A stretch of 64,000 nucleotides of DNA, from contig QMSP01000005.1 in NCBI GenBank assembly GCA_003650925.1, positions 1-64,000 on the forward strand. Direction: 5' to 3'. Shown here one piece after another: positions 1-64,000 of this stretch. Numbering within the stretch: position 1 is the stretch's first letter; every line of letters begins with the position of its first letter. This DNA is from Thermoprotei archaeon. GTDB lineage: Archaea > Thermoproteota > Thermoprotei > QMSL01. Position numbers and translations under genes: made by a program. The notes beneath the pieces are model-generated. The model was not told the origin of the DNA, ran no database searches, and saw only the letters and a program-made list of their open reading frames with translations.

Positions 1-149
1 CCAAGCCTTTCAGCCTCAGCCTTGGCTAAGGCCTCATTCACATCAACAACAGCCACCAGTCTCGCTTTATCCACCTTTGAGCGGAAGATCTCTGCATGTA
101 TTCTCCCTATTCTCCCCAAGCCTACAACAACCACTCCAATTCTTTTCAT
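1..149 (-). CDS. Gfo/Idh/MocA-family NAD(P)-dependent oxidoreductase, N-terminal fragment
   Basis: The reading frame starts with ATG at 149 and runs off the left edge, so only about 49 N-terminal residues are visible. They begin MKRIGVVVVGLGRIGRIHAE, which is the first beta strand and dinucleotide-binding glycine motif (GxGxxG) of Gfo/Idh/MocA dehydrogenases such as inositol 2-dehydrogenase and other sugar dehydrogenases. The second strand ends in VVDVNE, with the acidic residue that usually binds the adenosine ribose. The gene is divergent from the TIM-barrel gene at 305 and belongs by position to the sugar cluster. With IolB nearby an inositol dehydrogenase role is attractive, but the family has many substrates and the catalytic domain lies outside the window. 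Confidence 0.85.
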   Translation of the reverse strand, partial: MKRIGVVVVGLGRIGRIHAEIFRSKVDKARLVAVVDVNEALAKAEAERL

Positions 150-304
150 GCTTACACCAGGAGAAAATTTGACTGTTATTCTTTTAAAGATAGCCTATTC
201 AGCAAGACATATTTTTCCGAGTGAATATGCCATGTCTACTTTGCCAAAGGCTCAGTCAGATGGCTTAATAGAGAGGTAATAATATTGATCAGCGGGGCTC
301 AGCT

Positions 305-1120
305 ATGTTTAAGCTAAGTGCAGTATTAGCTCCACAAAGGCCTGAGGAGAGCTTGCTAGCTCTTAAGGATAAGATAGCCTACTTCAAAGATGTTGGTCTC
401 GAGGGCATTGAACCCTCAATTCCAGACCCATGGAGAATAGACATCAAAGCCCTCAGAGATATGGTTGATGAGTATGGGCTGAAGGTATCAGCAATAAGCA
501 CAGGCCTAGGATATGTATGGCATGGTTGGTCTCTTTCAAGTGGAAGTGAAGAGGTACGTAAAAAGGCTATTGAGGCCATTAAGAAGCACATTGAAAATGC
601 TCAAGAGCTAGGTGCTCCCGTCATAATAGGCTTGATTAGAGGATATGGAGAGGAGCCACTTGAAGCTTGTATGAGCAGGTTTAAGGAGAGCCTGAGGGAA
701 TGCATTGCCCACGCTGAAGACCATGGCATAACACTGCTCATTGAGCCCATCAATAGGTATGAGACTAGGCTCCTGAACAAGGTGGATGATGTGATTAAGC
801 TCATTAAGGAGATGGGGTCTGATAAATTGCGGCTTATGGTTGATACCTATCACATGAACATAGAGGAAAGAAATATAGGAGTAGCTCTGATGAGGTCACG
901 TAAGTACCTTGCATATGTGCACGTGGCTGATAACAACAGGCTGGCTCCTGGCTATGGACACGTAGACTTCAAGAGCATAATGGGGATCCTTAAGGAGATG
1001 GGGTATGATAGCTTCCTCTCACTTGAAATCCTTCCTTTCCCAGACTTCAGAAGGGCTATAAGAGATGGTGCTATATACTTAAGGATGCTGATGAAACTAC
1101 TGAGTAACAAATCATCCTAG
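305..1120 (+). CDS. Sugar isomerase/epimerase, xylose isomerase-like TIM barrel
   Basis: A 271-residue protein of the AP-endonuclease-2/xylose isomerase-like TIM-barrel superfamily, full length for the family. Likely metal ligands can be read along the barrel: Glu in LLIEPINRYET (about residue 147), Asp in LMVDTYHMN (about 180), His in AYVHVAD, and Glu near the C terminus in LSLEILP. The IEPINRYE motif is typical of tagatose/psicose 3-epimerases, hydroxypyruvate isomerases and keto-gluconate epimerases of the IolO type. It should interconvert a keto sugar, keto acid or uronate; the substrate cannot be read from sequence. It lies 51 bases before a second TIM-barrel gene and is probably cotranscribed with it. 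The start ATG has only a weak ribosome site and an AT-rich TATA-like stretch about 20-30 bases upstream. Confidence 0.85.
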   Translation: MFKLSAVLAPQRPEESLLALKDKIAYFKDVGLEGIEPSIPDPWRIDIKALRDMVDEYGLKVSAISTGLGYVWHGWSLSSGSEEVRKKAIEAIKKHIENAQELGAPVIIGLIRGYGEEPLEACMSRFKESLRECIAHAEDHGITLLIEPINRYETRLLNKVDDVIKLIKEMGSDKLRLMVDTYHMNIEERNIGVALMRSRKYLAYVHVADNNRLAPGYGHVDFKSIMGILKEMGYDSFLSLEILPFPDFRRAIRDGAIYLRMLMKLLSNKSS

Positions 1121-1171
1121 GCGCATTAAACTACTAATACTAACTATGCGTACTTTTCTCAGGAGGAGAAC

Positions 1172-2098
1172 ATGTTTGCAGTAGAGATTGATGTCAAAGG
1201 AATACCTGTGATAAGTACCTTCCCGTGGAGAATAGGCATAGTATTGTCCATGGCCTTTCCCCAAGTAATGAAGGACTCAGACTTTGAGAAAGCAGTGGAG
1301 TATGTTGTATCAGACCAATTCTTTGATGAAATCGAACTCCACATAGTGTCAAGAGAGCTCTGGGATAAAGTAAAGCCAAAGCTAGATGAGAGAGGAATTG
1401 AAGTGTACGCTGCTCTACAGCCTCACATCCTACGAGAAGGCCTTAATCTAAACTCCCTCAATGAAGATGAAAGAAGGAGAAGCTTGAAGAGGCTCAAGGA
1501 GCTGATAGAGGAAGCTCATGCTAGGGAGCTAAAAGTGGTAGCCATATGTTCAGGCAAGGACCCAGGCCCTGACAATAGGGCTAAGGCCCTCGAGGCCCTC
1601 AAGGAGTCGATTAAGGAGCTATGTGAGTTCTCCAAGGAAAGAGGTATTCACGTGCTCCTTGAGACCTTTGATAGAGATCATGATAAGAAGCTACTCTTAG
1701 GGCCACTTGAGGAAGCTGCTTCGTTGATGAGAGAGGTTAGAAAGAGCTACTCAAACGTAGGTCTGCTATGGGATCTAAGCCACGCTCCTCTTCTAAACGA
1801 GAAGCCTGACGACCTGTTCAAGTACCAGGACGTACTTGAACACATCCATCTTGGCTGTGCTAAAAGAGTAGACGAGAGATTGCTTGATACTCATCCAGTC
1901 TTCTACACCCCTGGCGCTATAAACGATGTACACGCTGTCAAGAAACTCATCTCCGTATTGAAGTCCATGAACTATCAAGGGATCATAACGCTTGAGGTGA
2001 AGCCTGAGGAGCATCAGACAAGCCTAGAGATAGTGAATGCTGCAAAGGGAGTAGTGATGCATGCTTATCAGCTATATCTCAGAGAAACTCTATCCTAG
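1172..2098 (+). CDS. Second TIM-barrel sugar isomerase/epimerase-like protein
   Basis: A 308-residue protein of the same TIM-barrel superfamily as its upstream neighbour but clearly diverged. Candidate metal ligands are Glu in LLETFDRD, Asp in LLWDLSHAP, His in EHIHLGC and Glu in ITLEVKPE, spaced as in the family. The start ATG at 1172 is preceded by a strong AGGAGGAG ribosome site at 1161-1168. The first 20 residues lie before the first predicted barrel strand (GIVLSMAFP) and are unusual for the family. The pair of TIM barrels followed by a hydroxyacid dehydrogenase suggests successive isomerisation and reduction steps of one carbohydrate. It does not carry recognisable IolE-specific sequence, so I do not assign it as inosose dehydratase. 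Confidence 0.75.
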   Translation: MFAVEIDVKGIPVISTFPWRIGIVLSMAFPQVMKDSDFEKAVEYVVSDQFFDEIELHIVSRELWDKVKPKLDERGIEVYAALQPHILREGLNLNSLNEDERRRSLKRLKELIEEAHARELKVVAICSGKDPGPDNRAKALEALKESIKELCEFSKERGIHVLLETFDRDHDKKLLLGPLEEAASLMREVRKSYSNVGLLWDLSHAPLLNEKPDDLFKYQDVLEHIHLGCAKRVDERLLDTHPVFYTPGAINDVHAVKKLISVLKSMNYQGIITLEVKPEEHQTSLEIVNAAKGVVMHAYQLYLRETLS

Positions 2099-2153
2099 AA
2101 TCAAAATTAAGCTTAATAATGCTACAAAAGCTTGATAGATAGTGGTGATAGAT

Positions 2154-3173
2154 ATGCCTAAGCCAAGGATATACGTGACCAGGAAGCTGCCATCAAAGGA
2201 AGCCATGGAGCTCCTCTACAGGTATTGTGAAGTTGACCTCAATCCATCTCCTCAGCCTCCAAGCAAGGAGGAGATAATTGAGCACGTGAAGGATAAAGAT
2301 GGCCTTCTATGCCTTCTTACTGATAAGATTGACAAAGAAGTGCTTGATGCTGCCCCTGGTCTAAAGGTTGTCAGCACTTATAGCGTGGGATTTGACCACA
2401 TTGACGTGGAGGAGTGTACACGAAGAGGCATATACGTGACGAATACTCCTGGCGTCCTGACCGAAGCTGTAGGTGAGCTGACATGGGCTCTCATATTAGC
2501 CATCACGAGGAGAATAGTTGAGGCTGATAGAGAGGTCAGGGAGGGTAGATGGAGAATAGGCTGGGCTCCAGACTATATGTTGGGCATGGAGCTAAGAGGC
2601 AAAGTGCTAGGGATCGTGGGCCTCGGCAGAATAGGATCAGTAGTGGCCAGGATAGCCAAAGGCTTCGACATGAGGATAATCTATTACGATAAGGAGAGAA
2701 AGCCTGATCTGGAGCTTCTGCTAGGGGCTGAGTATAGGCCACTTGATGAGCTGCTTAAGGAAGCTGACATAGTGACCCTCCACGTACCGCTCACAAAGGA
2801 GACGTATCACCTCATCGGGGAGAGGGAGCTTAAGCTCATGAAGCCCACTGCGTACTTGATAAACACTGCTCGAGGTGCTATTGTTGATACAGAGGCATTA
2901 GTCAAAGCCTTGAAGGAGGGATGGATAGCTGGAGCCGCTCTAGATGTCTTCGAGCAGGAGCCCTTGCCTGCGGATCATCCATTGACCAAGCTTAAGAACG
3001 TCGTACTGGTCCCCCACATAGGTAGTGCCACGTATGAAGCAAGGAAGGCTATGGCAGATATAGCGGTTGAGAACCTGCTCGCAGTGTTCAAGGGTAAAAG
3101 GCCTAGGTACCTAGTGAATCCAGAAGTCATGAAGATAAGGCCCCTGGAGAAAGTCAAAATGATTGAGGAGTAG
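2154..3173 (+). CDS. gyaR: Glyoxylate/hydroxypyruvate reductase (D-2-hydroxyacid dehydrogenase)
   Basis: A D-isomer specific 2-hydroxyacid dehydrogenase that reduces glyoxylate or hydroxypyruvate with NAD(P)H. The protein has the split substrate-binding domain, the Rossmann motif VGLGRIGS near residue 150, and the catalytic triad: Arg in NTARGAIVD, Glu in FEQEPL and His in VPHIGSA. Length (339 residues) is normal. I chose ATG 2154 over GTG 2142 because the protein then begins MPKPRIYVTRKLP like other archaeal GyaR proteins, and GGTGAT lies just before it. The gene follows the TIM barrels and its stop codon directly abuts the stop of the convergent glycerate kinase gene, so hydroxypyruvate to glycerate to 2-phosphoglycerate can be run from this locus. 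Confidence 0.9.
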   Translation: MPKPRIYVTRKLPSKEAMELLYRYCEVDLNPSPQPPSKEEIIEHVKDKDGLLCLLTDKIDKEVLDAAPGLKVVSTYSVGFDHIDVEECTRRGIYVTNTPGVLTEAVGELTWALILAITRRIVEADREVREGRWRIGWAPDYMLGMELRGKVLGIVGLGRIGSVVARIAKGFDMRIIYYDKERKPDLELLLGAEYRPLDELLKEADIVTLHVPLTKETYHLIGERELKLMKPTAYLINTARGAIVDTEALVKALKEGWIAGAALDVFEQEPLPADHPLTKLKNVVLVPHIGSATYEARKAMADIAVENLLAVFKGKRPRYLVNPEVMKIRPLEKVKMIEE

Positions 3174-4571
3174 CTACACATAGATGAGCACTGTGAGGTC
3201 ATTGACATTAGTGCCCGTAGGTCCTGTGAATATTAAACTCCTTCCTAATTCTTTGAAGAAGGAGTAGCTGTCATGCTTCAACAGATAGTGCATAGGGCTT
3301 AATCCTCTTCTCTCAGCCTCATCAACCGTAAGCCAATCCACTATGGCTCCAGCCGCGTCGCTATTGCCATCAATGCCATCGGTACCTATGGAGGCTATGG
3401 CTATGCCCTTGAGTCTCCTTATGTTCATTGAGGCTGAGAGCACTAGTTCTTGATTTCTTCCACCTTTGCCCTTACCATACTCCTCTAGGGTGACTGTAGT
3501 CTCTCCTCCCATTAATAGCACACATGGCTTATCAAGAGGCTGTCCTTGATGATAGAGATGTCTAGCTATCGAGGCTATGACTCTTCCAACCTCCCTAGCC
3601 TCTCCCTCAAGATACGATGTAAGCACAAGAGGCTTGAGGCCAAGCTCTCTGGCTCTCCTCTCCATGGCCTCTAACGATATGGTGTTGCTAGCCACTATGA
3701 AGTTATATACCTTTTTGAAGATATCATCTCCTGGCTTGGGATTCTCCTCTATCTCGCCCCTAACCCCTCGCTCAATTATCTCGAGTACTTTTCCTGGAAC
3801 TTCATGCTTTACACCGTACTTCTCCAAGACATCCATCGCATCCTTAAATGTTGACTTATCAGGAGCTGTAGGCCCTGAGGCTATGACATCCAAGTCATCT
3901 CCTACTACATCGGATATTATCAGGGATATCACTGTGGCGGGATGTGCAAGTCTAGCTAGCTTCCCTCCTTTGAGCAACTCCACATGCTTCCTGATAGTAT
4001 TGACCTCATGTATTGTAGCCCCTGACTTGAGGAGGACACGGGTTAGCTCCTGCACATCATCGACAGAGAGCTCCTCACGCGGAAGACATAATAGGGCTGA
4101 TCCTCCTCCCGATATCAGACATAGCACCAAGTCCCTTGAATCAGCCTCTTTGACAAGTTCCATTATCCTCTTAGCGTGTCTGATGTTTTCTTTTGAGGGT
4201 ATAGGATGGCTTCCTTCGACGAGCTCTATCCTACTCACTCTTGGCTTAGGCGTTCCCTTAGGAATTATCACAATGCCTTTACTAATCCTATCATTAAGAA
4301 CTTCTTCGAGGGCCTTAGCCATGCCTCCACAAGCTTTTCCTGCTCCTACGACGTAGACATTGTCTATTCCATCAAGTTCTATTCTGAAGTCCAATATCTC
4401 CAGAGAGTCTTGGGTCATCTTGATAGCCCTCTTGACGGAGATGTAGGGATCTGCAGCCTTTAGCCCCTCCTCTAGAAGTTGTAGGGTCATATGCCGCGCT
4501 TTTCTACACAATGGATCCCCTACGTCAAGCAACTCTCCAGCATTCTTTATCAGCTGAAAGACGCCTTTCAT
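3174..4571 (-). CDS. D-glycerate 2-kinase, MOFRL family
   Basis: Phosphorylates D-glycerate to 2-phosphoglycerate, feeding glycolysis. The protein has the N-terminal GckA/DUF4147 domain with VYVVGAGKACGGMA (about 73-86), the GSHPIPS and SGGGSALLCLP motifs, and a C-terminal MOFRL domain with GGRNQELVL and SIGTDGIDGNSDAAGA. Length (465 residues) matches archaeal and TtuD-type glycerate 2-kinases. The ATG at 4571 is preferred to a TTG one codon upstream. It is convergent with the hydroxypyruvate reductase gene with no spacer: the two stop codons form the palindrome TAGCTA. The product of the reductase would be its substrate. Confidence 0.93.
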   Translation of the reverse strand: MKGVFQLIKNAGELLDVGDPLCRKARHMTLQLLEEGLKAADPYISVKRAIKMTQDSLEILDFRIELDGIDNVYVVGAGKACGGMAKALEEVLNDRISKGIVIIPKGTPKPRVSRIELVEGSHPIPSKENIRHAKRIMELVKEADSRDLVLCLISGGGSALLCLPREELSVDDVQELTRVLLKSGATIHEVNTIRKHVELLKGGKLARLAHPATVISLIISDVVGDDLDVIASGPTAPDKSTFKDAMDVLEKYGVKHEVPGKVLEIIERGVRGEIEENPKPGDDIFKKVYNFIVASNTISLEAMERRARELGLKPLVLTSYLEGEAREVGRVIASIARHLYHQGQPLDKPCVLLMGGETTVTLEEYGKGKGGRNQELVLSASMNIRRLKGIAIASIGTDGIDGNSDAAGAIVDWLTVDEAERRGLSPMHYLLKHDSYSFFKELGRSLIFTGPTGTNVNDLTVLIYV

Positions 4572-4692
4572 CAAATCATCTATCCAATATGCGAGAGTAT
4601 AAGCCTTCTGTCAGCAAACTAGCTGTTTTAGCTGATGCAATTATGAACTCATATTTACTTAGTTCTCTACATAAATACTGAGGTGTGGCGAT

Positions 4693-5508
4693 ATGTCTGT
4701 AGTAGGCAAGTATTTACGCTTAGGAAGGATATTCAGGAGAAGCACAAAGCGTACTGTTATAATAGCGCTTGACCATGGAAGAAGACATGGCCCAATAAAG
4801 GGCATAGAGGATCTAAGAGCTACTGTGTCCAAGGTACTTCAAGCTGATGTTGATGCTGTAATGGTCACCATAGGGATGATAAGACATGTATATGATGAAG
4901 TTGCAGGCCGAGCAGCACTCATAGCTAGAATTGATGGAACAGGAACCATTAAAGGTCCTGACCCCACTGATGATCGCCTAATAGCCTCTATTGAGAGAGC
5001 TATCAAACTTGGTGCTGACGCGGTCTCCATAATGGTATACATAGGCTCTAGAAATGAAGCCGCACTTCTGGAGAAGATGGGCATTGTTGCAGAGAGCTGT
5101 GATGAATATGGAATGCCTCTTCTAGCCGAGATAATACCATCTAAGCCATTCATAAAGGAGCCGTATGCTCCAGAGAGCGTAGCCTACTGCTCTAGAATAG
5201 GAGCTGAATATGGAGCTGATGTCATAAAGACCTATTATACAGGCGACCCCAAGAGCTTTAGAGAAGTTACCTCTAGGGTTCCAGTTCCAATAGTAGTTCT
5301 GGGAGGCCCAAGAAAGGAGACCATAAGAGAGGTTCTCGAGATGGTTAAGGGTTCCATCGAGGGAGGAGGCAGTGGAGTGGCCATAGGCAGGAATGTATTT
5401 CAGTTTGATGACCCAACAGCTATGGCCCAAGCCATAGTTGAGATAGTGCATAAAAATAGAGGCGTGAAGGAAGTTATGGAAAGCATTCTTGGCATGAAAC
5501 AGGGCTAG
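4693..5508 (+). CDS. DhnA/FbaB-type class I aldolase
   Basis: A 271-residue (beta/alpha)8 class I aldolase of the archaeal fructose-bisphosphate aldolase (DhnA, COG1830) family, which also contains aminodideoxy-heptulosonate synthase and LsrF. Visible landmarks are the IALDHGRRHGP motif near residue 27, the Schiff-base lysine in DVIKTYYTGD near residue 178, and the phosphate-binding GGPRKET and GVAIGRNVFQ segments near the C terminus. It could be the housekeeping fructose-bisphosphate aldolase, but its place between glycerate kinase and IolB suggests a dedicated aldolase that splits a phosphorylated keto sugar acid to dihydroxyacetone phosphate plus an aldehyde. A ribosome site (GAGGTGTGG) precedes the ATG. 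Its stop overlaps the convergent iolB stop at CTAG 5505-5508. Confidence 0.87.
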   Translation: MSVVGKYLRLGRIFRRSTKRTVIIALDHGRRHGPIKGIEDLRATVSKVLQADVDAVMVTIGMIRHVYDEVAGRAALIARIDGTGTIKGPDPTDDRLIASIERAIKLGADAVSIMVYIGSRNEAALLEKMGIVAESCDEYGMPLLAEIIPSKPFIKEPYAPESVAYCSRIGAEYGADVIKTYYTGDPKSFREVTSRVPVPIVVLGGPRKETIREVLEMVKGSIEGGGSGVAIGRNVFQFDDPTAMAQAIVEIVHKNRGVKEVMESILGMKQG

Positions 5509-6272
5509 CTCATGACTTGAAACGCAGGATCTACCCTCCAAGCACCATAGCGTCGGTCCTCAAAAGCCCTTCTAGCGCTTATGATCCAGAGATATTTCAT
5601 CTCAAAGCCTGGAGCCACTACATTAGGATGATATCCTCTGGGAATGACTACAAGGCTATTCTCCCTCACTATGAACACCTTTGCCTTGTCTAGAGTCTCA
5701 TATACAAACTGTATTCCAAAACCAGGCGAAGGTAGTTCGTAGAATATGTAGACCTCCTCCATGAGATCGCCATGCTCATGAGGAGGCCAGCTTGACCAGT
5801 TCCCTGCCTTCACCCATGTATAGCCAGCAATGAGCCTAGCAGCTTTTATGTTATCGCCAATAACAGTTATCACCTCACGGAAGTAAGTATCCTTTCCAAC
5901 AGACTTTCTCAGACCAGGATCCCTAAGTACTTCATCTATTCTTATCACCTCAGAGAAAGTCTCTATAGGGCTAGGAGCACAAGCTACTATGGCTCTCACA
6001 GAAGTCCTAGCTCTAAAGCTGGCTTTAGCGTCAGGGCCAAGGAATACCACATCATGAACACCTAGGACATAATTCTTCCTCTCGAGGGCTGTCTCAAGAC
6101 TTCCTTTGAGGATAAAGACTGCACTCTCCTTTTCCTTGAATGTTATTTCCATGGATTCCCCCTCGCCTAAGCTTAGTGAATATACCTCAAGATATTCGAG
6201 CTCTGAATTTGCTGGTGATACCAATGGTCTTAGGCCCTTCATATTCCAGTCGATGATTAGATGCTCGATCAC
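5505..6272 (-). CDS. iolB: 5-deoxy-glucuronate isomerase IolB
   Basis: A bicupin of the KduI/IolB family that converts 5-deoxy-glucuronate to 5-dehydro-2-deoxy-gluconate in myo-inositol breakdown. The C-terminal cupin is diagnostic: GNWSSWPPHEHGD followed by EEVYIF gives the His-His-Glu metal ligands, and RGYHPNVVAPGFEMKYLWI gives the last histidine and the IolB signature. About 255 residues, slightly shorter than bacterial IolB. The first ATG would cut the N-terminal strand, so a GTG is used; GTG 6272 is chosen because GAGGTGAT (6277-6284) sits 4 bases before it, though GTG 6281 is possible. It follows the FGGY kinase gene (stop 6283), so the two are translationally close. IolB is rare in archaea as far as I know. 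Confidence 0.87.
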   Translation of the reverse strand: MIEHLIIDWNMKGLRPLVSPANSELEYLEVYSLSLGEGESMEITFKEKESAVFILKGSLETALERKNYVLGVHDVVFLGPDAKASFRARTSVRAIVACAPSPIETFSEVIRIDEVLRDPGLRKSVGKDTYFREVITVIGDNIKAARLIAGYTWVKAGNWSSWPPHEHGDLMEEVYIFYELPSPGFGIQFVYETLDKAKVFIVRENSLVVIPRGYHPNVVAPGFEMKYLWIISARRAFEDRRYGAWRVDPAFQVMS

Positions 6273-6282
6273 CACTATCACC

Positions 6283-7809
6283 TCATGTCAAGGGATTCAA
6301 TAGCCGAAAGCTCCCCTCAAGTATGGAGTATATCTCTCTATATCTCTTATATATCTCTTGATAGACTTTGCTCAAGGCTGGATCAGGCTTGTACACCTTG
6401 GCTATATGGACCATCTCTTCAGTAGCCTTTTCAATAGAGCTATGTAGCTTGGCTCCTATGGCGGCTAGTATGGCTGCACCTAGGCTCGTAGCTGCTATTA
6501 TTCTAGGTACAGCTATCTCTCTCCTCAACACACTGGCCTTTATGATGTTCCATAGTTCACTTCTGGCCTCACCACCTGTCATGGTAATCCTCCTTACTTC
6601 CACCTTCATTTCCTCCAGTATTTCGAATACCTCAGCATACTGAAGAGCTATGCCCTCAAGTATGGCTCTAATAAAGTGCGCCTTGGTGTGTCCATGAGTT
6701 ATCCCAATGAATACTCCCTTGGCCATAGGATTGAACTTAGGCGCTCTTGCTCCCCATAGGTAGGGATAGTAGAAGAGACCATCAGCTCCAGGCGATATCT
6801 TTGTGGCCATACTGACCATCAGTTCATAAGGCGACTTTCCCTTTCTAGAGGCTTCTTCAACCTCTTTTTCACAGAAGACATCTCTAAACCACCTTAATGA
6901 GCCACCTGTGGCATTCACGGTTATTTCATACTCCCAAGTCCTTGGAACGACATGGATACACATCGGGAACCTAGCCTTGGGGTCTGGCCTAGGCTCCTTG
7001 AGAGGCACCTCGAAACAAGTCCCTGTGCCTGTCCCTATGTTTATATAGCCTTCAGCTATAGCCCCAGCTCCAAGGGCTTCGCATGGTCTATCTCCACCTC
7101 CAATTATGACAGGAATCCCCTTCCTAAGCCCTGTAGCTGATGAAGCCTCTGCTGTGACCTCTCCTACTACATCACAAGAGTTCATGAGTTGAGGAAGGAT
7201 TGAAATAGGAATTCCCATGTCCTCACATAACTCCTCAGACCACTCCATTTTCCTTATATCTAAGAGCATGGTTCTTGAAGCCATACTATAGTCTGTAGCC
7301 ATCTCTCCTGTTAGCTTGTACGCTATGAAGTCCTTGCAGAATAATATTTTATGAATTCTGTTGAAGACATGGGGCATCTCCTCTTTAAGCCACAAGAGCC
7401 TCAGAGCCGAGTATATATGCTCTATGGGCAATCCCGTAATCTCCAATATCCTAGCTGTTGTCAGCTTCATCTTCACCATGCTGGCTTGTCTCAACGTCCT
7501 CCTGTCAAGCCAAATTATGCTTCTGGTTAATATATTCCCTTCAACGTCAAGGGGGACGAAGGCTTCTCTCTGTGATGTAATTGAAACAGCTTCTACATCC
7601 TCTGCTCTTATCTTCCTTAATACTTCTCTTAGGCATTCAACTACTGCTCTCCACCAGTCCATGGGATCTTGCTCAGCCCAGTCGATTCTCGGCCGATATA
7701 TGGGGTAGCTTTTCGCTCTTTCAATCACTAGCTCTCCATCAAGTCCATAGATTGCCACTTTGCATCCTTCAGTGCCCAGGTCTATCCCCATTACGAAAGG
7801 AGGCCTCAA
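6283..7809 (-). CDS. FGGY-family carbohydrate kinase
   Basis: A 508-residue two-domain sugar kinase with the actin-like ATPase fold. The N-terminal phosphate loop is GIDLGTEGCKVAIY, followed by SITSQREAFVPLD and IIWLDRR; the second domain holds IIGGGDRPCEALGAGAI, the NIGTGT segment that contacts ATP, and the FGGY-signature region MTGGEARSELWNIIKASVLRREI. The catalytic Asp is that of GGGDRP. Best related to xylulokinase-like enzymes, but the substrate is open. Directly upstream of iolB in the same operon, it may replace the usual PfkB-type kinase IolC and phosphorylate 5-dehydro-2-deoxy-gluconate. TTG 7809 is chosen as start because GAGGGGG lies 5 bases before it; ATG 7791 would remove the first residues of the phosphate-loop strand. 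Confidence 0.9.
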   Translation of the reverse strand: MRPPFVMGIDLGTEGCKVAIYGLDGELVIERAKSYPIYRPRIDWAEQDPMDWWRAVVECLREVLRKIRAEDVEAVSITSQREAFVPLDVEGNILTRSIIWLDRRTLRQASMVKMKLTTARILEITGLPIEHIYSALRLLWLKEEMPHVFNRIHKILFCKDFIAYKLTGEMATDYSMASRTMLLDIRKMEWSEELCEDMGIPISILPQLMNSCDVVGEVTAEASSATGLRKGIPVIIGGGDRPCEALGAGAIAEGYINIGTGTGTCFEVPLKEPRPDPKARFPMCIHVVPRTWEYEITVNATGGSLRWFRDVFCEKEVEEASRKGKSPYELMVSMATKISPGADGLFYYPYLWGARAPKFNPMAKGVFIGITHGHTKAHFIRAILEGIALQYAEVFEILEEMKVEVRRITMTGGEARSELWNIIKASVLRREIAVPRIIAATSLGAAILAAIGAKLHSSIEKATEEMVHIAKVYKPDPALSKVYQEIYKRYREIYSILEGSFRLLNPLT

Positions 7810-8046
7810 TATAGCCCCCTCTATATCTGACCCATATATTCTCTATACTCTTTTCCTAATGACATCATATGTTATCATTAGAGATCTGATAATGAAAAGT
7901 TACTGCATCATCATACATTACTATACCTGTAATTGTAGCACAAAGTATATAGGTCTCTACAGTGATTTACATGTCAGGCCTCAGGAGGGATAGGTCTGCT
8001 GAGAGAGGAGGCGGAAGAGAAACCGTTCATCATAGAACTCCCCATA

Positions 8047-8808
8047 ATGACCAAGTCGTCTCCAAAGAGACTCATATACTTCCTAGCTTTCGAGTCATCA
8101 CCCTCCTTAAGGCTTCTAGAGGAGTTCATCAGAGGACTTAGGAGGTCAAGAGTTAGGATCCTCAGCCTCTCTGTCACCCGACGAGCCAACTCCATGACGG
8201 TAATGGCAATACTCGATTTCAGTGAGAGCTTCATAAGGCCTGAGACCCTGCTACATGGCTTTGGGTCTATGGATGGTATAAAGAGGATTAGTGGGGGAAT
8301 AAAACGCGCTGGAGAGCTGGCTTCTCCTCCCTTCAAAGTAGAGATAAGAGCTTTGGATGAGAAACTCATGTTCTGGAGAGAGGAATGGTTAAGTGAGGTA
8401 GTTATTGAGGTGGACAGGACTCTGGGGACTGGAGGTAAGGCCATACTATATCACCTGGGCTACTCTGAGGGAAGGAGATCCTTGAGAAGGATCTTGAAAG
8501 GGCTAGTCTCCTCAAGTCTCCGAGAAATTCTTGATGTAGCTCTTGAAATGCTCAGAGACTTAGGATGGCTATCGGACTATAAGATACTAGATTTGAATGA
8601 GGAGAAGCCCTCAGCTACCATTAGGTTATGGGGTCTTGTTGAATGCTGTAGAGGTAGTGGAGGGGCACCTTTCACAAAAGGCTTCTTATCATCAATTATA
8701 GAACATACGACCAAGGCAGAAGTATCGTTAACCGAAGTGCGTTGTGTGTCTAGAGGAGATCCTTGGTGTGAATTCACTTTTAAGCCTAGGACTAGGCTAG
8801 GAAAGTGA
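8047..8808 (+). CDS. V4R (4-vinyl reductase) domain protein
   Basis: The C-terminal half (from about residue 125) is a V4R domain, a small-molecule binding fold shared with bacteriochlorophyll 4-vinyl reductases, XylR-type regulators and TRAPP Bet3. It shows the conserved pattern VECC..GSGGAPFTKGFL followed by VRCVSRGDPWCEF with the paired cysteines. The N-terminal half (RLIYFLAFESSPSLRLLEEF) resembles an ACT-like sensory fold. Probably a ligand-sensing protein, function unknown. The start is uncertain: ATG 8047 has no ribosome site, while the frame stays open upstream and a strong AGGAGGG (7983-7989) is followed 6 bases later by CTG 7996, with a TATA-like sequence near 7943. The true N terminus may therefore be 17 residues longer. 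Confidence 0.75.
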   Translation: MTKSSPKRLIYFLAFESSPSLRLLEEFIRGLRRSRVRILSLSVTRRANSMTVMAILDFSESFIRPETLLHGFGSMDGIKRISGGIKRAGELASPPFKVEIRALDEKLMFWREEWLSEVVIEVDRTLGTGGKAILYHLGYSEGRRSLRRILKGLVSSSLREILDVALEMLRDLGWLSDYKILDLNEEKPSATIRLWGLVECCRGSGGAPFTKGFLSSIIEHTTKAEVSLTEVRCVSRGDPWCEFTFKPRTRLGK

Positions 8809-8893
8809 ACCATTTTGCGACTTTTTACACTCTTCCTAATAATAGGATAATCAGTCGAGTATATTAAATAGGGCTCTTACTTCTTTTATCACG

Positions 8894-10111
8894 ATGCAGC
8901 TCTACACTTTAGTCTTTAACATAGTACTTGCATTGAGCTTCCTATTAAATCCCATGAGCTTCTCTCCAAACATCTCCCACCTTCGCATAGAAGATGGAGC
9001 TGGTGATGTCAAAAGCTATACTCTATACTACTTGATAGGAGTTTACGCTAATGTAAGCCACGTGGACGAGTCTCTCGACTTCATTATCCCTCCTAACATC
9101 ACAGGTCATCTACTCAATCAAACGTCCAGTATCCTTATGATGGAAGGAGACTTCATATTAGTCCATAGTGACGGCATACACGCAGTGCTTCCTCTTAACT
9201 TGTCTAGAGGAGCTTTTGGAGTATTTCTAGTCAAGGTGAATCTCTCAGTGATAAAGTTTATTCCGAAGGTCAAAGGCTATAAAGTCTACTTGGATAGTAT
9301 CCCTGAAGATATCATCAAGGATTATGTACATGAACCTGACCCTATAGTCTTCGCTTTTAGAGAGGAGCTTGCTGAGTACTTAATAAACTATAGCGTCAGA
9401 AGGGATGAAGTAGTTCAAATGGCGTACTATCTGGCAACCTATATAATGCACACCTTCATCTACGTGCCAGGCACACTTCCTAGGTCGATAGAAGAGGTTG
9501 TCAAGAGTAGGATGGGAGACTGTGACGATCTATCAACTCTCTTCATGGAGCTCATGTGGAGCTACAGAATCCCTTGCCAGCTTGAATATGTCGGCATATT
9601 CCTCAAAGGCTCAAGTAAGGATTTGCATATAGGAAAAATGAACTTCCACTTCACGAACATAGGTAGGCACGCTTACGCTCTAGTCTTCATAGGCATGGAT
9701 TGGCTCCCTGTCGATATAACCTATTGTGAAGAAGACAATGTCTTCTACGCCTCAAGATATATTGAGAAGATTATAGTCTTCGAAAGATCAAAGCTCCCTG
9801 TCAACAGAACTGAGGTCGAGGAGTTTCTAGATTTTGCTAGAAGGAACTTTGTGGAGGTGTGGGAGGAGCTATATGACGATGAGGAAGTGGCCATGAGAAG
9901 AGCCAAGGAGTTACACGAGAGGTTGCGCTCTCTTGTAGAGGAGAGAGTACGTGACCCTATTCTACCTAAGGAGAGTAAGGATGAAGCACTGGAGCAGTAC
10001 GACATTTCCGTAATTGAGGATGTTCTCGTAAAGTTAACGTTCATAGTGATAGTTATCTTGATCATAGCCATCTTGATATTCAGAAAGGCCTCTACGAAAG
10101 AGGAAATTTAA
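8894..10111 (+). CDS. Exported, membrane-anchored transglutaminase-like protein
   Basis: A 405-residue protein with an N-terminal signal/anchor (about 5-22), a large extracellular part and one C-terminal transmembrane helix (about 375-396, IVIVILIIAILIF) followed by a charged tail. The middle holds a transglutaminase-like cysteine protease core: Cys in MGDCDDLSTLFMEL, His in GRHAYALVF and Asp in LPVDITYC form the expected Cys-His-Asp triad. It is probably a surface thiol protease or transamidase attached to the membrane. The gene appears leaderless: a TATA-like TATATTAAATA lies about 30 bases before the ATG and there is no ribosome site. Neighbours give no functional link. Confidence 0.8.
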   Translation: MQLYTLVFNIVLALSFLLNPMSFSPNISHLRIEDGAGDVKSYTLYYLIGVYANVSHVDESLDFIIPPNITGHLLNQTSSILMMEGDFILVHSDGIHAVLPLNLSRGAFGVFLVKVNLSVIKFIPKVKGYKVYLDSIPEDIIKDYVHEPDPIVFAFREELAEYLINYSVRRDEVVQMAYYLATYIMHTFIYVPGTLPRSIEEVVKSRMGDCDDLSTLFMELMWSYRIPCQLEYVGIFLKGSSKDLHIGKMNFHFTNIGRHAYALVFIGMDWLPVDITYCEEDNVFYASRYIEKIIVFERSKLPVNRTEVEEFLDFARRNFVEVWEELYDDEEVAMRRAKELHERLRSLVEERVRDPILPKESKDEALEQYDISVIEDVLVKLTFIVIVILIIAILIFRKASTKEEI

Positions 10112-10155
10112 GAAATAAATATGGATCTCAAGAACCTTACCTCATCTCATCATGC

Positions 10156-10776
10156 CTACTTCGTGCTCTTAGACAGGGCCTCTATTATGGCTAGGCAGAA
10201 CTCTGGCAGGTCATCAGGAACCCTGGCTGTGATTATGTTACCATCTCTGACCACAGGCTGGTCTATGAACTCAGCGCCAGCATTTATTAAGTCATCCTTG
10301 ACAGCCACATAACTCGTCACCTTCCTTCCTTTTACCAAGCCTGCGGATATCAATACTTGTGGCCCATGACATATAGCAGCTATTATTTTGCCCTGCTCAT
10401 GAGCTCTCCTTATGAAGTCCAATACCTCTGGGATTATTCTAAGGCTATCAGGTGAATAGCCTCCAGGTATGATGACTGCATCTATGTCCTCTGGCTTGAC
10501 CTCCTCTAGCTTCTTGACGATGTATCTCTCGCCCTCACCAAATACCTCTAAAGGTATGGGCGTTCCATATCTTCCAGTGACAGGCTTCTCAGCAAAAGCT
10601 GGTCTTGGGTGAAGTCCTGCTTTCACTGGAACTATTATGACCTCAGCTCCTTCCTCGCTCAATCTGACAAAGGGATATAGTAGCTCCACATCTTCAAATT
10701 CATGAGCTGCAAGTATCACTACTTTCTTTCCCTTAAGCTTAGTGCCAGGTCCTACGCGCTTGACAAGCTCAGGCAT
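10156..10776 (-). CDS. DJ-1/PfpI family protein
   Basis: A 206-residue flavodoxin-like protein of the DJ-1/PfpI superfamily (intracellular protease, deglycase or glyoxalase III-like). The nucleophile elbow Cys is in AAICHGPQVL (about residue 126), the acidic partner in HEFEDVELLYP, and IIPGGYSPDSLR is the typical GGxxxxxxL segment. ATG 10776 is chosen because a full GAGGAGGATC ribosome site sits 5 bases upstream; a TTG seven codons earlier would include that site in the coding sequence. It is convergent with the transglutaminase-like gene. Likely role is protection against carbonyl or protein damage in a thermophile; the exact activity is not readable. Confidence 0.92.
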   Translation of the reverse strand: MPELVKRVGPGTKLKGKKVVILAAHEFEDVELLYPFVRLSEEGAEVIIVPVKAGLHPRPAFAEKPVTGRYGTPIPLEVFGEGERYIVKKLEEVKPEDIDAVIIPGGYSPDSLRIIPEVLDFIRRAHEQGKIIAAICHGPQVLISAGLVKGRKVTSYVAVKDDLINAGAEFIDQPVVRDGNIITARVPDDLPEFCLAIIEALSKSTK

Positions 10777-10932
10777 TTGGATCCTCCTCAAGATCAATTC
10801 ACACTTGTGGATCTAATTAATTGTTTAGTCTCTTACAACGCAACAAATGAGCTGGAAATAAGGCTATGGCATCAACCTCATGGTTAGCACATCCACAATT
10901 CCATCATCCTGAATGAGGAATATGACGCCCGT

Positions 10933-12033
10933 TCACATCTTATGAAGTCTATACATCATAACGGCCAAGGCTGTGATTAAAGCACAACCTATGTAGGCCA
11001 GCTCCTCCTCAATGCTGGCTAGAAGCCCTCCTATCGTAGGCCCTATGAAGAAGCCTATCCCTATAAAGAATTCGAAGAGCCCCGTCATTACCTCTCTAGC
11101 CATTCTCCCCTCGGAGAGAACTTGCCTCAGAACTGTTGCATACACTAGCCCAAGGCCCACGCCCAATGCAGCTGAAGCAATAATCACATGTATGGGCTTT
11201 CTAGTCAGGACAGGTACTATCACTGCTACGGGCAAGACGAGAAATATATTCTCTAATTGCTTCTCATTGAGAGCTTTACTCATCCTCTCAAGCAGTATGA
11301 AGGTGAGTGTCCTCATTGACATGAGTGTGAAGAGGCAGAGGCCTATGATGAAGTCCTCATACCCCCAAGTCTTCATATGAGCAGGAGTGAGAGCGAGCCA
11401 TAATCCCATACATACATAGCTGACTACCAGCAATGTCCAACCATGCCACAGAGACCTAAGTCCCATAGCTAAGCCCTTAAGGCCCAGCTTCTCCATCTCT
11501 CGTGTTCGATCTGAAGAAATCTTCAGTTTTGTCAGGGGAAGTAGATAAGCCATTACCACCGTCATGTATATGAGGAGATAGATAGGAGGCTCGATTTTCA
11601 GGAGAACGGCTATGAGCATGCTTCCTACTATCGCTCCACTGCTCCATGCAGTACTGAACTTAGGAACCATGGACTCTACACCCAGAAGCTCTGCCAACAC
11701 AGTCTCTACAAAGGGCCAGAACAATCCCCAGGCCATCCCTTCAATGGCTCTGCCAATCATCAGTTGATAGGGGTTTGTAGCTACTAGATACGTCAGCAGA
11801 GCGATGGTGTATGAGGCAAGAGCATACATCAATGCCTTCTTGCGCCCTATCATCTTTGATACATAGAAGGCTGATAAGGTCATTACAGCATAAGTAAACG
11901 AGCTCATCCCTCCTATAAGCCCTATTTCAACCTGTGTGGCTTTCATTTTAAGAGCTCTTATCACCATTACAGGACCTAGTGAAGTGCCTATGAGGGACAT
12001 CACAAAGCAGGCCGTTAGCAGGAGAAGAGTCAT
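10933..12033 (-). CDS. Major facilitator superfamily (MFS) transporter
   Basis: An integral membrane protein of about 366 residues with roughly twelve hydrophobic helices and a central polar loop after helix six (KISSDRTREMEKLG). The stretch between helices 2 and 3 contains SKMIGRKKALMYALASYT, the MFS loop motif G-x-x-x-D/R-R-x-G/K-R-K. Substrate unknown; likely an efflux or uptake porter. I start it at ATG 12033: a TATA-like TTTTTATA lies at 12058-12065, so transcription would begin almost at the ATG (leaderless). The longer reading frame to 12129 adds polar residues that look like antisense of the preceding gene. It sits downstream of the ABC-2 exporter operon on the same strand. Confidence 0.85.
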   Translation of the reverse strand: MTLLLLTACFVMSLIGTSLGPVMVIRALKMKATQVEIGLIGGMSSFTYAVMTLSAFYVSKMIGRKKALMYALASYTIALLTYLVATNPYQLMIGRAIEGMAWGLFWPFVETVLAELLGVESMVPKFSTAWSSGAIVGSMLIAVLLKIEPPIYLLIYMTVVMAYLLPLTKLKISSDRTREMEKLGLKGLAMGLRSLWHGWTLLVVSYVCMGLWLALTPAHMKTWGYEDFIIGLCLFTLMSMRTLTFILLERMSKALNEKQLENIFLVLPVAVIVPVLTRKPIHVIIASAALGVGLGLVYATVLRQVLSEGRMAREVMTGLFEFFIGIGFFIGPTIGGLLASIEEELAYIGCALITALAVMMYRLHKM

Positions 12034-12086
12034 GATCGTAGAGTTAGCTGAGGAGGTATAAAAACCAGACTGCAAATAGGCATCGT

Positions 12087-12869
12087 CTACATGAAGCCTA
12101 CGCCTTTGACTCCATGCCTTCTGATCCATCTCTCAGTCTTCTTGGTCTGCCATATGGAGATCAAGATCATGACAGAAGTTATGGTGATGCATGAGACTAT
12201 AAGCTCAGGCCTCATCATGAAGCTGCTTGAGATGCCTCTCTTCATAAGCTGCATAGGGGCTACGTAGGGTATGAAGACTATGAAGAGCCTGAGAGCCTCT
12301 GGCAGCCCTTCAAGAGGCACTACGAGAAGCCCCATTACTGCGAAGTTGAGTATGTCGAGGAAACTATGAGGAATACTAGTCCTCATGGATATAGAGGCTA
12401 GAGTCACTCCATAGGCTACTCCTTGAATGGCCATGAATATAAGCCCTAGGATTAACATCCATGGCTCATTCAGCATAAACATGCTAACCCCGAACATCTC
12501 ACCCATGAGCATGGACATGAACAGCAACGTGCACGTCAAGACGATAGTGCTTGGTATTAAGCGGCCTATAACTACTTTGAAGGGCGAAACCCCTCTGAGC
12601 AAATGCTCCTCAACCATGCCTATGGCCGTGAAGTAGCTGACCCATCCGCCTATCAGCATAGAGCACTGCGAGATGATAGTCCATCCAACTATGATCCAGA
12701 AGGCTACCTTACACATCTGAGGCATGAGCTCTTGAGGTATGAATAGGAGTACGCCTAGAATGAATACCAAGATCCAGAGAACTTCAGTTAGCACAAAGCT
12801 GAGGAATGATAGTCTAAGTCTCCAGAGCCTTATGAAGTGAAGCCAGACTATGGCTCTCCACTTGCTCAT
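12087..12869 (-). CDS. ABC-2 type transporter permease (second subunit)
   Basis: About 260 residues with six predicted membrane helices, matching the ABC-2/DrrB family of exporter permeases. It begins MSKWRAIVWLHFIRLWRLRLSF, an amphipathic cytoplasmic start followed by the first helix. The ATG at 12869 overlaps the stop of the preceding permease as TGATG, which indicates translational coupling; upstream frame extension to 13055 is antisense-like and rejected. With the ATPase at 13687-14706 and the permease at 12869-13687 it forms a complete three-gene exporter with two different membrane subunits. Substrate (drug, lipid or polysaccharide) unknown. Confidence 0.87.
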   Translation of the reverse strand: MSKWRAIVWLHFIRLWRLRLSFLSFVLTEVLWILVFILGVLLFIPQELMPQMCKVAFWIIVGWTIISQCSMLIGGWVSYFTAIGMVEEHLLRGVSPFKVVIGRLIPSTIVLTCTLLFMSMLMGEMFGVSMFMLNEPWMLILGLIFMAIQGVAYGVTLASISMRTSIPHSFLDILNFAVMGLLVVPLEGLPEALRLFIVFIPYVAPMQLMKRGISSSFMMRPELIVSCITITSVMILISIWQTKKTERWIRRHGVKGVGFM

Positions 12870-13687
12870 CACAGAGCCCCCTTCTTCAGAGCTCTTCTCT
12901 CGCCAACTCCTATGAACGAATAAGCTACTAGATTGTAGAACATGGCCATCCCTAGTAAAATACCCATCAGGAATATAATCTGTGCAAATCTCGGAGAGCC
13001 CATTAAGGCTGAGAGCCTTGCTAACTCTATGGTGTATGTGGAGGGAAGCGCCCATGCTATTAGCTGAGCCCAGTACGGCAGGAGAGCAACTGGGTAGAAA
13101 GCGCCTGAGAATAGGAGTATTAAAGGATTAAGCCAGCTCAGAAGGTTGCTCTCCTCTTCTCCCGTAACCATGAAGACTATTGCAAAGAGGGCAGAGAATC
13201 CAAGCAGAGGCAACATGCCCAACGTAAGCGCTAGCACCATGACTCCTAGCTTGAAGATACCTTGTTTAATACCTTCAACAAGGAATATAAGAGGTATAAA
13301 CTCCAGAAGCTGGAACATGGTCAAGAATAGGTACCTTGGAATATAGGATAGTATCAAAGTCATGGAGATCCTATGAGGCGCGACTATTACATAGGGCAAT
13401 GCGCCTATCCACTTAAGGAATAGTACGTTTCCACCCACATCCCACATGATGCCCAGACACGCCATTACTACCACTGTGGAGGCTACGAAGTAGGTTATTG
13501 GATTTACCTTAAGCCCAATGTTCCTCTGAAAGGCCTCTGAACTGCCGAATATGAATCCCATACCCAACACGAGGCCTAACATCAGGTAAGGCCATAACAT
13601 CATGGATATGAATGAGGCTCTATTGTTCTTGAGCCAGTACAGGTCAAGCATGATCCCTGACTTCATTAAAGTCAGAAAACGTCCCAT
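12869..13687 (-). CDS. ABC-2 type transporter permease (first subunit)
   Basis: A 272-residue membrane protein with six hydrophobic segments. It starts with a cytoplasmic helix (MGRFLTLMKSGIMLDLYW), and its fifth segment has the LLSWLNPLILLFSGAFYPVALLP stretch that ABC-2 permeases show at the ABC-2 signature. Its ATG overlaps the ATPase stop codon as TAATG and its own stop overlaps the next permease start as TGATG, so the three genes are translationally coupled. Expected to pair with the 12087-12869 product as a heterodimeric pore. Confidence 0.88.
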   Translation of the reverse strand: MGRFLTLMKSGIMLDLYWLKNNRASFISMMLWPYLMLGLVLGMGFIFGSSEAFQRNIGLKVNPITYFVASTVVVMACLGIMWDVGGNVLFLKWIGALPYVIVAPHRISMTLILSYIPRYLFLTMFQLLEFIPLIFLVEGIKQGIFKLGVMVLALTLGMLPLLGFSALFAIVFMVTGEEESNLLSWLNPLILLFSGAFYPVALLPYWAQLIAWALPSTYTIELARLSALMGSPRFAQIIFLMGILLGMAMFYNLVAYSFIGVGERRALKKGAL

Positions 13688-14706
13688 TAAAATCCACCTC
13701 TTCCTGTCAACTTTATGAAGACATCCTCTAGGCTGGGCTCCTTTACATCAACTCTCCTGACCTTACATTTGTAATCATGTAGAAGCCTTAGAGCTAGAGC
13801 AGTTACTTCATCCACTTCCTCAGAGGGAGCCACTATCTTCAACTTATGCATCTCCTCTCCATGCAGTAGGGTACAAGGACATCCTGTGGCACTTCTGATC
13901 TTCTCCAACAGCTCTGAAGATGATATTTTCGCAGGCAAGATCAGACCTATCTCTAATGATACATCCTCTGCTACTTTCTTCTTAAGGCCTTTCACAGTAT
14001 CTACTGCCAGTATGAGCCCTTCATTGATAATAGCCACTCGATCACATATTATCTCGGCTTCAAACATGTTGTGAGTTGTCACAAGCACAGTTTTACCTTG
14101 CTCATGAGCTAGTCTTACCAATAACTCCCTAAGAGATCTAGCCGAGGGAGGGTCAAGGCCCAAAGTGGGCTCATCAAGTATAAGTACAGGGGGGTCAGTG
14201 AGTAGAGCTCTTGCAAGGCTTAACCTCGCCTTCATGCCCAGGGAGTACTCCTCATACAGCTTGTCCGAGGCTCCTAGATCATCAAGCCCTAGCATCTTGA
14301 GGAGCTCGTTAACTCTCCTCTCAAGAGCTTGACCATCAAGCCCATATAGCATCCCAAAGTACTTTAGGTTCTCTCTACCAGTGAGCTTCCAAAAGAAGCC
14401 CTTCTCAACAGTCAAGGATACTCCTATCACCTTCCTAACCTCGTTCGCCTCCTCCACTACGTCGTATCCCATGACTCTTGCAGTGCCTTGGTCAGGAAGC
14501 AGTAGAGTAGCGAGAATCTTGACGGTAGTGGTCTTTCCTGCACCGTTAGGACCTAGTAGCCCAAATACCTCACCCTTTCTAACATTGAAGGATATCCCTT
14601 TGAGAGCCTCTACTACCCTCCTCCTTCTCCTGAAGAGCCCTATCCTTTCATAGGTCATATATCTCTTGACAAGCCCTATAGCCTCTATAGCTATGTTCGT
14701 ATTCAT
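13687..14706 (-). CDS. ABC exporter ATP-binding protein (DrrA-like)
   Basis: A 339-residue ABC-2 type ATPase. Walker A is GPNGAGKTT near residue 55, the Q-loop region lies in VSLTVEKGFFWKLTGREN, the signature is YSLGMKARLSLARAL, Walker B is VLILDEPTLGLDPP and the switch histidine is in LVTTHNMFEA. A C-terminal domain of about 100 residues (DUF4162-like) follows. Signature position SLGMK replaces the canonical SGGQ/SGGM, as is common in this exporter group. A TATAAAAT box (14790-14797) and a GAGGTGAT ribosome site (14715-14722) precede the ATG, so this is the first gene of the exporter operon 14706-12087. Confidence 0.93.
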   Translation of the reverse strand: MNTNIAIEAIGLVKRYMTYERIGLFRRRRRVVEALKGISFNVRKGEVFGLLGPNGAGKTTTVKILATLLLPDQGTARVMGYDVVEEANEVRKVIGVSLTVEKGFFWKLTGRENLKYFGMLYGLDGQALERRVNELLKMLGLDDLGASDKLYEEYSLGMKARLSLARALLTDPPVLILDEPTLGLDPPSARSLRELLVRLAHEQGKTVLVTTHNMFEAEIICDRVAIINEGLILAVDTVKGLKKKVAEDVSLEIGLILPAKISSSELLEKIRSATGCPCTLLHGEEMHKLKIVAPSEEVDEVTALALRLLHDYKCKVRRVDVKEPSLEDVFIKLTGRGGF

Positions 14707-14714
14707 GTCTCGCC

Positions 14715-14797
14715 ATCACCTCTATGGTAGGCTTTCTAAGACTGTTATAAGGTTGGTTGTATAATGATATCTATATACCTATAATATAAATTTTATA
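14715..14797 (-). promoter_or_regulatory. Promoter and ribosome site of the ABC-2 exporter operon
   Basis: On the minus strand TATAAAAT at 14790-14797 fits an archaeal TATA box, which would place the start of transcription near 14768 and leave a leader of about 60 bases. The leader ends with GAGGTGAT (14715-14722), complementary to the usual 16S 3' end and 8 bases from the ATG. The rest of 14707-14913 is AT-rich and holds no gene that I can see. Confidence 0.5.
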
Positions 14798-14913
14798 CAG
14801 TTAGTCTCCATGATTGACTAATCTAGCTCTACCCTCAGCATAACATCCACCTAGTGGCTTCTCCCTTGTTTACATAGCAATTCTTATCAGCCCATAGGTA
14901 TTAAACTATTCAG

Positions 14914-15141
14914 GTGGGTCAAGTGGAGATTGTAAAATTACTACTTGACTGTCATAAACTCCTCCTCTCGATAGCTGATAAAGCTCGTAACTCGGAGCTA
15001 GCTAAGTCAAAGGCTTTTGAATACATAATAGAGGCTAATGAGAAGATAGCCTCGGCACTGACGAGGCTTAGAATGGAAGGTCTACTAGACCCAGAGGACA
15101 TTAAGCTACTTGAGGAGGCCATGGAGAGTATTATACGATGA
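14914..15141 (+). CDS. Small helical protein, function unknown
   Basis: A 75-residue reading frame starting with GTG (14914, or GTG 14923), with AGGTGGG just at the start and a TATA-like GTATTAAAC about 20 bases upstream. The protein (VEIVKLLLDCHKLLLSIADKA... and a C-terminal LLDPEDIKLLEEAMESIIR) is predicted to be all-alpha with heptad-like leucines, and its base composition resembles the neighbouring genes. I do not recognise a family. It stands alone between the exporter operon and comB. It is probably real but this is not certain. Confidence 0.5.
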   Translation: MGQVEIVKLLLDCHKLLLSIADKARNSELAKSKAFEYIIEANEKIASALTRLRMEGLLDPEDIKLLEEAMESIIR

Positions 15142-15471
15142 TGGAAAGGCCAATGAAAAGTCTTATTTACTTAGCCTAGGCTGGGGTCGAGGAGTACCTT
15201 GAGGAGGGGTCTTTAACATTGATGACGCACATTCGTGAGAAGACGCGCATCAACAGTAATGAATTAATTCTCATACGTTATGGGAATCTTCACGTAGGAC
15301 TGCACAAGGCTCAATAGCATGAGGAGAAGGTGACAGGTAGCAAGTGAGCTTTGCTTAAGCTACATGTACATGAGCAGCTGGAAGATGGTGCACTCCTATA
15401 TTGAGCGGAATCATGTAAAAGCTTAGAGTTAATAGGCTCTATTTCGCTAGTTATTTGGAAGGATCGATACC
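15142..15471. other. 330-base intergenic stretch without a clear gene
   Basis: No family-level gene is visible. The only open frame of note is a 31-codon ORF from ATG 15222 to about 15317 (starting MTHIREKTRINSN), preceded by GAGGAGGGG at 15201-15209, which is slightly too far away for a normal ribosome site. A TATA-like AGTTAATAG near 15428 probably serves comB. I cannot exclude a small RNA. Confidence 0.4.
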
Positions 15472-16164
15472 ATGTCGAAGGGAGAGATTAAAATCTTTAG
15501 AGGATATGTCGATGCTGAACTCAACAAGGCTCTCAGCTATGATATAGTCGTAGTAGTCGATGTGCTAAGAGCTGGTACTACTGTCGTCACTGCTCTAGCC
15601 AATGGTGCTCTGAAGGTCATACCTGTCGAGAGCTTGGAGAAGTGCAGGTCTATGACAGGATGCATACTCTGTGGTGAAGAAAACTCCTTCAAGATAAAGG
15701 GCTTTCACTTGGGCAATTCTCCTCTTGAATACGTATACAACAAGCTCATAAAGGGAAAAGTACTCGTTCTGAAGACTACGAACTTCTCCTCCATAGCAAG
15801 CAAGTGCTTGGCGAGACACAAGAATGTCATCATAGGAGCCTTTATCAACTTCAACGCTGTAGCCGATACAATAGGCGAACTCTATAGGAAAGGTGCTAAG
15901 ATAGCTTTCATAGAGTGTGGAAATAGAGGTAAGGAGAGCTTTGAGGATAGGCTCTTCTGCGAGTTTCTAGAGCATTATGTGAAGAGCAGCACTCTACCTA
16001 TTCGAAACAGTCTCGAGATAATTAACATGGTCATGGCTGCAAGTGATCATGCCAAGGAGCTAGCTAATAAAGGATTTCTAGAGGACATAGGCTTCTCACT
16101 AACTCTGAGCATCTACGAAGTCGTGCCTTGGGGAAGGAATGATGGCTTCGTAGTTCCTAAGTAG
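15472..16164 (+). CDS. comB: 2-phosphosulfolactate phosphatase family protein (ComB)
   Basis: Magnesium-dependent phosphatase of the ComB family, which makes sulfolactate from 2-phosphosulfolactate in coenzyme M synthesis. Family motifs are clear: VVVVDVLRAGTTVVTALANGA (about 26-46, with the Asp and the phosphate-binding RAGTT), LCGEE..IKGFHLGNSPLEY, and LKTTNFSS. Length of 230 residues is normal. No other coenzyme M gene is in the window, so it may act in general sulfolactate metabolism or on another phospho-acid, as ComB homologues also occur in non-methanogens. It is convergent with the unknown gene at 16176, with 11 bases between stops. Confidence 0.88.
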   Translation: MSKGEIKIFRGYVDAELNKALSYDIVVVVDVLRAGTTVVTALANGALKVIPVESLEKCRSMTGCILCGEENSFKIKGFHLGNSPLEYVYNKLIKGKVLVLKTTNFSSIASKCLARHKNVIIGAFINFNAVADTIGELYRKGAKIAFIECGNRGKESFEDRLFCEFLEHYVKSSTLPIRNSLEIINMVMAASDHAKELANKGFLEDIGFSLTLSIYEVVPWGRNDGFVVPK

Positions 16165-16175
16165 AGGACTCTTTC

Positions 16176-16814
16176 CTACTCCTCCAGCACCACTACATCT
16201 TTCACACTAAGCCTCTTAAGCTTCTCAACCTCTTCTCTATCCGTGGTCAGCATAGTTCCTTTGCTTAGCTCCACTACGGTGACTTTTACATCATATACTT
16301 CTTTGAGCATATTCTGCACTGTAAAGGCCAGCTCGCTTGGGACTTTAGCCGAGTAGCTACGCACTAGCTCCGCTATGGCGTCTACTATAGTTTCGCTCTC
16401 CTCTCTTGAGTGAAGAACTGCATCTGCGAAGACAAGCTCGGGAGGCAAGATCTCTGCCAACTTCATATAGTGCGCAGGATCATCTACCTCGATTCTATCT
16501 CTCTCAGAACTGAGCTCCAGCCCTAGGTATGATAGCACTCGTGAAGCTCCTTCAGGATTTAGATTCTTTACCCATCCCCTTCCTCTTAGCCTTCTCTGAG
16601 CTTTCTCTGGGATCTTGAGATAGATGTATATATTTACACCACCATATCTTCTTTTTCCTACTTTTTCATCAGCTATCTTGAACCCTTCTTCCTCAACTAT
16701 TTTAACTATTCTTTTTAATAACTTCTCTAGCAAGGGTATATTTTCATCTGTGTATGCTGTAAGTCTCACCATGACCGTACTCTTCTTGAATTCCTCTCTT
16801 ACTTCCTCGCTCAT
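16176..16814 (-). CDS. Protein of unknown function
   Basis: A mixed alpha/beta protein of about 212 residues with no signal peptide, membrane helix or motif that I recognise. The N-terminal third (MVRLTAYTDENIPLLEKLLKR then YGGVNIYIYLKIPE) reads as a beta-alpha-beta unit rich in basic residues, followed by RRLRGRGWVKNLNPEGASRVL; it could bind nucleic acid but I would not assign this. ATG 16814 is preferred to ATG 16829 because an AATATTTAA box at 16843-16852 puts the likely transcription start between the two. Codon and base use are like the neighbours, so it is probably a lineage-conserved gene. Confidence 0.7.
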   Translation of the reverse strand: MSEEVREEFKKSTVMVRLTAYTDENIPLLEKLLKRIVKIVEEEGFKIADEKVGKRRYGGVNIYIYLKIPEKAQRRLRGRGWVKNLNPEGASRVLSYLGLELSSERDRIEVDDPAHYMKLAEILPPELVFADAVLHSREESETIVDAIAELVRSYSAKVPSELAFTVQNMLKEVYDVKVTVVELSKGTMLTTDREEVEKLKRLSVKDVVVLEE

Positions 16815-17159
16815 ATAGCTAAGATTCATATTAGCATTCTCTTAAATATTTTGACCTAACCACTCCATGGCATTGAGCTAAATTAGGCATATAAGGTCAC
16901 AACATTATTCATCAGAACACTAGGGATGTTTCAAGCTCCTAGAAATTGATCAGCCTTATGCTGGACATGACTGCATCTTCAAGTAAGGCGCCCTCTTTCC
17001 TCTTCCATTCTATCAGGTCAGGATAAGTACACTATTATGTCATCATAGTCCTTCGTCTAAGCCTAAGGTGGAAAAGCACTACTCTGAACCATATACTCAT
17101 CACTATGGTCTCAGAGCCTATCCTCACCATGAAAAGGTGAGAATGCAAAAATGGAATAT
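16815..17159. other. Intergenic stretch, about 345 bases, no gene seen
   Basis: It holds the TATA-like element of the unknown gene (16843-16852) and otherwise only short overlapping frames. On the minus strand an ATGATGA (17040-17046) followed 18 bases later by CTGA (17018-17021) mimics C and D boxes, but there is no convincing C'/D' pair or terminal stem. Confidence 0.4.
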
Positions 17160-18950
17160 TCAGACCTCTACAGGATCTATCTTGCGCATCTTAACTGTAT
17201 CTATTAGTCCCTTGTCGGATAGCCTCAGCTCTGGCAGCACTGTTAAAGCCAGAAGAGAGAACGTCATGAAAGGCGAAGGTAGCTCACAGCCCAGCTCTCT
17301 CAAGGCCTTGCCAAGTCTCTTGACCTTTTCTGCCACCACTTCTATAGGCTCATCAGACATGAGCCCTGCTATGGGTAGCTCTACGAGTGCATTCACTTTT
17401 CCATCACTTACCACTATCATACCTCCACCGACTTCTGCGAGCTTGTTCACTGCAAGAGCCATATCCTCTCTTGAAGTACCTATCACTACTATGTTGTGGC
17501 TATCATGAGCTACTGAGGAAGCAAAAGCTCCTCTTCTTATGCCTGTTCCCTTGACGAATCCCAGTCCTATATTGCCTGTAGCGTGATGCCTCTCTATGAC
17601 AGCTGCTAGTATAACATCTTTATCGATCGAGGGCTCAGCCACGTAGTTCTTCACAGGAACCTCCTCAACTACATGTCTTGTCAGAGTCTTAGCTGGGATC
17701 ACCTCGATGACATGAGCTTTTACAAGGCCTTCCCTTATCTTCACTCTAAGCTCTAGGTCTCTGGGCTCTATCTTCTTCTTCAGATTAATGGTTCTCCTAG
17801 CCCTCTCTGGGTATGTGTAAGGCTTGAACTCCACTGTGATCTTTCCACTTCTAGCTACGACCTTCCCATCAGCTATCACTGTATCCACCTTGACTTTCGT
17901 TAAGTCATCTAGGACTACTATGTCTGCGTATCTTGGAGGAGCTATTCCTCCTATGTCTAAGTCAACGCCATAGTAGACTGCGGTGTTGACTGTAGCCATC
18001 TGGATAGCTCTAACTGGGTCTGCTCCCTCCTCGATGGCTCTTCTTATGACGTAATCCATATGGCCTTCATAGAGAATATCGTCAGCATGTCTATCATCAG
18101 TAGCGAGGAGTACTCTCCTATGATCAGCCTTTCTCTCAGTGATCATCTTTATAACATCCTTCACATCCCTCCAAGCTGAGCCCTCTCTTATTATTGTCCA
18201 TATCCCCATTCTTAGCTTCTCGATAGCGTTTTCCCATCGAGTGTTCTCATGGCATGATGATACTCCTGAAGCTGCATAAGCAGCCAGCTCCTTATCCATT
18301 AGCTCAGGAGCATGGCCTGTAGCCACTTTGCCTGCTTTAAGAGTAGCCTTTATCTTCCTCATGACCTCTGGATCACACATGACCACTCCTGGGAAGTTCA
18401 TCATCTCTCCAAGTGAATGTATGTATTCCTCGGCGATGAGTCTCTCAACTTCATCAGCATCTATGACGGCACCAGCTGTTTCAAATTCAGGAGATGAAGC
18501 TGGAACACATGATGGCAGCTGGAGATAGACCTTAAGAGGAACATGTTTTGCCTCCTCTGCCAATAGTTTAACGCCATATGACCCCAGGACATTAGCTATC
18601 TCATGAGGATCAGCGAAGATGGCTGTTGTACCATGGGGAAGAATGCCTCTGGCGAACTGAGTCAAGGTTAGCATACTGCTCTCTATATGGACATGAGCAT
18701 CCAAGAATCCTGGAGCTACATACTTACCTTTAGCGTCCAGAACTTCAGTCTTATCTCCTATGGTATGAGAAGCATCCTTGCCAACATAAGCTATTCGATC
18801 ACCTCTTACTGCTATGTCTATCTTGTCTAATATCTCGCCTGAATACACATTTACAAGAGTGCAATTCTTTATGACCAAATCAGCCTTCTCAATCCCCTTG
18901 GCTGTTCTTATGAGGCTTTCACAAACCTCCCATATCCTGCTTCTAGGCAT
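17160..18950 (-). CDS. ade: Adenine deaminase
   Basis: Deaminates adenine to hypoxanthine in purine salvage; an amidohydrolase-fold enzyme with a binuclear metal site. The amidohydrolase signature GFLDAHVHIESSML lies near residue 75, the ATGHAPELMDKELAAYAASGVSSCHE block near 210-235 is diagnostic for Ade, and LLATDDRHADD carries a further metal Asp. The C-terminal lyase-like domain ends with the GGGMIVVSDGKV region typical of the family. 596 residues is full length. An AT-rich promoter region lies upstream (18951-19030). A xanthine/hypoxanthine-type phosphoribosyltransferase at 56446 could use its product. It stands alone on the minus strand, divergent from the sugar ABC operon. Confidence 0.95.
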   Translation of the reverse strand: MPRSRIWEVCESLIRTAKGIEKADLVIKNCTLVNVYSGEILDKIDIAVRGDRIAYVGKDASHTIGDKTEVLDAKGKYVAPGFLDAHVHIESSMLTLTQFARGILPHGTTAIFADPHEIANVLGSYGVKLLAEEAKHVPLKVYLQLPSCVPASSPEFETAGAVIDADEVERLIAEEYIHSLGEMMNFPGVVMCDPEVMRKIKATLKAGKVATGHAPELMDKELAAYAASGVSSCHENTRWENAIEKLRMGIWTIIREGSAWRDVKDVIKMITERKADHRRVLLATDDRHADDILYEGHMDYVIRRAIEEGADPVRAIQMATVNTAVYYGVDLDIGGIAPPRYADIVVLDDLTKVKVDTVIADGKVVARSGKITVEFKPYTYPERARRTINLKKKIEPRDLELRVKIREGLVKAHVIEVIPAKTLTRHVVEEVPVKNYVAEPSIDKDVILAAVIERHHATGNIGLGFVKGTGIRRGAFASSVAHDSHNIVVIGTSREDMALAVNKLAEVGGGMIVVSDGKVNALVELPIAGLMSDEPIEVVAEKVKRLGKALRELGCELPSPFMTFSLLALTVLPELRLSDKGLIDTVKMRKIDPVEV

Positions 18951-19327
18951 GAAACTCCCTCAATATATTTATGTTAACTATCAATTTTTATATCTTTGAT
19001 TTTTAACATGATTACGTATATATGATCACATCTACATGACCTCTCCTATCAAGCTCCACTAAGGCATCATATAATCAGTCCCTTAGTGGTATAGGTAGTA
19101 TTCCGCTCTCTTCATGTCCACCTGTACTAGGATACCATCATGAACACAGCAAGACAGTATACATTTCTCATGTAACCATAAATATTGCCTATATCCATAA
19201 CATATTTACCAAGATCCATGATGCCGCTCGTATATGAGCATAGGGTTTAGTGAAATTTTACACATGAAATATTTTTAATAATTAGTAGATATGCTTCTAA
19301 TTAGCACCTAGAGACCCTTCTGACAAA
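18951..19327. other. Divergent intergenic region between ade and the sugar ABC operon
   Basis: About 380 AT-rich bases without a credible gene. Near 18960-19010 the minus strand carries several TATA-like runs suited to ade. The right end leads into the ABC importer promoter (TATA-like TTTAAAAA at 19329-19336). The middle has many short ATG frames but none longer than about 30 codons. Confidence 0.4.
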
Positions 19328-19335
19328 GTTTAAAA

Positions 19336-19349
19336 ATGACTATAGTCAT
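19336..19349. promoter_or_regulatory. Perfect 14-bp palindrome, candidate operator of the sugar ABC operon
   Basis: ATGACTATAGTCAT is its own reverse complement. It starts at the 3' edge of a TATA-like TTTAAAAA (19329-19336) and ends about 16 bases before the ATG at 19365, so it covers the region where transcription should begin. That is the usual place for a repressor site in archaea. The regulator is not encoded next to it. Confidence 0.5.
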
Positions 19350-19364
19350 ACTTTAGAAACGGGG

Positions 19365-20786
19365 ATGTTGGAAATGGCATCTCGTGCTCCTGCTAGAGTC
19401 TGGGCCTATGTTCTCATAGCCGTCATCGTTACTGCTATAGTAGTGGGCGGCGCGATGTACTTCTTGTTGCGACCAGCCCCTCCAGCTCCTCCACCACCCA
19501 AGAAGGAGTTGATAATATATCACTGGTGGACTGCTGGCGGTGAGAAGGAGGCTATAGATGCTGTATTCGCTATATTTAAGGAGAGAGTCCCTGAGGTAGT
19601 GATCTCTGAGAATCCAATCGCCGGTGGAGCTGGCGCTGTAATGAAGCCCGTCATATGGCAGCTACTAGCTGCTGGAACGCCTCCAGACACCTTCCAGGTG
19701 CACGCTGGTGGTGAGCTCAAGGAGTATGTTGATGCTGGCTATCTAGAGCCAGTTGACGATATTTGGGAGGAGCTTGGCCTTGAAGAGGTAATTCCAGATA
19801 CCCTGAAGGCCATATGTAAGTTCGGAGACCACTACTATGCAGTTCCCATAAACGTGCACAGGTCCAACATCCTATGGTACAACCCCACGATATTCAAGGA
19901 GCTAGGCATAATTGAGAAGTTCGGTGATCCAAGGGAATGGGACCTAAAGACCTTCATTGAGGTAGCTAGGTATATAAAGGCGAAGAGACCTGATATATCG
20001 CCCGTAGCCGTTGCTACGAGAAACAAGTGGCCATTGACACATCTCTTCGAAGTACTACTGCTTCTACATGGAGGCCCTGAAGTACATGTGAAGTTCTGGG
20101 CAGGAATGTTCAACTACAAGGATCCTGCTGACCCTGTATGGAAGGCTGTTAGAGAGGTTCTAGTAGCCATAGGCACTCTAGCCAAGGAGGGATTATTCAA
20201 CCCAGACCACCCAGAGCTAACATGGGATGAGGCCGCAGCCAAGGTTATGAAGGGAGAGTGCGCAATGTACATCATGGGCGACTGGGTCGCTGGATACTAC
20301 ATGGCTGTTGAGGCTAAGTACGGTGAGGAGTGGTCTGGTGCCCCATTCCCAAAGAAGGTGTTCATACTACTATCCGACTGCTTCAACCTACCCAAGGGCG
20401 CTCCACACCCTGATATCGCTGCTGAGTGGCTGAGGGTAGTGGGCTCAGCTGAGGCCCAGGAGAAGTTCAACGTCATAAAGGGCTCCATTACAGCTAGGAT
20501 CGATGTAAAGCCTGAGTATCCAGACCCATATAGGCCTGAGACAGCTGAGGACTTTGTCAAGTCATCACTAGTCCCAAGCCCTGTTCATGGTGGTCTCTCG
20601 AAGGAGGCCTTTGTAACTGAGATGCACGATATATTGACCTACATGGTCACTGCTATAGAGAGAGGGGTTGAGGTAGAATCAGCAGTTGATTCAGCCATAG
20701 CACAGATCATGGGAGCCATTGAGAGGACTGGACTACCTGAGTTCTGGACTGGCTACACAATAGAATACTTCATAACGAAGAGGTAG
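19365..20786 (+). CDS. Carbohydrate ABC transporter substrate-binding protein
   Basis: Extracellular solute-binding protein of the family-1 (CUT1, maltose/glucose-like) type, 473 residues. It begins with a hydrophobic N-terminal helix (about 11-34, VWAYVLIAVIVTAIVVGGAMYF) that serves as signal or membrane anchor, then a Pro-rich linker (PAPPAPPPP), then the binding domain opening with LIIYHWWTAGGEKEAIDAVF. GTPPDTFQVHAGGELKEYV and KGECAMYIMGDWVAGY are typical of glucose/mannose-type binding proteins. Start is ATG 19365 with a very short leader; ATG 19374 is a fair alternative. It is the first gene of a three-gene operon with the two permeases, controlled by the palindromic promoter just upstream. 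Confidence 0.93.
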   Translation: MLEMASRAPARVWAYVLIAVIVTAIVVGGAMYFLLRPAPPAPPPPKKELIIYHWWTAGGEKEAIDAVFAIFKERVPEVVISENPIAGGAGAVMKPVIWQLLAAGTPPDTFQVHAGGELKEYVDAGYLEPVDDIWEELGLEEVIPDTLKAICKFGDHYYAVPINVHRSNILWYNPTIFKELGIIEKFGDPREWDLKTFIEVARYIKAKRPDISPVAVATRNKWPLTHLFEVLLLLHGGPEVHVKFWAGMFNYKDPADPVWKAVREVLVAIGTLAKEGLFNPDHPELTWDEAAAKVMKGECAMYIMGDWVAGYYMAVEAKYGEEWSGAPFPKKVFILLSDCFNLPKGAPHPDIAAEWLRVVGSAEAQEKFNVIKGSITARIDVKPEYPDPYRPETAEDFVKSSLVPSPVHGGLSKEAFVTEMHDILTYMVTAIERGVEVESAVDSAIAQIMGAIERTGLPEFWTGYTIEYFITKR

Positions 20787-20792
20787 GCGTAT

Positions 20793-21668
20793 ATGCGCCT
20801 ACCAAGAAGATATAAAATAATTCAATTTTTAATATTTTTAGGCCCTATATTAACGATAACTGTCCTCTTGTACGCCATGATAGCTTGGTGCACTTACATC
20901 TCCATGAGTGATTGGAGAAGTGCTGCCATCTCTCTTCGCTTTGTTGGCTTTAGAAACTATGCTGATGTGGTTTCAACAGAGCGCTTTCTCGTATCCTTAA
21001 TAAACAATATCCAGTGGATGATACTCTTCATGATACCTACAACTTTCCTTGGCCTTGTGCTAGCATACCTCATAATCATGACGGGAAAGGAGACTTTATT
21101 CAGAACAATATTCCTCCTATCCACAGCTATATCCATGACAGTAGCAGGTACTTTATGGGTATGGATGTACGCAAGTGAAGGTGCTCTAAATACTTTATTC
21201 AAGATGCTAGGGCTTAATTTCCTAGTAAGACCATGGATCTCTGACCCCAGTACAGCACTCTATGCTCTAATATTCGTGACCATATGGCAGTACTTAGGCT
21301 TCTCAATAATAGTGTTTGAAGCTGCCATAAAGGGCATTGATCGTGCAATAGTTGAAGCAGCTGTAGTCGACGGAGCCTCTGGCCTCACCTTATTCTTCCG
21401 TATAATACTTCCTCAGGTAAAGCACGCCTTCCTAATTGTAGTGCCACTCCTTGTACTGGCTGCACTCAAGGTGTTCGATGTAGTCTATGTGATGACGCGT
21501 GGAGGTCCAGGCCTCTCCACCTACGTCTTGGCGTACTTCATGTGGGTTAAAGCTTTCTGGGAACGCTTTATGGCTGATGGAGCTGCGATAGCTATAATAA
21601 TCCTCCTACTGTCTCTTGTCGTAGTAATACCATATGCTTGGTATGCTCTTAAGAGGTGGTTTGGATGA
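20793..21668 (+). CDS. Carbohydrate ABC transporter permease (MalF-like)
   Basis: A 291-residue inner permease with six membrane helices. The cytoplasmic EAA loop that docks the ATPase is visible near residues 190-210 as EAAVVDGASGLTLFFRIILPQV, with the conserved EAA...G...I.LP pattern. Starts six bases after the binding-protein stop and its 3' end overlaps the next permease by 13 bases, so the three genes are one operon. Expected to form the translocation pore with the 21656-22555 product for uptake of a sugar or oligosaccharide. Confidence 0.93.
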   Translation: MRLPRRYKIIQFLIFLGPILTITVLLYAMIAWCTYISMSDWRSAAISLRFVGFRNYADVVSTERFLVSLINNIQWMILFMIPTTFLGLVLAYLIIMTGKETLFRTIFLLSTAISMTVAGTLWVWMYASEGALNTLFKMLGLNFLVRPWISDPSTALYALIFVTIWQYLGFSIIVFEAAIKGIDRAIVEAAVVDGASGLTLFFRIILPQVKHAFLIVVPLLVLAALKVFDVVYVMTRGGPGLSTYVLAYFMWVKAFWERFMADGAAIAIIILLLSLVVVIPYAWYALKRWFG

Positions 21669-22555
21669 AATCCTTCCTCATTAGAGCTATGAAAGCCCTT
21701 CATGAGCCACGTAAAGCAGTTCTTAAGCTTTTAAGCAACTTCAAGGTGAAATTGATAGTAGTCTATCTGCTTCTTGGAATCATGTGCTTCTTCTGGCTTA
21801 TGCCCTTCTATGTAGCCATAGTGACTTCCCTCAAAACTCACCGAGAGACATATACAACCAATGTCCTACAGCCCCCTTCTCAAGTGTACATCGGAGCATG
21901 GATTGAAGCATGGAAAAGAGTCTCAATACCCTTCTTCAATAGCATCCTAGTATCCATAGTCTCCACCGTAGCATGCGTGTTAATAGGAGCTCTAGGTGGT
22001 TACTATCTTGCCCGTTTCAGGTTCAGAGGAGCTGAGCAACTCTTCTTCCTCATAGCTATTGCTGCCTTCATACCCTACCAGGTGTTGCTAATACCAATGA
22101 CCATGCTGTTGGCCTCGCTTGGCCTCTTCGGCACTCATCTAGGCCTAATACTAGCATACATCATGCTGTTCAGTCCATGGGCAGCTCTAATATCGTCCGC
22201 CTTCTTCCTAGCCATACCCAAGGACTTTGAGGAAGCAGCCTTTGTAGATGGAGCTTCTCCTCTTCAGACTTTCTTCAAAGTAGTGCTACCGATAGCATTA
22301 CCAGGAATACTCTCAACAACCATAATAATATTCATGAACGTCTGGAATGAGTTCTTCTTCGCAGTATCACTCATAACAAATCCTGCACTTAGAACAATAC
22401 AGCCAGAGATAGCCAATCTCAGAGGAACCACAACTGTTGCATGGAACACCCTCATGGCGGGCTCAATAATCGGTACCTTGCCACCGACCATAATTTGCCT
22501 TATGCTGGGCAGGTACTTCATACGAGGTCTCCTAGCTGGCACTCTCAAAGGCTAA
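21656..22555 (+). CDS. Carbohydrate ABC transporter permease (MalG-like)
   Basis: A 299-residue permease with six membrane helices and a long basic N-terminal tail. The EAA loop is EEAAFVDGASPLQTFFKVVLP near residues 190-215. The C terminus (LGRYFIRGLLAGTLKG) matches the MalG-type end, GRYFVRGLTAGAVKG in general form. No ATP-binding subunit follows; the next gene is on the opposite strand. The importer must therefore use an ATPase encoded elsewhere, as happens with shared MsmK/MalK-type ATPases. Confidence 0.93.
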   Translation: MVWMKSFLIRAMKALHEPRKAVLKLLSNFKVKLIVVYLLLGIMCFFWLMPFYVAIVTSLKTHRETYTTNVLQPPSQVYIGAWIEAWKRVSIPFFNSILVSIVSTVACVLIGALGGYYLARFRFRGAEQLFFLIAIAAFIPYQVLLIPMTMLLASLGLFGTHLGLILAYIMLFSPWAALISSAFFLAIPKDFEEAAFVDGASPLQTFFKVVLPIALPGILSTTIIIFMNVWNEFFFAVSLITNPALRTIQPEIANLRGTTTVAWNTLMAGSIIGTLPPTIICLMLGRYFIRGLLAGTLKG

Positions 22556-22577
22556 ATGATGACAACCATGCGATGAG

Positions 22578-24362
22578 CTATGCCTGGGATGGCCTAAGAT
22601 CGCTATCCCTATCTCTCCTCAATACTTTTCCTGGTCTTGCCCCTGTGAGCTCTCCCTCCTTAACTACAAGGACTCCATTGACCAGAACATACTCTATTCC
22701 TCTAGGCTTCCTTCTGGGCTCAATAAGATCTCCCTGGTCTCTAAGCTCTTCCAGGTCAAAGATCACTATATCAGCATAGGCCCTCTCCTTTACTATTCCT
22801 CTCTCTAGGAGATGCATTCTCTTGGCAGGAAGAGACGTTATCTTCATTATAGCTTCTTCAAGGCTAAGTAGTCTCAGTTCCTTTACATACCTCCTTATGA
22901 AATAGGGGAATACTCCGTAAGTATTTGGATGCGGTAGGAAATATGGAGGCGCCTTAAGCTCCCACTTGAAGTCTAAGGTAAAGGTATCACTGCATATCAT
23001 TGAGTCTTTATACTTCACGAACTCCATGACCTCGGCCTCACTAACATAGTTGATATAGGTTCCTTTTATGTCTGGGTCGTCCATTATTAGGTCAAAAAGT
23101 GTATCAAGAGAATCCTTACCCAGCTCCTTGGCTATGGATGCTATGCTCCTTCCACGCCATCTCTCGTCCTTTGAATCGATTATCACAAGCCTGTCAGCCC
23201 AGTAGGGGTCATGTCTTGGATTAATATACCACCACTTACCCCTCAGTATAGCCTCCTTTATCTCCTGCCTAACCTCAGGTATCCTAAGAGCCTTAGCTAA
23301 AGCCTCTCTAGAGCCATGCTCTCTAGCCCAAGGAGCTAAGATGCCAGCTAGATAACTAAATGTGAACACGCCTCCACTAGTAGTCGGTATGACATCAAAT
23401 TGTATGTCAAGTCCCTCCTTCCTGGCCTCTTCAAGAACCTTGATAGTAACTCTGGTTGCTACAGAGGCCAGGCCAGGTGGCGGAGGAGGACGTATTGTAT
23501 AGCCTGACATGATATGTGATATCTGCACTGCCACTTTTGCTCTTCTTCCTATCTCTATGGCTTCCAAAATGCCCTTGATCTTCTCAGGGGGCTGTAGCTC
23601 AGGCCTTTCCTTCCTCACTCCTGTTCTTCTCCAGTGTGTTGCATATATGCCTCCATACTTAGAGACTACCTTAGCCAGTTCGACTATTTCCTCAATATCA
23701 GCATATGCTCCTGGCTCGTAGTCAAGTCCTGTGCTCATACCAAAAGCACCTGCCCTCATGGCTTCTTCAATCAACATCTTCATTTCATACAACTCCTTTT
23801 CCCTAGCCTTTCTTCTATAGTCAGGCCCCATGACCTGAGCTCTTACAGTATTATGGCCTACTAAAGGCACATAGTTCACTGAAATGCCCTTCTCCTCAAG
23901 CCACATGAGGTAGTCGCCAAAGCTCCTCCAAGTAACCTCAATTCCATATCTTTTCCTGACCTCTTCTATGAAATCATCCAAGGGAATTATTATCTCAGGA
24001 TAGTACTTGAAGGGCCTTATCTCATGCCACCAATCAAGCTCCCAGAATGATAGAAGCCACCACTTCCTAAGAGGGGCTGGTGAAAATCCACAATTTCCTC
24101 CCACTATGGTGGTTACACCCTGCAGTACAAGGCTTGGCGCATGGGGATATAGCCATAATGTTTCATCAGCGTGGGAATGTATGTCTATGAATCCTGGAGC
24201 TACTATTAGCCCTCTAGCGTCTATTACTATCTCAGCGTCGCCCTTTATCTCGCCTATGCATATTATTCTATTCTCCTTGATGGCTATAGAGCCTTTAAAG
24301 GGCTTTCTTCCAGTGCCATCGACTATAGTGCCATTCTTTACTACTATGTCGTACTTACTCAT
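22578..24362 (-). CDS. N-acyl-D-amino-acid deacylase (D-aminoacylase family amidohydrolase)
   Basis: About 594 residues, amidohydrolase superfamily. Landmarks: MSKYDIVVKNGTIVDGTGR (N-terminal beta sandwich), APGFIDIHSHADE (metal His pair), GVTTIVGGNCGFSPAP (family-specific loop with Cys), GAFGMSTGLDYEPGAYAD, and the metal histidines in YATHWRR and QISHIM. These match D-aminoacylase/dihydroorotase-like N-acyl-D-amino acid deacylases. ATG 24362 is used because family members begin just there and a TATA-like element (24388-24394) places the transcription start right before it; the 26 residues of upstream frame are rejected. Longer than typical D-aminoacylases (about 480-530) because of an insertion around residues 80-115 rich in Trp. 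Convergent with the sugar importer, divergent from nadM. Confidence 0.87.
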   Translation of the reverse strand: MSKYDIVVKNGTIVDGTGRKPFKGSIAIKENRIICIGEIKGDAEIVIDARGLIVAPGFIDIHSHADETLWLYPHAPSLVLQGVTTIVGGNCGFSPAPLRKWWLLSFWELDWWHEIRPFKYYPEIIIPLDDFIEEVRKRYGIEVTWRSFGDYLMWLEEKGISVNYVPLVGHNTVRAQVMGPDYRRKAREKELYEMKMLIEEAMRAGAFGMSTGLDYEPGAYADIEEIVELAKVVSKYGGIYATHWRRTGVRKERPELQPPEKIKGILEAIEIGRRAKVAVQISHIMSGYTIRPPPPPGLASVATRVTIKVLEEARKEGLDIQFDVIPTTSGGVFTFSYLAGILAPWAREHGSREALAKALRIPEVRQEIKEAILRGKWWYINPRHDPYWADRLVIIDSKDERWRGRSIASIAKELGKDSLDTLFDLIMDDPDIKGTYINYVSEAEVMEFVKYKDSMICSDTFTLDFKWELKAPPYFLPHPNTYGVFPYFIRRYVKELRLLSLEEAIMKITSLPAKRMHLLERGIVKERAYADIVIFDLEELRDQGDLIEPRRKPRGIEYVLVNGVLVVKEGELTGARPGKVLRRDRDSDLRPSQA

Positions 24363-24431
24363 CGCTATAGAGTGAAATAGGTCTTTCAATTTAAGCTTAG
24401 TTGGCAAGACTTGGCTTGGGGTGAGTGAAGC

Positions 24432-24962
24432 ATGTATCAAAGAGCTCTATATCCTGGGCGTTTTCAGCCAGTCCATAAAGGTCATCTTCACGCCATTAAG
24501 TATGCGCTATCGAAAGCCAGGGAGTTGATAATAGCAGTTACAGCATCTCAGTTCTGCTACACTCCTGAAGATCCGTTTACAGCTGGCGAGAGAATATACA
24601 TGTTAAGGTTAGCCATCGGAGACCTCTACGATAAATGCTACATAGTGCCCATACCTAATATAACCAATAATAGGCTTTGGCCTCATCATGTTGCATGTCT
24701 AGTCCCTGAATTCGATGTTGTCTTTACTAACAATGACCTTGTCAGGCTACTCTTTGAAAGTGCAGGCTATAAGGTTGAGAACATACCCTGGCTAGACAAG
24801 AACACGTATTCTGGGAGGAACATAAGAGTCCTTATGGCTGAAGGCAAGGCATGGGAAGAGCTAGTTCCCAGGCCTGTGGCCGAGTATCTGGCAAAAATAG
24901 GCGCTGAGAGGAGGCTGAGGATATTGTTCAGAGCCGAGAGAGCTAGACTTCCCACAGAGTAA
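24432..24962 (+). CDS. nadM: Nicotinamide-nucleotide adenylyltransferase (archaeal NadM type)
   Basis: Forms NAD from ATP and nicotinamide mononucleotide. The nucleotidyltransferase motif GRFQPVHKGHLHAI is at residues 9-22, PFTAGERIYMLRLAI follows, and VVFTNNDLVRLLFESAGY and NTYSGRNIRVLM complete the family pattern. The last motif is usually Y-S-G-T-x-I-R, so Arg in place of Thr is a small variation. 176 residues is normal. It starts 69 bases from the D-aminoacylase start on the other strand. Confidence 0.93.
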   Translation: MYQRALYPGRFQPVHKGHLHAIKYALSKARELIIAVTASQFCYTPEDPFTAGERIYMLRLAIGDLYDKCYIVPIPNITNNRLWPHHVACLVPEFDVVFTNNDLVRLLFESAGYKVENIPWLDKNTYSGRNIRVLMAEGKAWEELVPRPVAEYLAKIGAERRLRILFRAERARLPTE

Positions 24963-25060
24963 CAGCATGGCTTACTGCACCTTAGACAAAGGCTGGAGAA
25001 GTAGCTAAGCTCGTGGTCATGGTTAGGTTTAAATCCTCTGCCTCATCTATCAACACTGTG

Positions 25061-25870
25061 ATGAAGGCAGAGATTGTAACAATAGGTACAGAGCTGGTCA
25101 TAGGGCTTATAGTAGACACCAATGCAGCGTGGCTAGCTCGTCGCCTTACATCACTTGGTTTTAGAATCACGAGAATAGTCACTGTCAGAGATGACCTGGA
25201 TGAAATAGTTTCAGCTCTACGAGAGGCTCTTGGAAGAGCTGATTTAGTGATAACGACTGGAGGCCTTGGTCCTACTGAGGACGACATGACCTCCATGGCG
25301 GTAGCTAGGGCATTCAACCTGGAAGTTGTACTGAATGAGGAGGCAAAGAAGATGGTGGCTGAGGCGTACGAGAAGCTGTGGAGAGAAGGCAGAGTAAGCT
25401 CACCTAAGTTAACACAGGCCAGGCTCAAGATGGCTATGCTGCCTAGAGGAGCCACTCCAATAAGGAACAGAGTAGGCTCAGCTCCTGGCATACTCCTCAA
25501 AGTTAACGGTAAGCATGTAATATGCCTGCCTGGTGTTCCCGAGGAGATGAAGGCTATGTTCGAGGACCTGACCAATATGCTGAAAAGCCTTGTAGGCAGA
25601 AAGGCTTCCCTCTCCATGAGGTTAACCACCACAGGTACAGATGAGTCTACTTTAGCTGGCATAATATCAGAGCTTAGTAGAGAACATCCTGAAGCCTATA
25701 TAAAATCCCATGCCCGTCATGGAGGAGGAGTAGATATAAGCATCACTGTTCATGCTGGTAGTCTTGATGAATGTGAGATCCTGCTCAGACGCATTATCAA
25801 ATCGCTTGAAACTAGGCTCAAAGACTTAGGTGTGAGGATAGTCAACAAGTCCACCTTATCATCAAGGTAG
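25061..25870 (+). CDS. CinA-like / molybdopterin-binding domain nucleotide hydrolase (COG1058)
   Basis: About 269 residues with the MoaB/MogA-like fold used by the CinA N-terminal domain, linked to ADP-ribose or nicotinamide nucleotide processing. Clear motifs are MKAEIVTIGTELVIGLIVDTN at the start, TTGGLGPTEDDMTSMAVARAF near 75-95, and GSAPGILLKVNGKHVICLPGVPEEMK. The PncC deamidase domain of bacterial CinA is absent, as usual in archaea. ATG 25061 is the start: homologues begin MKAEI, and GTTTAAAT at 25027-25034 makes the mRNA nearly leaderless there. Being next to nadM fits a role in pyridine nucleotide repair. Confidence 0.88.
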   Translation: MKAEIVTIGTELVIGLIVDTNAAWLARRLTSLGFRITRIVTVRDDLDEIVSALREALGRADLVITTGGLGPTEDDMTSMAVARAFNLEVVLNEEAKKMVAEAYEKLWREGRVSSPKLTQARLKMAMLPRGATPIRNRVGSAPGILLKVNGKHVICLPGVPEEMKAMFEDLTNMLKSLVGRKASLSMRLTTTGTDESTLAGIISELSREHPEAYIKSHARHGGGVDISITVHAGSLDECEILLRRIIKSLETRLKDLGVRIVNKSTLSSR

Positions 25871-25933
25871 CCCTGAAGAATCACGCCCAGCAATGCTGAG
25901 TAAACCTTAAGCTGAATCGACTTGGTTAGGACT

Positions 25934-25994
25934 ATGGATCCAGGACGCCGCCGCTGGCGGAGGATGAATGGAGGAGACTTGCCCCCCGCTCCAT
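25934..25994. ncRNA. GC-rich hairpin region, candidate structured RNA
   Basis: In an otherwise AT-rich spacer (25871-26023) this 61-base stretch is strongly GC-rich. It is closed by ATGGA (25934-25938) pairing with TCCAT (25990-25994) and contains a CCGCC-GCT-GGCGG hairpin (25948-25960), with a purine-rich GGATGAATGGAGGAGA run on the 3' side. ACA follows the closing stem by four bases on the plus strand, which recalls an H/ACA-type guide, but I cannot draw a full pseudouridylation pocket. Neither strand encodes a protein here. Confidence 0.35.
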
Positions 25995-26023
25995 CGCTAC
26001 ACTATTCCTCATGAAGAAGTTTA

Positions 26024-26878
26024 TCAGTCCTCTTGAGTGCTCGACAGGGCTGTGGCCATTAGTATCAGTAAGGCACCAGCGCTTTGTATGGGTGTAAGGT
26101 ACTCATGAAGAACTGCACAAGCTATGAGAGCTGCAACCACGGGTTCAAGAAGGAATATTAAGGCAGCTACCGCTGGGCTTACGGATCTTTGACCATAGAC
26201 CTGTAGTGCAAAAGCCACATCACCACATACGAGTCCAAGGTAGGCTAAAGAGATCAATGCAGTGCCTGCTACTGTGAACTCTCCGTAGATTACAAGATCA
26301 GGAATAATGAATGCCATGCTTGGAAGGAATTCAAAGAAGGTAAATACCAGAGGATCTCCATGGCTCCACATGCCTACTATGATCACTTGCATAGCCCATG
26401 CAAAGGCACTTAATAACACCAGCACATCTCCTATGTTCAGACCTCCACTAGGACTAGTTAGAAGATAGAGTCCTATCATGGCTAATGTCAACGAAGTAGC
26501 TAACCTGAGACCATACCTACGCTCTATCAGTCCTTGATAGGCATGTACGAACACTACGTTGAGTCCTGTTATGAAGGCTGAGTTAGAGGCTGTTGTGTAT
26601 GCAGTGCCCCATCCTTGAAGCCATATTCCAAGGGAGTAGGCAAGGCCTGCAATTAGCCCTCCTTTGATAGTGGACATGTCTATTCCTCCTCGTTGCCTGT
26701 AGTATGCCACATAAGGTAGAAGCCCTAGCAGAGCTATGGAAGCTCTTGTCCAAGTATATCGATACTCATTAACAATATTCATCACTATTTTTATTACGGG
26801 AAAGGAGGAGCCCCAAAGTATGGTCGTGCCAAGCAACGCCATCAGAGATGTAGTCTTCTTGCTACTCTTTATTCTCAT
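26024..26878 (-). CDS. EamA/DMT-family transporter
   Basis: About 284 residues with ten hydrophobic helices in two EamA repeats. The first repeat opens with LLGTTILWGSSFPVIKIVM, the hallmark of the drug/metabolite transporter superfamily, and ends with the SNSAFITGLNVVF segment; the second repeat has FAWAMQVIIVG and SPAVAALIFLLEPVVAALIA. Substrate unknown; probably metabolite efflux. ATG 26878 is preferred to an upstream TTG because GAGGATG lies in front of it. It is convergent with the cinA-like gene across the GC-rich hairpin region. Confidence 0.88.
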   Translation of the reverse strand: MRIKSSKKTTSLMALLGTTILWGSSFPVIKIVMNIVNEYRYTWTRASIALLGLLPYVAYYRQRGGIDMSTIKGGLIAGLAYSLGIWLQGWGTAYTTASNSAFITGLNVVFVHAYQGLIERRYGLRLATSLTLAMIGLYLLTSPSGGLNIGDVLVLLSAFAWAMQVIIVGMWSHGDPLVFTFFEFLPSMAFIIPDLVIYGEFTVAGTALISLAYLGLVCGDVAFALQVYGQRSVSPAVAALIFLLEPVVAALIACAVLHEYLTPIQSAGALLILMATALSSTQED

Positions 26879-27352
26879 GCTCACATCCTCTCTCAATCTA
26901 GTGCAGCTATGTAGTTACAAAGGCTCTTTAGCTGAACTCCACCTTCAGCTGACTGTTTACTCATCATCTATTAGCCATGGGCTCTCATCATAGCTGTAGA
27001 GCAGATAGTGAGGATAATTTTTAACCCTTTCTAGGCGATAGGCCATCTGAAGCATATGAGAGGCTACAGATATCCTCTATGATTCATGGCATAACCATGT
27101 GCCGATGATGACCCCGCTCCCATGGCTGATGACAGGGATGATGCATACCGAGCCGGCGCTGAGGCGATAACTCACCTCAGCTCACAGCCGCGCTTGATGA
27201 TGTACTTCATGGTGAATCACCTCAAGAAAATGTATTTATGACTCTTGCTAAACCTTCAATTAGGTGATGAAGTTCGCTAGGGCTGAGGAGGTGATGAGCT
27301 GCTTTTAGTCTGATGAAAAATTCTTCCATGCTTACAATGAACGCCACGAAGT
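26879..27352. other. Intergenic stretch of about 470 bases with a GC-rich core
   Basis: No protein gene is convincing. The core 27099-27195 is much more GC-rich than its flanks and holds the C/D box RNA candidate at 27101-27165. On the minus strand a GAGGTGAT followed by ATG 27210 opens a frame of only twelve codons. The right end (27222-27352) is downstream of the ATPase gene and shows nothing. Confidence 0.4.
27101..27165 (+). ncRNA. Candidate C/D box guide RNA (sRNA)
   Basis: The box pattern reads: C box ATGATGA (27105-27111), a 14-base spacer, D' box CTGA (27126-27129), a C'-like ATGATGC (27138-27144), a second 14-base spacer and D box CTGA (27159-27162). The ends GCC (27101-27103) and GGC (27163-27165) can form the short terminal stem of the kink-turn. 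The two spacers have equal length, as in archaeal 2'-O-methylation guides. Antisense elements are CGCTCCCATGG before D' and CGAGCCGGCG before D. Targets were not identified, and the C' box has one mismatch. Confidence 0.5.
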
Positions 27353-28327
27353 TTAATGAACTCTCATCCTTTCTACTATGTACTTGTAAACTGGTATCTG
27401 CCATGCATAATCCTCGCCTATACCAAGCTCTGGACACGGCGGTGGTGTATAGCCTAAGCATGGTCTTACAATTGGTGTTATGAGGTTATTCTCTATCAGA
27501 GCTCTTCTCAGCTGCGGTAATTCTTGGACAGCATCCACATTCGTTACCACGGTCTTCAAAAACCTCCTTTCACTCTTATCTAGCTGCCTAATGATTATCC
27601 TCAGACTGATCTCTACTTCCTTGATCCACTCATCAATTTTCCACTTCCTTCTCCATAGCTCTACGATGCTTCTTGGGTTTCCTCCTGTCAGTCTCCATAC
27701 ATCATCCCACACTTTCTGTGGTGCGTTTAGCTTCGCAAGTAGCTCGTGAGTAGAATCCTTATCAAGATTCCATATCTGTCTGAGCCTTACGTAGTTGTGC
27801 TTAGCAACTATGGCGCATGAAGCTCCTTCACTAGTAGTTGCTATTATGGATACAGAGCTAGCTTTTAGAGCGTAAAGCTCCTCTAGCAGAGTCAATAAGT
27901 TCTTGGTGTATATCTCAATCATATCTATGCCTAGAGGTCTCGCTATGTCGTCCAGGAGGATAACCACTTTCCTCCCTTTAACTTCATGTTCCCCTAGCCT
28001 TGAAGCCAACTTCGTGATTATAAGGGAGGCAGCTCTTCCCACAGGTCCACCTATCTCCTTCACAAGCTCAGCCATGATTTCAAGGACTCTTGGAGGAGCT
28101 AAGATAGCTTTTCTAAGATCCTCTGCTGATTGCGCATCCACATACACCACGAAGTAGTCTTCCTCTCCTCTAATTCTAGCTAGGACTTCCTTCAGGAGCC
28201 TTGTCTTACCACATCCCTCCGGGCCGAATAAGTATAACACAGGATAATATCCCTCATCAACAATCTTGAGCAGGATGCTAAGCTCGCCCTCTCTATTCAC
28301 GAAGGGAGGCTCATATGGAGTTGTCAC
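27353..28327 (-). CDS. Archaeal ATPase of the STAND/ATPase_2 family
   Basis: A 324-residue P-loop ATPase. It starts MTTPYEPPFVNREGELSILL, an entry motif common in crenarchaeal members, followed by Walker A LYLFGPEGCGKTRLL (about residue 37) and Walker B VVILLDDIARPLG (about 124). A sensor-like TTSEGASC and the helical GGNPRSIVELWRR segment follow, and the C-terminal part reads as a winged helix. These proteins are widespread in thermophilic archaea, often next to mobile or defence genes, but their roles are mostly unknown. Start GTG 28327. Monocistronic and divergent from the ADP-ribosylglycohydrolase-like gene. Confidence 0.85.
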   Translation of the reverse strand: MTTPYEPPFVNREGELSILLKIVDEGYYPVLYLFGPEGCGKTRLLKEVLARIRGEEDYFVVYVDAQSAEDLRKAILAPPRVLEIMAELVKEIGGPVGRAASLIITKLASRLGEHEVKGRKVVILLDDIARPLGIDMIEIYTKNLLTLLEELYALKASSVSIIATTSEGASCAIVAKHNYVRLRQIWNLDKDSTHELLAKLNAPQKVWDDVWRLTGGNPRSIVELWRRKWKIDEWIKEVEISLRIIIRQLDKSERRFLKTVVTNVDAVQELPQLRRALIENNLITPIVRPCLGYTPPPCPELGIGEDYAWQIPVYKYIVERMRVH

Positions 28328-28515
28328 TGAACATCCCTGCTCGAAGTTTTATAGAAGCCTGCCAACTATTGAATGTTACCTACCGTTCAAACCCTATACG
28401 CCTTGTGATAAGTATCTAATGAAGATGGAGACTAACGTCTGATAGCCTTTGGCCATGCACTATCCTTTGCAACATTTAATATTCTTCGGAGTCTAGATTC
28501 TTGAGAGGACTGAGC

Positions 28516-30387
28516 ATGTATAAGAAGCTCCCATATGATGTCTACTTTGATAAGGTATATGGAGGATGGCTGGGGAAGTGCATTGGAGGAGCCATAGGAG
28601 CTCAAGTTGAGGGACGTAAAGAGCTTCATAACTTCACTGAGGAGACAGCCTTCCCTAAAGAATGGCCTCCTAATGATGACCTAGATCTTCAGGTCTTATG
28701 GCTTCACACTCTCCAAGAGCGAGGCATATTCATAACGAGTAGAGATCTGGCTGAGGAGTGGATTGAACATTGCTGGTATCACTTCAATGAGTATGGACGT
28801 TTTCTCAAGAACTTCCTAAGGGGCATTGAGCCTCCTGTCTCTGGATGGTTTGACAATGAATTCTTCAGAGAGTCCATGGGCTGTGTCATAAGGTCTGAGA
28901 TATGGGGCTTCATATGTCCTGGCAATCCAAGCCTGGCTGCTTGGTACGCTGAAAAGGATGGTGTCCTCGACCACTGGAGAGAGGCTGTGTGGGCTGAACA
29001 ATTTCTAGCAGCCATAGAGTCCTCACTATTCTTTGAAACTGATATTCATCGCCTGACCGACACAGGCCTTGAGTACGTGCCTAGGGATTCGAGGCTCTTT
29101 AAGCTCATCAAGCTAGTCCATGAATGTAGACGCAAGGGCATGAGCTGGATTGAGGCACGAGAGGAGGTACTCAAGAGGTTTGGTAGTCCTGATTTCACAT
29201 CCATCTATCATAACGTGGGCTTTATTTTGATAGCCTTGATCTGGGGGGAATATGACTTCGGTAGGACCATGCTCATTGCCTTAAACTGTGGTTATGACAC
29301 TGATTGTACATGTGCAACAGCTGGAGCTATCCTTGGTGGTATTCTTGGTGCAAAGAAAATTCCTGATAAATGGAAGTCTCCTTTGAAGGATGAATTTGTA
29401 ATGGGGTTTAAATTGCCTAGGAAGAGCTTCAAGATATCCCATCTTGCTCATGAGACGTGTGCCATTGGCATTGCTATTTCGAAAGTTCTCAACAGGAACA
29501 TAGAGATAATTAACGTCCCTAGTCATGTAATCTCGATGGTGAATTCCATTCCAATCGAAATCCCTTCTCCCGATGTAGAGATGTTTGTCGACTATTTGGG
29601 GATGCCTGCTATTGGGAAAGGTGAAGTTAAGGAGATAGGCATCATAGTAAGGAATCATAGGCCTCATACATTACATGCCCAGCTTAGGCTTGAAGTGCCT
29701 AGCGAATGGCACACCTCCTCTCCCTTGAAGGTCCTGCTAAGACCAGATGAGAGCAGGATGTATTTATTTAGAGTGAGCTCTCCTCGTAAAGGTGTCCTAT
29801 GGGAGCGCAACATATTGCGCGCAGTGCTTACCTCAGCTGATGGCCATGTATGGATAAAGGAATTTGGCCTTTGTGGAGCTCGCTTATGGAAAGTTTTAGG
29901 TCCTTTCTGGGAAGGAATAGGCTATTTTGAGGATCATGCTAGTATAAATAAGCAATACATAGATGAGAGCATGATAAGCTCAGGAAAGGAGCTCGAGTTA
30001 TTCAGTAGAGGATGGGAGCTATCTGCACCTGAGAGCAAACTCCCCTTAGACAAGGTGATATCTCTTGAAGGAGAGTACTGTTTATATCTAATGTATAGAT
30101 TCACTTGTCCAGAGGAGCGCGAGGTTTCACTTGTCGTAGGAGCCTCAGGTGATATCAAAGTATGGCTCAACTCCAAACTCCTTGGTGTGGGCATTGGGAA
30201 GTATATATGGAATCCAGTTATGTATTGGTTCAGAGCAAAACTCCTTAGAGGTGAAAATCGTCTAGTCATAAAATACGTCAAGAGGACACAGCATCCAGAC
30301 CTTAGCTTTGACTTATACGTCGAGAACAAGGATCAAAGACCAGGCTTCTCAGTATGGCAGATAGACATGGGAAGCATACTCGACTAG
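28516..30387 (+). CDS. ADP-ribosylglycohydrolase-like protein with C-terminal beta-sandwich domains
   Basis: About 623 residues. The N-terminal 330 residues form a DraG/ARH-type all-helical domain: YGGWLGKCIGGAIGAQVEG at the start, NDDLDLQVLWL as the first metal site and NCGYDTDCTCATAGAILGG as the second (Asp-Thr-Asp). Family members remove ADP-ribose or cleave related N-glycosides. The first metal motif is NDDLD instead of the classical (T/S)DDT. The C-terminal 300 residues are predicted beta-rich and resemble carbohydrate-binding or glycosidase accessory sandwiches (for example VVGASGDIKVWLNSKLLG). ATG 28516 is chosen after GAGAGGA; a TTG five codons earlier is less likely. A TATA-like CATTTAATATT lies near 28471. 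It may act on a nucleoside or sugar rather than on protein. Confidence 0.85.
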   Translation: MYKKLPYDVYFDKVYGGWLGKCIGGAIGAQVEGRKELHNFTEETAFPKEWPPNDDLDLQVLWLHTLQERGIFITSRDLAEEWIEHCWYHFNEYGRFLKNFLRGIEPPVSGWFDNEFFRESMGCVIRSEIWGFICPGNPSLAAWYAEKDGVLDHWREAVWAEQFLAAIESSLFFETDIHRLTDTGLEYVPRDSRLFKLIKLVHECRRKGMSWIEAREEVLKRFGSPDFTSIYHNVGFILIALIWGEYDFGRTMLIALNCGYDTDCTCATAGAILGGILGAKKIPDKWKSPLKDEFVMGFKLPRKSFKISHLAHETCAIGIAISKVLNRNIEIINVPSHVISMVNSIPIEIPSPDVEMFVDYLGMPAIGKGEVKEIGIIVRNHRPHTLHAQLRLEVPSEWHTSSPLKVLLRPDESRMYLFRVSSPRKGVLWERNILRAVLTSADGHVWIKEFGLCGARLWKVLGPFWEGIGYFEDHASINKQYIDESMISSGKELELFSRGWELSAPESKLPLDKVISLEGEYCLYLMYRFTCPEEREVSLVVGASGDIKVWLNSKLLGVGIGKYIWNPVMYWFRAKLLRGENRLVIKYVKRTQHPDLSFDLYVENKDQRPGFSVWQIDMGSILD

Positions 30388-30479
30388 AGACGATAGCATT
30401 GATTGCCGAACAGCATCCAAGAAAGCTATGGATCAAAGGAAAAGCTTAAAGACCCTAATGTAAGAACACTAACATGGAG

Positions 30480-30491
30480 TGGGCCCGCCGG
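30480..30491. repeat. Inverted copy of the tRNA-Trp 3' end in the tRNA leader
   Basis: TGGGCCCGCCGG at 30480-30491 is the exact reverse complement of the last 12 bases of the mature tRNA (30627-30638). Its first 8 bases also directly repeat TGGGCCCG at the tRNA 5' end (30508-30515). It lies downstream of a TATA-like GCTTAAAG (30444-30451), so it is probably part of the primary transcript. Confidence 0.8.
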
Positions 30492-30508
30492 ATAGGTTGC
30501 ACCACGAT

Positions 30509-30638
30509 GGGCCCGTAGTTTAGCCAGGCAGAATGGCGGGCTCCAGATCGGCCTCTCTGACAAAAGGGGCTAGATGAAAACGCGAAGAACTCGGCATGGA
30601 GAAACCCGCTGGCCCGGGTTCAAATCCCGGCGGGCCCA
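30509..30638 (+). tRNA. tRNA-Trp (anticodon CCA) with intron; CCA end encoded
   Basis: Acceptor stem GGGCCCG (30509-30515) pairs with CGGGCCC (30631-30637), discriminator A 30638, and the next bases are CCA (30639-30641). D stem GTT/AAT (30518-30520, 30532-30534), anticodon stem GCGGG (30536-30540) with CCCGC (30605-30609), anticodon CCA at 30543-30545, T stem CCGGG/CCCGG with loop TTCAAAT. A 57-base intron sits after position 37. All tRNA arms are intact, so the gene should be functional. Confidence 0.95.
30547..30603 (+). other. BHB-type intron in tRNA-Trp (after position 37)
   Basis: The four-base helix CTCC (30541-30544) with GGAG (30598-30601) sits between two three-base bulges, AGA (30545-30547) and AAA (30602-30604). 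Cutting between second and third bulge bases releases 57 bases and leaves a normal seven-base anticodon loop CTCCAGA. The outer helix is the anticodon stem. Inside are CTGA (30557-30560) and AGATGA (30572-30577), a weak hint of D and C-like boxes as in the tRNA-Trp introns of some euryarchaea, but I do not see a guide matching the tRNA. Confidence 0.88.
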
Positions 30639-30781
30639 CCATCTCCTCTAGACATTTCTTGGATAGTATTACATCAGAGTAAAGTGGTTCTCAGAAGCAC
30701 TAACTGATGTTCTTAAGCTGACCCTTAATCTTCGGAATAATCCTTAATAGATGTTTTTCCCAAAGTTTAGCAGGGCTTGAT

Positions 30782-30904
30782 ATGGAAGAGGGAATGTTGG
30801 GTTACCTAGAGGATGAGGAGCTGAGGCTGGATGGTGAGATAAACACTCTGATGTGGGTTGAGAATAGTGGTGGTGAAGGTAAGGCTAAAGATCATGAAGA
30901 ATAG
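30782..30904 (+). CDS. Small acidic ORF (40 aa) overlapping the retropepsin-like gene
   Basis: ATG 30782 opens a 40-codon frame beginning MEEGMLGYLEDEELRLDGE and ending at TAG 30902-30904. It is acidic and helical, with an upstream AT-rich stretch (30745-30765), and its last 30 bases overlap the start of the next gene in another frame. Such overlapping small-plus-larger pairs are often antitoxin-toxin-like or chaperone-client pairs. I do not recognise a family, and there is no clear ribosome site, so this is a modest call. Confidence 0.4.
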   Translation: MEEGMLGYLEDEELRLDGEINTLMWVENSGGEGKAKDHEE

Positions 30905-31286
30905 GACTCAGATTGACGCTATAGCTTTGGTCAACTCAGGCTATGCTAGCAGAAGACCAGAGTTATTAGTGCCAAGACATATAGCCGAGGCTTTAGGCAT
31001 ATACCCTATGCTACCTTCTCATGCCAGGATATCAAGATATAGAGTTGCTAGTGGAAGTATTGTGGAACTTGTGAAGATTGAGGATTGTGCTAAAGTTAAG
31101 GTAATTGAGGATGATAGAGAAAGTGACGTAGTGAATGTAGATTTGGTGATAGCCCCTCACGCTGCCATACCTCTTATGAGTGATCGGCTCATTAGCAAGC
31201 TGGGTATAGTAATTCTTGATGCTGGTGAGGGTCTTTGGTGCTTCAGGGATGAGATAGGTAAGAGGGTTAGGAGATCCATGAGGTGA
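30873..31286 (+). CDS. Retropepsin-like (clan AA aspartic protease) domain protein with altered active site
   Basis: About 137 residues. AIALVNSGYASRRPELLVPRHIAEALG matches the flap and active-site strand of single-domain retropepsin-like proteins, where the motif is usually D-S/T-G; here the catalytic position is Asn (VNSG). The C-terminal part LMSDRLISKLGIVILDAGEGLWCFRDE corresponds to the closing strands of the fold. The protein may be a non-catalytic binder or belong to a subfamily that does not use Asp. Several starts are possible (TTG 30858, GTG 30867, 30870, 30873, ATG 30894); GTG 30873 gives the family-like start MKVRLKI. It overlaps the small ORF 30782-30904 and lies just after tRNA-Trp. 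Confidence 0.6.
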   Translation: MKVRLKIMKNRTQIDAIALVNSGYASRRPELLVPRHIAEALGIYPMLPSHARISRYRVASGSIVELVKIEDCAKVKVIEDDRESDVVNVDLVIAPHAAIPLMSDRLISKLGIVILDAGEGLWCFRDEIGKRVRRSMR

Positions 31287-31315
31287 CTTTAGAAGCCAAC
31301 TATGTCGCGCCTTGG

Positions 31316-32146
31316 CTACTGGCTTCCTCTACCAGCTTCCTCGACTCCCATTCTCTGTGCCAGTTCCTTTAGCTCCTTCATCTTTATTGTTTCTTCAATC
31401 ACATTGACTGTCCTCTCTATAACATCCAGTCTTCTCCTCAATAAGTTAAGCTCCTCCTTTAATACGTTCATACTTTCAAGAAGCTTATTTAGCTCATCAA
31501 GTATTTTCGTCTTGAGGAGATTTAGTTCAGCTATCCTCCTGATGGTACTATACTTTCTAGCCCATGATGGAATTAGCCCCAGACTCTTGAGCTCACCTAT
31601 CCTCTTCGATAGTTCATCAGGCCTTAGCCCTAGCTTCGTGGCTGCTTCTGTGGGTGATTGTGACTCAGCTATTGCTCTAAGGAACTTCTCCAGGTCTGCT
31701 CTGAGCCTAGGCATGGGGGTTAAGAGGTATGTGAAGTATTGTTCCAGCAGGCTCTCCATGACCTCCCTCATGAGGACCTCGAGCTCCTCACTCTCCACTA
31801 GGAACCAATCGCTTAGCTGAATTATCTTAACTCCAAGCTTCTCAGCTAGAATACGTGCATTATCGTCAGCTACCCCTTTACAAACTATAATTGGCTTAAG
31901 GCCTGCCAACATGCAGTTCACGTATGCCTGCCTTACCCCTGCTATGCTAACTCTGCCTGACTTGACCTCAACTCCATACCTCTCTCCTGTACTTGGATCC
32001 TCCACCACAAAGTCTATCTCCCCTACCTCAAGCCCATCAATGATAATCCTGTAGTGAGCATCCAGTACTCTATATCCTAGTTCATCGAGCAGTTTCTCAA
32101 CTATCCTCTCACTGCTTCTCCAGCGAGCCTTAGCCGAAATAGTCAA
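31316..32146 (-). CDS. PD-(D/E)XK nuclease-like protein with winged helix and coiled coil
   Basis: The N-terminal domain has the RecB-type nuclease core: RIVEKLLDELGYRVLDAHY, then GLEVGEIDFVVEDP (catalytic Asp) and YGVEVKSGRVS (E-x-K). A winged-helix-like segment follows (SPTEAATKLGLRPDELSKRIGELKSLGLI), and residues from about 225 form a coiled coil (LLKTKILDELNKLL...ERTVNVIEET). This architecture occurs in crenarchaeal proteins of unknown DNA-repair or defence role. TTG 32146 is chosen: TTAAATA at 32184-32190 puts transcription near 32161, and GAGGTG lies 6 bases before TTG 32146. TTG 32179 would lie upstream of the transcription start. Confidence 0.72.
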   Translation of the reverse strand: MTISAKARWRSSERIVEKLLDELGYRVLDAHYRIIIDGLEVGEIDFVVEDPSTGERYGVEVKSGRVSIAGVRQAYVNCMLAGLKPIIVCKGVADDNARILAEKLGVKIIQLSDWFLVESEELEVLMREVMESLLEQYFTYLLTPMPRLRADLEKFLRAIAESQSPTEAATKLGLRPDELSKRIGELKSLGLIPSWARKYSTIRRIAELNLLKTKILDELNKLLESMNVLKEELNLLRRRLDVIERTVNVIEETIKMKELKELAQRMGVEEAGRGSQ

Positions 32147-32204
32147 TATAACACCTCTTACCTCAAGAATATCAGCCAAGTCCTATTTAAGTACACTACC
32201 ATGC

Positions 32205-32924
32205 TTAACCCCCTCTCTTGCCCCTTTCACGCCTCTCTACAACTTCAACTCTATCTGGATGACCTACGATCAGCACATCCGTCATTCCACAGAAGAGGCC
32301 TACTTCAACCACCCCAGGCAACCTCTTGATCTCAAGCTCCAGCTTCTCAGGCTCATCAAGAGGACTGAAGTGCGCATCGAGTATAAGATTGCCATTTTCA
32401 GTTACAACTGGCCCATACTTGCCCCCTTTGCACATCCTCACCTCTACTAGCTTGGCTCCTAGCTCATAGAGCTTTTTCTTGACGTAGCCTACAGCCTCTG
32501 GTAGAACTTCAACTGGAATGGGCTTTTTCTCACAGAGCCTTACACTTAGCTTTGTGTAGTCCACTATTATCACCAGCTTCTTAGCGGCAGCATCTATCAC
32601 CTTCTCCATGGCATGAGCACCGCCCCCGCCTTTTATTAGATTCATCCTCAGATCCACTTCATCTGCTCCATCTATGGCCAGGTCAGGCTCTGGCTCCTCA
32701 TCAAGAGTTCTAACAGGAATCCTCATATTGATCAACAGATCCCTTATCCTCCTTGATGAGGCTATGGCCTCTATCCTTATGTGCTCCTTCCTTAGCTTGT
32801 CCTTTAACAACTCTAGAAATACCTCCACAGTAGTCCCACTGCCAACTCCTATTACCTGACCATCCTCAACCATCTTCAAAGCTTCTTCAGCAGCCCTTCT
32901 TTTAGCAACATCTATCAGGCTCAA
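32205..32924 (-). CDS. rpiA: Ribose-5-phosphate isomerase A
   Basis: Interconverts ribose 5-phosphate and ribulose 5-phosphate. The RpiA signatures are complete: GVGSGTTVEVFLELL near residue 25, IDGADEVDLRMNLIKGGGGAHAMEKV with the catalytic Asp and Glu, and VDYTKLSVRLCEKKPIPVEV with the catalytic region Lys. 239 residues fits. The first codon is TTG (32924); no ATG lies nearby and homologues start at the same point. Divergent from psmB with about 64 bases between. Confidence 0.95.
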   Translation of the reverse strand: MSLIDVAKRRAAEEALKMVEDGQVIGVGSGTTVEVFLELLKDKLRKEHIRIEAIASSRRIRDLLINMRIPVRTLDEEPEPDLAIDGADEVDLRMNLIKGGGGAHAMEKVIDAAAKKLVIIVDYTKLSVRLCEKKPIPVEVLPEAVGYVKKKLYELGAKLVEVRMCKGGKYGPVVTENGNLILDAHFSPLDEPEKLELEIKRLPGVVEVGLFCGMTDVLIVGHPDRVEVVERRERGKRGG

Positions 32925-32988
32925 GCTCTATCCCATATAGGTAGATTTAAGAGTACTAGATTTAGTTATTTCAGGTGGGTACACTAAC

Positions 32989-33633
32989 ATGAGGAGGTTT
33001 CCACAGCTCAACCGTCATGAAGAAACTCCCTTTGGCGAATATTTCACTCCTGGAGCTACAGTAGTTGGTCTCGTCTGCAAGAACGGCGTGGTCTTAGCCT
33101 CTGAGAAAAGAGTTACCTATGGATTCTATCTCATGAGTAAGGCTGGAAAGAAGTTATTCAAAATAAATGATAGGCTTGGAATTGCTTGCGCAGGCATAGT
33201 CGCTGATATGCAAGCTATCGCAAGGATTTTAGCTGCTGAAGCTAGACTCTATGAGCTAGAGAACAATAGGATAATGCCTGTTAAGGCCGCTGCTAAACTG
33301 TTGTCTGTCATTCTATTCAATCAGAGGATCATGCCTTTAATAACAGAGACTATAGTTGGAGGCATAGATGAAACAGGTCCTCATCTCTTCATCCTAGATC
33401 CATTGGGCTCCCTTATAGAGGATAAGTATGCTGCTGTAGGTAGTGGTGCTCAGATAGCAATAGGAGTTCTTGAAAGCATGTACAAGGATGGCATGGAGGC
33501 AGAGAGTGGAGAGAAGCTAGCTGTAGAGGCGGTGAGGAGGGCTATATCCAGAGATGCTATAAGCGGTGATGGTGTGGATATATTAGTCATATCAAAGGAT
33601 AAGAGCTATGAGAAGTTCTATCCGGTGGGCTGA
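32989..33633 (+). CDS. psmB: 20S proteasome beta subunit lacking the catalytic threonine
   Basis: A 214-residue Ntn-fold proteasome beta subunit. Active beta subunits are processed before Thr in G-T-T-T-V-G; here the matching segment is PGATVVGLVCKNGVVLASEKR, so position 1 is Ala (residue 23) and the usual Asp17 of LAADKRAT is Glu. Self-cleavage and peptidase activity are therefore not expected. Many Crenarchaeota carry such an inactive beta next to an active paralogue elsewhere, and this protein resembles that type, including VGSGAQIAIGVLE and SGDGVDILVI. Only this beta is in the window. The stop overlaps the next gene's ATG. Confidence 0.92.
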   Translation: MRRFPQLNRHEETPFGEYFTPGATVVGLVCKNGVVLASEKRVTYGFYLMSKAGKKLFKINDRLGIACAGIVADMQAIARILAAEARLYELENNRIMPVKAAAKLLSVILFNQRIMPLITETIVGGIDETGPHLFILDPLGSLIEDKYAAVGSGAQIAIGVLESMYKDGMEAESGEKLAVEAVRRAISRDAISGDGVDILVISKDKSYEKFYPVG

Positions 33634-34601
33634 TGTACATACCAGAGAGGCTACTAGAGGTCTATAGAAAACAAGGATATCATCTGGCCGGAAGAACGGG
33701 ACTTGTTAAGCCTTGTCATTGGCTTAAAAAGAGCCTGAAAACTAAGGGAAGGGAATTCTGCTATAAACAGAAGTTCTATGGCATTCCCTCCCATAGATGT
33801 CTACAGATTTCTTTATATCCTGGTTGTTCTCAAAGATGTCTATACTGCTGGAGAGTACAGCCTCAGGACATAGGTCTTAGCTGGAATGAACTTCAGGTAA
33901 CAAGAGATATGCTAGACGACCCTGAGGTTCTGCTTAGGGCTATGATCGCTGAGCACAGAAGAATACTTAGTGGCTATAAAGGACACCCAGAAGTCGACCT
34001 CAAGATGTGGGAAGAGGCAATGAATCCCGTCCACCTTACCCCATCTCTAGTTGGAGAACCCACGCTGCTTGGAGCTGAATATCTGAGTTCTCTGTTTGAG
34101 ACAGCTTTCTCCATGGGCTTCAAGACAGTCTTTCTAGTCACAAATGGTAACTTTCCTGAGGTCCTCGAGAGGCTTGATACAGAGCCATCGCAACTCTATA
34201 TCAGCTTAAGTGCTCCTGATGAAGAGACCTACAAAAAGGTATGCAGGCCTCTTCTCCCCGATGGCTGGCAAAGGATTCTTAGAAGCCTTGAGCTTCTCGA
34301 CTCATTTAGATGTCCTACTGTGGTGAGGATAACTCTCGTCAGAGGGCTTAATATGAAGGATTTCAGAGCATATGCGAAAATACTCAAGAAAGCTAATCCA
34401 ACGTATATAGAGCCCAAGGCTGCTATGGCCCTAGGCTACTTTAGGAAAAGACTCCCGATAGACAGCATGCCTAGGCATGAAGAGATCAAGAGGTTTGCTC
34501 TTGGATTAGCCAAGGAGCTAGGCTATAACGTACTGGACGAATCCCTTCACTCAAGAGTTGTCCTACTTAGTAGACTAGAGAAACCAATAAGATTCTACTA
34601 G
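33633..34601 (+). CDS. taw1: 4-demethylwyosine synthase (Taw1, archaeal TYW1)
   Basis: Radical SAM enzyme that builds the tricyclic base of wyosine at position 37 of tRNA-Phe from N1-methylguanosine and pyruvate. The SAM cluster is C-x3-C-x2-C in PGCSQRCLYCWR (Cys 65, 69, 72). Three further cysteines at 28, 43 and 56 fit the second iron-sulfur cluster of Taw1. No flavodoxin domain is present, as in other archaea. The ATG overlaps the psmB stop by one base, so the two are cotranscribed. Confidence 0.93.
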   Translation: MYIPERLLEVYRKQGYHLAGRTGLVKPCHWLKKSLKTKGREFCYKQKFYGIPSHRCLQISLYPGCSQRCLYCWRVQPQDIGLSWNELQVTRDMLDDPEVLLRAMIAEHRRILSGYKGHPEVDLKMWEEAMNPVHLTPSLVGEPTLLGAEYLSSLFETAFSMGFKTVFLVTNGNFPEVLERLDTEPSQLYISLSAPDEETYKKVCRPLLPDGWQRILRSLELLDSFRCPTVVRITLVRGLNMKDFRAYAKILKKANPTYIEPKAAMALGYFRKRLPIDSMPRHEEIKRFALGLAKELGYNVLDESLHSRVVLLSRLEKPIRFY

Positions 34602-34624
34602 GCGTAGCACTCTCGGGTGAATAA

Positions 34625-35263
34625 TTGCCTCCATTAAATGCTGTACTTAAGGAAGCCTTTAAGGAACTTCAGGAGAAGGACAGAGTAAGAGAGGAGCTCA
34701 TAAGACTTAGCAGGGACATAGGACGTCTTGTCAGGAGCTCTATAAATTTGGTCCATCAAGGTAAGGAGAAGGATGCTCATAAACTGTTGAATGAAGCCAA
34801 AGAGCTTCTTGATAGGATAAGGAATATTGCCATAAACTACCCCGATCTAATGTATAGTGGTCTCCTCTTCATGGTGTACCAGGAGTTCGCTGAGGCGATG
34901 ATATTCTCCTCCATAGTATCCTCACAGGATATCCCATCACACAAAGAGCTTGGAATACCTGTAGCTCCATACCTCAACGGTGTAGCCGATGTCATAGGGG
35001 AGCTGAGAAGGATGATACTGGACAAGATAAGGATAGACAAGCTTGACGAGGCCATAAAGCTGTTCAAGATAATGGAAGACCTCTACTTAGCTCTAAGAGA
35101 ATTTGACTTCCCTGATGCTCTAACGCCTGGCCTTAGGAGGAGATGTGATATAGCTCGTCATGTAGTTGAGAGCACAAGAACAGAGCTTCTCAACGCTACT
35201 CTAAATAAGAGGCTTCACGATTTAATGGTGAGGCTGTTAGAAAGCCTCAAGGAGAAAGTATAG
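34625..35263 (+). CDS. Translin family protein
   Basis: A 212-residue all-helical protein matching translin/TRAX, the single-strand RNA/DNA-binding family. Typical parts are REELIRLSRDIGRLVRSSINLVHQG near the N terminus, the YQEFAEAMIFSSIVS helix, and GVADVIGELRRMILDKIR. In the archaeal family the TRAX-type acidic residues that give RNase activity are variably present; the Glu in YQEFAEA is kept here. The start is TTG 34625 after GGGTGA. It follows taw1 by 23 bases and is probably in the same operon. Confidence 0.87.
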   Translation: MPPLNAVLKEAFKELQEKDRVREELIRLSRDIGRLVRSSINLVHQGKEKDAHKLLNEAKELLDRIRNIAINYPDLMYSGLLFMVYQEFAEAMIFSSIVSSQDIPSHKELGIPVAPYLNGVADVIGELRRMILDKIRIDKLDEAIKLFKIMEDLYLALREFDFPDALTPGLRRRCDIARHVVESTRTELLNATLNKRLHDLMVRLLESLKEKV

Positions 35264-35290
35264 CGCATGATAGAGAAGGGGATTAATATG

Positions 35291-35311
35291 AGCATGCATG
35301 AGAGGCATGCT
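35291..35311. promoter_or_regulatory. 7-bp inverted repeat before the EndoV gene
   Basis: AGCATGC (35291-35297) and GCATGCT (35305-35311) are perfect inverted repeats around a 7-base loop, in the short spacer between translin and EndoV genes. It may be a hairpin in the mRNA or a protein site. No T-run follows directly, so terminator function is unproven. Confidence 0.35.
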
Positions 35312-35346
35312 TTAGGAGTAATGTTATCATTCAGAAACATATCTTC

Positions 35347-36039
35347 ATGGGGGATCGAGCTTTGAGATCATTAAGAGCACCTGAGTGGTTCTCAATAGAG
35401 AAGGCCAGAAGAGCTCAATCCTTGCTTGCAAAAAGAGTCATAACAAAGGACATGCTCCCTGAGGATATAAAGTACGTTGGAGGAGCTGATATAGCCTATG
35501 CTGGAGATAAGGCTCTTGCTGCAGCAGTAGTCATGGATTTCGATACCATGGAGTTAGTCGACCACGCAATATATAAATGCAGAGTCATATTCCCCTATGT
35601 CCCAACTCTTCTCTCATTCAGAGAAGCCTGGCCGGTCTCCCAGGCCATATTATCACTAAAGGTGAAGCCTGATGTAGTCCTCATAGATGGTCAAGGCCTA
35701 GCTCATCCCTATAGGCTAGGCCTAGCTAGTCATGTAGGCGTAGTACTAGATATTCCTACCATAGGAGTTGCCAAGAAGAAGCTCTGTGGTATCATAGGCA
35801 AATACAAGGACCATTGGGCTCCTATCATGGATAGAGGTGAAGTGATAGGAGCAGCTTTGATAACAAGAAAAGGAGCTAATCCCATCTTCGTAAGTATAGG
35901 GCATAAAGTCTCGTTGGAGCGAGCCATAGAGATAGTGTTAAAGTCCTGCAGAGGACATAAATTGCCTGAGCCCATCAGAGCTGCTCATAACATGGCTACA
36001 AGAGCTGCGAGGAGAGGGATATGGCATCAGTCAAGCTAA
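35347..36039 (+). CDS. nfi: Endonuclease V (deoxyinosine 3' endonuclease)
   Basis: Cuts DNA (or RNA) one phosphodiester 3' of deoxyinosine. The family motifs are present: VGGADIAYAG (first metal Asp), PYVPTLLSFREA with the invariant P-Y-x-P wedge, and VLIDGQGLAHPYRLG (second Asp) plus DIPTIGVAKKKL. 230 residues is normal for archaeal EndoV. The ATG has no good ribosome site. Its end overlaps the riboflavin kinase start by 19 bases. Confidence 0.94.
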   Translation: MGDRALRSLRAPEWFSIEKARRAQSLLAKRVITKDMLPEDIKYVGGADIAYAGDKALAAAVVMDFDTMELVDHAIYKCRVIFPYVPTLLSFREAWPVSQAILSLKVKPDVVLIDGQGLAHPYRLGLASHVGVVLDIPTIGVAKKKLCGIIGKYKDHWAPIMDRGEVIGAALITRKGANPIFVSIGHKVSLERAIEIVLKSCRGHKLPEPIRAAHNMATRAARRGIWHQSS

Positions 36040-36428
36040 GAGGCCTAGTATTTAGTGGAAAAGGAGAGGGAGCCTACTACGTTATGATTCCTAACTACTT
36101 AAAGCACTTCAGAGCACTACTGGGCTCAGACCCTTATCCTGGCACGCTAAATATAAAGCTCAGCGATAGAGAGAGCATTGAGGCAAGGAGGAAGCTTGAG
36201 AAACTTAATGGCTACTTGATAGAGGGCTTTAGACTAGGAGATGTGAGATATGGTGCTGTAAAGTGTTTTAAGGCCATCATCAATGGACATGTAAAGGGCT
36301 TAGTTCTCGTAATAGAGAAGACACGATATGGCCCTGACGTAATTGAGGTGGTATCGCCTCAATATCTTCGAGGAGTACTTAATCTGAAGGACGGTGACCC
36401 TGTTGAAGTTGAGGTCCTCCTTGATTAG
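36021..36428 (+). CDS. ribK: CTP-dependent riboflavin kinase (archaeal RibK, DUF120)
   Basis: Phosphorylates riboflavin to FMN with CTP. The 135-residue barrel shows GLVFSGKGEGAYYVMIPNY, PYPGTLNIKLSD (the TLNI/TLNV signature) and YGPDVIEVVSPQYLRGVLNLKDGD, all typical of the archaeal enzyme. The next enzyme in the pathway, an FAD synthase, is encoded on the opposite strand with a 50-base overlap of the 3' ends (36379-36428). Start ATG 36021 lies inside the EndoV gene. Confidence 0.94.
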   Translation: MASVKLRGLVFSGKGEGAYYVMIPNYLKHFRALLGSDPYPGTLNIKLSDRESIEARRKLEKLNGYLIEGFRLGDVRYGAVKCFKAIINGHVKGLVLVIEKTRYGPDVIEVVSPQYLRGVLNLKDGDPVEVEVLLD

Positions 36429-37122
36429 ACTTCATGAATTCACGTATGGCCTCTACTATGGATGATGTACTTGGGTAAGTACATCCCTTGTACTTCTCCT
36501 TCAGCCTGATGACCTTGATGTAGTCTAGCCCCCTCTTCTTTAGCTCAGCATACAGCTTCTCCTCATCTAGGGGCTGATCTGGTCCAAGCAATATGATGTC
36601 AGGCCTTAGCCTCTCTACGCTTTTGATTATGTCCTTTTCATCACCTAGTATGGCCTCATCAACCCACCTTATCGCCTTGACGACTTCAAGTCTTTGCTTC
36701 TCTGGAACTATAGGCCTTCTGCCCTTAAACCTCTTGACATTAACATCTCTTGCAACTACAACACACACTTTCCCCAGGCTCCATGCCTTCTTGAAGAGGA
36801 AGATGTGCCCCGGATGTATTATATCAAAGGTTCCTGCAACGAGTACTCTTACCCTCCTAGGATTCTCTGCCCTACTCCACTCATAGCTTACTGCACCGAT
36901 CTCTCTTAAGGAATCGAGAAGACCTTCGCCATATGCTATACAGACCAGCCCTGTGGCGTAATCTCCGCTCTTGAGATAATGTCTCGCATCCTCAAGATAG
37001 GCCTTAACATTCTCCAGTATTCTTCTAGTACAACCATTTAATTCCCTGATTATCTTTATGTGACTCAGTGTTCTCTCCATGGACATTATATATCTCTCCA
37101 GCCTCTCCCTCAGCGCCTCCAT
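36379..37122 (-). CDS. DUF357-cytidylyltransferase fusion, probable FAD synthase (RibL-like)
   Basis: Two domains in 247 residues. The N-terminal 90 are a helical DUF357 domain (LERYIMSMERTLSHIKIIREL... YATGLVCIAYGEGLLDSLRE). From about residue 92 comes a cytidylyltransferase-like fold: VLVAGTFDIIHPGHIFLFKKA with the HPGH catalytic motif, then RRPIVPEKQRLEVVKAI and a C-terminal YPSTSSIVEAIREF (S-T-T/S-x-I signature). The archaeal RibL FAD synthase has the same fold, and convergence with ribK supports FMN to FAD conversion. It overlaps the Dph5 gene by 13 bases upstream. Confidence 0.85.
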   Translation of the reverse strand: MEALRERLERYIMSMERTLSHIKIIRELNGCTRRILENVKAYLEDARHYLKSGDYATGLVCIAYGEGLLDSLREIGAVSYEWSRAENPRRVRVLVAGTFDIIHPGHIFLFKKAWSLGKVCVVVARDVNVKRFKGRRPIVPEKQRLEVVKAIRWVDEAILGDEKDIIKSVERLRPDIILLGPDQPLDEEKLYAELKKRGLDYIKVIRLKEKYKGCTYPSTSSIVEAIREFMKSNQGGPQLQQGHRPSD

Positions 37123-37925
37123 CCTTTGACACCTCTGAGTAGTTCTTGAGGAGCCTTAGCGAGAACGTATAGTGCCTCGGCCTCTGTGAAGTGCAGCTTC
37201 TCAGAGGGCACTACGAGAGTGTGCGGAGGTGGTCCAAAGTCATAGTGTTTGAGTTTGCTAAGGGCATCAGCCTTGACTACGAAGTCTGGGGCTCCAGCTC
37301 GTGCTATGCCTATTACTAGTCTATTGGGCGTGAAGATACCTTCCTGCAGCTCCTCTTCCATATCCTGAAGTATTCTAACAGCCTCTGGTATGGTCATGAA
37401 TATCCCTTCCTCTACTTTGATGTCTAAGAGTATGATGGAGTGAAGACCCATTTTTAGATTACTTTTAACTACCTCGTAGACTGTGTATGGCTTAACACCA
37501 TCTACTGGATGTACTAAGGTAACTGACCTTCCAAACTTATAACTGTGAAGCCCAGTCAACCCTGGTATGGCTGTGAATATGGAGACTCCATTTATTATCC
37601 TGGTCTTTACGCCTCTCTTCTCAGCCTCCACTCTAATTATCTGATGCGTAGTGGCCATGAATGGATCTCCTGGCACCATGAGGGCTATCCTTCTCTTTCT
37701 CGCTTTATCTATGATTTCATACATGCCATCCTCAAGCTCTTTCCTTGTGAGTACCCTTATCTTCCTCCTCAGAAGCTTCTCGAGGGAGTCAAGCCTTAAT
37801 CCTGGCATCACACTAGTGTAGAGCTCCACATATACTTCATCACACTCCATAGCTACTTCAATACCTTCAAGAGTTATACTTTTCTCTGAATAAAGACCCA
37901 TGCCTATGAATATGAGCTCTCCCAT
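37110..37925 (-). CDS. dphB: Diphthine synthase (Dph5/DphB)
   Basis: SAM-dependent methyltransferase of the tetrapyrrole methylase fold that methylates the modified histidine of elongation factor 2. Signatures are ELIFIGMGLYSEKSITLEG at the start, MVPGDPFMATTHQI near residue 80, and NGVSIFTAIPGLTGLHSYKFG near 115, with DFGPPPHTLVVPSEKLH at the C terminus. 271 residues is standard. It forms an operon with the downstream FAD-synthase-like gene. Divergent from the aIF2-gamma gene, in keeping with a translation-related context. Confidence 0.95.
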   Translation of the reverse strand: MGELIFIGMGLYSEKSITLEGIEVAMECDEVYVELYTSVMPGLRLDSLEKLLRRKIRVLTRKELEDGMYEIIDKARKRRIALMVPGDPFMATTHQIIRVEAEKRGVKTRIINGVSIFTAIPGLTGLHSYKFGRSVTLVHPVDGVKPYTVYEVVKSNLKMGLHSIILLDIKVEEGIFMTIPEAVRILQDMEEELQEGIFTPNRLVIGIARAGAPDFVVKADALSKLKHYDFGPPPHTLVVPSEKLHFTEAEALYVLAKAPQELLRGVKGWRR

Positions 37926-38058
37926 ATGCTCAACTCCACTGTTAATAATATCCTTAAGGAACTAGAAGCTAACTGAGCTCTCTTGAGGTTCTGGACAGCT
38001 TCCTCTCTTGAGCTATCCTTAAATCTTAGTTTCAATACCTATCTCTGGGCGTTGTGCT

Positions 38059-39318
38059 ATGGATGTTAGCGAGGTAGAAAAGATCCAGCCCTTAACTAAT
38101 GTTGGTACTGCTGGTCATGTTGACAATGGTAAAAGCACCTTAGTTCTCGCCTTGACAGGGATATGGACTGCTTACCACTCTGAGGAACTCAAGAGAGGTG
38201 TTACGCTTAAGCTAGGATATGCTGACTGTGAGATATTGAAATGTCCTAATTGTCCTCCACCACAATGTTACACGACTAACTCCTTATCTCCAGACTATAA
38301 GTGTAGGTACTGTGGAGCCGATCTAGAACTCATAAGGAAGGTATCCTTCGTTGATGTCCCTGGTCATGAGATGCTAATGGCTACTATGCTAGCGGGAGCA
38401 ACTCTCATGGATGGTGCCATACTCGTAGTGGATGCATCTAGGGATGAACCTCTTCCTCAGACGAGAGAGCACTTCAAGGCTCTTGAGATCATAGGAGTTC
38501 GCAATCTCATAGTCGTTCAGAATAAGGTGGACATAGCCCCTGAGGATAAAGTTAAGGAGAACTACAGGAGGATTCGTGAATTTCTTGAGGGTACATGGGC
38601 TGAAAACGCCCCCATCATACCGATATCTGCACTTCACAAAGTCAACATAGATGTGCTAGTCTATGCCATTGAGAAGCTGATACCTACACCTCAGAGAGAC
38701 TACTCAAGGCCTTTTAGAATGCTTATTGCTCGAAGCTTTGATGTGAATAAGCCTGGAACGCCACCTGAGAAGCTAATGGGAGGAGTCATAGGTGGTACTA
38801 TACTCCAGGGGAAACTTGCCATAGGCGATGAGATTGAGATAAGGCCTGGCATAAGGGTTACTAAAGGAGGTAGACCTGTCTATGAGCCTATATTCACAGA
38901 GGTTATAAGCTTGAAGGCAGGAAAGGTGGCTGTTGAGGAGGCTTATCCTGGAGGCCTTATAGGCGTCGGTACCACCCTAGATCCTAGTGTGACCAAGGCT
39001 GATGCTCTTATAGGAAATGTAGCAGGCAAGCCAGGGACTTTGCCGCCAGTCTGGACTACTTTAAGACTTGAGGCCAACCTCCTGGAGAGAGTGGTAGGGA
39101 CTAAGGAGATGATGAAGGTGGAGAGAATAAGAGTAAGGGAGCCTTTAATGATAAACGTGGGGACGGCTACTACGCTAGGAATAGTTACTCATGTGCGTGG
39201 AGATGAAGTAGAGATAGTGCTTAGAAAGCCTATCTGCACAGAGGCTGGCTCAAGAGTGGCCATAAGTCGCAACATCCATGGCAGGTGGAGGCTAATAGGC
39301 TGGGGTATCATCAGGTAG
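38059..39318 (+). CDS. eif2g: Translation initiation factor 2 gamma subunit (aIF2-gamma)
   Basis: GTPase that delivers initiator tRNA to the ribosome. After a short N terminus come G1 (GHVDNGKST, residues 19-27), the zinc knuckle with CPNC and CRYC between residues 60 and 95, G3 VDVPGHEMLMATM and G4 VQNKVDIA, then the beta-barrel domains II and III. The G1 motif has Asn-Gly-Lys-Ser where most archaeal aIF2-gamma proteins have His-Gly-Lys-Thr. 419 residues is full length. Its convergent neighbour is a PIN-domain gene, an arrangement found in many archaea. Confidence 0.96.
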   Translation: MDVSEVEKIQPLTNVGTAGHVDNGKSTLVLALTGIWTAYHSEELKRGVTLKLGYADCEILKCPNCPPPQCYTTNSLSPDYKCRYCGADLELIRKVSFVDVPGHEMLMATMLAGATLMDGAILVVDASRDEPLPQTREHFKALEIIGVRNLIVVQNKVDIAPEDKVKENYRRIREFLEGTWAENAPIIPISALHKVNIDVLVYAIEKLIPTPQRDYSRPFRMLIARSFDVNKPGTPPEKLMGGVIGGTILQGKLAIGDEIEIRPGIRVTKGGRPVYEPIFTEVISLKAGKVAVEEAYPGGLIGVGTTLDPSVTKADALIGNVAGKPGTLPPVWTTLRLEANLLERVVGTKEMMKVERIRVREPLMINVGTATTLGIVTHVRGDEVEIVLRKPICTEAGSRVAISRNIHGRWRLIGWGIIR

Positions 39319-39323
39319 TCATG

Positions 39324-39728
39324 CTATACTGTGAGACCCTCAACTTCAAGCTTCTTACCACATCTCAGGTATATTATTGGGACGCCTTCAAGCCTTAACT
39401 TACGCCTCAGCTCTGCATCACCTGTTGCTACAACTGCTCCTAGCTTTTTAGCTAGTCGTATCAACGCATCATCAACCTTTTCATCAGGCTTAAGCTCCTC
39501 CTCTATTATCCTGCAGTGTCTATCTATGATCTGCATGGCTAAGCTATACATTCTCTGATACTTGGCACCTCTTGTTGACAATCGCCTTAACTCTTCTATG
39601 CAGAAGGAAGGAACCAAGAGCTCATAACTAACCTCAAGCACTCTATCAAGCTCACTTATTATATTAACGCCCTCATTAAATGGTAGTAAAAGAAAGTTAG
39701 TATCCATAAGCACTTTTACTCTTCTCAT
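39324..39728 (-). CDS. PIN-domain protein (Fcf1/Nob1-like nuclease)
   Basis: A 134-residue PIN domain. The acidic active-site residues are Asp in VLMDTNFLLLPF (about residue 9), Glu in PSFCIEELRRL and Asp in KVDDALIRLAKKL with VVATGDAELRRKL. In archaea this gene often sits next to aIF2-gamma and resembles Fcf1/Utp24, which acts in 18S rRNA processing in eukaryotes; a role in rRNA maturation is therefore likely. It is not paired with an antitoxin, so a VapC role is less likely. Three bases separate its start from the pyrophosphatase stop. Confidence 0.88.
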   Translation of the reverse strand: MRRVKVLMDTNFLLLPFNEGVNIISELDRVLEVSYELLVPSFCIEELRRLSTRGAKYQRMYSLAMQIIDRHCRIIEEELKPDEKVDDALIRLAKKLGAVVATGDAELRRKLRLEGVPIIYLRCGKKLEVEGLTV

Positions 39729-39731
39729 AGT

Positions 39732-40268
39732 CTAATCCTTAAACTTCTCTCGGTATATCTCCATAGCCTTGAGTATTATTTCCTTTGCTCTACTAGCTCC
39801 CTCCCATCCCTCAACCTTGCTCCATTTACCTTTCTCTAGGTCCTTGTAATGACTCCAGAAGTGAGCTATTTCTTCAAGAACATGCGGTGGCAGATCCTCC
39901 ACGTCACTGAACTTATCGAAGTATGGGTCAACTGTGGGTACGGCTAATATCTTCTCATCCTCTCCTTTCTCATCCCTCATCCTCATAAGTCCAATGGGCC
40001 TAGCCTCTATAACGCATCCTGGAAAGGTTGGATATCTCGTCAACACCATGGCGTCGAGTGGGTCATCATCGTAGTAGTAAGTTCTTGGTATGATCCCGTA
40101 GTCAAATGGGAACTCAAAGGCCGTATGTAGTACTCTGTCAAGTTTAATAATCCCCAGCTCATGGTCCATCTCATATTTGTTTCTGCAGCCCTTTGGTATC
40201 TCCACTATGACATATATTACCTCTGGAGGCTTAGGCCCAGTTTCAAGTCGTCTCCAGAGTGGCTTCAC
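39732..40268 (-). CDS. ppa: Inorganic pyrophosphatase (class I)
   Basis: Soluble family I pyrophosphatase that pulls biosynthetic reactions. The substrate-binding Glu/Lys are in KGCRNKYEMDHELGIIKLDR, and the metal-binding acidic block is YYYDDDPLDAMVL (D-x-D-P-L-D). Another conserved stretch is DEKILAVPTVDPYF. Start GTG 40268 is supported by GGAGGGTG 5 bases upstream and gives the family-like MKPLWRRLETGPKPPE; an upstream TTG would include the ribosome site. Operon with the PIN-domain gene; divergent from rpo7. Confidence 0.95.
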   Translation of the reverse strand: MKPLWRRLETGPKPPEVIYVIVEIPKGCRNKYEMDHELGIIKLDRVLHTAFEFPFDYGIIPRTYYYDDDPLDAMVLTRYPTFPGCVIEARPIGLMRMRDEKGEDEKILAVPTVDPYFDKFSDVEDLPPHVLEEIAHFWSHYKDLEKGKWSKVEGWEGASRAKEIILKAMEIYREKFKD

Positions 40269-40415
40269 GCTGACACCCTCCAATATATTCTGAGAGCTCG
40301 ATTAAAAACTTCAGTCCTATTCTCAGGCGGTAGACTCTAATTAGGAGCTACGAGAAAAGCTTATCTGATAGCACGTTAGCCTTATAACGAACTTAGAGTT
40401 AAGGAGGAAATGGTA

Positions 40416-41009
40416 ATGTACCAGATAGTCAAGGTCTCTGGAATCGTAAGGATAACCCCAGATAAGTTCAATAAACCTCTTGATGAAGCCGCTAAGGAGA
40501 TACTGCAAGAGGAATACGAAGGCCTTGTTGATCCAGACCTAGGTGTGGTGATAGCTGTTCTTGATGTGAAAGTCTCTGATGAAGGAGTCATAATACCTGG
40601 CGATGGCGCTACATATCATGAAGCTGAATATGAGCTATTGACCTATACGCCCAGACTTCATGAAGTGGTGGAGGGCGAGGTTATAGAGGTAACGGACTTT
40701 GGCCTCTTCATAAGGCTAGGCCCTCTAGACGGCTTTATTCATCTATCGCAGATATATGATGACTACTTCTCATATGATAAAAGGCATAGTGTCTTGATAG
40801 GCAGGGATACCAAGCTAGAGATCAAGCCAAGGGATGTTGTGAGAGCTCGAGTGGTAACAGCTAGCATTGGAGGTGGAGTTAAGGGCGTAAGAGTAGGCCT
40901 TACCATGAGACAGCCCTTCCTAGGAAAGCTTGAGTGGATCAAAAAGGAGCTCGATAGAATATACAAAAAGCCTGCTAAGAAGGAGAAGGAGGCAAAGAAA
41001 GGAGGCTAG
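40416..41009 (+). CDS. rpo7: DNA-directed RNA polymerase subunit Rpo7 (RpoE1)
   Basis: Stalk subunit of the archaeal RNA polymerase. The N-terminal RNP-like domain starts MYQIVKVSGIVRITPDKF; the C-terminal S1/OB domain has GEVIEVTDFGLFIRLGPLDGFIHLSQI. The C terminus is a Lys-rich tail (KKPAKKEKEAKKGG). ATG 40416 is chosen over ATG 40410 because AAGGAGG then has normal spacing. It is the first gene of a long plus-strand operon; Spt4 follows after three bases as in most archaea. Confidence 0.96.
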   Translation: MYQIVKVSGIVRITPDKFNKPLDEAAKEILQEEYEGLVDPDLGVVIAVLDVKVSDEGVIIPGDGATYHEAEYELLTYTPRLHEVVEGEVIEVTDFGLFIRLGPLDGFIHLSQIYDDYFSYDKRHSVLIGRDTKLEIKPRDVVRARVVTASIGGGVKGVRVGLTMRQPFLGKLEWIKKELDRIYKKPAKKEKEAKKGG

Positions 41010-41012
41010 AGC

Positions 41013-41237
41013 ATGCCTAGAAGAGAACCTCTCTCCTCCTTCTTAGCGTGTAGGCGTTGTAAAGCTCTCTTTTCTGTACCTCAGAAGTCTGAGGAGCCCA
41101 TCAGATGCCCCTATTGTGGCTCAACTGATGTATCTGATGATTGGGAAGGCCTTGTGATAATTGCGGATGTGAACTCACTCATAGCTCAGAGGCTTAACAT
41201 AAAGAGGCCTGGCTACTATGCCATCAAGGTAAGGTGA
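41013..41237 (+). CDS. spt4: Transcription elongation factor Spt4 (RpoE2)
   Basis: Small zinc-ribbon protein that partners Spt5 and closes RNA polymerase around the template. The zinc ligands are CRRC and CPYC (ACRRCKALF...IRCPYCGSTDVS), followed by the DWEGLVIIAD beta strand that binds the Spt5 NGN domain, and IKRPGYYAIKVR at the end. 74 residues, slightly longer at the N terminus than usual. Directly follows rpo7. Confidence 0.94.
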   Translation: MPRREPLSSFLACRRCKALFSVPQKSEEPIRCPYCGSTDVSDDWEGLVIIADVNSLIAQRLNIKRPGYYAIKVR

Positions 41238-41241
41238 TGAT

Positions 41242-41799
41242 ATGGCAATCGCTCCAGAGGAAAATGAAGTTCTCCTTGCTACAAAAGATGTTGTGAAGCT
41301 TGTGAGAAGGCCTCTAGGAATGCTATTATCAGAAGATCCGAAGACGACACCACATATGGTAAAGTCCATCATAGAGCTATTCTCACCTCCTCTCCTCATA
41401 ACAGTGGGCGATTTTGTATCTCAGTTGCTTGAGAGACAAGATATTGTGGCTGATGTGATGATACTTGACGGTCGTATCATGAGGCGTAAGAGCTATCACA
41501 GCCTGGAGGAGGGCTCTCGAAGAATTATCGTCACAGCTAATCCTCCTAGCTGTATAACATATAATTCATGGAAGGCTGTTGAGAAAGCCATATCTAGTCC
41601 ACCATCCCTATTAAAAGTACAAGGTGAGGAAGACTTGCTGACCTTGGCAGCTATATACATATCACCTCTCAATTCCTTTATAATCTATGGCCAGCCAAGG
41701 GAAGGCATGGTCTTGGTCATAGCAAATGAGGAGAAAAAACTCTATATAGCGAGGATAATCGCTTCTATGGAGAGGAGGAGATTGAATGAGCCAGACTAA
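41242..41799 (+). CDS. GTP-dependent dephospho-CoA kinase (DUF359)
   Basis: Catalyses the last step of CoA synthesis in archaea, using GTP. The DUF359 features are visible: RRPLGMLL near residue 25, LLITVGDFVSQLL near 52-64, DVMILDGRIMRRK and KVQGEEDLLTLAAI, the latter with the acidic pair that matches DGEEDL. The family is typically found next to spt4 and eS24, as here. 185 residues. It overlaps the eS24 gene by 14 bases, so cotranslation is likely. Confidence 0.92.
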   Translation: MAIAPEENEVLLATKDVVKLVRRPLGMLLSEDPKTTPHMVKSIIELFSPPLLITVGDFVSQLLERQDIVADVMILDGRIMRRKSYHSLEEGSRRIIVTANPPSCITYNSWKAVEKAISSPPSLLKVQGEEDLLTLAAIYISPLNSFIIYGQPREGMVLVIANEEKKLYIARIIASMERRRLNEPD

Positions 41800-42142
41800 G
41801 CCTGAGTTTGGGCTAAAAATAGTAAAGGAGCGCTACAATCCTCTAGCAAAAAGAAGAGAACTCACAGTAGAGCTCTACCATGTGGGCAAGGGTACTCCAC
41901 CTAGGTACGTTGTTCGCAACTACATAGCATCGCTTCTCAAAGCAAGACTTGAATGTGTATATGTAAGGTCTCTCAAAACAGAGTACGGCCTTAACAGAAC
42001 TATAGGTGAAGTCCATATCTACGATGATCCTAAGAGAGCTGAAGAAATGGAGCCAGAATATATAAGAATACGGAACCTACCTCCTGAAGAGCGAGCTAAG
42101 GTATTAGCAGCTAAAGCTGAGGAGAAGGCAAAGAGAAGGTAG
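41786..42142 (+). CDS. rps24e: Ribosomal protein eS24
   Basis: Small-subunit protein of 118 residues with the family motif VKERYNPLAKRRELTVELYHVGKGTP at the start, followed by YVRSLKTEYGLNRTIGEVHIYD. The C-terminal extension is charged (PPEERAKVLAAKAEEKAKRR), probably rRNA binding. Overlaps the dephospho-CoA kinase gene; eS31 follows after ten bases. Part of the rpo7 operon. Confidence 0.95.
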   Translation: MSQTKPEFGLKIVKERYNPLAKRRELTVELYHVGKGTPPRYVVRNYIASLLKARLECVYVRSLKTEYGLNRTIGEVHIYDDPKRAEEMEPEYIRIRNLPPEERAKVLAAKAEEKAKRR

Positions 42143-42152
42143 GGGGATTAGC

Positions 42153-42347
42153 ATGGCTCATGTTCATAAACGTTATGAATACGACTATAAGACTGGCAAG
42201 ATAAGGCTGAAGAACAAGATATGCCCTAGATGTAGTAGGATCATGGCCTTTCATAAACATCCTGTTCCAAGATGGCATTGTGGCTACTGCAATTACACAG
42301 ACTTCCTCACTAAGTCTCCTGAGGCTGGAGGGAAAAGCTCATCATGA
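42153..42347 (+). CDS. rps27ae: Ribosomal protein eS31 (S27ae)
   Basis: A 64-residue zinc-binding small-subunit protein. Four cysteines form the zinc site in KICPRCSRIM and WHCGYCNYTDF; the body is basic. GGGGGATTA precedes the ATG. Its stop overlaps the Kae1 gene by four bases (ATGA), tying ribosome and tRNA modification genes together. No ubiquitin-like part is present, as normal for archaea. Confidence 0.95.
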   Translation: MAHVHKRYEYDYKTGKIRLKNKICPRCSRIMAFHKHPVPRWHCGYCNYTDFLTKSPEAGGKSSS

Positions 42348-43327
42348 TAGTACTAGGCATAGAGTCAACGGCACACACCTTTGGTGTGGGTATTGCTGAT
42401 GAAGAGGGAAGAATCCTGGCTAACATAAATGCCATCTATGTTCCTAGAGGTGGAGGAATCCTTCCAAGAGAGGCTGCTCGCCATCACTTCCTAGTAGCCG
42501 ATAAAGTCCTTAGAAGAGCTCTGAAGGTAGCTAATGTCAAACTCAGAGACTTGGATGCCATAGCTATTGCCTTAGGGCCAGGCATGGGCCCTTGTCTTAG
42601 AGTTGGTGCTCTCATGGCTAGAGCTCTTGCAGTAAAACTCAACAGACCTCTAGTTCCTGTCAATCATTGTGTAGCCCACATAGAGATAGCACGCCTGACG
42701 ACACAGTCTCAAGACCCTCTCGTCGTTTACATCTCTGGTGGCAACACCATAATCTCAGCCTTCGCAGAAGGCAGGTACAGGATATTTGGAGAGACCCTTG
42801 ACATAGCCCTAGGCAATTTCCTAGATACTTTGGCTAGAGAGCTAGGTCTTCCTCAGCCTGGAGTGCCTCAAGTAGAGGCATTAGCCTCCAAGGGCACTAA
42901 AATCATAGAACTGCCCTATATAGTGAAGGGACAGGACATGTCCTTCTCAGGGCTATTAACAGCAGCTTTAAGGAAGCTCAAGGAAGGGATTAGAGTAGAA
43001 GACCTATGTCTCAGTGTAGTGGAATATGCGTATGCTATGTTAGCTGAAGTAGCTGAGCGAGCTCTAGCTCATACAAGGAAGAAAGAGCTGGTACTAACAG
43101 GAGGAGTTGCAAGAAGTAAGAGGCTTCAGGAGGTGCTCAGGCAAGTTGCTGAGGAGCATGATGCTGTCTTTAAGGTGGTCCCTGATGAGTATGCAGGAGA
43201 TAATGGGGCTATGATAGCCTGGACTGGTGTTTTAGCCTTCAGACATGGAATTACCATACCTATTGAAAAGAGCTATGTGAAGCAGAGATGGAGACTTGAC
43301 GAGGTGGAGGTTCCTTGGAGATCATAA
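42344..43327 (+). CDS. kae1: tRNA N6-adenosine threonylcarbamoyltransferase Kae1 (TsaD family)
   Basis: KEOPS subunit that transfers threonylcarbamoyl to A37 of ANN-decoding tRNAs. The ASKHA fold starts LGIESTAHTFGVGIADEEG; the metal ligands are in VPVNHCVAHIEIAR (H-x3-H), with YISGGNTIISAF and VLTGGVARSKRLQEVL as nucleotide-binding parts and PDEYAGDNGAMIAW carrying the last Asp. 327 residues is normal. The gene is separate from bud32, which overlaps it by 13 bases; some archaea fuse the two. Confidence 0.96.
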   Translation: MIVLGIESTAHTFGVGIADEEGRILANINAIYVPRGGGILPREAARHHFLVADKVLRRALKVANVKLRDLDAIAIALGPGMGPCLRVGALMARALAVKLNRPLVPVNHCVAHIEIARLTTQSQDPLVVYISGGNTIISAFAEGRYRIFGETLDIALGNFLDTLARELGLPQPGVPQVEALASKGTKIIELPYIVKGQDMSFSGLLTAALRKLKEGIRVEDLCLSVVEYAYAMLAEVAERALAHTRKKELVLTGGVARSKRLQEVLRQVAEEHDAVFKVVPDEYAGDNGAMIAWTGVLAFRHGITIPIEKSYVKQRWRLDEVEVPWRS

Positions 43328-43974
43328 GGCTATGTGTAATCAGCAAAGGCGCAGAGGCAATAATATTCAAAGAGCTATGGTATGGCATCATGGTCGTTAG
43401 GAAAGTTAGGATTCCCAAGAAATATCGAAGCCCCATGCTGGACCTCGTACTTAGGCGCCAGAGGACATCATTAGAGGCAAAGCTCTTAATAGAAGCTAAA
43501 TCGCTAGGAGTTCCTGTTCCTACTGTCTTTGAAGTCGACTTAGATAACACCTATATACTAATGGAATTCATTGAAGGCATGAGACTGAGAGACTTCATCC
43601 CCAAGATGCCCCTTGATGAGCGAATCAAGTCTTTTACACAAGTGGGTAACAGCGTAGGTAGACTTCATGCTCATGGGATAGTACATGGTGACCTCACAAC
43701 ATCTAACATGATACTGACATCCTCAGGCAACGTCTACCTAATAGACTTTGGCCTAGGGATGTTCTCTAGTGAACTTGAAGATAGAGGAGTTGACATACAT
43801 CTGATGCTGAGAGCGCTTGAGAGCACGCATGCCGCCTACGTTGAAGAGTGCTTTAAGGCCTTTTTAAAAGGCTATGAGTCAGTCATGGGAGTTAAGGAAA
43901 CTAGAAAGATCCTCAATAAGGTCAAGGAGATAAGGTCGAGGGGTCGTTATGTATCTGAAAGACGAGTCAGATAG
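43315..43974 (+). CDS. bud32: KEOPS kinase/ATPase Bud32
   Basis: Small RIO-like kinase of 219 residues that supports Kae1 in the KEOPS complex. The nucleotide-binding region AEAIIFKELWYGIMVVRKVR has the Lys; IPKKYRSPMLDLVLRRQRT is the Bud32 signature; HGDLTTSNMIL is the catalytic loop and YLIDFGLGM the DFG motif. It overlaps kae1 upstream and the XTP phosphatase gene downstream by 26 bases. Confidence 0.95.
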   Translation: MEIIRLCVISKGAEAIIFKELWYGIMVVRKVRIPKKYRSPMLDLVLRRQRTSLEAKLLIEAKSLGVPVPTVFEVDLDNTYILMEFIEGMRLRDFIPKMPLDERIKSFTQVGNSVGRLHAHGIVHGDLTTSNMILTSSGNVYLIDFGLGMFSSELEDRGVDIHLMLRALESTHAAYVEECFKAFLKGYESVMGVKETRKILNKVKEIRSRGRYVSERRVR

Positions 43975-44545
43975 GATTATCGTGAATCTGGTCACAGGCA
44001 ATCCACATAAGGTAAAGGAAGCCTCCATATCTCTAAGAGAGTTCAATATCGAAGTAAGAATGCTTAAAGTAAGGAAGGTTGAAATACAGTCTGATAATCT
44101 AGCCAACATAGCCTCCTTCGCCGCACTCGAAGCAGCTAAGGAAGTAGGCATGCCTGTTGTAGTAGAGGATGCAGGCCTGTTCATAGAGGCTTTAAATGGC
44201 TTTCCAGGTCCCTATTCGTCCTATGTATACAAGACCATAGGTGTCCAAGGCATTTTAAAACTTCTGGACGGTATCAATCAGAGAAATGCCTATTTCCTTA
44301 GCGTGGTGGCTTATGCTACTCCTCAAGGCAGATGCTTTACGTTTGAGGGAAGAGTGTATGGGGTCATATCTAAGGAGCCGCGAGGCTCAGGAGGTTTTGG
44401 CTTTGATCCTATCTTTATACCAAATGAAGGTGATGGAAGAACCTTTGCTGAAATGACTACCGAAGAGAAATGTGCCCTTTCACATAGAGGGAAAGCTTTT
44501 AGAAAGTTCGGAGCATGGTTAGTTAGGCGTGGTGTTACCAGATGA
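43949..44545 (+). CDS. rdgB: XTP/dITP diphosphatase (RdgB/HAM1)
   Basis: House-cleaning enzyme hydrolysing non-canonical purine triphosphates. Motifs: [16 protein letters not shown] (phosphate-binding TSNxxK-like), [23 protein letters not shown], and [28 protein letters not shown] is the C-terminal signature with SHR. 198 residues, with eight more at the N terminus than many homologues. It ends in the four-base overlap ATGA with uS15. Confidence 0.95.
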
Positions 44546-44988
44546 GGAAGAGAAAGAAAAAGGGTAAATCACACTCAACAAGACCTGCACGAGAAGGTCC
44601 TCCTTCATGGATCAAGTACAGTCCTGAAGAGGTCGAGAACCTAGTGTGTGAGCTCGCCAGAAGAGGTTATGGTCCTTCAATGATAGGCATCATATTGAGG
44701 GATCAATACGGTATACCACTGGTGAAGCAGATAACTGGCAAGAAGATCTGCCAGATATTAGAGGAACATGGCTTAGCTCCTGATATTCCCGAGGACCTCT
44801 CCAACCTCATAAAAAGAGCTGCCAGGCTAAGAAGACATCTGGAGGAGCATCCTAAAGACTACCACTCCAAAAGAGGACTTCAGCTCATAGAATCCAAGAT
44901 TCACAGACTGGTCAAGTATTATAAGCGTGTAGGCAGACTACCGAAGGACTGGGATTATAGAAGCCTAATAACACAGCTCTCAGTGTGA
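44542..44988 (+). CDS. rps15: Ribosomal protein uS15
   Basis: A 148-residue archaeal/eukaryotic type uS15. The archaeal N-terminal extension ([20 protein letters not shown] and [13 protein letters not shown]) precedes the four-helix core with the rRNA-binding [32 protein letters not shown]. Start ATG overlaps the rdgB stop. About 118 bases with no gene follow, with a TATA-like site near 45085. Confidence 0.96.
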
Positions 44989-45106
44989 GACACCATAGGC
45001 TACTTAAAGCCATTAAGTCTCTCAAATGAAGCCTACTCTAGAGCGACGAGATAATGAGGGGCAATGTATAAGCTGGAGTCAGCACTTATTTTCAAAGTGA
45101 AGGGCA

Positions 45107-46531
45107 ATGAAATCCAACGTCAGCTCTCTGATGCGAAATATAGATGAGGCTGTGAGTTATCTACTCGACATGATAAGAGAAGGTCGCCCCATACTCGTTA
45201 TCTCTCACTATGATGCTGATGGCCTTGCTGCAGCTGCCATAATGGTTAAAGTCCTGAGTGATCTAGAAGCCCCATTCCATCTGAAAATATGGCATCAAGT
45301 CGATGACATAGGCTTAGAAAGTATATCCAGTTTGGAGGGATATGGAAATGTGATATTTCTTGACATGGGGAGTGGCTGTAAGAGTTCAATAGTGAGGAAG
45401 CTTAAGAACTGGCACATCTTAATAGTCGACCACCATGAGCCAGAGGATGTAGAGGTAGAGGGGGATGTAGTTGAAGTGAATCCTCATCGGCATGGCATAG
45501 ATGGAGGGATTGAAATAAGCAGCTCTGGCCTCATCTATCTAGTAGCTAAAAGGCTTGACTCAAGATATATACGTCTCTCTCATCTAGCCATAGTAGGAGC
45601 TTTGGCTGATAGGCAGGATAAAGGAGATAAACACAGCCTTATAGGGTTGAATAGATTTATAGTAGAGGAAGCTGTGCAAAGCGGCATAGTAAAGGAAGAG
45701 CTGAGCCTCAGACTATATGGGCTTCGAAGTAAACCTCTTGTTAAGTGTCTTGAGCAGAGCATAGATCCGTATCTTCCAGGCCTCACTGGCAATGAGATAG
45801 CTTGCTATAGATTTTTGAAGAGAATAGGCATAGAGCCTGAGGTGAATGGAAAGCTCAGGATGTTCTCATCTCTTAGTAAGGATGAGGTCAAACTATTGGT
45901 TACAAGCCTGATCAAGTACCTCATAGACTTGGGCTTTCCAAGCAAGGTAGCTGAGGACATCATAGGATATGCATATTTGATCAACATCACTTCCTCCTCA
46001 TCTCCACTCCATGACGCCCGAGAGTTCGCCTCCTTGGTCAATGCTTGTGGTAGGCTTGGGAAGTATGGGCTTGCAATAGCGCTCTGTCTTGGGGATAAGG
46101 AAGCTCTTGAGGAGGCAATCAAGGCATCCAATGAGTATAGGAGCAAACTCGCTAGGTATCTTAACAAGGTCTACAGAGGTGATATAGTCCGTGACGAAGG
46201 CCTGTTCTATTGCATAGAGGGCGATAAAGCGGGTATAGAGGAGAAGATAATTGGAGCAATAGCCTCCATAGTCTCCTCCTCTAAGCTGCTCCCTGATGAT
46301 AAGCCTGTTGTGGCTCTCGCACTATCAAGGAAAGGCTACTTAAAGGTCTCAGCGAGGCGAGGATCACGCAATGATATAGACCTAAATGATATCATGAAAA
46401 AAGCCGCTGAGGCTGTTGGAGGAGTGGGAGGAGGTCATCAAGCAGCAGCAGGAGCACTAATCCCTGCCTACGCTAAAGAAGACTTCATAAAGCAAGTCAA
46501 GCTGCTTATGAGAGGTTATCGACATGGATGA
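45107..46531 (+). CDS. DHH-family phosphoesterase, archaeal RecJ-like (GAN-type)
   Basis: A 474-residue DHH-DHHA1 nuclease related to RecJ and Cdc45. Motifs are VISHYDADGLAAAAIMV (motif I), IVDHHEPED (motif III, DHH) and GGVGGGHQAAAGALIP (DHHA1). Motif II is FLDMGSG. Archaeal members act as single-strand exonucleases bound to GINS at the replication fork or in RNA turnover. Located between uS15 and eS1 as in other Thermoproteota. Ends in an 8-base overlap with a small Pcc1-like gene. Confidence 0.92.
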   Translation: MKSNVSSLMRNIDEAVSYLLDMIREGRPILVISHYDADGLAAAAIMVKVLSDLEAPFHLKIWHQVDDIGLESISSLEGYGNVIFLDMGSGCKSSIVRKLKNWHILIVDHHEPEDVEVEGDVVEVNPHRHGIDGGIEISSSGLIYLVAKRLDSRYIRLSHLAIVGALADRQDKGDKHSLIGLNRFIVEEAVQSGIVKEELSLRLYGLRSKPLVKCLEQSIDPYLPGLTGNEIACYRFLKRIGIEPEVNGKLRMFSSLSKDEVKLLVTSLIKYLIDLGFPSKVAEDIIGYAYLINITSSSSPLHDAREFASLVNACGRLGKYGLAIALCLGDKEALEEAIKASNEYRSKLARYLNKVYRGDIVRDEGLFYCIEGDKAGIEEKIIGAIASIVSSSKLLPDDKPVVALALSRKGYLKVSARRGSRNDIDLNDIMKKAAEAVGGVGGGHQAAAGALIPAYAKEDFIKQVKLLMRGYRHG

Positions 46532-46769
46532 GCTTACTCTGACCATAAAGGTGAAGATAAAGGATCATGAACGGTGTAGAAAGCTTGTGAAATACCTTGA
46601 AGACGCTATTGTATCCAGCGACCTACTCAAGATCGGCATCCATGAAGATAAGAACTTCATCAACATAGTGATTAGGGGCAAGGGGAACGATATCTCAATG
46701 AAGATCGCAGATGTAGTGGATGTTGTAATGGAAATCATATCCTCCTTCGTGAAGGCTAGAAAGAGTTAA
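46524..46769 (+). CDS. Small Pcc1-like protein
   Basis: An 81-residue alpha/beta protein (LTLTIKVKIKDHERCRKLVKYLEDAI...FINIVIRGKGNDISMKIADVVDVVMEII). The beta-beta-alpha arrangement and size fit the Pcc1/CTAG family, the dimerising KEOPS subunit, and genes annotated this way are common between RecJ-like and eS1 genes in crenarchaea. Sequence similarity is weak, so this is a tentative call. A second and better Pcc1 candidate is at 51200-51448. Confidence 0.55.
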   Translation: MDELTLTIKVKIKDHERCRKLVKYLEDAIVSSDLLKIGIHEDKNFINIVIRGKGNDISMKIADVVDVVMEIISSFVKARKS

Positions 46770-46807
46770 ATTATTCCTTATAATGCTAAGTAACGTCGGT
46801 GTAGCCT

Positions 46808-47446
46808 ATGCCTCGTAGGCCTAGTGCAAGGGATAAATGGAGCAGAAAGCAATGGTTCACTGTATATGCTCCTCCTGCATTTAACTTTAGGGAAATAGCT
46901 CATGTTCCAGCTGATGAACCTAAGAAGCTCCTTAATCGCGTTGTAGAGACCACACTCTATGACCTAACAGGAGATATATCTCTTCTTCACGTCAAGCTTA
47001 GGTTTCAAATTGTACACGTAGTGGACAGTAAAGCTTTTACTCAATTCAAGGGGCATGAGCTAGCGCGCGATTACATTCGTAGTATAGTTAGAAGAGGGAG
47101 CACCAAGGTCGATGGACACTTTGACGTGGAGACTAAAGATGGAGCATACATGCGAGTGACAGCCATGGCTCTTACCATGAAGAGGTGCAAGTCATCTCAG
47201 GAGAAGGCCATTCGAAGGATAATGAATGAAGTTATATCATCAAAGGCTAAAGTCCTTGACTTTGATGCCTTTATACAAGAAGCTGTGCTTGGCAAGATAG
47301 CCTCTGAGATATTCAATAATGCCAAGAAGATATACCCTCTTAGGAAAACTGAGATCGTGAAGATCAAGGTTCTCAAGATGCCTTCAGTGGACTTTGAGGC
47401 CATTGCCAAGGAGATATTGAGCTCTGCTACAGCTACAACGGGGTGA
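46808..47446 (+). CDS. rps3ae: Ribosomal protein eS1 (S3ae)
   Basis: A 212-residue small-subunit protein. Starts with a basic stretch PSARDKWSRKQWFTVYAPPAFN, then KLRFQIVHVVDSKAFTQFKGHELARDYIRSIVRRG, which is the eS1 signature, and ends in the EIVKIKVLKMP strand. A TATA-like TTAAATTATT near 46767 may drive it separately. The radical SAM gene follows about 70-110 bases later. Confidence 0.95.
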   Translation: MPRRPSARDKWSRKQWFTVYAPPAFNFREIAHVPADEPKKLLNRVVETTLYDLTGDISLLHVKLRFQIVHVVDSKAFTQFKGHELARDYIRSIVRRGSTKVDGHFDVETKDGAYMRVTAMALTMKRCKSSQEKAIRRIMNEVISSKAKVLDFDAFIQEAVLGKIASEIFNNAKKIYPLRKTEIVKIKVLKMPSVDFEAIAKEILSSATATTG

Positions 47447-47515
47447 AAATAATTTTTCAGAAGGATCTCCATAAAAGAACTTAATGTAATAAGAAAGAGT
47501 TACCATAGGTCAAGA

Positions 47516-49045
47516 CTGCGAGTAGCACTCTGCTACCCCAGCAGCTACAGAGTCGGCATGTGCTCACTTGCAGTACACCTGCTCTATCATCTCCTTAACC
47601 TACACCCTGAGGTGCTTTGTGAGCGCTTCTTCTATCAAGGAGCTGGACTTGAGCCTCGCTCGATAGAATCGAATCGCTCCTTGAAGGAGTTCGACATCAT
47701 AATGTTCACTATATCTTATGAGAATGACTATGCAAACGCTGTTAGAATGCTCATTGATGCTGGAATCAAGCCTTTGGCTATGGATAGAAAGAACAAAGAT
47801 CCTATCATAATTTCAGGAGGAATCATAGTCTCAGCCAATCCTCTCCCCTTAAAGGAAGTCTTCGATGCATTTGCTATAGGTGAGGCTGAAGTTCTCTTGC
47901 CAAGAATAATTGAATCTCTACTCAACTCAGCCTTTCCTTTAAACAAAGACCGGGAGCTAGCCAAGAGTATACTTGCTGAGATAGAAGGAATGTACGTGCC
48001 GGACATGACTCAGAAAGTGAGGAGAGTCTTTGTCAGAAGCCTGGATGAAGCGCCCTATCCCTCCTCTCAGATAGTGGTTGAAGAAGCTCCTGAGGACTAT
48101 ATGCCAATATTCGGCAGAACATTTTTACTTGAAACCTCAAGGGGATGTCCCTATGCATGTAGATTTTGTCTTCTCAGCTACGTGACTAGGCCTTACAGAA
48201 AGAGGAGCCTTAAGAGAATACTGAGATTAGTAGATGAAGGACTTCTCCGAACCAGATCAAGGAAGATATCTATCATATCCTCTGCACCAGAGCCTGACCT
48301 TGAAGAGATCCTGTCTTATTGTGTTGAAAGAAATCTCGAAGTATCTCTTCCCTCCATAAGGATCGATAAAATGGACACGGAGCTGGCTGCCCTTATGAAG
48401 AGAGCTGGTCAAAGAACCCTCACGATAGCTCCTGAAGTGGCTGATGAGAGATTAATGGAGATTATAAACAAGGAGATAGACCTTGCTGAGGTCATGAATA
48501 ACCTGAGGATAGCCTATGAGGCAGGATTTGATCAGGTAAAGCTGTACTTCATGATAGGACTTCCTGGAGAGCGCTTAGAACATATGGACAAGATAGGAAC
48601 ACTTGTGCGAAGGATAGCTGAGCTAGGCTTCAAAAAGCCTAGGGCCATAAGGCTCTCAATAAACCCTCTTATTCCCAAGCCCCATACCCCCTTCCAATGG
48701 CTTCCTATGTGTCGACTTGATAGTATAAGGCTCAGATTGAAGCGTCTAATGCACTCATTAAAAGGAATGCCACAGGTTGATCTTGAGTTCCTAGACCCTC
48801 GCTGGGCAAGAATTCAAGCAATCCTCTCTAGAGGAGATGAGCGTCTTTCTCCTCTACTAATCGAAGTAGCCAGAATGGGGCCATCTCTCTCAGCTTGGAA
48901 TACCGTGCTCAGAAGAAGTGGTCTTCTCGAGGAGTATTGTAGAGAACTAAGTCCAGATGAAGAACTTCCATGGGACTTCATAGATGTAGGTATTTCAAAG
49001 TCCATATTGAGGAGGGAATATGATAAAGTGTTGTCACTCCTCTGA
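47516..49045 (+). CDS. Radical SAM protein with N-terminal B12-binding-like domain
   Basis: About 509 residues. The radical SAM cluster is in LETSRGCPYACRFCLLS (C-x3-C-x2-C, about residue 213). The N-terminal 150 residues look like a cobalamin-binding fold without the His motif (VALCYPSSYRVGMCSLAVHLLYHLLN, then MFTISYENDY and IISGGIIVSANPLPL). Similar archaeal proteins are methylthiotransferase or oxidoreductase-like of unknown substrate. The first ATG (47558) would remove the first beta strand, VALCYPSSYRVG, which is conserved; the frame is open upstream to 47453 but has no ATG, GTG or TTG. CTG 47516 with AGGT 5 bases ahead gives MRVALCYPSS and is my best guess. A second possibility is a spliced start. 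It overlaps a convergent gene by 12 bases. Confidence 0.8.
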   Translation: MRVALCYPSSYRVGMCSLAVHLLYHLLNLHPEVLCERFFYQGAGLEPRSIESNRSLKEFDIIMFTISYENDYANAVRMLIDAGIKPLAMDRKNKDPIIISGGIIVSANPLPLKEVFDAFAIGEAEVLLPRIIESLLNSAFPLNKDRELAKSILAEIEGMYVPDMTQKVRRVFVRSLDEAPYPSSQIVVEEAPEDYMPIFGRTFLLETSRGCPYACRFCLLSYVTRPYRKRSLKRILRLVDEGLLRTRSRKISIISSAPEPDLEEILSYCVERNLEVSLPSIRIDKMDTELAALMKRAGQRTLTIAPEVADERLMEIINKEIDLAEVMNNLRIAYEAGFDQVKLYFMIGLPGERLEHMDKIGTLVRRIAELGFKKPRAIRLSINPLIPKPHTPFQWLPMCRLDSIRLRLKRLMHSLKGMPQVDLEFLDPRWARIQAILSRGDERLSPLLIEVARMGPSLSAWNTVLRRSGLLEEYCRELSPDEELPWDFIDVGISKSILRREYDKVLSLL

Positions 49046-49414
49046 GCTCTCGACCTGCTCTCTAATGTAGCGAACTTTGCTCCTCCTATAATATTTCCTG
49101 AAGTAGTATCCATATGGCTTATATTCTCCAAAACTCCTTAGACCCTTCTCTCTTAACTGTCTCCTCAGGCTCTCTGCGTATTCATGGCTTATCTCACCTC
49201 TCCTCTCCATGTAATCTATTATCTCCTCAGCCTCTTTTTCAGTTCTACATCTTCTGATGAAGGATATGACATCTGGATTCCTTAGCTCATCATACTCCTC
49301 ACTTCTATTGCTCCATCTGACTCCACCTATTGGAAAGGTCATGACTCCATCCTCTATCTCCTTAGCCAGGTGGGGGAACAGCTTCTTAAATGTCTCCTTA
49401 TCGAATTCAACCAT
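49034..49414 (-). CDS. DUF2095-type conserved archaeal protein
   Basis: A 126-residue, highly charged protein (KLFPHLAKEIEDGVMTFPIGGVRW, then NPDVISFIRRCRTEKEAEEIIDYMERRGEISHEYAESLRRQL and YKPYGYYFRKYYR). It matches what I recall of the DUF2095 family, found only in archaea and of unknown function. As the last gene of the exosome-proteasome superoperon it is probably linked to RNA metabolism. Convergent overlap of 12 bases with the radical SAM gene. Confidence 0.75.
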   Translation of the reverse strand: MVEFDKETFKKLFPHLAKEIEDGVMTFPIGGVRWSNRSEEYDELRNPDVISFIRRCRTEKEAEEIIDYMERRGEISHEYAESLRRQLREKGLRSFGEYKPYGYYFRKYYRRSKVRYIREQVESSEE

Positions 49415-49425
49415 GTCCTATCCCA

Positions 49426-50487
49426 TTAAACATACTCTTTAAGCCTAGTCTTAAGTTTATCCTCTAACACCTTCATCAACACCTTCAGGACTTCCTCTCT
49501 ACTACCTCTCACGTTTAGCCCAGCAGCTAAATCATGGCCTCCTCCTCCACCACCGACTATCTTACCTATCTCCATCATGACATCCTTCCCAAGGCTTGTT
49601 CCCGTAACCTCAAGGAATCTTGGAGAAGCCCTTGCGCATATTCTTACATCCTCACCTTTTCCGCCTATGACCAGAGCTAGGTCTGCACCCAGCTCTATCA
49701 GCGCTCTAGCTGCTGATGCCTCGAATGCACTTACTTGGGATATACAAATCAAGAGATCTTCCCCATCCTTGCTCACTCTATAAAGCTTCAGCCTTTGAGC
49801 AGCTTTAAGTCTAGCTATCCTCTCGGATATGCTCACCTCTCTTCTAAACAGCCTATTCACCTTGTTGTAATCAGCTCCTCTCTCGAGAAGATGCTTCATA
49901 ACCTCTAGAACTTCGATGTCTAGGATATTGAGATGCCTTGTATCATGTAGTATAGCAGCCATAAGCGCCTCAGCCTCCTCCTTGGATAGCTCCACGCCTA
50001 TCCACATAGCTATCCTGTGCACTATTATGGCTGTCGCCTTAGAGGTGGGCTCTATCAGGTTTAGAAATGATAGCCTCATGGTTCTCTCATGTGGCTCATG
50101 ATGATCCACTATGAAGATCTTTCCTCTGAACTTACTCTCTATAAGATCCTTAGCCTCATGGCCTAACTGCTCTAGAGTAGACACATCCACAAGCCCTAGT
50201 ACATCACACATCATCAACTCTTCTATGCCTTCCACTAGAGGCTCTTCTCCATAGATGGCCTCATACATTCTTCTCGCAAGGCTGCTCACTCCCGCAGGAG
50301 CCAAGATGAGGATTTCACAGCTAAGTTTTCTGCCTAAAATTCTCTTCAAAACCTCTGCGCTCAAGAGGGAGTCTGGGTCTGCGTTATGATGACATACTAG
50401 TCCAAGTCTCTGTACTTCTTTAAGCTTCCTCAATAGTTCTCCACAGGCTTGTCTGAAATCCCCATTTTTCAAGCAATTCTCTCGCAT
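49426..50487 (-). CDS. DHH-family phosphoesterase (NrnA-like, nanoRNase/phosphatase)
   Basis: A 353-residue DHH-DHHA1 protein of the short NrnA type. Motif I is LVCHHNADPDSLLSAEVL, motif II LVDVSTLEQL, motif III IVDHHEPHE, then AAILHDTRHLNI, and the DHHA1 GGGGGGHDLAAGLNV. Such enzymes degrade short oligonucleotides or dephosphorylate pAp; in the exosome operon a role in finishing RNA degradation products is reasonable. The start overlaps the DUF3194 gene by about 68 bases; a later internal start is possible (for example near LVCHH). Confidence 0.9.
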   Translation of the reverse strand: MRENCLKNGDFRQACGELLRKLKEVQRLGLVCHHNADPDSLLSAEVLKRILGRKLSCEILILAPAGVSSLARRMYEAIYGEEPLVEGIEELMMCDVLGLVDVSTLEQLGHEAKDLIESKFRGKIFIVDHHEPHERTMRLSFLNLIEPTSKATAIIVHRIAMWIGVELSKEEAEALMAAILHDTRHLNILDIEVLEVMKHLLERGADYNKVNRLFRREVSISERIARLKAAQRLKLYRVSKDGEDLLICISQVSAFEASAARALIELGADLALVIGGKGEDVRICARASPRFLEVTGTSLGKDVMMEIGKIVGGGGGGHDLAAGLNVRGSREEVLKVLMKVLEDKLKTRLKEYV

Positions 50488-50752
50488 ATACTACACCTTC
50501 CTCTATAGCGTTATGCGATATCTCGTCCAAGTCCTTCTTTATGAAGGGAGAGGCTTCAATCCTTACCTCCAAGGCCAGCATCACTAACCCTTTATCGTTA
50601 GGTCCCTCAGCTTCAACTCTGACTTCCACGCTGTATAGTTCCTTCTCCCCTATGTATGCTAGCGCTACATCAGTTATTCTCTCAGCTATTCTCTCGCATA
50701 GTCGGTTCTTCACATCATCACTCAGAGTCCCCTTAAGGATCTTGAAATTCAA
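50420..50752 (-). CDS. DUF3194-type small archaeal protein
   Basis: 110 residues with a beta-rich middle (YSVEVRVEAEGPNDKGLVMLALEVRIEASPF) between helices. In many Thermoproteota a DUF3194 gene lies between prefoldin beta and the DHH gene, and this fits in size and position; function unknown. The start is TTG, overlapping the prefoldin stop (TTGA). Its C terminus overlaps the next gene by about 68 bases, so one of the two starts may be shorter. Confidence 0.7.
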   Translation of the reverse strand: MNFKILKGTLSDDVKNRLCERIAERITDVALAYIGEKELYSVEVRVEAEGPNDKGLVMLALEVRIEASPFIKKDLDEISHNAIEEGVVYARELLEKWGFQTSLWRTIEEA

Positions 50753-51132
50753 CTCTTCTCAGCAACACTCCCTCCTCCTTGGAGCTTGCTCATTTCCTCG
50801 GAAACTCTCTTCCTAAGCTCCTCAAGCTGTCTTCTTAGCAGGCTTTCTTGCCTTTGAAGTGTTTTTATGTGAAGCTCTACAGTTTCTTTCCTCTCATTGA
50901 GCTCTGAGAGCGCCTTATCTCTCTCAACTCTGAACAGCAAATTGCTTACACTCTTATATACCACAGCGCCTTGAGGCAGTTTACTTATCTCGTCTATTGC
51001 ATGCTCAATTTCCCTTAGCTCAGCTTCCCATTGCTGCCTTCTCGTGACTACGTTGATGAGCATTTGCTCTATCTGAGCCAGTCTCGCCAACTGCTGACGT
51101 ATGTGAGGAGGTATCTGCTCTATTGAAGACAT
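50749..51132 (-). CDS. pfdB: Prefoldin beta subunit
   Basis: A 127-residue coiled-coil chaperone subunit. Two long helices (IRQQLARLAQIEQMLINVVTRRQQWEAEL and LSELNERKETVELHIKTLQRQESLLRRQLEELRKRV) flank the beta hairpin AVYKSVSNLLFRVE. Forms the hexamer with the alpha subunit and hands unfolded proteins to the thermosome. Known position within the archaeal exosome superoperon. Confidence 0.93.
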   Translation of the reverse strand: MSSIEQIPPHIRQQLARLAQIEQMLINVVTRRQQWEAELREIEHAIDEISKLPQGAVVYKSVSNLLFRVERDKALSELNERKETVELHIKTLQRQESLLRRQLEELRKRVSEEMSKLQGGGSVAEKS

Positions 51133-51199
51133 GACTTCCTCCCACAGTCTAAAATCCTAGTGTAGAAAGCTAATAATTATTCGTATTTCTCATCATCTC

Positions 51200-51448
51200 C
51201 TATTTCCTGTCCTCAAGCGAGCACAACGCCCTCAGCATACTCAAGGCTCTAAGGTAGGAGGTCAGCATAGCTCTTAACACTGAGAGCTTCTCCGCAGACA
51301 TCTCTATGACCACATGACCTCTACTCATCATCACTTTGACCTTTCCTCCCCTAGGCTGACTCTCGGCCTCAGGCTTAATGCTACTGTACACTATCTTTAG
51401 CACCACTGGATTAGATCTGAAGATTATACAAGCCTCATGAGGACACAT
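51200..51448 (-). CDS. pcc1: KEOPS subunit Pcc1
   Basis: An 82-residue protein ending in the Pcc1 pattern HVVIEMSAEKLSVLRAMLTSYLRALSML, in which the helix carrying R-A-x-L-x-S-Y-L-R is characteristic. The first part (VVLKIVYSSIKPE) gives the two preceding strands. It dimerises to bridge Kae1 units. Kae1 and Bud32 are in the 42-44 kb operon; this gene sits instead between Brix and prefoldin. Its start overlaps the Brix gene by 14 bases. Confidence 0.75.
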   Translation of the reverse strand: MCPHEACIIFRSNPVVLKIVYSSIKPEAESQPRGGKVKVMMSRGHVVIEMSAEKLSVLRAMLTSYLRALSMLRALCSLEDRK

Positions 51449-52004
51449 AGAGAAAAGCCCTCTCCACCCTTATTAGAGGACCACATATCTTCATATCCCT
51501 CAAGGTGAAGAATCTAATAAAGGCCAGAGATCTGGAATGTCTACTAACCCACAAGACCACATTCCCCATTCCCTTGAGATCCTCTGGATCAGCGGCTTCA
51601 CAATAGGGCAGTTCAAGTGCTTGAGCCAAAGTTTCAGCGAATGCCTTAACTTCGTCACTTACTTCCTCCTCACAGCCTATGACCATGTTGACTATTCTCG
51701 GAGGTTTAACCGAGTCAGGAACTTCTCTTGCCAGCTTAACACCTGCTATTATCACTTTTGGAGGTATCCACTTATAGTAGTCCTCACCCACCTCCATGAA
51801 GATCAGCCTTCCAGGATTTCCTCTTCTTGACCCCACTATTATTACCTTCGAGGCTCCTAGGCTCAGAGCTGTAGCAGCAAGGTCCTCTATGGACTGTTTT
51901 CCTCTATTAACCCTTATAGCCTCTGGAAGAACTGCTGCTAACTCATTACAGAAAGACCTAATCCTCCTTCCTGGCCTCCTACAGGTAGTCACCACTATGG
52001 TCAT
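51435..52004 (-). CDS. Brix-domain ribosome biogenesis protein (Imp4-like)
   Basis: A 189-residue Brix domain: VVTTCRRPGRRIRSFCNELAAVLPEAIRVNRG opens the fold with the sigma70-like motif, and ALSLGASKVIIVGSRRGNPGRLIFM and LIRVERAFLYVSS complete it. Eukaryotic Imp4 binds U3 snoRNP and pre-rRNA; archaeal homologues (Mil) are thought to help rRNA folding. Two bases separate it from eL43. In Sulfolobus-type operons rpoP lies here, but it is not present. Confidence 0.9.
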   Translation of the reverse strand: MTIVVTTCRRPGRRIRSFCNELAAVLPEAIRVNRGKQSIEDLAATALSLGASKVIIVGSRRGNPGRLIFMEVGEDYYKWIPPKVIIAGVKLAREVPDSVKPPRIVNMVIGCEEEVSDEVKAFAETLAQALELPYCEAADPEDLKGMGNVVLWVSRHSRSLAFIRFFTLRDMKICGPLIRVERAFLYVSS

Positions 52005-52006
52005 GG

Positions 52007-52303
52007 CTACTCAAAGGGGCCTTTTTGCCTTGCCTTTAAGGATATTACTTCCTCTCTTGCAAAGGTTTTGCCCAGGATGGTCACTGGGACGTAGGCTCCT
52101 CCTGTAAACGTAGTTCCGCATTTAGTGCAGGTCCATATGCCGAATGATATCCTCTTAAGCCTTCCCATGGTTTTACAGTATGGACATCTGTTCGTCTTAG
52201 CGCGCATCTTCATCTCTATTCTTGCCACTTTCTTCCTTAAAGTGGCTCCATACCTGGCTCCATACCTACCAGCTGGCCCAACGACTTTTGTTCTCCTTCC
52301 CAT
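52007..52303 (-). CDS. rpl37ae: Ribosomal protein eL43 (L37Ae)
   Basis: A 98-residue zinc-ribbon large-subunit protein. The signature GRYGARYGATLRKKVARIE is followed by the ligands CPYC and CTKC (NRCPYCKTMGRLKRIS, WTCTKCGTTFTGGAY). Typical neighbour of rrp42 and Brix genes in archaeal exosome operons. The C terminus (VISLKARQKGPFE) is longer than in many homologues. Confidence 0.96.
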   Translation of the reverse strand: MGRRTKVVGPAGRYGARYGATLRKKVARIEMKMRAKTNRCPYCKTMGRLKRISFGIWTCTKCGTTFTGGAYVPVTILGKTFAREEVISLKARQKGPFE

Positions 52304-52344
52304 CGATTATCCCCCTTCTATTCCAAGCCCCCTCCTTATTTGCC

Positions 52345-53190
52345 TTACTGTCCCTCCTTGACTATCCACTCCACGTCCTCAATACTGGGCAGTGGTGGGA
52401 GAGCTTTTCTGATCTCCTTGGCCTTCTCCACTGCTAGCTTTGAAGCATACTTTACATCATCCACCGTCAGGCTTCCTCCTATGCCTTTCTGCACAGCACA
52501 TATCCTATCGCTCTCGTCTATAGTAACCGTGATTCTACAATCCATTACTAGCTCTTCATCAAGCGATGGATCGACTACGATCTTCTCGCCTATTTTAGCC
52601 ATGGTAACAGGGACAGGTCTATTCACTACAGGAAGAGGCACCCACTCATCAAGTATGGTTACTTTGCCCTCTTTAACAGCTACTTTAGGCATCTTGGCAA
52701 TTAACAGTGCTGCTATGGTAGCAAGGCCAGAAGCATCCATCATGTTGCCATCGTGATTTAGCACATAGACGTCTATATACACAACCCACACCTTCTCTCC
52801 AGGCAGTATGCACAGCTTCTTGAGGTCTATTGCTCCTGAACTTCTTATCCCTCGGTCAACGACCCTGGCCACCTCTATGGCGCTCTCATCTGGAGGCCCA
52901 GGCTCAAACGTTGGAGAAGCCAGAGGAAGAAACTCTGCATTCACTATGAAAGCTCCCTCATCAGGGGTATCTGGATATGGCTTACCTAGTTCTACCTTAA
53001 CTCCTGCTATTGATATTGTATTGCCAAGCCTCACCATAGCTGAGCCCTCGGCTTTTTCAACTACTCCCAGCTCTATGGAGATGGGCCTGTACTCGTCTAG
53101 CCTTCTTCCATCTAGTCTTTCGCCCTTAGCCAACATTGACATTATCTGTTGCCTCTTGATCTTAGGTATTATCTCCTCACTTCGAGGCAT
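52345..53190 (-). CDS. rrp42: Exosome core subunit Rrp42
   Basis: Non-catalytic RNase PH-like subunit of the exosome ring, 281 residues. It starts with a helical leader (EEIIPKIKRQQIMSMLAKGERLDGRRLDEYRPI), then GSAMVRLGNTISIAGVKVELG and LPLASPTFEPGPPDESAIEVARVVDRGIR. The catalytic Asp of Rrp41 has no counterpart here, as usual. One base separates it from rrp41; together they form the hexameric trimer of dimers. Confidence 0.96.
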   Translation of the reverse strand: MPRSEEIIPKIKRQQIMSMLAKGERLDGRRLDEYRPISIELGVVEKAEGSAMVRLGNTISIAGVKVELGKPYPDTPDEGAFIVNAEFLPLASPTFEPGPPDESAIEVARVVDRGIRSSGAIDLKKLCILPGEKVWVVYIDVYVLNHDGNMMDASGLATIAALLIAKMPKVAVKEGKVTILDEWVPLPVVNRPVPVTMAKIGEKIVVDPSLDEELVMDCRITVTIDESDRICAVQKGIGGSLTVDDVKYASKLAVEKAKEIRKALPPLPSIEDVEWIVKEGQ

Positions 53191-53191
53191 G

Positions 53192-53953
53192 CTAAGTCAC
53201 CTCCACCTCCCTTTTTATAGCAAGGTACTTCTCTCTAAGGGCCTCCTTTTGCTTATTATATATCTCCTTTATGCCTCTCATTGCCAGCTCTAAGGCTTTT
53301 TCAAACTCCTCAAGGGTCATCAAGCCATCAGCCTGAAGCAACGTTATCTTGCCAAGGCTAGGCATCATAGCGACAGGCATATCTGCCTCCCCATATCGAT
53401 CCTCTAAGTCCATTGGATCTAGGACGAGCTGCCCTTCGACTTTGCCCACAGCTATAGCAGCTACTAGGTCCCTCATCGGTATGCCTGCGTCTGCGAGAGC
53501 GACGGCAGCTGCTGTTATTCCTGCACATCTAGTGCCGCCATCTGCTTGAATAACCTCTATGAAGACATCGATCGTCGTTCTGGGGAAGTACTCAAGGAAT
53601 ATGGCTGGCTCGAGAGCCTCTCTTATCACCTTTGAAAGCTCTATCTCCCTCCTTGTAGGAGCTGGAGATTTCCTCTCAAGGACTGAGAATGGAACCATGT
53701 GGTATCTACATCTTAAAATAGCTCTATCGGGCATGGCTAGGTGTCTGGGGTGTAGCTCTCTGGGCCCATAGACTGCAGCCATTATCTTGTTCCTTCCCTG
53801 TTCAAGATAACATGATCCATCTGCGTTCTTGAGTACGCCCACCTCTATCTTTATCCTCCTTAGCTCATCCACCTTTCTTCCATCAGCTCTACGTCCTTCT
53901 TCATCTATTAACCTAGGAGGCCTTTCTACCTTTCTTACTAGCTGAGACAACAT
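53192..53953 (-). CDS. rrp41: Exosome catalytic subunit Rrp41
   Basis: Phosphorolytic 3'-5' exoribonuclease and tailing enzyme. [27 protein letters not shown] at the N terminus, [52 protein letters not shown], and the catalytic Asp in [14 protein letters not shown] are all present. 253 residues. The 5' end overlaps rrp4 by 41 bases, with translation likely coupled. Confidence 0.97.
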
Positions 53954-54656
53954 TCCCCCTCCTGCTCTTCTCTCTTCTTATCATCTCCCTTATCCTATCG
54001 GTTAATCCTGACGTGTGAGCCTCAAGCTCTATTCTCTTTATAACACGGACTAATAACAGTTCATCCTCTGGATTCTCAGCATAAATCCATATCCTTCCAT
54101 TCTGCCCTACCAATATTTGACAATTTATCTCCTTTTTGATCATATTGATCATGGAGCCCTTCTTCCCTATGAGCCTAGGTATCTTGGCGGGTGATATCTC
54201 AACAACAGTTCCTCTATCTATCTTCCCACACTTAGGCTCCTTCGTTGACAGGAGTGGGTCTCTAGTCCTGTCAAAGGCTATTATCTTAGCTACGAGGAAA
54301 TCTCCTACATCAAAGTACTTAGTAAGATCCTCTCTTGTGGTATCTATAACCTTATTGAAGGCATCACTTACCTGTAGTATCGCTGAGTAGGGCGAGGCTA
54401 TGTCGACTGTCCAATGGGATATGCCTACATCTATGACTTTGCCTATGACAATATCCCCTACCTTTGGCACATAGCAGCATTTCAGAGGGATGACATGGAT
54501 GGCTCTATCCTTAAGCTCAGCAAGACCTATGATGCTGGAGTATATGGCATTTCCCACCTTGTACACGTTACTTCCCAGTTGATATGGCCCCTTAGCTAAA
54601 AGCTGTCCTGGAACTACGATCTCTCTTTGAGTGAAGTACACTGCCACTGTGGTCAC
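53913..54656 (-). CDS. rrp4: Exosome cap subunit Rrp4
   Basis: RNA-binding cap protein of 247 residues. It has the N-terminal domain ([19 protein letters not shown]), an S1 domain ([30 protein letters not shown]) and a KH domain with [14 protein letters not shown] as the G-x-x-G loop. The basic C terminus ([18 protein letters not shown]) extends beyond usual Rrp4. The ATG overlaps the SBDS stop by four bases. Confidence 0.96.
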
Positions 54657-55351
54657 CTCATACTCAATATTCTGATCTCTCCTTCTCCTTTTGTAAGCTG
54701 ATTAACCTTCTCTATCAGTATAGGTCTCATACCTGCTGGAATCTCTAGCTCTGCCATCCAGCTACCATCAGGAAGCCATGCCTGCCTCGTTATAGTTCCC
54801 ATTCTACTCAAGACACCATAGGCTCTTCCCACATAAGCTGCTGGAATCTTAACGGCTATGAGTGCTCTGGCTATCTTGATGGGTAGTATTCGCTGAAGAG
54901 CTTTGATTATATTCATGGCCTGTTCTTCAGCTGGCTTGAAAGGGTCGATCCCAACTTTTGCCTCCTCTAGAGCACTTTCTATCCTTGATGGAGGATGAGG
55001 ATGTCCAGTTCGTGGGTCTATGCAGTTTCTAGATATGAATTCTATTATTTGTCTTCTCTTAGCCTCTATCATTCTCCTACGCTGCTCTGCAGTAAGCTGG
55101 ATCTCACCCTTCCTCAGGATCTGCTCAGCAACCTTGTAGGGATCAGTAGTTCCAAAAACCTTCATCAATGTCTCCTCTGAAGCTCTAAGCCCTTTCTTGG
55201 CATCCTTATATATTACGTCATAGACAAGAACCTTCCTCAAGTCCTTTTCTTTTCCTTCTCTAAACCTCCAGGCAGCCTCGGGCTCAACTATGATCTCGAA
55301 CCTTTCACCATGACTTGAATACCTCGCTATTACATACTTGCCTCTCTCCAA
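54653..55351 (-). CDS. sdo1: Ribosome maturation protein Sdo1/SBDS
   Basis: The 232-residue archaeal orthologue of the Shwachman-Bodian-Diamond protein, involved in releasing eIF6 from the 60S subunit. Domain [32 protein letters not shown]; domain [36 protein letters not shown]; and the [17 protein letters not shown] segment ([14 protein letters not shown]), followed by a ferredoxin-like domain III. Located between psmA and rrp4 as in many archaea. Confidence 0.96.
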
Positions 55352-55362
55352 GAGCGCTCACC

Positions 55363-56114
55363 TCAGGTCTTGAATTTCTTGTATTCCTCTATATACTTCG
55401 CTATTTCCTCCTTGGTTAGCTTTCTAAACTTGCCTTCAGCTACAGTTGCAATGCCCATTTCAATTTTCTCAGCATCTATTCCTCCTTCCATGACTTTCTC
55501 TAGAGCTTTCAGGGCAAGAAAGATAGCCTCCTTGAAGCTTATCTCCTTCTTATACTCCTTCTCTAGAAACTCCCTCACTGTGGCCTCCCCTGCCCCGATC
55601 ACATGTGCATAGTACTTCCTATAGGCTCCCCATGGGTCAGTGCCAAATAGCTCAGGACCATTGAAGTCTATGCCGCCTATTATGAAGGCTACTCCAAAGG
55701 GTCTAACTCCTGCATGCTGAGTGTATATTTGCTTAAGATCGCAGATCCTCCTCGTCAAGGTTTCTACGGATATGGGCTCATCGTATACCAGCCTGTTTAT
55801 TTGAGCCTCGACTCTAGCCCTATCTATGAGCACCCTTGCATCAGAGGGAATTCCTGAGAACACTAGGCCTATGTGCTCATCTATTTGATAAATCTTATCC
55901 ACAGGCTCCATGAGAGGTGAGAATTCCTTCCTCTCCGCAATAAGCACTACACCTTCAGAACATCTAATGCCCACTGCAGTAAGGCCTTTCCTCACAGCCT
56001 CTGCTGCGTATTCTACTTGATATAATCTCCCATCTGGCGAGAAGATCGTTATGGCCCTTTTACGGCCGCTCCTGAGGAGCGGCTATCGTAGCCCATACTG
56101 GGTGGAGTGAACAT
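55363..56114 (-). CDS. psmA: 20S proteasome alpha subunit, two exons interrupted by a 26-base BHB intron
   Basis: Structural alpha-ring subunit of the proteasome. Exon 1 (56085-56114) encodes ten residues MFTPPSMGYD after GAGGTGAT; exon 2 (55363-56058) continues RAITIFSPDGRLYQVEYAAEA and gives a normal alpha subunit of 241 residues with KGTTAVG-like RKGLTAVGIRC. The joined YDR triad is the conserved gate motif (Tyr8-Asp9-Arg10 in other archaea). Read straight through, the frame stops after 21 residues (in-frame TAA within exon 2), and the remaining frame would have to begin at a GTG inside the conserved N-terminal helix. The intron fold and exact joining are described in the intron entry. This is the first gene of the superoperon continuing through exosome genes. 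Confidence 0.9.
56059..56084 (-). other. Predicted pre-mRNA intron of psmA with bulge-helix-bulge structure
   Basis: Minus strand. Central helix TACG (56087-56090) pairs with CGTA (56061-56064). The 5' bulge is ATA (56084-56086), the 3' bulge AAA (56058-56060). The inner hairpin is GCCGCTCC (56076-56083), loop TCA, GGAGCGGC (56065-56072). The outer helix has C91-G57, a small internal loop, then five pairs TATGG with CCATA (56050-56054 with 56093-56097). Cutting after the second base of each bulge, as splicing endonuclease does, removes 56059-56084 (26 bases) and joins GAT to AGG (Asp-Arg) between codons. Confidence 0.85.
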
Positions 56115-56445
56115 GTTCATCACCTCATAGCCTTTAGAGCACCCCCTCACATAAATATCATGAATAGTATATAAAGGTAGTCTAAGCTTCGAGCACCTTG
56201 AGGAGCCCTCTATAGAAGCCTGCTTCATAATAGATGAGAAGAAGATCTCACCTTGGCTCTAACGTAATCATGTCTTTTTACAAGCTGAATGTACTCATCA
56301 TAGCTTGTCCACTTTCTGTCATTCCTATGTAGTGACTAATTAAGAGCTTATTGCTGGTCTTTCTCCTGAACTAGGTTTCCATGGTCTTGGCAGTGGAAAT
56401 GGATTGGATAGCCAGAAAGCATCTCATGAATAAGACTATTAGCTG
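56115..56445. other. Intergenic stretch with the psmA promoter
   Basis: Minus-strand TTTATATA at 56168-56175 fits a TATA box and predicts transcription from about 56146, giving a leader near 30 bases that ends in GAGGTGAT overlapping an ATG at 56120; ATG 56114 is the properly spaced start. The remaining 56180-56445 shows no gene or repeat that I can support. Confidence 0.6.
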
Positions 56446-57039
56446 CTAAGCTATGATATTCTGCATAACCTTAGGCAGAAAGTAGTCGACCACTTCTTCA
56501 CTTAGTCCAATCTCAAGTAACCTCCTCCTTATCTCATTGGGATCTCTTATGCCTTCCTTAAGCATTCTCTTGGTGAGCTCACGTATAGTCTCCTTGTATT
56601 CATGTGGGTAAATTATCCATGCATCAACCAATTCTACGTAATAGTCAGGCTCAAACTTAGACCAGGGCTTCTTGTGTACAACAGCTACTTTTACCTCCTT
56701 AGCACCCTTCTCCTTCAAGTGCTCAAGTGCGCAAAGTATGCTCTCCCCTGTATCAGCTACATCGTCCACAAGGAGTACTCTCTTGCCTCTAACATCAGTG
56801 CTAACAGGTTGCGTTATGGTAGGCTTTTCTTTCGTCTCGGCTACACTTCTATAGAATTCAACCCTTATGCTAGCTACATTGGGATTATCAAGGAGGTCAC
56901 TCATTATCCTGGCCACTACCCATCCACCTCTAGCTATGCCCACTATGATATCTGGCTTGTACCCGCTTTTCTCAACCTTCTCCGCCAGTCTAACTATTTG
57001 CCAGTAGAGCTTGTCCCATGTGAGGGTGATGAACTTCAA
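56446..57039 (-). CDS. Purine phosphoribosyltransferase family protein
   Basis: A type I phosphoribosyltransferase of 197 residues. The PRPP motif is RVLLVDDVADTGESIL (about residue 92), the hood begins WDKLYWQIVRLAEKVEKSGYKPDIIVGIARGGWVVARIMSDLL. It is closest to xanthine/hypoxanthine-guanine transferases of COG2236. A C-terminal helical extension (TKRMLKEGIRDPNEIRRRLLEIGLSEEVVDYFLP) goes beyond the catalytic core. Likely purine salvage, which may connect with adenine deaminase at 17160. It overlaps the glycosylase gene by four bases. Confidence 0.88.
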   Translation of the reverse strand: MKFITLTWDKLYWQIVRLAEKVEKSGYKPDIIVGIARGGWVVARIMSDLLDNPNVASIRVEFYRSVAETKEKPTITQPVSTDVRGKRVLLVDDVADTGESILCALEHLKEKGAKEVKVAVVHKKPWSKFEPDYYVELVDAWIIYPHEYKETIRELTKRMLKEGIRDPNEIRRRLLEIGLSEEVVDYFLPKVMQNIIA

Positions 57040-58046
57040 GCTCTACCCCTCAATACTTGGTCAGCTGTCTCGCTTTTAAGATTATTCTTCTCGCAGACAG
57101 CTCTTAGAGGACATCGTTGGCATAGCGGCTTATATGTTCTACAGTATTTCCTTGCATGTAGATAGGCCAGCGTCTGATACCATGCAGCTAGGTCTTTGAA
57201 TCTTCTGACTATAAGGCTTCTAACACAGTGGTCAGTTATAGGGCATTTACTGCAGATGTATTTGGCACAGTACGTCACATTTGGTGGCCTGGCATCCTCA
57301 GGGACTACACCAAGCCTTCTGCTTACGGTTATCAAGTGAACATCACAGGGTGGAGTATAGACATCTCCATAGCTCGTCAGTATTATGGAGTCAGCTACCT
57401 TAGGCCCTATCCATGAACATTTGCTTATCAATAGGCGCCTGAGCTCAGCTAAGCCTACCTCCGCCAAAGCTGGCCCTATTCGATATACATCATCAGATGA
57501 AACTCCAAGGTCAAGAAGAAGTTTCCTAAGGTCATTCAAAGCCTCTTTAGCATGAACTATTTGATAGCTTGTTCCAATGTTGTGCCTCAGCTCCTCTTCA
57601 TCATAAGCCAAGAGCTTGAAGGGATTCTCCTGGACTAGCTTCCATATTCTCATACACCATCGTAGTACGAATCGCTCATAGTCTGCTCTTCTCGATAAAA
57701 CTACCGAAATGAATATGAACACAAAGTCCTCCTGGTCAATAGGTATTCTGACACCAGGATATTCCAGGGCGAGAGCTTCCGCTATTTCTCTGACCTCCTC
57801 TTCAAGCTTATCAATCTTCTCCTCGAAGGGGCCTCTGTGAACTCCTATAAGCTTTTTCACATAGTCTAGGTCAAGATGCCCCTTGTACTCTACTACAACT
57901 TCATCACCCACTTGAGCTAACTTGAGGCCTTTGTAGAATCCAGCCACTTTAGTCCATGAGCACCCCTTATGACAGAATAGACTGGAGATAAAACTTGGCC
58001 TTAAGGTTAGATGTAGGTTGAATGGCTTTCTCGGGACTAACTTCAT
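57036..58046 (-). CDS. HhH-GPD DNA glycosylase/AP lyase with two cysteine clusters
   Basis: A 336-residue base-excision repair enzyme. The helix-hairpin-helix is SKCSWIGPKVADSIIL with the candidate Schiff-base Lys in GPK, and the catalytic Asp is in YTPPCDVHLITVSRRLG. The C terminus has the endonuclease III iron-sulfur motif C-x6-C-x2-C-x5-C (CRTYKPLCQRCPLRAVC). About 30 residues upstream lies a second set, CAKYICSKCPITDHC (C-x4-C-x2-C-x5-C). The N-terminal 120 residues resemble the AlkA/OGG-like beta domain. It is linked to an aminotransferase upstream and a phosphoribosyltransferase downstream by ATGA overlaps. Confidence 0.88.
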   Translation of the reverse strand: MKLVPRKPFNLHLTLRPSFISSLFCHKGCSWTKVAGFYKGLKLAQVGDEVVVEYKGHLDLDYVKKLIGVHRGPFEEKIDKLEEEVREIAEALALEYPGVRIPIDQEDFVFIFISVVLSRRADYERFVLRWCMRIWKLVQENPFKLLAYDEEELRHNIGTSYQIVHAKEALNDLRKLLLDLGVSSDDVYRIGPALAEVGLAELRRLLISKCSWIGPKVADSIILTSYGDVYTPPCDVHLITVSRRLGVVPEDARPPNVTYCAKYICSKCPITDHCVRSLIVRRFKDLAAWYQTLAYLHARKYCRTYKPLCQRCPLRAVCEKNNLKSETADQVLRGRA

Positions 58047-59215
58047 AGCCTCCTCAGTACCTCGCTCATCCTGCTGATGGCTGCACCAACATCAGCCCTG
58101 TAGCCAAAATAGGTGAGGTTATCAGCTATGGAGGTCACTACAACGAATAGCTCCTTTCTTGAGACAATACCCATGCATCCTATTCTAAATATCTTCCCCC
58201 TTAACTCACCAAATCCTCCTGCAACCTCAATGTGGTATATATCAGCGAGCCTATTTCTGAACTTGACATCATCTATTCCTTGAGGATATCTCACGGCTAT
58301 CACTGTAGGAGAGCGCCACTCTCTTTTTGGGAATATCTCCAGACCAAGTCCTTCTATGCCCTCATACAAAGCCTCAGAGCATATCTTCTGCCTCATTATC
58401 CAATTATCCAGGCCTACCTCTCTTATCATATCGAGAGCCTCATCCAGGGCGAACATCAAGTGAAGCGCAGGCGTAAAGGGAGTTTCCCATTTCTCCTCTC
58501 GAAACCTCTTATATCTCTTCAAGTCGAAGTAGTACGACTTAGCTTTAGTCTTCTCTATCACCTCCCAGGCCTCTTGACTTACTGAGAGCAGAGCTAGGCC
58601 TGGAGGTGCTGCTAGGCACTTCTGAGTTGCTCCTATGCATATATCTACCTTCCATGCGTCAACCTCTAATTTCTCACCTCCCAGAATGCTTATCGCATCT
58701 ACAACTGTCAATACTCCTCTCCTCCTGGCTTCTCTACATATAGCCTCGAGCTCTCTGACTACAACTCCCGTTGAGGTTTCATTATAGACTAAGGCCAGTG
58801 CCTTTGCATCCTCGTGCTCATCAAGGAGTGCTTTTATATCCTCAAGCCTTGGGGCTTCTCCCAGAGGATACCTCTTGCATATGACATTAGCGCCATAGAC
58901 CCTAGCTATATCTGCCATTCTCTGACTGAAATTGCCATATATGGGAACTATGACTTTATCGTTTGGTTCAATTATATTCGCAAGAGCGGCCTCCATGCCT
59001 CCTGTCCCTGATGAAGTGAGGATGAATATCTCGCCTTTTTCGGTTCTGAAAATGTACCTTAACTTCTCAACAAGCCTTTTATAGAGCTTCCTGAATGGCT
59101 CACTTCTATGATTTATAGCCTGCCTCGACATGGCCCTTATAACTCTTTCCGATAACATTGTTGGGCCAGGTACCATGAGTACTATGTCATTCATCCTCTT
59201 CACCACATTAGCCAT
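58043..59215 (-). CDS. Class V aminotransferase, alanine-glyoxylate/serine-pyruvate type
   Basis: A PLP enzyme of 390 residues. VPGPTMLSERVIRAMSRQAINHRSEPF is the opening signature of alanine-glyoxylate aminotransferases, ILTSSGTGGMEAAL binds the phosphate, VVDAISILGGEKLEVDAW has the Asp that contacts the pyridine nitrogen, and GATQKCLAAPPGL contains the PLP Lys. It can convert glyoxylate to glycine or serine to hydroxypyruvate, which may connect with the hydroxypyruvate reductase and glycerate kinase at 2-4.6 kb. First gene of a three-gene operon; divergent from the SAM hydrolase-type gene. Confidence 0.93.
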   Translation of the reverse strand: MANVVKRMNDIVLMVPGPTMLSERVIRAMSRQAINHRSEPFRKLYKRLVEKLRYIFRTEKGEIFILTSSGTGGMEAALANIIEPNDKVIVPIYGNFSQRMADIARVYGANVICKRYPLGEAPRLEDIKALLDEHEDAKALALVYNETSTGVVVRELEAICREARRRGVLTVVDAISILGGEKLEVDAWKVDICIGATQKCLAAPPGLALLSVSQEAWEVIEKTKAKSYYFDLKRYKRFREEKWETPFTPALHLMFALDEALDMIREVGLDNWIMRQKICSEALYEGIEGLGLEIFPKREWRSPTVIAVRYPQGIDDVKFRNRLADIYHIEVAGGFGELRGKIFRIGCMGIVSRKELFVVVTSIADNLTYFGYRADVGAAISRMSEVLRRL

Positions 59216-59250
59216 ATATTTGTGAGTAGTATTTATGATTTAGAGCATCC

Positions 59251-60081
59251 ATGACTCCCCCTGTGATAACTCTCCTAACAGACTTTGGTACAAGAGACCC
59301 CTATGTGGCTGCCATGAAAGGGGTCATACTCTCCATTTGCCCAGAAGCTAGAATTGTAGACCTAACCCATGATATCGAGAAGCACGATATAAGGCAGGCT
59401 GCCTTCGTACTACTGAGTTGCTACAAGTACTTTCCTAGAGGTACCATCCACGTTGTAGTGGTCGATCCAGGTGTAGGCACTAGAAGAAGAGCTGTTGTTA
59501 TAAAGACTAGGAGATACTTCTTCGTAGGCCCTGATAATGGAGTTCTTCAGCCAGCTGCCTGTGATGATAACATTGTAGAGTGTCGTGAAATATCGAATAC
59601 GTTGCTCATGCGCTCCTCCATATCACGTACCTTTCATGGACGAGACGTGTTTGCTCCTGTGGCAGCATATATTGCCAAGGGAGTGCCTTTGAGATTCATA
59701 GGCCCTGAAGTGGAACCTGAGACTCTCGTGAAGCTGTACACCCCCACGGCTCGAGTTGAGATGCGCTCTATCGAAGGAAGGGTGATATACATAGACAGCT
59801 TTGGGAACGTCGTGACTAATATCGATGCCAACACTCTAAGAAAGATAGGAGTACACTATGGCGATATCGTTGGAATAAGTGTAGGCAGAAGGCATATAGT
59901 TGTTAAGCTTTGCAGAACCTATGGAGAGGTTGGAAAAGGGGAACTACTCGCGCTTATAGATAGCTTTAACTATTTAGAGATAGCTGTTAATCAAGGCAAA
60001 GCCTCAGAAATACTTGGAGCTAGGATAGGAGACAGAGTCAGGGTGACAAGACATGAACAGGATATGTCCGATATGTGGTAA
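59251..60081 (+). CDS. SAM hydroxide adenosyltransferase (DUF62 family)
   Basis: Hydrolyses S-adenosylmethionine to adenosine and methionine; related to fluorinases but with the archaeal/bacterial DUF62 features. Motifs are ITLLTDFGTRDPYVAAMKGVI at the start, DLTHDIEKHDIRQAAFVL, VVVDPGVGTRRRAVVIKT, VGPDNGVLQ and FHGRDVFAPVAAY. The Asp-Arg-His set is in place. 276 residues is full length. Its end overlaps a small zinc/HTH gene by 29 bases. Confidence 0.94.
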   Translation: MTPPVITLLTDFGTRDPYVAAMKGVILSICPEARIVDLTHDIEKHDIRQAAFVLLSCYKYFPRGTIHVVVVDPGVGTRRRAVVIKTRRYFFVGPDNGVLQPAACDDNIVECREISNTLLMRSSISRTFHGRDVFAPVAAYIAKGVPLRFIGPEVEPETLVKLYTPTARVEMRSIEGRVIYIDSFGNVVTNIDANTLRKIGVHYGDIVGISVGRRHIVVKLCRTYGEVGKGELLALIDSFNYLEIAVNQGKASEILGARIGDRVRVTRHEQDMSDMW

Positions 60082-60361
60082 GGAAGTCATCTTCACATCT
60101 CGCAAATGCTCTCTCCTTAGAAGAATAGTACACATGGAGTGTTGTACTAGGCGCTGTCCTCTAAGAGGACAAGGATTCTGCTTAGGGAAGCATATTGTGA
60201 GGTTGCTCTCTGAGAGGCCTCTAAGCCAGAGAGAGCTTGAGGAGATCATGGGGCTGGAGCCTGGAAAACTAACTTCTGCTGTGAAGCTCCTTGAGAGGCT
60301 TGGAATTATTGAGACGACATACGAAGGATTAAGAACTAAAGCTAGAGGATATACTCCTTAA
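60053..60361 (+). CDS. Small zinc-binding winged-helix-like protein
   Basis: A 102-residue protein. The N-terminal half holds many cysteines in CPICGKEV, RKCSLLRRIVHMECCTRRCPLRGQGFC, so at least one zinc site is likely. The C-terminal half (HIVRLLSERPLSQRELEEIMGLEPGKLTSAVKLLERLGII) is a clear winged helix-turn-helix. A DNA-binding regulator is the simple reading; target unknown. It overlaps the SAM-hydrolase gene at 5' and Ogt gene at 3' ends, and is probably cotranscribed with the former. Confidence 0.75.
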   Translation: MNRICPICGKEVIFTSRKCSLLRRIVHMECCTRRCPLRGQGFCLGKHIVRLLSERPLSQRELEEIMGLEPGKLTSAVKLLERLGIIETTYEGLRTKARGYTP

Positions 60362-60905
60362 GAACTCTTCCTCTTAGGATAACCACACCTTCCCTCCTCA
60401 AGATCTCCTCCTTTACCTTAGCGTATTTGAAGCCCTGAATATAACCTCCCAAACTGCCATCGCTCCTCACAACCCTATGGCATGGTATTATCAACGGCCA
60501 TCTATTCCTGGCCATGATCCTTCCAATATATCTCCAAGCATTTCCTAGCCCTGCCTTCAAGGCCAACCTCCTATATGTGGTAACTTTCCCTCTAGGTATC
60601 CTCTTGGTGAGCTCCAGTATTGCCAGCTCCCTACTGGACAGTCCGCTTATGTCCAGAGCTACTTTCTCATTGAACCCCTCACCCATGTAAGCTCTCCATA
60701 GAGCATCAAATATGCCGTTGTATTCCATGTTGTCTACTATGCGCACGAAGTCCACGTTCATGGCCCTTAACACTTCAAATACTTCGCTTCTTGTATGAAG
60801 AGGAATTGTATTGGCATAAATACTGCCATCATCTGTTATGACAAGGCCTATCCAATGTCCATGAATATTCCTAAGCACTAGCTCTCTACTTCTGCGACTC
60901 TTCAT
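60342..60905 (-). CDS. ogt: O6-methylguanine-DNA methyltransferase
   Basis: Suicidal DNA repair protein that takes methyl groups from O6-methylguanine. The active site is [16 protein letters not shown] with Cys, and the DNA-binding HTH is [32 protein letters not shown]. 187 residues, with an N-terminal domain of about 95. Third gene of the aIF5B-eS6-ogt operon, with a 20-base overlap with eS6. Thermophilic archaea commonly have one such gene. Confidence 0.95.
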
Positions 60906-61245
60906 AGACTATAACCGTGTTTATCTGAACTATATCCTCTGTGATAACGTTTCCTCTCACAGTCTTTCTTCGTCTCTCTCCTTTTCGTCTTGGATGAAAG
61001 CCTGGAGGACCTGATAATAGGATTCTCCTCTTTCCTCCTCCTGTGATGCCTGGATGCATGGGAAATCCTGAGCGATCGCTTCCTCCTGTTATCTTTAGCT
61101 TTACCCCTTTCAAACCTATCACATCACCATCTATTACATCCCCTATCTTAAGCCCTATGAAGGCCTGAGCCTGAGGACCCTTGACCTCTATCTGCTTTGC
61201 TTTCCCAGTCTTGGGGTCTGATACTACTACTTTGAACTCTGGCAT
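60886..61245 (-). CDS. rps6e: Ribosomal protein eS6
   Basis: About 119 residues. [61 protein letters not shown] and the [26 protein letters not shown] stretch are diagnostic. ATG 61245 is used; AGGTGG lies in front. It begins one base after the aIF5B stop. In many archaea eS6 is likewise next to aIF5B. Confidence 0.95.
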
Positions 61246-61246
61246 G

Positions 61247-63025
61247 TCAACCACCTGTAGTCAGCTTCCTTCTTAGCTCTCTTATCTCTTTTAAAACTTG
61301 TTTTTCTTCATCACTCAATAAATCTCTGTACTTCTCAATCATTGTGAACATGTGCTCCTCAGGGACATCGACATAGAGGACATCTCCCTCCTTTATCTGT
61401 CGGCCTACTATTATGTTACCCTTTATGCTTATAGCAACTTCCATGCCCTTCACAGCTTCGCTTATAGGCTTGCCCTTGTCCTGTATCTGCATGATCTCAC
61501 CTATCCTTTTGAGGTCCTTAGCCCTTGCCAGAGGATAGCCAGGCTTGATCCTTCCCGCTAGCACCGCAATGCCTACTATGGCTGGCTTGCTTCTCCTGAA
61601 AACGCAGCCAGGCAGTATCTTTATCTTACCAGGCCATATGAGCTTCTCAAGCTCTCTTCTTGTCTCCTCCTCTTTGAGCCTCTTTACCCACTCCTCATAC
61701 TCCTCTATGAGCCTGTAGATTATGTTGTTCCTGAATATTCTGATGCCTTCACTCATTGCCAGATCCTCAGCATCAGGCAGTACCTTTACGTTGAAGGCTA
61801 GAATGACCCCGTAGTACCTGTTTGTCTTCTTAACGATACTGGCTTCGACTATATCTCTCTTGGAAACAGGCCCCACATCGGCCATCCTTACAGGAACGCC
61901 TCTTCTATGTAGGTAGTCTACTAACGCCTCAAGTGAGCCAAGAGTATCTGCTTTGACTACTACTCCTTCTATATCCTTTGATAATCTAACTCCAGCTAGC
62001 TCTTCTTCAACAAGCTTCTTCAGTTCTTCAATATGTGCCTCATCTTCAACCACATATATTGGTGCACCAGCTACCGCACCCTCTAGACCTTGAGCTACCA
62101 CCTTGACTCCAGCTGCAGCGCTAACCTCCTCAACGCTTAGGAATCTATCTTCAGGGCTTCTCATCTCATCCATGGGCTTAGGCATTAGAAGACTTCTTAT
62201 CTTAGTGACTATGGGGCCTTGTAGGCCACCTACCACTATGAGGTCTCCTTTCCTTATGACTCCATCATATATGATTACGTCAATGGTGGTGCCAAGTCCA
62301 GGCTCTTCTTTGACCTCAAGGATAACACCCTTTGCTGGCCCCTTGGAGACCATAAGCTTCCTACTCATATACCTCTGCGTCAAGCCAGCCAACACCAAGA
62401 GCAGGTCAGGCACTCCCTCTCCCGTTACTGCGCTTGTTGGGACTATTGCTACAGTCCTTGTGAAGTCCCTTACTCTATCATACCTATCGGCCCTAAAGCC
62501 AAGCTTAGCGAACTCGCCTATGATTCTGTATATGAGCTCCTCCAGACGAGCTACCACCTCTGGACTCTGTTTCCTCATGTTCTCCAGGAAAGGAGCCCAC
62601 TCCTTAGACTTCCATCCTGGTATTCTATCTATCTTGTTCGCAGCAACTATGAATGGAGTCCTTCGACTCCTCAAGATTTCTATGCACTCATAAGTCTGAG
62701 TCTCGAACCCACGGAGCACATCTATGACTAGTATGGCTATATCAGCTATAGAACCGCCTCGCCTCCTCAGGTTCACGAAAGCTTCATGTCCCGGAGTATC
62801 TATCATGAGAAAGCCTGGTATGTTAACCTTAGCCCTAAACTTCTCGATAAGCGGTCCACACATCCTCTCAAGAGTTCTCCAGGGCAGGAAGGAAGCTCCT
62901 ATGTGCTGGGTCATGGTTCCGGGCTCACGAAGAGTTACAGCAGTCCCCCTTATCTTGTCGAGAAGAGTAGTCTTGCCCACATCAACGTGACCTAACACGC
63001 AGACAATGGGGCTTCTTAGACTCAT
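61247..63025 (-). CDS. infB: Translation initiation factor aIF5B (IF-2 homologue)
   Basis: GTPase that promotes subunit joining, 592 residues. G1 [15 protein letters not shown] (residue 12 on), switch [35 protein letters not shown]4 [11 protein letters not shown], then the domain II barrel, the alpha/beta/alpha domain III ([21 protein letters not shown]) and the C-terminal domain IV. All parts are present and no intein is inserted. First gene of the operon with eS6 and ogt. SD-like GAGGGTT precedes ATG 63025. Confidence 0.96.
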
Positions 63026-63066
63026 CTCAGAACCCTCAAGTTACAGGTAGTTCATTACTAATAAAC

Positions 63067-63264
63067 TTAATGCCCACTAGGACTTCCCTTCACGTACTTC
63101 TCAGTCCACTTAAGCTTCTTTGGGTTCCTCCTCAGGTATAGCATGTTCTTTCTACACTTGCTTGAACAGAATCTTAGGATAGTTCCATCATTACGTACAA
63201 ATATCATTCCTCTTCCTGGCTCTATCACCCTGCCACAGAAGGAGCACCTATAGACTCTAGGCAT
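63067..63264 (-). CDS. rpl24e: Ribosomal protein eL24
   Basis: A 65-residue zinc-binding large-subunit protein: [35 protein letters not shown] with the four-cysteine site. Start at ATG 63264 ([11 protein letters not shown]); a longer frame would include the promoter, where TTTATATA-like bases lie near 63305-63316. No Ndk gene separates it from aIF5B, which differs from many crenarchaea. Divergent from eL8/L7Ae. Confidence 0.94.
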
Positions 63265-63376
63265 GATGACCACATCCCTCGGGTCATATACCACTCCTTC
63301 TAGTGCTATATAAATTTTTGTGTGAGCTAAACTTATTAACCCGAATCTCAAGGTAGTCATGGCGTAGGTGGTCTAG

Positions 63377-63766
63377 GTGTCAGGAAGCAAGCCATTCTAT
63401 GTAAGGTTCGAGGTTCCCTCAGAGCTGGCGGAAAAAGCCTATGAAGCCCTCAGAATAGCCAGAGAGACTGGTAGGATAAAGAAAGGCACCAATGAAACCA
63501 CCAAGGCAGTGGAAAGAGGGCTTGCTAAGCTTGTTCTTATAGCTGAAGATGTTGATCCTCCTGAGATCGTGGCTCATCTACCACTACTATGTGAGGAGAA
63601 GAAGATACCATATGTATACGTTCCTTCGAAGAAAAAGCTCGGCGAAGCTGCTGGAATCGAGGTAGCAGCGGCTTCAGCATGCATAATCGAGCCTGGAGAG
63701 GCTAAGAACATAATGGATGAGATAATAGCTAAAGTTCAAGAGCTTAAGGTTAAAGCTAAGAGGTAG
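63377..63766 (+). CDS. rpl7ae: Ribosomal protein L7Ae (eL8)
   Basis: A 129-residue kink-turn binding protein that belongs to the large subunit and to C/D and H/ACA RNPs and RNase P. The signature is [46 protein letters not shown], then [21 protein letters not shown]. Start GTG 63377 with AGGTGGTCTAGGTG before it. It heads a plus-strand pair with eS28. The C/D RNA candidate at 27101 would be a ligand. Confidence 0.96.
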
Positions 63767-63776
63767 GTGAGATTAT

Positions 63777-63992
63777 ATGAGCTCCTCCGATGAAGCAACA
63801 CCTGCTGAGGTTGTACAGATAATAGGACGAACTGGAGTATGTGGAGAGATAACTCAGGTAAGGTGTAAAATATTAGCTGGCCCTGATAAGGGCAGAATTC
63901 TCACTAGGAACGTAAAAGGTCCTGTAAGGCTAGGAGATATTCTCATGCTTAGAGAGACTGCAAGAGAGGCACGCAAGCTAACAGCGAGATAG
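63777..63992 (+). CDS. rps28e: Ribosomal protein eS28
   Basis: A 71-residue OB-fold small-subunit protein, complete at the right edge. [55 protein letters not shown] is the full family pattern. It follows L7Ae after ten bases, as in other archaea. Confidence 0.95.
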
Positions 63993-64000
63993 GCGAATAT

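Follow-up and report, generated by a model that had tools for sequence, protein, structure and literature searches.

The question raised by this locus is how the alpha subunit of the 20S proteasome is produced from a gene (psmA) whose reading frame is broken within the YDR motif, a part of the alpha-ring gate of the proteasome. The analyzed window, i.e., the whole stretch of 64,000 nt, corresponds to positions 1-64,000 of contig QMSP01000005.1 of Thermoprotei archaeon GCA_003650925.1 and carries psmA on the minus strand. The motif is interrupted between Asp and Arg by 26 bases (56059-56084), and the original prediction, which had placed this split between GYD and RAIT, was correct in sequence and coordinates. 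These 26 bases very probably constitute an archaeal pre-mRNA intron of the bulge-helix-bulge (BHB) type, which would be cut out by the splicing endonuclease (EndA); ligation would then restore the YDR motif, and synthesis of the alpha subunit would depend on splicing.

Structure of the psmA locus

The coordinates of the distinguished features are summarized in Table 1. Exon 2 opens with AGG GCC ATA ACG ATC TTC (RAITIF), and the removal of the 26 bases generates a single 241-aa PsmA protein with the sequence GYD-RAITIFSPDG across the joint. If the 26 bases are retained, the frame read to its stop codon encodes only MFTPPSMGYDSRSSGAAVKGP; both the restoration of GYD-RAIT and the 21-residue length of this unspliced product had been anticipated. 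The dinucleotide AG is present at both borders of the insertion, so there are three adjacent excision registers that give one identical protein, only one of which falls within both bulges. In each of the four genomes of the order, a purine-rich, Shine-Dalgarno-like stretch (GAGGTG or GGAGG) lies ahead of the exon 1 ATG, the relatives having kept exon 1 as MF(T)PPSMGYD or MFTPSMGYD; a second in-frame ATG lies near exon 1 (56118-56120). The two downstream neighbors encode SBDS and Rrp4, which is the exosome superoperon arrangement familiar for archaeal psmA.

Table 1. Features of the psmA locus and of the predicted BHB structure (positions in the window).
Feature	Position	Strand	Basis or comment
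Shine-Dalgarno-like sequence GAGGTG	56121..56126	-	6 nt upstream of the psmA ATG; from sequence
psmA exon 1, ATGTTCACTCCACCCAGTATGGGCTACGAT (MFTPPSMGYD)	56085..56114	-	sequence; start ATG at 56114
central helix, 5' strand TACG (in exon 1)	56087..56090	-	paired in four of four sequences (one U-G)
5' bulge ATA; predicted cut 56085/56084	56084..56086	-	invariant in four genomes
predicted BHB intron (26 nt), AGCCGCTCCTCAGGAGCGGCCGTAAA	56059..56084	-	at one site in all four genomes; length 25-26 nt; hairpin with covariation
inner hairpin: GCCGCTCC (56083-56076), loop TCA (56075-56073), GGAGCGGC (56072-56065)	56065..56083	-
central helix, 3' strand CGTA (in intron)	56061..56064	-	sequence and four-sequence comparison
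3' bulge, AAA (AAAGG with the outer helix closing later); predicted cut 56059/56058	56056..56060	-
psmA exon 2, RAITIFSPDG... to stop	55363..56058	-	frame, domain and structure alignments
SBDS/SDO1 gene, downstream neighbor	54653..55351	-	Pfam
exosome subunit Rrp4 gene, downstream neighbor	53913..54656	-	Pfam

Three genes of the proteasome family were identified in the genome, i.e., this alpha gene and two beta-like genes; an intact psmA was looked for elsewhere, and none was found in this genome, which is 98.6% complete. The Pfam search with exon 2 alone revealed the Proteasome domain without Proteasome_A_N, the N-terminal signature of alpha-type subunits, while in the joined exons Proteasome_A_N is complete from its first to its last position. 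Moreover, alignments with structurally characterized archaeal alpha subunits run directly through the joint.

Folding and conservation of the insertion

The sequence contains, as originally described, the 4-bp TACG/CGTA central helix, the bulge ATA and a fully paired inner hairpin of 8 bp. The claim of 3-nt bulges on both strands holds for the 5' side (ATA) and has to be modified for the 3' side: a 3-nt bulge there would require an outer helix starting from G56057, but only the pair C56091-G56057 is formed, followed by a mismatch, whereas the comparison of four sequences permits 2-3 outer pairs closing a 5-nt bulge. In place of a strict BHB motif (3-nt bulges on both sides and an outer helix), psmA thus has one with a weak outer helix, relaxed on that side. 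Since relaxed forms are common in cbf5 (PMC2738675), this is compatible with membership among the BHB pre-mRNA introns. With a plain energy model, the preferred pairing next to the central helix differs slightly from this one.

Compact BHB cores are common by chance, with 20 in the window (both strands) compared with 7 per strand in a Markov simulation, i.e., about chance level, in addition to 111 looser matches. The motif by itself is therefore weak evidence, and its significance was dropped as an argument in its own right. What is not due to chance is the exact fit of the BHB core to the frame break, repeated in four diverged genomes.

These four genomes, i.e., the one analyzed here, AUK163, AUK080 and B3_G16, make up the sample of the order, and all of them are draft assemblies of uncultured organisms, those of the relatives being derived from metagenomes. 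In the three relatives, similarity to psmA (tblastn) ends upstream of RAIT, and an insertion occupies the identical joint: AGTCATCCCTAAGGGGTGACCGTAAG (26 nt), AGCCACTCTTAAGAGTGGCCGTAAG (25 nt) and AGCCACCCGTAAGGGTGGCCGTGAG (25 nt), which gives lengths of 26, 26, 25 and 25 nt in the four genomes. Each of the four sequences contains the 4-bp central helix, the opposite-strand bulges 3' of each helix strand and the intron-side helix, and cuts placed behind the second bulge base on either side yield GAT-AGG or GAT-AGA, which brings Asp-Arg back in every case. Four of the 12 pairs are altered on both sides, all four within the eight pairs of the inner hairpin, and 97.9% of the cells are paired compared with 33-50% in slid controls, this covariation being drawn from four sequences. 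A covariance model of the psmA intron (12 genomes) gave high scores for psmA copies only. The PsmA proteins of the four genomes share 74-90% amino acid identity (dN 0.07-0.19), and the synonymous distance is too saturated to be computed in five of the six comparisons; the shared intron is thus not a consequence of recent common ancestry. In three genomes a TAA codon in the hairpin loop terminates the exon 1 frame, and in the fourth a stop codon occurs shortly into exon 2, so unspliced messages would give only short peptides. In our view, it is this comparative evidence that is decisive for regarding the psmA insertion as real.

Three other explanations of the broken frame were considered. Since the assemblies are drafts, the gene might be dead or misassembled, or else translation might start inside exon 2, where a GTG codon (55993-55995) opens a 210-aa frame with the whole Proteasome domain, to give an N-terminally shortened alpha subunit. 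An error is difficult to reconcile with an insertion that is shared by assemblies of separate organisms and differs among them in sequence and length, and a dead gene with the purifying selection acting on exon 2 of the only psmA of a nearly complete genome; the shortened protein would lack Proteasome_A_N, against which also speaks the ribosome-binding-like site of exon 1 and its retained MGYD in all four genomes. We consider this group of explanations very improbable. Still less credit can be given to programmed ribosomal frameshifting through the insert, which would place approximately 8 extra residues within the YDR motif. The exon 2 frame of the analyzed genome is indeed open from the TAG at the exon 1 border through the insertion, but the needed shift differs among the relatives (inserts of 26 and 25 nt), so that no single direction serves them all, and in three genomes the TAA in the loop would end the exon 1 frame. 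Furthermore, these residues would divide the motif, which is uninterrupted in every other archaeal relative read, and frameshifting has no need of a conserved BHB-like pairing with bulges. A hairpin together with a short non-coding gap within a frame also recalls ribosome hopping of the T4 gene 60 type, which requires matching take-off and landing codons. The take-off codon GAT is faced here by the landing codons AAA, AAG, AAG and GAG, and this mismatch makes hopping the least plausible of the three, with a probability close to negligible.

Splicing machinery and the cbf5 intron as a control

The reading of the insertion as an EndA-type pre-mRNA intron is strengthened, beyond the shared site and the compensatory changes, by the gene content of the genome. 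Two EndA paralogs are encoded (contig C1, 110463-110720, and contig C63, 4182-4439). One of them aligns with a solved archaeal EndA and retains the motifs that contain His and Lys, while the other is devoid of the His; a gene for RtcB is also present. The two-subunit EndA resembles the heteromeric enzymes of crenarchaea, for which relaxed motifs are acceptable substrates (PMC2738675), and it is predicted to be able to take relaxed or non-tRNA substrates.

From the anatomy of the locus, its conservation and covariation, the frame logic and these machinery genes we infer splicing by the following route. In the transcript, the intron would pair with the TACG of exon 1 to form the BHB core, a putative EndA substrate; the heteromeric enzyme would cut both bulges behind their second base; ligation of GAT to AGG (predicted joint: ...GGCTACGAT to AGGGCCATAACG) by RtcB or a different ligase would produce the Tyr-Asp-Arg of the alpha N-terminus; and the intron would be released, probably as a small circle. 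Because the unspliced message gives only a 21-residue peptide, alpha-subunit synthesis, and hence the 20S proteasome, would depend on splicing.

The cbf5 gene of this genome carries a 22-base intron at GTLD/PKVSG (contig C6, 34972-34993; locus L071) with a full BHB motif and a 4-bp outer helix, and its counterparts in AUK163 and B3_G16 are of 19 and 20 bases, respectively. One cutting rule fits these three cbf5 introns and the psmA introns. The known cbf5 intron was therefore recovered by means equal to those by which the psmA intron was found, and serves as a positive control. The cbf5 matches are also split in four other genomes of the class (G006, G009, G042 and G048), which suggests a further spread of putative cbf5 introns; the other genomes tested match across the site, two (AUK080 and G030) having been left out of the tally since the gene was incomplete or not found. 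The occurrence of the cbf5 intron in this order widens its known range past Sulfolobales and Desulfurococcales.

When sampled stretches of this genome amounting to 467 kb were scanned and subjected to frame tests, both psmA and cbf5 were recovered. The 19 other candidates for mRNA introns, 18 of them read as spliced proteins, were rejected after inspection by eye as chance joins or ordinary gene ends or starts. Two long tRNA genes were detected with ARAGORN, encoding tRNA-Cys (93 nt; locus L082, 6960-7052) and tRNA-Pro (92 nt; locus L083, 3185-3276), which probably hold introns of about 15-18 nt.

Relation to known introns and occurrence in other archaea

The established archaeal pre-mRNA intron, known since 2002, is that of cbf5. 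In 2009, no archaeal protein gene besides cbf5 had confirmed splicing, though others were predicted (PMC2738675), and a review from 2016 describes archaeal pre-mRNA introns as confined to Cbf5 homologs (PMC4810243). No paper linking proteasome genes with BHB introns was found in the searched literature, which consisted mostly of sources outside subscription journals, in agreement with the original prediction, whose author knew of no reported psmA case. The kind of intron is thus already known from cbf5, and the psmA case, with splicing predicted from sequence, is new to the searchable literature.

The cbf5 introns of Desulfurococcales and Sulfolobales (PMC2738675) and the psmA introns have several features in common: they (i) are short BHB-like introns in protein genes, (ii) co-occur with a heteromeric EndA, (iii) commonly have a relaxed motif, with the cut (predicted for psmA) following the second bulge base, and (iv) are each placed in a conserved protein motif. 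The psmA case differs in the gene, in the order of Thermoprotei and in the position of the insertion near the start codon, as well as in the kind of evidence, since splicing has been shown experimentally for some cbf5 introns (PMC2738675) and is deduced from sequence for psmA. The cleavage motif, and presumably the enzymes, are the same as for archaeal tRNA and rRNA introns; unlike those, the host here is a messenger RNA, so that splicing would have to compete with translation and to restore the frame. Putative 12-bp insertions in protein genes of the virus SIRV1 (cited in PMC2738675) are likewise predicted archaeal intron-like elements, but they vary rapidly, whereas the psmA insertion is conserved and shows covariation.

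If true, a conserved, covarying psmA intron would mean that a second, single-copy core gene depends on EndA splicing over long evolutionary times. It also raises a testable question of splicing versus translation, as the intron is located only 30 bases downstream of the start codon. Gene callers misplace the starts of such genes, so more introns may be hidden.

The three other genomes of the order thus share the insertion, and none was found at the psmA site in the rest of the class, among the genomes read. The motif is contiguous in 52 of the 54 other loci read, the exceptions being one Helarchaeota locus and one Hodarchaeum with the variant YDRGST, and in the phylum sample the checked matches, among the matches listed, indicated no further psmA case. 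Late-starting psmA genes in three genomes of one family (f24) and in two further genomes (G350 and G362) were ruled out as intron cases, YDRAIT being contiguous in them. Those of two genomes of one genus (G071, contig C10, locus L070; G072, contig C3, locus L069) were also ruled out; they have in common a 1-nt deletion directly after AITIF (ATTCAGCCAGAGG) that breaks the frame and may be either a sequencing error common to both or a genuine site of frameshifting.

In Candidatus Helarchaeota Hel_GB_A (SUPS01000269.1; locus L052, 255-297), psmA is interrupted two codons after the intron site of the window by 31 bases located between GATCGCGCAA and TTACACAA. This insert can be folded into a BHB core (GCGC/GCGC, 3-base bulges AAA and AAT, and at most 9 inner-helix pairs, including two G-U), and its excision by the same cutting rule restores GYDRAITQFSPDG. 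No comparable break was found at this site in 96 relatives searched, among the matches listed. As it is known from a single draft contig, where direct repeats mark its ends, we treat this candidate psmA BHB intron as a lead and not as a finding. It is conceivable, though in our opinion rather unlikely, that the gate motif of psmA is a recurrent BHB landing site, occupied on at least two occasions (once in this order of Thermoprotei and once, two codons on, in a Helarchaeota), and that in this order splicing of the first gene of the exosome superoperon is a control point through which the supply of proteasome and exosome is coupled to tRNA-splicing capacity. The same Helarchaeota genome contains a second alpha-type gene (contig C277, 189-881; locus L120), whose product is 63% identical to the first and has a divergent N-terminus (MNREQGYDLSITSFSPEG); two alpha-type matches are also present in many Asgard genomes.
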